The notes beneath the pieces are model-generated. The model did not search any database. It worked only from the letters and a program-made list of their open reading frames with translations, and was not told the origin of the DNA. A stretch of 26,900 bases of DNA. Source: Saccoglossus kowalevskii (lineage: Eukaryota > Hemichordata > Enteropneusta > Harrimaniidae). Within the stretch, counting starts at the first letter, position 1, and each line of letters starts with the position of its first letter. The stretch spans positions 1,506,890 to 1,533,789 of the forward strand of contig NW_003140811.1 in NCBI RefSeq assembly GCF_000003605.2, read 5' to 3'. Positions 1 to 26,900 of this stretch are shown here, piece by piece. Made by a program: the position numbers and the translations under genes.

Positions 1-727
1 CACCACTGTTGACTGTTATAGAAGAGTAGGTGTTATACCCCAAAGCTCATGATATCACTGCAACACATATTGGCAGTAATGAAGCCGAAAATATCAGAAA
101 TGCAGAGCTCCGAGCGTTTTCTGGCAGTCTTTGTAACAAAGCTTTCTATTGGTCGGTAAACTTTCTATCGCGCAACCACGTGACATACACGATTATGAAT
201 GGTATTACCGCACGGTGTTGTAGAGAGAGGAATGTCCGAACGGAACAACACCGTGCAGGCGGACGATGCACCCTTCCGTGCTTGCGCCTGTCTGTATCAC
301 ACATGTGTTGATTGAACACATGTCAAACACAAGCACGCTTATTCATTTTGCGGTCGAATTCAAAATGACAGACTGATTGCCATTTTTACGGTTTCGGAAC
401 CGGATCTTGGGTATGGTTGGATTGAGTTTCCGAAACTTGGTACATATCTAGACGATTTGCCGGGCGTAATTTATCATATGTTTTGTCGAAATTGCATTCG
501 ATGTGTGCAAATTCATGGACATTCGTTCAATGAAAACGTACGTTGACTGTTGATGTAATGGCGTGTACCAGTTGGGTGCAGAGGCTGAGGCAAAGCGCTC
601 TATGAAATCGTCGGTCTGTGAAATTTTCTCCCAGTAGAACCTCGTCAATATGATTTAAAAGTAGACACTCACGTCGGGACTCTACTAAAACATTGCAGCG
701 TTTGTTATTTTAAAACTACTTTGAGTA
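1..727. other. intergenic, two small hairpins
   Basis: No coding sequence is recognised. Perfect inverted repeats occur at 210-221/245-256 (12-bp arms, 23-nt loop) and 301-309/315-323 (9-bp arms, 5-nt loop). Short open frames here show no domain or codon pattern. Confidence 0.6.
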
Positions 728-737
728 CTATATATAA
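728..737 (+). promoter_or_regulatory. possible TATA box / MEF2-like site upstream of LIM gene 1
   Basis: CTATATATAA fits both a TATA box and the MEF2 consensus YTAWWWWTAR. It lies about 0.8 kb upstream of the ATG exon, on the correct side of an expected 5' UTR intron. MEF2 control would suit a muscle LIM protein, but such AT-rich strings are common by chance and no transcript start is visible. Confidence 0.25.
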
Positions 738-1062
738 GAGTAAGCTTTTGCGGAAAACAACGAGGAGGCAGACATCTGTGAAATTTCTTTCAAAGTGTAC
801 TGAATCATGAATAAAATGGACATTTGCCAAACCATGTGACCTCACCATAAGTTCCACTCAACCATTATGTAAACTTCAGTGGTGTTTTAGGTGCAGTACT
901 TTTTTTGTGGATGCGTGAACTCACCATAGTTTGTATGTTTAATGGCTATGTATTGAGTTTCCCTATACAATGTAGTTGCGATACGATCACCGTCGCTGGA
1001 ATGTCAATTAATACCTACGGCATTACGAATTCAGTGCGTTTTATTTTGTTCTTCAGCTGTAC

Positions 1063-1229
1063 ATTAAAGCGGGAGGGTCGTCACCTGCGCACGCGCGGGA
1101 ATTGAGTCCCAAGCGACGATAACAACACACGCTAAAAACGCAAAGGCTCATGGGTAGACGCCTGTTTGTAAACATTGACACGCTATGGCCATCTGACGCA
1201 TGCGCAGATGACGACTGCCCCGCTTTAAT
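1063..1229. mobile_element. MITE-like element with 29-bp terminal inverted repeats
   Basis: The left end 1063-1091 begins ATTAAAGCGGG and ends CTGCGCA. The right end 1201-1229 is its reverse complement with 4 mismatches in 29. The element is 167 bp and has no coding capacity, which is typical of a non-autonomous DNA transposon. I could not identify a clear target-site duplication, so the superfamily is open. It sits in the region expected to hold the 5' UTR intron or promoter of LIM gene 1. GC-rich TGCGCACGCGCG inside the left end looks like an NRF1 site but belongs to the repeat. Confidence 0.7.
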
Positions 1230-1536
1230 ATGGTAGTACGAACCATGATACGACAAATACTTCTGCTACCCGTATTGATTTGAGAGGTGGTGATAATAAT
1301 CTAACGATAGAGAAATTACAATTACAACAACAACAAAAAACAACAAAAACAATAGTTTAGTTTCAGGAGATTGGCGTGTACATAAATTGAAAATCCATTC
1401 CAGTGGTACCAAATTCATCCATTGCAACATAACCATGACCTTCGAGTTATGATGAAGGAAAGTCTGTATTGCGTTAAGTTACATGTTTATATATTCTTAC
1501 GTAATAATCAATATTTTATTTTTATTTATTTTGCAG

Positions 1537-1557
1537 GAATTTTGAAGAGTGTCAATC
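1537..1557 (+). other. 5' untranslated part of LIM gene 1 first coding exon
   Basis: A polypyrimidine-rich tract and TTTTGCAG end at 1536, so the ATG exon is itself preceded by an intron and an upstream non-coding exon must exist. The 21 nt before the ATG contain an in-frame TGA at 1543-1545, which excludes a longer reading frame joining from upstream. I could not place the upstream exon with confidence. Confidence 0.7.
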
Positions 1558-4500
1558 ATGCCTGTGTGTGAAAAATGCAAGAAAACCATCACGTACGTAA
1601 ACACAGCAATCGGTCTCATTGTATGATGCTTGTCAACACGGTTATCATGGTGTTTGGACCATGACGTCATGATATTACCCTTTCAATTGCCACTAAAAAC
1701 TGATGTCGCCTTCCACGATCATAGTCAAGTTCGATCTGCTTAATTTCATGAAGGATGTTGATTTACATTCTAAATTCTGTCTTTTGGGTTCAAAATTGAC
1801 ATACCATTTTGGCGGAGTAAATCTGCCGCGACCGGGTCGAAGATCACCTTTAATGAGGTGTTACTTTTCAATTTATTTCAATAATTTTCAATATATGTTT
1901 CGCATTTCAATTTTGTTTTGTATCGCCCACCTCGTTTCTTAACCTTTCCTTTTATTATGTTTTTTTATGGTTAAAACAGTGGCACTATTGTGACCGCCTT
2001 GGACAAAGAGTGGCATGCCGAGTGCTTTAGATGTGCCGAGTGCCGTTGTCAATTGCGAGGAAAAAGTTTCTTTACCACCAAAGATGGTCGTGTCGTCTGC
2101 GAGACCGATTACAAGATATTTGAAGCCGCCCGCTGTGCCAAGTGCTATGAGTCTGTCACCGGGGTGAGTTGTTTTGACGGGGACGATATTAGTTTGTTGT
2201 TAATATCACAACATTAACCGAATATTTTCATATACGGTATAAGAGTATATAGGAACAATAAATTACACCCCTCTTAGTAGGATTATTCAGTGGCCAGAAA
2301 TGTATTTAGACCGCTCTAGTTTAATAATCAAACCTTGATATGGAATATACCATTATTTCTGCTGGGGAGGAAAATGAAGATACGAAACATCGGAGAACGC
2401 GTTTTGTGCGGCTTTGATGAAGGGGGGGGGGGCGGAAATGCAACCCAATCTAGGAGGAAAAAAATGGTATGTCCAGACACACAGTTTCAACAACATTCTA
2501 ACCTAGCCCATTCCAGTCAGACATAATGAATCACTCCGAAGTTTAATTTGGATCACGTGTGGGTGATCTTTCGTTTAGTTTTACAGTAATGGTGAGAGGG
2601 ATGTGAAGGCATGCAATAATTACCCAGTTATTTCTGTTATTCTCTATGATTGGCACGATCATCTTCTCAAGCAGCGATCATTACCCGTATCAGTCATCTA
2701 GAAAAACTATATTATTTTGCGCGCCGCGTGATTCTGATACTGTACACGGCTTATCGTCTGCTCATTTTTTTTTTCTTCACGCAGGAGATTGTGACCGCAT
2801 TGGACAAGAAGTGGCACCCGCATTGCTTTGTATGCAACCATTGCCGTAAACCATTCGGCGGAGATGGCTTTATGGTGAAAGACGATAAACCATACTGTAA
2901 GAAAGGTGGGTCATAGTTCAAAATAGTTATTGACAGACAGCCGATAAATTACTAAATAGTTCACAGCATTGAACCTCGGCCGTATGCAGGTGGTAACATT
3001 TTTCATTTACAATGGGTCCAAGTGTTTGCTCAAGATGGTCTTTAGAGTCACTCACTGACATTTGCTAAATCATCTCTTAAGCGAATAGTTGACAAATATC
3101 ACTTGATTTATTATTTAATTTATGTGTTCTAACTAAATAACGAGACATGTGTTTTTGCATTTTGTTTTCTATTTTAATTCATATCATCACTGAGCAAAAA
3201 AAACGTTTGGATCATGGTTTGGTGAACACACATATGCACACGTACAAACAACACCCAGATAGCTAGAAAATGAATAATGACAAAACATCTCTTTCCATGC
3301 ACCTATTTGAATGCAGTTACCATAACAACACGCCATGTTACAAAACATAGCTCCATGCGTTTACTCATTTGGTACCACATAAATAGTTTTGGTTCGATGT
3401 TACATGGATTTAAAATAAGAACAAATAACAGAAAACACCGTGACCGCTTGTGTTCGTTTAATACGTGTATGTGAATACTGCCGCGTTACCAAGTGAATAT
3501 TATGATATAAGTGCCATGTGACTTTATATGACAAAACACTCCTAACGACTGCATTCCAGGGCCCAGGAGAAATTGGAGTTTTGCCAATTGGGTCACAATC
3601 ATTAAATGAAGTTTAAATAAATGACTACGAGTAAATAAATAATGCAATCATATTTGATAAATAAATAACTATTTTTGTGTTTTTGTGGCAGTGTTTCAGT
3701 GCAACAGAAAAAACATGTGTGCGTTCATATATATATGTATGTATGTAAATACTAAAATGAATTGTTAAATTGCGATAAGTAGCACCCGGTCCGTTGCCAG
3801 GATTACGAGTGTATTTAATGAAGTTTAGATGACATACATCTTTCACGCCATTTATTATTTTGCTTCTCAAATACATTTATTTGTTCACGAATATGCAGAT
3901 TACCAAGTGCTGTTCTGTGGTGGTAAAGACGTGAAGGTAGTCTCCTCGGACATCTGCTATGGATGTGACCAGAAGCTTGGATCTAAATGGGTCGAAGCCA
4001 TGAACCAGAACTGGCATCCAGACTGCTTCGTGTGCCAGGTAACATAATGATGGTTGACTTGTTATATCGCCCTCTACCATTGACATGTGTTCCATGCATG
4101 GCCAACCTGCGTTGCTAATGTTGCGCGGGGCGTCATATCATGCTTTTAGTATACCTCAGTTCTCGTAGTTGATTAACACACCCACATTCTTCAGCAAAGC
4201 CCATTAATTTTATGCTCTCGACGTCTCCATATGCAGGAGTGCAGGCAACCATTCCATGGAAACAACTTTTTCATAGTTTATGGGAAACCATACTGCAGCA
4301 AACATCCATCTAACCCACCTCCGCCAGATTTCCGGTAATCTGCATGATGCGTTACCATGGGAACAGCATGCATTCAACAGTACGCATTTTGAATCTTTCA
4401 ACAATAAAACAAGTTTCTGTTTAACTCTAATTCTATTCACGTAATAATACGTTATACAATTCTTTAGCTTTTACATTATGATCACGCCCATACACCGAAG

Positions 4501-4650
4501 TATACTAACAATATTCATTCATTAACCAATATGAACTCATGCGTGTCTATTTTTCATTTCCATTTTATTCCACAGAAATGCAGAGAAAAGCTGTCCGGTG
4601 AAAAATTTTACAACGAAAGTGGCAAGCCTGTCTGCACCAAATGTGGTTAA
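1558..4650 (+). CDS. LIM gene 1: three-LIM-domain adaptor protein, spliced, two C-terminal isoforms
   Basis: Coding exons are 1558-1592, 1980-2163, 2785-2905, 3899-4038, then 4237-4338 (isoform a, 193 aa) or 4576-4650 (isoform b, 184 aa). All introns are GT..AG and the frame is continuous. The start is supported by an in-frame TGA 15 nt upstream of the ATG in the same exon. LIM1 has ligands C4, C7, H24, C27, C30, C33, C52, D55. LIM2 has C64, C67, H84, C87, C90, C93, C111, D114. LIM3 has C133, C136, H153, C156, C159, C162, C180 and H183 or C183. Almost nothing lies outside the LIM domains. By family knowledge LIM domains bind zinc and act as protein-protein adaptors, often at actin structures or the nucleus. 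The LIM3 motif WVEAMNQNWHPDCF resembles the last LIM of Enigma/ZASP proteins, but no PDZ domain is present. A paxillin-like or LIM-only origin is also possible. The structure is certain; the exact family is not. Confidence 0.93.
4237..4338 (+). CDS. LIM gene 1 terminal exon 5a, encodes LIM3 second half with C-x2-H ending
   Basis: The acceptor is ATGCAG before 4237. The exon opens in phase 0, matching the donor after 4038, and encodes 33 residues then TAA at 4336-4338. It begins E-C-R-Q-P-F, so it supplies the sixth zinc ligand (C162), and Y-C-S-K-H supplies the last pair, C180 and H183. A short tail PSNPPPPDFR follows. A Cys-x2-His closing pair resembles that of the last LIM in Enigma/ZASP proteins. 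The proline run is absent from the other isoform and from LIM gene 2. The exon has its own poly(A) signal at 4403-4408, so it behaves as a true last exon. Confidence 0.85.
   Translation, partial: ECRQPFHGNNFFIVYGKPYCSKHPSNPPPPDFR
4403..4408 (+). terminator. poly(A) signal for LIM gene 1 isoform a
   Basis: AATAAA lies 65 nt after the exon 5a stop and before the acceptor of exon 5b, followed by T-rich and GT-containing sequence. It would end a very short 3' UTR inside what is an intron for isoform b. Confidence 0.65.
4576..4650 (+). CDS. LIM gene 1 terminal exon 5b, encodes LIM3 second half with C-x2-C ending
   Basis: The acceptor is TTCCACAG before 4576. The exon opens in phase 0, compatible with the same donor after 4038 that serves exon 5a, and encodes 24 residues then TAA. 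It reads K-C-R-E-K-L-S-G-E-K-F-Y and ends V-C-T-K-C-G, giving ligands C162, C180 and C183 and a bare C-terminus. It is closer in plan to the last exon of LIM gene 2 (Y-C-E-K-C-I-N-N) than exon 5a is. Exon 5a ends in a stop, so joining 5a to 5b would not add residues. The two exons are therefore alternatives at the protein level. Confidence 0.85.
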   Translation, partial: KCREKLSGEKFYNESGKPVCTKCG

Positions 4651-4877
4651 ATCGACAATGACACCGACTCGAAATTTACAACCCAATTCCAGTCCATAGC
4701 TCGTAGATATGTATATTAGTTAAGCCTGGGTAGCCTGGGATTACGTTGACACATGCGCCCTCGTCAGGCGAATCGTGCACATGGTTAAGGGTTCAGTGTC
4801 CACAGAGGGTTCAAGTTGCTAGGTTAATATTGTTAGTAGGTAATTATTAGTAGCAATAATCAGATTCAATCTGGTTC

Positions 4878-4883
4878 AATAAA
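4878..4883 (+). terminator. possible proximal poly(A) signal for LIM gene 1 isoform b
   Basis: AATAAA lies about 230 nt after the exon 5b stop. A second AATAAA at 5839-5844 is followed by a GTGTTTCTGTGT tract, which makes it an equally good or better distal end. Others occur further on, at about 6331. Confidence 0.45.
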
Positions 4884-7800
4884 TCCATAGTGATCATACT
4901 TTTTATAGCACATCATCGCGATCCAATGTAGTTATCATGCAAACTTGCCGAAATGGAAAGGGAACAAAATTAATGCAAATTGTCATTGTAAACACAATTG
5001 TGTTTAGATATTAAATCGATATTTTAAAGTTCTCAGTGACAAGAACACTGCCTCATAACTATATTGGCATTTTTTTACGCAATCAAATATGAAACTCATC
5101 TCACAGCCCATAACGAGTTTTATCTTATCACTTTTTTTTCCACTTTATCAAGTGTTTTTTTGTGTATGAATTAACGTAACTGTTTCACTTCCTGCTATTT
5201 TCCAAAGTACTTGAACATTTTGGATGGTTCTTCTGGTTAGTCTATATTTACCTTGAAAGGAGATTGAGGTCAGGGGAGTAACAGTTATCGAGTTGCTCTC
5301 TCAATTTTCTAACTGTAGTAATTCGTACTTACTACTTTGTGCCAAACTCGTGAAACTTCTAAGTTATGGAGATATAAGGTAACGATGTCAAGATATTTTT
5401 AAAACAATTTTTAAAACAACAGTCTCCTAGACATGTTTTTTTCTCCAAAATTCTCCGGAGTAAAGGACTTTACGCATTATTATGATATCGTAAGTTGAAA
5501 AACATTCATAAAAATATAATATATGTAACCGTGTGGCATATTTGCTCATTTTTAGCCCAGTCTTGTGCGTGGTAACCATTAGGTACAGTCAATGTCGTTT
5601 TCGAAGGCGACTGCAAGACATTGTATTGGGCCTTTTTATTGACTGTTGAGCACTTGAGAGATAATATATCCTCATTTCAATATTTACGAAATACTAATAA
5701 TGACATTTTTACGATATTATGAGTTTGATTTTAAAGTCAACAGTTTGTCAGCCTTGGAAATAATGTGCATTTGCTGCACAGACGCTGCTGCACGAATACG
5801 TATTATGAGCTTACCGGACTGTCTTATGTACTATTATCAATAAAAGTGTTTCTGTGTCGGCGCCTTTCAATTAAACTCACGGTTAATTAGATTATACAAA
5901 TTATTTATAGGAAAACAAATTTACAACAGTTTATATTTTAATGAGCGAGTCTTAGTACATGTGATCCCCTGGCGCCAAGAGTGTCACCGTCTGACTATAC
6001 CTCTGACGACGTGAGTGCGCCCTCGGCGACCGTCGGTCGGGAAGACCTATAATGAGTAGGCCTGGGTAGTCGAGGTTAGAAGGTGGATTCTTGGCGATGG
6101 GTCTGTCACAATATGACTCTATAGGCTATATATAAAATAAGAATAAATAAGTATATAATAAATATATATATAGATTGCATGATTCGATAAAAGCTATTTC
6201 CTTAAAAAAATTCAAACGATGTCACCTTTGGCCTGCATGAACACCTTGATTTTTTTTATTTGCTGGCATTTCTTGTTTTCGGCACAAGTTGAGCACATTG
6301 TATATTTTTGTTTATTGGGATAGGCTAAGCAATAAATATTGTATTTGTAACGGGGAATCTGTGTTATTATTATATTTTGGTGTGTTGAATATCACCGTGG
6401 TTTATCACGAAGCTAGAAAAATGCCATGGTAAATGTATAAACATAGACGTTCCAATGGTTTCCGTTGTAACTTGGAATTTTTTTGCAGCGTCGTGAAGAA
6501 TATGGAGACCGCAAATTCCTTGATGTGGCACGGTGGTGGGAACGTGTTTCGATCATGAATTGTTCAGAAAATTAGCATATATTCAAATTATTTTATCAGC
6601 CAATCACGGTCCGTGAAGGCGACATCTTACTAGAATGCCCGGAATATAGTGGGGTGCCTGGCGGAAGACTACAGGTAGCCTGGCTAGTATGTGTATATTT
6701 AGAAACCGAGAACGAGTTAAAGTGTAGACCAAATTGGGCGTTGTGTATCCGTCTTAGATTGTCTGTGACTTGGTATAAACGCGTACTGAGTTAAGGGGTC
6801 CTTGGTTACTAAAGATGAATCGTGATTCCACGGATGAGAAAAGGTACATGCGTGCTGGTTTTGGCAATGTTACAAATGGTAATGTTACACGAATTACAAT
6901 TATGAAACTTCTATAAAGTACTAGTAATATAAAATCACAACACAATGCAATGGTGAGTTATATGCGCAGCAACAGAATTAACCTTTTTCGCCATCAGACT
7001 TTCTCAACCAAAATTTTCCGCACTTTTTTCTTATATTATTTATTATTTCCAAAAACTTTGGCTATTTTTGTTCGAATCATCTGAAGGAAAGTGCAGAGTA
7101 TTTTGTGAATTTGTGATGAAAAGAGCCTGGCGGTGAAAAGGTTAATTCATTTACTGCTTTATTCAGTTAAATTATCAACATCGGGGGTTAACCAATACAA
7201 TTTCGCCCATTATTGAAAAGTAAAATATTAGATATATTATCATATCATATCTAAATATTGAAATTGCATGGTGAATAATATTAACTTGGTGAAATGTTGC
7301 GTCTATGGACTTACAAGTGGGAAGCCGTGGTTAATACCAGTTAAGAAAATAATATAATGACAATGTTAATACGTAAGGTACGGCGGAGAATATGACACAG
7401 TCTTTTTGTTACGAAGAAGCCTGGACGCTGTTATGGACGGTGAGTGGGTGTAGATAATCTATTCTCACAAGTTGTACATAGTTGGCAGATCGTTTTTAGG
7501 AGTGTCTGTGACAAGTAGATGTAAAAGGTATGGTGCATACCATGTTTATCATGACGTCAAATATATATTTACCTATTGTGCGTTTATATGGTTATGACTA
7601 AATGCAGACCGAAGTTCATCCCGTTCAATTCCAGAGCCGAGCTGGAATAGTGATTTTGCCTCAGGGTTATCGTTTATCGGGCCATGTCGGGTTCAGTCTT
7701 ATCGGAGTTCGACCCCGATATTGGAGTCCGTCGAACTCGGATCGAATCGGATCGAGCTGAACGCGTTTATTTTTTGCTTGCCTGTACACGCTCGAGCTGT

Positions 7801-9234
7801 TTGCCTCAGATAAAATAATGTCGTATAATTCTGCTGTGTATGTGGGTGAGATGTCAATGCTACTGAATACAAAAGTAGTTTGTACGTTAGTAGCCCAGTT
7901 ACTAAATTACAGCAGGTATAGGAATTATAACATCAACTGCGTTCGGGAAAAGGTTTCCAATCATAGCGATTCTTCTGCTCTGAAAAGATACCTACTAGTA
8001 TATTGTCAAAACAGCAATATATATTGGATAATCACTTTCAAAATAGCGCAATATAATATATTGTTTATAATTAGACATATGCGAGACATTAAAAACAACA
8101 CAATGTTGTACTAGTGTTCGATAATAGTTTGGTTCTGTTTTCATATACATATATATACATATACCCGCACCTGTGTGCAGAAATAGTTCGTTTATCGTTT
8201 CATTAGACCTTATAAACAATACAATGCAAAGTTTAAAACATGATCCGTTGTGTACATATTTGGTTACGATTGGTAATATATTGCTAATAATATAATTCCA
8301 GAATTAATGCAAACGCTCTGAGTGCTTGTTATTCATTTACTCGACGACTCCTGTCGCGTTAATAATACAATTCACTTTTGAGATATGTTTTTTTTTTTGG
8401 TATCCGTCTTCTCTGAATGCTATTTTAAGTAATCCACTACTTTGTTTAGTTCTTCGGACTTTACAGATTGCGTAAAATGTTTTTTTTTTTTTTTTACAAG
8501 GATGTCACTAATTGCACTGAACGATTCGCTAGGCTAAACCATTTGTGTAGGGGGTAGGCAGCTTAGAAAATTTCATTCAGAAAAACGGAAAACGAAAAAA
8601 AGAATCACCGGGAACACATATTCAGGTTCTTCATTTTCTAATGAAGGGTTTTCATCGTTTTTTTCTTTCTTTTTTGATCCTACATAAAACATGATACATA
8701 GTAACTCATATATTTGTGTGAGAGGTCATTATTGTAATTGCAAGACATGTTTTTGTTTTGTTTTGATAAAATGATAACATTACAAATGTCATGTATATTT
8801 AATACTCCATATTTCAAAAAGTAACGTGATGGCATATGAATTGTATTCAGAGGCGGCGGCACAAAATTTTGCATGAAAGGCGAGATCTGCTCATCAACCT
8901 TGCGCCGAAGTCGCGACCTTACTAGGGGGTCCTGGGGCATGTTTCCCTAGACTCTATGAAACGCTATTTCCGGCTGCATTTCGAAGGGCAAATTTTGCTA
9001 ACACAAAGGGTTCTCAACGACGCCCCTCAACATTTTTTTCCACTGGTATTTTAATAAATATGAAAATTTTAGTGTATGTGCCAACCTCAATGCTAATGGA
9101 ATTAGGACAAAAAAGACCGAAATAACGGAATATTGTGATTGCGATAGCCACATATTGCGAAATGTGTAGTAAATAAATTTATGTATATATATTATTTATT
9201 TATTTATTTATTAATAAAAATAAAAACCCAAAGC
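4884..9234. other. 3' flank of LIM gene 1 and long intergenic stretch
   Basis: The first part is probably 3' UTR of isoform b. Beyond about 6 kb I see no coding sequence. Visible structure is limited: AT-rich runs at 6120-6175, a 9-bp inverted repeat GAGTTCGAC at 7705-7713/7730-7738, poly(T) near 8390 and 8480, a CAGAGGCGGCGGCAC string at 8848 that resembles a hAT transposon end without a matching partner, and a TTTA microsatellite at about 9190-9212. Confidence 0.6.
5839..5844 (+). terminator. possible distal poly(A) signal for LIM gene 1 isoform b
   Basis: AATAAA is followed within 10 nt by a GT-rich downstream element. Use of this site would give a 3' UTR of about 1.2 kb, similar in scale to that inferred for LIM gene 2. 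Confidence 0.45.
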
Positions 9235-9545
9235 TCAACTTATAGCATTTAAAACAGACGTCTTAAAAGAAGATAGACTCGTAAAAATGTCTACTGAACC
9301 AGCAATATAAATACAATTTGAAAAGTCAAGACAACGAGGGATAAAACAATATTTTCTGAGATTACTGTGACAAAGAGGTAGTTTGAAGGGATATACGGAG
9401 CGGAGATTTCTGGAGAGAGCATGAAAAGGAATGTTGTAAATAGTGTAGGGAGAATCAAAAATATTATTAAGGCATTTATACAAAAAGACGGAGTCAAGGA
9501 AATTTCTACGATTCTCAAGTGACGATAAATTATAACGAAGGCTTA
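9235..9545 (-). mobile_element. LINE (non-LTR retrotransposon) remnant, C-terminal tail of reverse transcriptase ORF
   Basis: Translated on the minus strand, the segment reads with motifs typical of the end of Jockey/CR1-type RT proteins: LSSLENRRNFLDSVFLYKC, then NLRSVYPFKLPLCHSNLRKY, then a final TSLSSFKTSVL. The order and spacing match the thumb and C-terminal region found after the polymerase motifs. The polymerase core, endonuclease and other parts are absent, and an in-frame stop lies just upstream on the coding strand, so this is a 3' fragment. A TTTA-rich repeat lies directly beyond the 3' side, as is common for LINE tails. Confidence 0.65.
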
Positions 9546-12485
9546 ATTCATGATACTGTGATGATCCAAAACTTTAGTTGGACCCGCTCAACTTTACCAA
9601 CCAGGTATTTTTGATGTGGTAGTATATTATTGTGATATGTAAAGGCGAGGTCCGTTTTTGTTACCTATTAACTCATCGACTGGCATCTGACCTCCAAATC
9701 TATACAGTCGCTACCTTGAGGCTATGCTATCGATGATTGTAACCACCCTTGTCACGTCAACATTAATGAGTCTACAACTGATAACAGTGGTATGTTATAT
9801 TATTGCCAAGCAAACCCAACGTTATTGACACGAATGTGTGATCATGTATGCGCATGTCTGAATACCTTTGTTGGCCGGCAGGAACGTTTGAACGATGAAA
9901 AGCCGCGTCGCAGATAATACTAGTAACTGAAACAATAAAACTCATCGACGAATTCGTTCATTTCATATGGATTGCCTAGAAAGTGGTTAGTAATATAGGA
10001 ATATGTGTTATGCCTAAACACACATTTTTCTGTTTACGATTTTTTATCATGAGTAATATTATTGATTATTTATCAGTATCAGTGATTCTCTCGTTATTTA
10101 CAACTTTTAACTTTTGATCTGTAATTATGTATTGTCTTTCATAAAAGTGTATACATTTGTCGGAGTTGGTAAATAAAAAAAAAAAAAAACGTGGTGTCAT
10201 GTATTGACCTTCGGATAAGCGAATCGCCCCCTCCAAACGAGTTGGAGGATGGGTTAGATCTAGATCTGGGTCAAGTGGTCACATCCTAAACCTGTCAATA
10301 TCAAGTAAACCGTACATGGTTGACACAACTCAACAACTAACTGACCTAAATTTGCTCGTTTCACATTTCAATGCGTCATGGAAGTTATACGCGTCATACG
10401 TGCGTGTGTGTATGAGGCGCAACACTGGACAATTGGGTCTATGTAAATTACATTTGCTGATATTTATGGGTGAGGCTATTCTAATTTCAAGCAATTTTTT
10501 TTCACTGAATACTGTGCTGGAAAATATTAGAATAATTTTAGAAACTTGATATTTGTTCTGTATGTTATGTGATAATCTCTGACTTCGTATTTTGACATAT
10601 ACACGTATTAATAATAGTTTTACACTTCGAATTATTTCATTTATTGGACTAGTTCTCCTTTTTTGACAATGTCGTTAGGAATAATGTTGTTGACAGTTCT
10701 TATTTTTGGTAGTGTATGGTGCCCAATGAAAATGTATTTTGAGGAGAAATTGAGAATTATGGAACAACTCTTCAAATCTGCAGTGGGTACCAGTACGTGT
10801 GTATCACACTGGCATTCGCGGCATTGGCCTCTCCTTCACATGCCGCAACTCTACGCCATGATTAGCATTTTGCACACCACACCATTTTACACTAACTTGT
10901 CATGGAGGACGCTACCTTCACGTCCAGGGGTTGGTTCCTGTGGTGTGTTTTTTGCACTCGTCACCAAACTCCCACCTTGTTCTTAGCAAGTGTACAAATA
11001 CAAGAACTTTTAAAGCAGGCCCACCTGTTGCATTGACCGAGCACCTGGGCAAGAAGAAGCATCTCCTGAAAAAAAAATAGGCGCGGCTACCGTTAGATTC
11101 ATTCAGGTGAGTATACCATACTGCAGTATCGATACACTCACAGTGTAAACGTCATACACAAAATGAGTATAGCGAATAGCGTGGTGTCATCTGTTGACCT
11201 GTATGTTCATTGTAAATGTGACGTGTGAGTAGCAGGTATTAAATTAACAATACGAACGTACACCCTCCACAAAGGGTGTGTTGTAACGTAACGATCATGG
11301 TTGTGCCCCCTTGTAAGAAGATACATTCATTTAGACACGTCGTAGTCTGTGATTTTGCGGCACCAAGGAGAACGGGTATTTTGGGCAGAGTGGCGTCTCC
11401 GTCGTTTGCTTGGATGGTGGAAAGCAGAGTAATAACAGATATTCAAGTTAAAAACGCTACACCCGGACACACTAGATTCTCAAACCAGTACTTTCACTGT
11501 ATAATTTGTGATCAAACAGACAAACCAAAAACAATTCCACACGTTTTACACTCAGGGCCGCAAAACACGGCATCGGGAAGGTATGTCTCCTGGGATAGTC
11601 GGTACACAAGTACGGTATCAAACACACACAGTTCACATTGCAGCCATTTTTACTAAATCAACATACCACAGACAAACAAACATGTTTCGACAAACATGGA
11701 CGAAGACAAAAAATGGTACATATTTAATATTCAATTCTATTTTTATGAAGCGAATTTTGTGACCACACCCACCCACCGCGCGGCGAGCCCTGGCAAGTCA
11801 ACAAATGCTAGTATCACTACTCATATTGGCATTCGGGAAGTACTCGACTTTTATCGCATAATAATAAATATAACGCGGGTTGTATGGTTTTTATCAGTCA
11901 CTAAGCAGCGATGGAGAAAACAATCACACGTCAGTTTCGTTGGTAACTGCGTTGAATGACATTCTGATATGATATGCATTTAATATTATTACATATGTTT
12001 CCATCAGCATATCCATGTCTGTCAATGCCATATGCACTGCAACCGAAATATTCTACCGATGTGAATATGTTCTTGTCAGACTACGTCGCTTGGCACCAAA
12101 TGTAAGGTTACATTGCAATATGTCAACAGACTCTGTGTGGTTGTGATACTCTCGCGTGAACTCACTTTACGCTGATTGGCTGTTTTGGCTGATAAGTAAT
12201 CGGTGCAAAGAACTCCGACAACCCCAGTATACTTTGCAATGACTTGTACCGGTGACTCACCAACGTTTAACCCCACGGTATACCATCCATGGCAACAGGT
12301 GGCGGCAATGTCGGATTAAAAATGGGGTGTTGTGTCAAATGGGGTCGCGCAACCCCCCGCGTTGAATTAGTCAAATGATGCTACAACTACTAGTATTTAC
12401 GCATTTACTTATCAAATAAGAAAAGTTTTCGGAGACTGACAGCTGGGGGGGGGGGTTTAAAAACATACCAAGCTTAATAAGCATA
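9546..12485. other. intergenic, nothing coding recognised
   Basis: Several open frames of 80 to 126 codons occur at 10316-10549, 10663-10986 and 11276-11656, but none has a recognisable domain or a paired splice structure. A strong donor-like string ATTCAG|GTGAGT ends at 11106 and could close a non-coding first exon of LIM gene 2, giving an intron of about 2.8 kb. This is speculative. A poly(A) stretch lies near 10175 and an 11-nt G run at 12445-12455. Confidence 0.5.
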
Positions 12486-12695
12486 ATATGCACATTTGTT
12501 AGCGTCGGGAAAATAAAACCTGCAGCACTCTTGTGGTATACAGGTATGCGTAACGGGATCAACGTCCTCTGTAAACACTGTTTACAGTATTGACACATAT
12601 GCATATTTATTAGCATCGTGAAAATATAGCCTGGATACTCGACGTGTAAAGTTATGCGTCACGAGATCAACTTCCCTATAGGCAGTTTTCAGTAT
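12486..12695. repeat. diverged direct tandem duplication, period about 105-111 bp
   Basis: The unit starting ATATGCACATTTGTTAGCG at 12486 recurs at 12597 as ATATGCATATTTATTAGCA. The copies share, in order, GAAAATA, CCTG, TATGCGT, GATCAAC and a final CAGTAT. The offset shrinks from 111 to 105 bp across the unit because of small indels. It has no coding capacity and I do not recognise the source. Confidence 0.65.
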
Positions 12696-13899
12696 AACAT
12701 TTTCGTCCAATTACGTCTCGACTCCGCCAACTTTTTCTTTCAAACTTATAGCCAATCGGATTAGACAGTCATGTACTATTCATCGTTACAATACTTCGAT
12801 TGTATTTGTTCGAAAATGGCGAAATTCTTTTCTGGCATAAAAATTTACAACTGATAATAAGCTCTGATTTATGTAATCAATTCTATTGTAAAATTAACAT
12901 CAAATCGGTGCGTGGGATATAATTGACGCGAATCTGTAAAGAGGGGGTCAACAATGTGTAGGTGTGTTGAAATATAAGAGGCCTGAGTCGTGATTTAGAG
13001 TGCCACTTGTAACTACATGTCACACATTCCTGACAACACCCAATGACAGACCTTGAAACAACTCCGACCCCGGTGTTACTACGCTAGGCATTAAAACTGG
13101 AACCATAGCTTTCATGGCAAGGACCGACGTACTACCTCAAAACAGCAAAAAATCCGCTACTATGCTACTAACATTGTAAATATAACGAAATAATACAATT
13201 GTGTTCTTTCAACTATTTCGGAATTGTCGTTTTACATTGTTTATATGCGTTATGATAAAAATACAGATATTTTTGTTTTCCATTGTGTAACACCTCCGTA
13301 CTTTACACCGACCATATGCAAATTAGCTAGTTAATGGATATAGAAAATAATATAATGATACGATGTGACCCAGGTCTGTAACAGTTGCTGGTATATCTCG
13401 TCAATACGGTATAATATCGCGATCTCCGCCCAATAACGCGAGTTGCCTGGCAACCATTCGTGCACAGTGTAATGACAGTTCATGTTTAAGTTCAACGTAA
13501 TTGTTGAAGTGCGTGTCACGGGTTGTCCATGATACGCTGAAAAGGGAAAACGTTGCCAAACAAATTACTGTACGAGTAGAAGCTAATGTGAGTTGTCTGT
13601 CACTCCAATTGTAATCAGTGGGTGACAATAGTGTGGCCGTTATCAAATTAAAATGTTAAATTGGTGAGCGGAGACATCGACAACCAATTGACGCAGTGCC
13701 AACAAATGGGGGGAAATGTGGGTATATTTTCACGTTTAAGTCGAAACAAATAATAATAAATCATACTTCTAATTAGGAAATACCACTCCAGGAGTACGTC
13801 ATTCAATTAATCGATTCATTGGTAGGTTGATCAGAACAGTAAAATGTCTCATCGTCACATTTCACGTACAGCAATTGTTTTCTCTTTTTTCCTCCTCAG
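12696..13899. other. 5' flank of LIM gene 2
   Basis: No coding sequence is recognised. The stretch ends in a strong pyrimidine tract and CTCCTCAG acceptor at 13899, so at least the last part is a 5' UTR intron. The non-coding first exon was not located. Confidence 0.5.
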
Positions 13900-13904
13900 A
13901 CAAA

Positions 13905-15215
13905 ATGGCAGTCTGTGCGAAGTGCAAGAAGGACATCACGTGAGTAAATATAAAAACAAAGTAATTTACGCACTTCACCTTCCGAGCGACTCGAACCCAA
14001 TGACCTCTGTTGCATAGAAAAACGTTTCTATGATTTATTATTTTCATTTGAACCTTTTCAGTTCTACTACGATTACCGCATTGGATCAGAAGTGGCACCC
14101 AGAATGCTTCACGTGCAGTGAATGCAAAGAGGAATTGAGAGGCAAGACCTTCTTTCAAGGCAAAGACGGACAACCGTTGTGCGATAAAGACTATAAGAAA
14201 CTTGAGGCCGCCAGATGTGAAGCCTGCAAGCAACCAGTAGTTGGTGTAAGTAATATTTCATTGCCTCGTCAGTTCTGCCGTTCGTGCACTCTTAAGTATT
14301 TGACCCTGATTTTTAATATTTTTTGAATTTGTCTGTGTTATTCGCCTTATTTAGGAGATCGTGTCCGCTTTAGGAGGGAAATGGCACCCAAAGTGCTTTG
14401 TCTGCACTGAATGCAAGAAGTCCTTCAAAGATGGCAGCTTCAGTGTGAACGAAGGCAAACCCTACTGCAAGAAAGGTGAGGCACATTGTAAAAATAGTGC
14501 TACATCCGGGGTATATCGCGAAGCACGCAAATGAGAACGACGAGCGTAGTTATGTCAGTCTATCCATACGCCTACTCCAGTCCGTTTTCATTCCGAGGAA
14601 ATGTACAATATTTGCTGGATCACATATCAACACCATAACTTGTGATGTCAAGATTTATTGTCATCGTCATCATCACTTTAACACGAAGACGGCAATGTAA
14701 ACGATTCAACTTGCACTTTCACACAAAAACGAACAATTTATCATTTTTGCAGATTATGAGAAGAAGTTTCTAGGCGGTAAAAAGAAGCCTGAAAAGTGCA
14801 AGGGTTGCAAGGACAAGATTGAGACTCAATGGGTGGAAGCCATGGGGCATACATGGCACCCTGGATGCTTCGCTTGCAAGGTGAGTGCAAAATCAATGTC
14901 GATTGTCGACCGCTGAGGGCAGAATACCCAGAGCCTGAACCGAGAATTATAGTTACTAATTGGAGCCTGAATTCCGGCCACGTAGCGTCCATCCGCATCG
15001 CTCACCTCCCATCGAAAATCATGTATTTATAATTCTGGGTAGTCATGATAAGAAAGGGAACAGACAAACAACAGTTTTTCAACCTTTTTTTTACAATGTA
15101 TACTCATTTTTTTAATTTAATTTATATTTTTTAGGGGTGTAAACTTCCTCTGCAAGCTGGCTCATTCTACAAGAAAGACGACAAGCCTTACTGCGAAAAA
15201 TGCATCAATAATTAA
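13905..15215 (+). CDS. LIM gene 2: three-LIM-domain adaptor protein, spliced
   Basis: Coding exons are 13905-13939, 14062-14245, 14355-14475, 14753-14880 and 15135-15215, with GT..AG introns, giving 182 aa. LIM1 ligands are C4, C7, H24, C27, C30, C33, C52, D55. LIM2 ligands are C64, C67, H84, C87, C90, C93, C111, D114. LIM3 ligands are C129, C132, H149, C152, C155, C158, C176, C179. A lysine-rich linker (GGKKKPEK, about residues 121-128) separates LIM2 from LIM3. Only 5 nt separate the acceptor at 13899 from the ATG, so a non-coding first exon lies upstream. The first three coding exons match those of LIM gene 1 in length and all four intron phases match, so the genes are tandem duplicates. 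I found only one terminal exon here. Known LIM arrays of this kind are cytoskeletal or nuclear adaptors; the specific partner cannot be told from sequence. Confidence 0.94.
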
Positions 15216-16156
15216 TTCATCGTGGTCGTAGCGTCAATGGCCGCGGGGCATGCGCATTTGAATTGTATTATACATCTTATGGTAATAATATCAGGCAATT
15301 TTGTCACATGATATTATTTGACAAATAGTTCTTATATAAGGCAAATATTTAAACGTTAATCTTCTTTTTTCGCTTCTAAATTTATGTAATTGGCTTTAAA
15401 ACACGAGAAATTGTACGTTTGCTTTATCGCTAATCGAAGTAATCTGAGTTGCAACTTACAATGAAATAACTGCACGTTATGCTTCAATAATGCAATTCGT
15501 AACGCATCAAACGTAGTTTAATATATTCATATCATATTATATTAAATTGGTAATCAAGTTTTAATTTCTATGTATAATACTTTATATATATATATCAGGA
15601 TAATTTTGAACATTTACTTGTAGACTAAACGACTTTGTACCAGTCTAAACCAGTTATTTACCAGTGTAAACCGGATTTAATATAACATATTATTACATTT
15701 CTGAAATATTCTCCGATGGGCTGTAACAATGGAATTATGCTAATTATGTGCAATGACATAATCAATTCTTTGTTGTAATTTATGTATTCGAGAAAATTCT
15801 TCATTTTAAGTCTTTCATGAATTATTATGTTATCTTTTTATGACATTTTTTAAAGTTTCGACGATAATGGTGCTATATATAACAGACATTTAAGATTTTA
15901 GTTTTTAAGGCATTTAAGTTAGACATTGTAAGTAGTTCTGATTGTAAGCTTCAGTAGTGAGTTTATCTTGCCAAGCTCAAAGGAAAATATATTACAATAA
16001 TAGCGAGTTTGAACATCATCGACGTGAGTATACTGCGCCCTCGTACGGTATGTTTTGGCGATATTGCAGCAACTGACGCAGACCTGTTAGACTTGTCTAT
16101 TTGTCATGACGACGTGCATGCTAATATTGCGTTGTAATTTTGTGAATCTTAGGGAG

Positions 16157-16162
16157 AATAAA
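16157..16162 (+). terminator. poly(A) signal of LIM gene 2
   Basis: AATAAA is followed closely by GCGTGTTATTATGG. It is the first AATAAA I found after the stop at 15215, which implies a 3' UTR near 0.95 kb. Confidence 0.6.
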
Positions 16163-16879
16163 GCGTGTTATTATGGTTATTCCGTTTTTTAATTGTACTT
16201 GTCTTACTGTAAAAAAAAGCGTGTTTGTGGCGTTGTATACAGCTGGGTATCACCGAAGTTAGCTATCGTACACGTGATGATAACAGTGGGGAAAAACTAG
16301 AAAAGAAAAAAACATTTTTCTGAAAATCACGCATTATGCAACCTTATATTGTGTACTTTCTTTATCTTTGGTCCGAATTTACAGTGCGCGATGAATTTGT
16401 TGAGTAATTTGGATTCATACCCGGAAGCGTAGTTGTAGGTGAACACGTCCTTCATGCATTTACATATGTTGAGTGTCGGACTGAAGACAGAGGATTTAAT
16501 TTGCATACTGATTTGTTGACCATCCGGCTTTATTATATCTTGTAGTAGTATCCGTTACGCGATCGCGATCGAAGCACAAACAAACATTACACTATAGTCT
16601 TTCAAGCTTTTCACAGTGTTTTAATAGCCCATGGAACTATTCATAGTTTCATGAATAACCTAATATATCATGTGAAGGAGTTCTGAGATGAACAAAACTG
16701 GCGGCCGAAAAAATGTCCGACGCCGTTAAAAGATATCTAAATGAAAGCGACCTGGGCTCATATTATAGTCAGCCCGAAGAGTGGTTTGAAGACAAGTCTA
16801 TCGACAGTAACAACAAAAGTTCTGCGCAAAAAAATTTGATTGTGACACCTACAGTTAAGATGACGACGGCGACGACAAC
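16163..16879. other. intergenic stretch leading into a transposase fragment
   Basis: No gene is recognised up to about 16700. An open frame at 16713-16955 starts MSDAVKRYLNESDLGSYYSQ. It precedes the Mutator-like fragment on the same strand and might be part of its N-terminal region, but it has no domain I recognise. Confidence 0.45.
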
Positions 16880-17435
16880 GAGTTGGAAATCTGGGTACAG
16901 ATGCTGGTTCACTCATCATGGTAGAGTTAAAGTCTGTAAACAAAAATGGCAGTGACATATTGATGTGTCGTTGTTGTAAAAAAGGGAATGTCGTTTTGGC
17001 AGAAAACACGAACATCCGACATGGCTGTGGGGGGGGGGGCATCTTTACTATAAGTGCACGAATAAAAAATGTAACTCCGTGACTGACATTTTTCCTGTTT
17101 CAAAAAAGAGTGAACATTCTTTTGATGTGAATCATAAGTTGGTGATCGCGGCTCGTGGCTTTGGAAAGGGTCGTCGCGCAATGCGTAAATTTAGTAGCTA
17201 TATGGGATTACCGCCTCCTCTATCTGGAACCACATTCAGAGAAAACACTCGGAAAGTTTTAGACGTTGCTAAAAGACTATTAGAGCAAGAATTTCAAGAT
17301 GCCGCCGATGAAATAAGAAAACTCAAAACAGAATTGGCAGACGATAGTGGCAACACCGATGAAAATCCAGTGGATATAGCGGTTTCTGTCGACGGGTCAT
17401 GGAATATGAATACCAATATTTACTATATGGGGTAG
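16880..17435 (+). pseudogene. Mutator-like transposase-domain gene fragment (DNA transposon relic)
   Basis: The main frame 17079-17435 contains FDVNHKLVIAARGFGKGRRA, SSYMGLPPPLSGTTF and a final DIAVSVDGSW. The sequence just before it reads HLYYKCTNKKC. This order matches the Mutator-like transposase domain found in many invertebrate genomes, in which a zinc-binding region precedes an FDVN segment, a PPP segment and a (S/C)DGTW motif. Upstream, MCRCCKKGNV in the next frame would supply the first cysteines. The two parts are separated by a run of 11 G at 17029-17039 that shifts the frame. The protein stops about 10 residues after DGSW, so the catalytic C-terminal half is missing. It is a plain DNA-transposon or domesticated-fragment relic, and its own ends were not identified. 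Confidence 0.7.
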
Positions 17436-17916
17436 CCATCTTGAATACGGCTTGAAACCAAATAAAGAGACAAGTTGAAAAACGCGTTTTTCAGATTCCT
17501 ACAAATTAGGAAAAAATAACAAACTTTCACAACCCAACGATCCGTTCGTGGGTAATAATTGCGGATGAATAAAATAGCTGATTACATTTTACACCTTGCT
17601 CATGTCTACGAATTTACGTTTTTTTATTTATTTAAATTACATTATTACGAAAATAAAAACAATTGATTACAGCTTAGGAAAATACCCCTTGCCGACCCTC
17701 ATCGAAGGGACGTTGTAATTATGACAAAGTTCAAGTTGTTGTGGTCGGTGCACGGACTGTGAAAGTGGTTATTTCCACGTTGTCTGGGACAGACAATCTA
17801 CGTAGCTTGCCATAATCCGATAATTGGCTAAATCTTTGAGTCAAAAATTCTAAAGAATACATCATTGTTCAAATGACCTATTTCATTCATAGTTTTCATG
17901 ATCGCAAACAAAGCAT
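17436..17916. other. no gene recognised
   Basis: AT-rich sequence with no domain or clear repeat structure. It includes an AATAAA about 25 nt after the transposase-fragment stop, which may be incidental. Confidence 0.5.
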
Positions 17917-18079
17917 TTAAAGGGGAACCGCTCAATCCCATGGATTGCACCAAAGAATCATGGGACACTATTGTTTATGTTGTTTACAATGTTAATCTAT
18001 CTTTTGTTATCCATTGTTATTTTAATCCAGAAAGTAAATTTGTTGTGAAATTAAGCCTAACTGGAAGGTGCCCCTTTAA
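17917..18079. mobile_element. MITE candidate flanked by TTAA
   Basis: The left end TTAAAGGGGAACC at 17917-17929 and the right end GGTGCCCCTTTAA at 18067-18079 form an inverted repeat with one mismatch in 13, each abutting TTAA. TTAA target sites are used by piggyBac-type transposons, although the usual CCY end is not seen. The 163-bp body has no recognised coding sequence; an open frame across it is not convincing. Confidence 0.45.
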
Positions 18080-18319
18080 CGATTTTTGTTTGCCGATGGA
18101 TACAGACGTCTACAAGAAAAGACTACTGCAATATACATGAATTTGTAATGTGTAATAATTTTATTACTTCTACGAGGCCCCGGCTGATCTGCACTGGCTC
18201 GGAAGATGAATTCTGATTGGCTAAAAAACAAAAAAACTTGTGGCGTTGAATGAGTTTATCTTCATACAGCCATCTTCCTTATTGAGTAGCCATTTTACTG
18301 ACCAAGACTTTTTCCAAAT

Positions 18320-18890
18320 AATACAATACTTAGTTTGGGAAAAGACATTTAATTTGTAACCCAATTATAGTATCAGAAAACAAAGCTACATTATCAGCAC
18401 AACATAGACAGAAAAGTTCAATGAGGTATAGGAAAAGCTGGCTAACACGGTCGTCACGTTGCTGTAGTTCGCTTGACAATTCATTTATGAGAAATGAAAA
18501 TAAAACAGGGCTTTACATAATAGTACAGCCTTGGCGAATTACAAAGAGACAATCATGTAGTGTATTCTACAGCAGTAAGGATACAAGATTTAACACATGC
18601 TCGGCCAAAATGTTCGCGTTTACACTCCTTTAATATACCGTCGCCATCTCATTGTATCAAACGCCTTGGAGAAATCGACAAGAGCATAGCAGAATTTGCT
18701 CCGTTTCATGTAATGTATTTTTTTATTATTGACATGAAAAAGTAATTTTTTCAGGTGCTTTTCTCTCCTAACTCGGTTGATTATTTAAAATTAATGTAAA
18801 TATTTTACCAAGCAGCTAAATTGTTCTATAATTTACCGGGTATCCAAACTTTCCATTTTGTTTTCTGCGATAATAATTGCTTTTCCTCTG
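18320..18890 (-). mobile_element. LINE reverse-transcriptase fossil with several RT motifs
   Basis: On the minus strand the RT landmarks appear in the correct order. GYPVNYRTI then LLGKIFTLIL (about 18850-18780) corresponds to the NYRPISLLS block. YALVDFSKAFDTM (about 18690-18655) is the catalytic KAFD block. VIRQGC and SPVLFSFLINELSSEL (about 18555-18470) is the QG-LSPLLF block. ADNVALFSDT followed by GLQ (about 18395-18345) is the YADD block with the second aspartate replaced by N. Internal stops and a shortened stretch between the first two blocks show it is dead. It belongs to the broad CR1/L2/Jockey-like group; I cannot assign the clade. Endonuclease and ends were not found. Confidence 0.8.
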
Positions 18891-21800
18891 GCTGTTGCAA
18901 AATTGTCGGATTCAAATATTTGATGAAAACTAATGTTTGAACATGGGACCCAAATATTTAAAGAATCCTCTAAATAACCCACCGGGGCAGATATATCATC
19001 AATTTTTCATATAAGGTAAGCTGTGATATGTTCTGGTCGGACATATACTGTGATAGCTGCTTATATAATTTCGAACGCCATATGTATATAGTCCAAGGTT
19101 TGGGCTACACCAAACACCACGAGTCAAATTAGGACGTCGTTGCAGGTCTCATGCCACTAATTAATTTAAATGCCCAGCAAGAACCAATGAAATTTTTTAA
19201 ATATTATTTGTCTCAGGTGCTCCCTGTTTGAGGGCGTAATCACCTGGGTCAGAGGTGAGACCAACATGTGGTCTTTTGTTTACTACTTAGCGGCTGTGTA
19301 CCTGTGGGTTTATTCTGTGTGTTAATGGATGTTCTAATCTTGGTGTTTTTCCAGTGATTTCTCTTGGTGCAATCCAAATACAGTAGGTGTGTCTTGTTTA
19401 CCTGAGATTTGCAAGAGTTTGAGCTGGCCAACTTGTTAATTTTTTTCATATGGTTGATTACTGGCATGTTGATTTCCCATTTTTGAGCCATATTTTCAAC
19501 TTTCTTCGTCATTTTCATATATCAATCTCGTCATATGTTAACATTGTCGTCTATGGAAATTCAATTAGTGGTATGAGCCTTGAAAGGTAACGTTATGGCC
19601 AATATAGAGCGGCGCCCCCATCGACAATTTCAATCAGACCAATAAAGCTGCGCCCCCACCGACGGCATCAATAGACGACTTTCTGTATGGGTAGTTTTAT
19701 TAGAAAATTAAAAAAAAAAAAACAGAACAACTGTCAGTGCTTGTTAGCCAACCCTCATCTTCCGTTTCTTCATGGCTACAAGAATATACTATATGGCAGG
19801 GGCTCGCGCGGGGGTCAGTCACGAATATTATTTCATCTTTGATAAATCTCTGATACAAATTGAATATATTCTAACTCTCTGTGGCAAAACGAAGCACGAT
19901 TTAGAGACACCTGTGTTTATTATATACACATAGTCATCCGTTTTCACTTATGGTGCGAAGGTATGAAAGATGTCGTACATGCAACGGAGACGTGTGTTGT
20001 ATTGATATGTATAAGCAAGAGCGTGGTTATATATACTGCATCTCCATTGTCATTTCGCACCGTCATGCAACGAAGGACAACTGGTTAAATTCAAATGAAT
20101 GTTCCACGTCGGTTAGAGAACAAATAGTTGAACTGAAATCTGTCAGGGAAATTGGCATAATTCGTTAATAACAGTCACGTGATTATTACTTGAGAAGAAA
20201 GTGGAAACATTCATCCTGATCCTGCAATGTATACAGAGAGAAAATAGAGAAAATAAATTAAAAAAATGGAGATCTTCGATTATCAAGTTTCGACCGAGTA
20301 ATCATAACTTGAAAAATATAACGGGGGGCACCGAAAAATAAAAAGTAAATATGTTCAGAAAAAAATAGAAAACGAACAACATGTTATTATATAGGGTTCG
20401 CACAGATCTAGAGTTTACTGGACAGTCATTAAAATGAAATAGTCCTGCAAAAATTATAAAGTCCTGAAATATAATCTTATTTCGGGTGTATGAACACGGG
20501 TTATATCATGTACTCTTTATGAAAACACAAGACTACTTTATAAGACGAGATTTATTTAAGGTAGAAGCCTACTCAACACTTTTGAGAAAGTTGGTTATAA
20601 ATCGCATGACAATGTTCATTGGTTTATTGTGCAAAATTATGGAGCTATTGTTTCATGGCACAATACAATAACCTTCTTTTGTGTGTTACAGTGACGTATT
20701 TTGAGAAACTTGTCCTAATATTTTTCAAAATATATTTTTTTTAGAACAATTCCATAGAGCGCAATGTTAAACAAAAATTGCATTTTTCGACACTTTTTAA
20801 AACCCAGATTTTTGAAGAAAAAGAAATCAGGAAAACAAAAATACCCCATCATTAACAATATATTATTTTTTTCAGCCTATAATTTGAGATCTGATATAAT
20901 ATCTCTGCCATATGAACCTACGGTAAAAGCACTATAATAGTGATAAAAATGGCCACCATCCATTAAAATACACCATGATTTTCTCGAAAATAACCCTGGC
21001 GACCCCCACCTTTTTTAAGTCAATATTCTTATATTGCCGAGAAGTACAATTTATTAAAAATGAATAAATTCTGGGCATTTAAAATCATGAGTATAGGATT
21101 CTACCTCAACGACCCGGAAACAACAAAATACATTACAGATTTTGCTAATCTAAATGAACAATTACAATTAACACTCATAATTATATTTTCTGTGCAATGT
21201 TTCTAAGTTTCGTTTTATTCTGTGAAAAAAAGCAATGATGAAATGGTTTTATCTATTCGTAAAAGGGACGTTGTTGCTTTGACGATGGTCTGTGGACGAC
21301 ATGACTTAGAAACGTTCATCGCCTTATCGAGCCACCCCTCAATTTTTTACGTTCGATTTCAAGCATAATGTGGGATCATTAAACGAAGAAATTGTTCATG
21401 TGTCTGATTTTTACTGATAAAATAGAGGTAAGATTTTCATAACGAGGGCATATAGATGTGGGGATTATATTCATGAGCGCCCAGTAGTACAACAAACTAC
21501 CCCAGATTTACTTAGCAAAGCAGCCGCTTCGCTGCGATCTATTGAAAGTAAGCCTCCAAGACCCGTTGGATTTGATTATTGGCATGTTGGGAATTGTTGA
21601 GGTCTCTGCTGTCAATCATTTTTGGTATGTGTTTTTCCAAAAACAATTAATATTGTCTCACATTCAACTCCTAAAAGGTGAAGTACAATACATCTTTTAC
21701 CTTTTTGTCAATGTATTGCTAGGATATTTATAGTTTTGTTGTGTTTTTGAGATGTTTTGCCCTTTGTTTATTCGAAACGGGTTATTTATGTTTGAAAAAT

Positions 21801-21987
21801 CTGAGGTGACAAATCAGTAAATAGTCGGCCCCTTTTTTTACTCATCCAGTCGAATTTAGGGTACCAGTATAAATTGTCTTTGTCATGTTTCTAAGATTTG
21901 TGCGTGTTTCAATAAACTTATAATACTAGGTACTAGACATGCTTTACTTCCATAAATAAACCCATTACCTCGTTTACATGAAAGTAG
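18891..21987. other. intergenic, mostly featureless
   Basis: A minus-strand open frame at 19249-19518 (89 codons, basic, no domain recognised) lies upstream of the LINE RT fossil on the same strand and might be decayed LINE sequence. At about 19607-19672 the string GCGCCCCCAYCGAC occurs twice, about 40 nt apart. Otherwise no coding sequence, RNA gene or clear repeat is seen. Confidence 0.5.
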
Positions 21988-22053
21988 TTTATCGGAGCCA
22001 GCGGCTCGAACCAGAAAAATTCTCTGTGTTTGGACGCTCTCGGCTCCGATAAA
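21988..22053. repeat. inverted repeat, perfect 12-bp arms
   Basis: TTTATCGGAGCC at 21988-21999 is matched by GGCTCCGATAAA at 22042-22053 with a 42-nt loop. It could be the ends of a small foldback element or a structured RNA; there is no further evidence. Confidence 0.6.
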
Positions 22054-22180
22054 TCTTTGGGTTGAGCTTTGATATGACTGGGATACACCATGGCGCTGGC
22101 CAGGTAAAACGGATCGGGTCGAAGTTACGCCCTCTATCGCCTTCTTCAAGTTACGTTCCAATTGAATTATCTCAGGAGTC

Positions 22181-22220
22181 GATATCGTTTGTAATGTCTA
22201 TGTCTATTACAAACGACATC
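22181..22220. repeat. short hairpin, 15-bp arms with one mismatch
   Basis: GATATCGTTTGTAAT at 22181-22195 pairs with ATTACAAACGACATC at 22206-22220 across a 10-nt loop. It has no T tract, so it is not terminator-like. The role is unknown. Confidence 0.6.
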
Positions 22221-23189
22221 GGAAATTGTAGACGAACGAATTGCATCCCTTCGATCGCGAAATAAGTGTTACTCGTCGGCGGCAATTGGCACAAATCGTC
22301 TGCTACATTCTTACTTGTCTTCCCGGACGCATCAACGGTGTCTCAAGAAATGTCCTGACAGAAAATCTCAGAATTAGGACGACCATCCGGTGACCGTCAA
22401 TATCTAGGAGGTGTTGCCGTATAGATTCAAAACAGATTCTCACATTTTGGGAATATATTGGTTCTCAAGTGATTGGTGGAGCTGTTCCGTTGGGCCGAAC
22501 TCGGCTTTCGTAAGCCCAACCATATACTCGATCAACAAAATTTGGCTTTGAAAAAGCACTGTCTAGTAACGGTATATACCCAGAATAAATAAATATCTAC
22601 TGCCGTTACTTCGCTTTCGGGTTACCCCATCCATCGCAGTAATCTATGGTTTAAAAACCGGGAGTAAACGATAATGATTTATTTGTTGCACCCCCCCCCC
22701 CAGTTCAGTGAAACAGGGGTTCAGAAGAACTTATACTAAAATACAAACCTCTTTTGAAAGTTGATTCGTATCGTACCACGACCTGGGCAGCCATTGTGTT
22801 CTTGACTCCGATCAACTCCGTTTGCCGTTTGTCTCGTGTAGACATGTTTGGCTATTTATATCGGCGCCAATAAGCAACTTGAGTTCATTTTTTTTTTTTT
22901 GAGAACGAAAAATATTCGACAATTGTTTAATTGTTAATTTTTATCACTTTAGCTAGTTGGTTACCATTAAAACGTATTACCGGATTTTTGTTTTGACTTT
23001 TACCATATAGCTTTATTTGATGCTCCTGTTCACAAAATCCAGAGAAAAAAATATGGTCAGCCAAATATATTTCGCATTAAAAAATGTGTCAAATCCCACG
23101 AAAATTGCATTTTTTGAATCATTTACCATTGGTTCGTATTTCATATCTCAAAATTGTGTTCGGGTACAATAATAGAGAGAGGAGGGAGA
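22221..23189. other. no gene recognised
   Basis: Contains an 11-nt C run at 22691-22701 and a poly(T) stretch near 22890. No coding sequence is supported. Confidence 0.5.
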
Positions 23190-23362
23190 GATACAGTAAT
23201 AGAGGAATTAAGACAACTACAAATGTACCTGAATATTAAAACTCGAAAGCACGGTTTCGTAAGGTACAAGTACCTCGCTCATCAGGAGCATAAACATAAA
23301 TCTCTTGATAAGTGAGGTCAGTACAGTGCTGTCGAGTTACAATATTCCTCTATTACCGTATC
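23190..23362 (-). ncRNA. hammerhead-ribozyme-like core inside a large imperfect inverted repeat
   Basis: On the minus strand CTGATGA (23285-23279) is followed by a 20-nt stem-loop (23278-23259; GCGAGGTAC against GTACCTTAC, one mispair and one G-U) and then GAAA (23258-23255). This is the conserved CUGAUGA-stem II-GAAA core, including the G-C closing pair of stem II. After GAAA, ACCGTGCTTTCGAG pairs 12 of 14 with upstream CTCGACAGCACTGT (minus strand), which ends in GU followed by A, the geometry of stem III plus a UH cleavage site. A good stem I was not seen. Outer arms at 23190-23208 and 23344-23362 match 18 of 19. Such ribozymes are known in Penelope-like retroelements and retrozymes. Activity is unproven. 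Confidence 0.5.
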
Positions 23363-23775
23363 TATCCGCTCTACATATACTTTGTATTGAGCACTTTTGT
23401 TTTATATGTCATGCATATATATATATACATATACATGACAAAGAGAAGTGGAGCAAGGACTGAACTCCGCGGTACACCGAAAGTCACGTCGTGCCACTTT
23501 GATGCATTCCCATAAATAACTACTCTTTGTTAAAATGATTAAAACCATATATAATAAAACCTGAAATGTCATAAAATTGCAGTTTTGTTAAAACGTGCGG
23601 GGCTAAACTCCAGATAAATGGAATCAACTTAATTTCTCATATCAAGTGATGGCAAGTGGTATGCTCAATTCAGCAAGGCTGTGTGGACCTAGTTATAGAA
23701 ATGGTATTTAAGAATAATGTCCGTCAAATATGGAAAAGGTGGTTTAGTAATCCAGTACAGAGATTCATACAGTCT
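23363..23775. other. intervening sequence between two hairpins
   Basis: Contains an AT hairpin at 23407-23440 (TGTCATG/CATGACA around a TATA run). No gene is recognised. Confidence 0.5.
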
Positions 23776-23850
23776 CTCTATAGTGATTGAGCTCAGACGA
23801 GTAAAATATATATTACTTGTCTGATGATAGAGGTACTGGAACTGTGGTAG
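23776..23850 (+). repeat. second imperfect hairpin related to the hammerhead-like repeat
   Basis: CTGATGATAGAGGTACTGG at 23821-23839 differs from the minus-strand core segment CTGATGAGCGAGGTACTTG at only 3 of 19 positions, and pairs loosely with upstream CTCTCTATAG and CTCAGACGAG. No GAAA follows at the expected place, so it looks like a degraded copy in the opposite orientation. Confidence 0.35.
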
Positions 23851-24935
23851 GATGATGATTGAGTTTGATATTTATTCAATATTCTGATATCGATAGCGGT
23901 TGTTTGTACAACGATGTCCAACATGCATATTTCACGTTGAGGGCGCTATCAAACTCGTCCATTGCTATTTCGCAAAAATCGCTGGATTACCGTCTGTCCG
24001 CGGTGGAAGATAACGTTTTCATTGCATTTTCCCGAGATCGAAGTCTGATAGAATTTCTTCACAAGAACCTATGCTGAAAAATACGATCCTATTTTGAGTT
24101 TATTCATGCCGTACCACGGCCTAGTCATGTATTGTGTGACGTATTCTCTTTGTCTCACGTGAACATGTTGGATTATTTGCAAATACGATAACCTGGCCAG
24201 TTAACCTACTGTTGTGAAAACAGTGGGTGGACCAAGCAGTCCAAACTGAGCTCTTTCAAGACCTCACAACGTTACGTACGCAGAGAGGGACTGGTCGTCG
24301 CTGAAACACGAATCTAAGACAAGCTTGTACGTGTGGCGGTGTGTACTTTTTTTCTATAGTTTGTTAGTTTGTGTAATAGTAATTCACCTTTGCAAACTAA
24401 GGTCGACAATTTTACATTCAGCAACCAACCAAATAGCAGTCAAAAATATCGTGAATCAGCTGAGTACTAGTGGCAGCCAGCTAATTGATCTACAAGTGCA
24501 ATTCGTCGCTCTTTTGTTACAGTTTACACAGTCCCAGTTCACCAAAAGGTCAAATTTACATCACAAAAAAACACACACATAAAAACGAGTCCCATGTAAT
24601 CACATATGTTCGATGCCCTCCTTCTTACTCATTCATTCGATTTTGTCACGTGTCTTCTCTGAAGAGAATGTTGCGAAGCAGACTTGAGTGCTGTACACAC
24701 TACACTACACAGTAATATTCGACAACACAAAGTCCAAAAAAAAGATGTAAATCTTCGCTCATGGCATGAGAGTTCCATTGGTTACCTAATTTTCACATGA
24801 AGCCATGTTACTTGCATTGTTTCAATTTTAAATCCGTTGATTGTTTATCTATTTTTAATTTTTTTAATATGCAAATGAGCCCTTTTCTTCTTTTTTGTAA
24901 ATGTCGTAGGTCATCTATACAATAACTTGTGTAGT
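23851..24935. other. no gene recognised
   Basis: Open frames at 23859-24077 and 24325-24582 have no recognisable domain. No clear repeat is seen. Confidence 0.45.
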
Positions 24936-25122
24936 TATATAACCTGGGCCGCAAATAACCACTGTCTTGTCATCTCTGAGACGCTGAAGCGATCACATGT
25001 ATGCAAGCCTTCCAGTGAGACCACATCACCCTGTGTCGTTGTCAGACTGATAACCCTAGCCGTACAGGTCATCAAGAGTGCCTCAGCTGTGTAAGCCAGT
25101 TACAGAAGCTATTACTTGTAAG
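24936..25122 (+). promoter_or_regulatory. possible TATA promoter and non-coding first exon of a downstream gene
   Basis: TATATAA at 24936-24942 is followed by about 180 nt that end at AAG|GTAAGT (donor GT at 25123-25124), a consensus 5' splice site. The interval is less AT-rich than its surroundings. Both LIM genes need a non-coding first exon, and a third member of the array could begin here, but no downstream coding exon is seen before the window ends. Confidence 0.3.
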
Positions 25123-25830
25123 GTAAGTCGTTAATTAGAAGTTGTAAAGAAAAAAACTTTATTCTATTTTTTTTTCAATTAATTCCCGAAACTTTTCCGC
25201 TTTTTAATAGAACTGTACATCTATACACAAAGAGACACAACTCACAATCTCAAGTTAAATCTAGGTATCGCAATATCGATTGATGTTTCACCCCCATGAA
25301 GGTACATACCAATACATGTTTGTACATCCAATCTGTGTACATAATACCTTCTGTGATTGGCTCATGTTCATATTGGTGGTGCATTTTCTCATAAAGTGAC
25401 CTAAATGCTCATGAACAAATAAAAAAAAGATTTGATAGAGTTATTTTACTACAGTAAAACTTTAAGAAACTACTTCATTGTTTAGGCTCCATTATATATC
25501 CCCAGCAAAAATCTTTAAAATTCTAAACAGTGTTTTAGAAAATGGCTCTTAAGGAAAAGAGGTGTAGAATATAATCATGGAGCTAAACAAAAGCTAAAAA
25601 AGGTGTTATGAAAGCGCTAAGCCTTGTAGGTAGCCTGTGTTAAGTTCAAGTTCAAAGAATCAGATAGCAATCGTATAAATATGGACAGATACAATACAAG
25701 TATCATACTTTTGAATGTAGAAAGATTTTGAAAACAAGAAGTTGACCATCATTTGCTGAACTAAGTGTTATAAGCAAGAGTTGGAAAAGAGTCCTAACAC
25801 CATTGGGTCAAGCTGTTAAAGACAATAGTG
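25123..25830. other. no gene recognised
   Basis: AT-rich, no coding sequence or repeat identified. It would be intronic if the preceding first exon is real. Confidence 0.45.
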
Positions 25831-26007
25831 GCGTTCACGTTAGAGATCTCGGCACGTGCTGAGACTCGGGGCCGAGTCGGCACGTGCCGAAAATTTTGTG
25901 TGAACGGTCGGGACCGAGTCGGCACATGCCGAAAAGAACTCGATCTCGGTCCCGATGGATGCTTGGGACCGAAACTCGGCACGTGCCGAGATTTGCTGCC
26001 TGAACGC
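25831..26007. repeat. palindrome-rich MITE-like repeat, copy 1
   Basis: The ends are inverted: GCGTTCA at 25831 and TGAACGC ending 26007, each leading into ATCTCGGCACGTGC and its complement. Inside are four versions of the 14-bp palindrome TCGGCACGTGCCGA, centred on CACGTG at 25853 and 25881, CACATG at 25923 and CACGTG at 25980. Each central motif is an E-box-type sequence. Repeated GGGACCGAG/CTCGGTCCC blocks alternate with the palindromes. It has no coding capacity. Confidence 0.7.
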
Positions 26008-26349
26008 TGCCTGGTAAATTTAAGAAAACATAAGTTGATTGATACTAGCATGAAATGACGATGACAGGAAATTCGGATATACTAGTAGATGGTCGGATGC
26101 TGTAATAATGAATGCAAACCGTCATCAGCGACGCATATTTATGTGCTGCTACAACCTCTATTTTCTTGCACATTTTACATTGACGTGAAAAAAATAATTG
26201 TTTCGAATCTTCTTTGCCGTTCATGTGCACGATGGCTCGTAATAAACACCATTGCAACAAATGGATATAATTTCACTATTACAATTATTATCATCATATG
26301 CATATCGTTTTCCATGTTTGGGCCAACAGATCGATGAATGAGAGTGTGA

Positions 26350-26473
26350 TTTCGGCACGAGCCCAGTCGGTCCTAAGTGGGTCCTGAATAAAGTGAACAC
26401 AACTGCTGTAATCCCTCTGCAAACACAACCGATTAAAAATTTCGGCACGTGCCGAGATCCCGTAACGTGAACG
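26350..26473. repeat. palindrome-rich MITE-like repeat, copy 2, inverted relative to copy 1
   Basis: Starts near TTTCGGCACGAGCC, contains AGTCGGTCC and GTGAACACAA, then TCGGCACGTGCCGAGATC and the end TAACGTGAACG at 26463-26473. Compared with the complement of copy 1 the same blocks occur in the same order, so it is a shorter inverted copy. The left boundary is uncertain. Confidence 0.6.
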
Positions 26474-26900
26474 TAGTAAATGTCTAGCATTATAATACTG
26501 TGAACAAACAATTAAGTCATTCACTGCAAAGTCTGCTACATTTTGTACACCTCCCAAATAAGTTAATGAACCACCCAACGCTGTTCTTTTCACATGCAGG
26601 AGTGGAAGAATACATTCACAGATCTCCTACATAAAAAAATTGCATTATAGTGTTCATAATAGAAAAAATATAAAATTAACCAAAGCATCATGGGTATTCT
26701 CTAGATAACTGTGTATAAACTCCAAAGTGAGTGGCTAAAATTGTCTTCCATCCACCCTTCAACATAAACTTCTACAATTTATTACACACATAATGCAAAA
26801 AACATAGTACATATATTCATTCACAATACTTATCGAGTATCTCAATGCAAAATGTTATAGTTTAGGTGTATTTAAAGATTGAATTTTTTGTCACTATTTA
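26474..26900. other. no gene recognised
   Basis: AT-rich sequence to the end of the window, with no coding sequence or repeat supported. Confidence 0.45.

What the first reader, a model, noticed from the sequence alone, without database searches (positions are those of the whole stretch)
3899..4650. Two alternative last exons rebuild the second half of LIM3 with different final zinc ligands
The donor after 4038 is in phase 0, and both acceptors (before 4237 and before 4576) continue that frame, each giving a complete LIM3. Exon 5a ends C-x2-H with a PSNPPPPDFR tail; exon 5b ends C-x2-C with no tail. The zinc-binding residues themselves are chosen by splicing, which would change the partner surface of the third LIM without touching LIM1 and LIM2.
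Basis: partly seen in the sequence, partly recalled or inferred. Interest (0 to 1): 0.72.

Follow-up and report, generated by a model that had tools for sequence, protein, structure and literature searches.

The report
LIM gene with two alternative endings
A small animal gene for a three-LIM zinc-finger protein carries two intact, interchangeable last exons that each complete the third zinc-binding domain in a slightly different way; this is probably real alternative splicing of a modest kind, not a new mechanism.

Summary
Observation confirmed. Gene 1 (ATG 1558) has exons 1558-1592, 1980-2163, 2785-2905, 3899-4038 and two possible last exons, 4237-4338 (5a) and 4576-4650 (5b). Both follow an AG acceptor in phase 0 and both complete LIM3 (Pfam 53.4 and 51.1 bits, cut-off 22.9). 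A scan for acceptor + half-LIM + stop finds three places in the window: 5a, 5b and the last exon of a tandem paralogue. The 572-Mb eukaryotic source genome shows two more paralogues. In all three paralogues one last exon was found, ending C-x2-C, so 5b is probably the ancestral ending and 5a (C-x2-H, tail PSNPPPPDFR) a gain of gene 1. Neutral decay would rarely leave either exon intact, but codon positions show only weak constraint on 5b. Three of four ligands of LIM3's second finger come from the variable exon; only the last changes, and Cys and His are both usual there. No transcript or other species could be examined. A new variant of a known kind: alternative last exons that retune a terminal zinc finger.

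The parts
1558..1592 (+). Gene 1, first coding exon (MPVCEKCKKTIT), phase 2 donor; an in-frame TGA lies just upstream, so the protein is LIM-only
1980..2163 (+). Gene 1 exon 2: rest of LIM1 and start of LIM2
   Evidence: Pfam LIM
2785..2905 (+). Gene 1 exon 3: rest of LIM2
3899..4038 (+). Gene 1 exon 4: linker and first part of LIM3 (C133, C136, H153, C156, C159); phase 0 donor gtaaca
   Evidence: one match in the genome
4237..4338 (+). Alternative last exon 5a: ECRQPFHGNNFFIVYGKPYCSKHPSNPPPPDFR, ends C-x2-H plus tail, stop TAA 4336-4338
   Evidence: 4200-4700 has one match in the genome
4403..4408 (+). AATAAA 65 nt after the 5a stop (weak evidence)
4576..4650 (+). Alternative last exon 5b: KCREKLSGEKFYNESGKPVCTKCG, ends C-x2-C, stop TAA
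4878..4883 (+). AATAAA 228 nt after the 5b stop (weak evidence)
13905..15215 (+). Gene 2, tandem paralogue with the same five-exon layout (13905-13939, 14062-14245, 14355-14475, 14753-14880, 15135-15215); one last exon found, ends C-x2-C (KPYCEKCINN)

Best explanation
Gene 1 makes two three-LIM, LIM-only adaptor proteins from one pre-mRNA. Exon 4 is spliced either to 5a, with cleavage and polyadenylation before 5b, or past 5a to 5b. Each choice supplies three of the four zinc ligands of LIM3's second finger, so both isoforms can form a complete LIM3. They differ in the exposed face of that finger, in the last ligand (His or Cys) and in a ten-residue proline-rich tail. 5b continues the ancestral C-x2-C ending; 5a was added on the gene 1 lineage and kept. 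Shown here: the reading frames, splice-site consensus, both LIM3 completions, and one C-x2-C ending in each of three paralogues. Inferred: that both junctions are used, that the choice is regulated, that it alters partner binding, and the order of gain.
For: Both exons in phase 0 with AG acceptors and complete LIM3. The window scan hits only last exons, 3 against 0.075 expected per shuffled strand; the same scan on contig C1052 finds the last exons of genes 3 and 4 and nothing else in 35,001 bases, of which 10,071 are N. The phase 0 intron before the last exon is shared by genes 1-4. 5a and 5b are both intact at 9 of 23 identity; in a simulation a neutral copy keeps acceptor, frame and ligands with probability about 0.005-0.006 at 0.5 substitutions per site, while 13 of 23 third positions differ between them. 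5a against the three paralogue exons shows a third-position excess (7,12,17; 11,7,16; 12,8,18 differences at positions 1,2,3). No credible half-LIM between 5a and 5b could pair with 5b (chance-level hits only). The distal acceptor has the richer pyrimidine tract (0.81 against 0.69; real acceptors here range 0.56-1.00), weakly in line with a proximal exon that is skipped at times.
Against: No transcript, protein or second species was seen. Codon positions give only weak or no sign of constraint on 5b: differences at positions 1,2,3 are 9,12,11 against gene 2, 9,10,15 against gene 3 and 10,10,15 against gene 4, where genes 2-4 among themselves give 5,5,16; 6,4,15; 4,1,12. Both endings are more diverged from gene 2 (8-9 of 23 identical) than the second halves of LIM1 (13) and LIM2 (12) are, which may mean relaxed constraint. 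Third positions are near saturation and the exons short. Three of three paralogues show no second ending. The AATAAA sites are close to chance expectation.
Confidence: 0.67

Rival explanations
1. Only 5a is used; 5b is the old ancestral last exon, now bypassed and still intact because the change is recent.
For: 5a comes first, so it can capture the splice. 5b has drifted far from the other paralogues' last exons (8-9 of 23 identical, where they share 13-17 of 23 among themselves), and its changes show little or no third-position excess.
Against: 5b keeps its frame, three ligands, KP-C core and the better pyrimidine tract. It has no in-frame stop; keeping acceptor, frame and ligands falls to 0.09 at 0.2 and 0.03 at 0.3 neutral substitutions per site.
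Confidence: 0.18
2. Only 5b is used; 5a is a half-LIM exon copied from another LIM gene or from LIM2, spliced in as noise or not at all.
For: 5a has no counterpart in the three paralogues. It scores nearer to the family's LIM2 halves (61-70) than to its last exons (39-52) by BLOSUM62 sums.
Against: 5a is intact with an in-phase acceptor, shows a third-position excess and shares only 7-11 of 23 residues with the eight other half-LIMs compared, so it is not a fresh copy. Its DNA has no second match in the genome.
Confidence: 0.1
3. 5a is sometimes an internal exon, leaving by a possible donor CCG|gtaatc after 4334, just before its stop, and joining 5b.
For: This GT matches the donor consensus at 6 of 9 places; the eight donors of genes 1 and 2 match at 6-9, one of them also at 6. 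The joined frame runs on from 5a for 40 residues before a stop.
Against: The joined frame reads 5b out of its LIM frame, so it leaves the intact LIM reading of 5b unexplained.
Confidence: 0.03

Closest known systems
FHL1A / FHL1B / FHL1C (human FHL1; passages of PMC3203871)
   Same: A LIM-only gene whose splicing changes the C-terminal end; FHL1B and FHL1C gain a new binding site there.
   Different: FHL1B and FHL1C lose LIM domains and gain an RBP-J-binding end. Here LIM number is kept and the last LIM is rebuilt with another half.
[quoted passage not shown]
   Same: Mutually exclusive terminal exons give the same protein different zinc finger domains.
   Different: There each terminal exon encodes a zinc finger domain of its own; here one zinc-binding domain is split between the constant and the variable exon, and it is a LIM.
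Paxillin (best solved match, 7qb0, E 4.3e-25, over LIM2-LIM3 of the query)
   Same: Best sequence match; the second LIM of that chain (LIM3 by recall) ends C-x2-H like 5a (alignment).
   Different: Three LIM domains, not four, and no N-terminal region for LD motifs: the first coding exon starts in LIM1 with an in-frame stop upstream.
ENH/ZASP (ALP/Enigma) splice forms (passages of PMC9751615)
   Same: LIM proteins with developmentally regulated splice forms.
   Different: The forms in those passages differ by having or lacking the LIM domains; no PDZ here.

Membership tests
LIM domain proteins (PF00412) | LIM profile above the curated cut-off, eight zinc ligands per domain | tested here: met
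   158.4 and 154.9 bits for the two isoforms, three stretches each; LIM3 alone 53.4 (5a) and 51.1 (5b) against 22.9; all eight ligands present by motif
Alternative last exons | Two 3' terminal exons in the phase of one shared donor, each with a stop | tested here: met
Alternative last exons | Both junctions and both 3' ends seen in RNA | not testable with these tools
   no transcript data; AATAAA sites only
Paxillin class (PXN) | Four C-terminal LIM domains and N-terminal LD motifs (definition from PMC3305314 passages) | tested here: not met
   three LIM domains, 193 or 184 aa, in-frame stop before the ATG
Enigma class | PDZ domain with C-terminal LIM domains (passages) | tested here: not met
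   no PDZ in the predicted protein; LIM is the only family over cut-off in Pfam
[quoted passage not shown]) | tested here: not met
   three complete LIM domains

The most novel reading that the evidence does not exclude
Within one lineage, a gained half-LIM exon gave a LIM-only adaptor a splice switch that exchanges the second zinc finger of its terminal LIM, ligand type and tail included, so that one gene covers two adaptor specificities under tissue-specific control (two TGCATG, RBFOX-like, sites at 4095 and 4341 flank 5a).
Probability: 0.28. Interest if true: 0.5.

Novelty: new variant of a known kind. Interest (0 to 1): 0.32.

Why it matters
If both forms are made, this is a compact natural case in which half of one zinc-binding domain is exchanged while the other half and the rest of the protein stay fixed. 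That would let one ask directly which face of a LIM domain sets its partners, and how a His or Cys eighth ligand affects stability. The one-ending paralogues serve as built-in controls for when and how the second ending arose.

Tried and rejected
Relatives elsewhere: scans of viral contigs and genome contigs with the 193-aa isoform gave nothing (no match; 17 pattern matches, none a relative).

A haplotype copy, which would have given a direct decay test, was sought with the exon 4 region and the 5a-5b region: each has one match in the assembly.

Source of 5a: half-exon searches of solved structures gave E of 1 or more for 5a and 0.39 or more for 5b. In the 42 loci held (193,456 bases with overlaps), tblastn of 5a at E <= 0.05 finds, besides genes 1, 2 and 4, one half-LIM in L036/L039 (36% identity) and one chance-like stretch in L015; its best match other than itself is gene 1's own LIM2 half, 52% over 21 residues. 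One search looked only at frames with a first LIM half and does not bear on this. The half-LIM tree is poorly supported: 5b with the paralogues' last exons 72%, branches next to 5a 30-34%. The genome searches with 5a alone and with 5b alone did not complete.

Splicing-factor motifs: seven motif sets were tried after the fact; the RBFOX-like ones looked enriched around 5a (2 TGCATG in 537 nt, 2.9% of windows as rich; 3 GCATG, 1.0%); not corrected for the number tried. TGCATG over the whole window is at chance level (18 found, 19.2 expected). A hint only.

Literature: nine searches. Judged from listed titles and starts of abstracts, none describes alternative last exons that each complete one LIM domain; three lists were cut (12 of 21, 15 of 139, 8 of 669), and subscription journals are mostly not held. 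Passages, not whole texts, were read of five papers. Structure prediction was not used, because its rule admits only proteins read without change from the DNA and these are spliced.

Full report
What is there. The window is part of a 572-Mb eukaryotic assembly (contig C3160, 1506890-1533789). Gene 1 encodes a LIM-only protein with three LIM domains. Its coding exons are 1558-1592, 1980-2163, 2785-2905 and 3899-4038, followed by 4237-4338 (5a) or 4576-4650 (5b); every junction is GT-AG. An in-frame TGA lies upstream of the ATG in the same exon, so no other domain precedes LIM1. With 5a the protein has 193 residues, with 5b 184.

The two endings. Exon 4 carries five of the eight LIM3 ligands (C133, C136, H153, C156, C159). 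The last exon carries the other three: C162, C180 and residue 183, which is His in 5a and Cys in 5b. Pfam scores both LIM3 forms far above its cut-off (53.4 and 51.1 bits against 22.9). Solved LIM domains aligned to LIM3 show both endings: a paxillin LIM ends YCEVH and a PINCH1 LIM ends VCKKC. PMC3305314 (passages) states that this place is usually Cys, Asp or His. So the ligand swap is real but ordinary as chemistry. The two endings differ at 14 of 23 aligned residues, and 5a adds PSNPPPPDFR.

Chance and decay. A scan of both strands for an acceptor followed in phase 0 by x-C-x14-22-C-x2-[CHD], at most 20 more residues and a stop finds 5a, 5b and the last exon of gene 2, and nothing else; shuffled sequence gives 0.075 per strand. 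The pattern was drawn up after seeing the exons. Reading exon 4 into the intron stops after two codons, so a last exon is needed. Under neutral change either exon would keep acceptor, frame and ligands with probability 0.09-0.10 at 0.2, 0.03-0.04 at 0.3 and 0.005-0.006 at 0.5 substitutions per site, while 13 of 23 third positions differ between 5a and 5b. This favours selection on both for most of the time since they parted.

Results that cut the other way. Differences at codon positions 1, 2, 3 among the last exons of genes 2-4 are 5,5,16; 6,4,15; 4,1,12, the mark of purifying selection. For 5a against those three they are 7,12,17; 11,7,16; 12,8,18, still with an excess at position 3. For 5b they are 9,12,11; 9,10,15; 10,10,15, a weak excess or none. 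Both endings are also less like gene 2 (8-9 of 23 identical) than are the second halves of LIM1 (13) and LIM2 (12). Constraint on 5b in particular is therefore not well shown, and a recent loss of its use cannot be excluded.

Paralogues. Gene 2 (13905-15215) has the same exon layout and one last exon, ending C-x2-C. A whole-genome protein search, which scores only its best 34 candidates, finds the close family in the window and at two places on contig C1052, called genes 3 and 4 here. In both one last exon was found, after a phase 0 intron at the same place, ending C-x2-C (NPYCGDC, DPYCEKC). The two long N stretches of the C1052 stretch (34201-35452 and 51182-60000) lie upstream of genes 4 and 3, not behind their last exons; the start of their LIM1 was not found. 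The last exons of genes 2-4 share 13-17 of 23 residues; 5b shares 8-9 with them and 5a 7-8. In an unrooted tree of half-LIMs 5b joins the paralogues' last exons (bootstrap 72), while 5a lies among the LIM2 halves without support. The simplest reading is that C-x2-C is ancestral, 5b is its descendant, and 5a is a gain of gene 1; loss of a 5a-like exon in the three others is possible.

How it most likely works. Two 3' terminal exons compete for one donor. Choosing 5a, the nearer exon with the poorer pyrimidine tract (0.69 against 0.81), ends the message early; skipping it gives 5b. AATAAA follows both stops, at 65 and 228 nt, with chance probabilities of 0.09 and 0.28. RBFOX-like TGCATG sites at 4095 and 4341 flank 5a, a hint found after seven motif sets were tried. 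Usage, regulation and partner change are inference: no RNA was available.

Compared with the known. Splicing that changes LIM protein ends is known, as in FHL1, and so are mutually exclusive terminal exons with different zinc finger domains, as in fruitless. What is less usual is that the split runs through one LIM domain and both choices restore it. By sequence the nearest solved protein is paxillin, but the four-LIM and LD-motif definition of that class is not met, nor are those of Enigma or FHL. From recall only, not from a call: Drosophila has a three-LIM, LIM-only product of the paxillin locus (PDLP), and LIMK2b has an incomplete first LIM; of the 12 papers listed (of 21) in a search for the former none bears that name.

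Verdict. Observation confirmed; interpretation partly supported. A plausible, modest splice switch in an animal LIM-only gene, untested at the RNA level.

Noticed in passing
window 13905-15215: Tandem paralogue of gene 1 with the same exon layout; one last exon found, ending C-x2-C.
   Followed up: yes
L011 about 6868-5938 and L010 about 8468-5798 (contig C1052, minus strand): Two further paralogues of the same three-LIM family, last exons 18 kb apart on another contig; the start of their LIM1 was not found, and long N stretches lie upstream of both.
   Followed up: partly
window 16980-17435: Open frame matching the Pfam Mutator-like transposase (PF20700, E 1.2e-17), apparently a partial mobile element.
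   Followed up: partly
window 9235-9573, minus strand: 112-aa open frame that looks, by recall, like the C-terminal end of a LINE reverse transcriptase; no Pfam match at E <= 1.
   Followed up: partly
window 4095-4100 and 4341-4346: Two TGCATG sites flanking exon 5a; RBFOX-like by recalled motif.
   Followed up: partly
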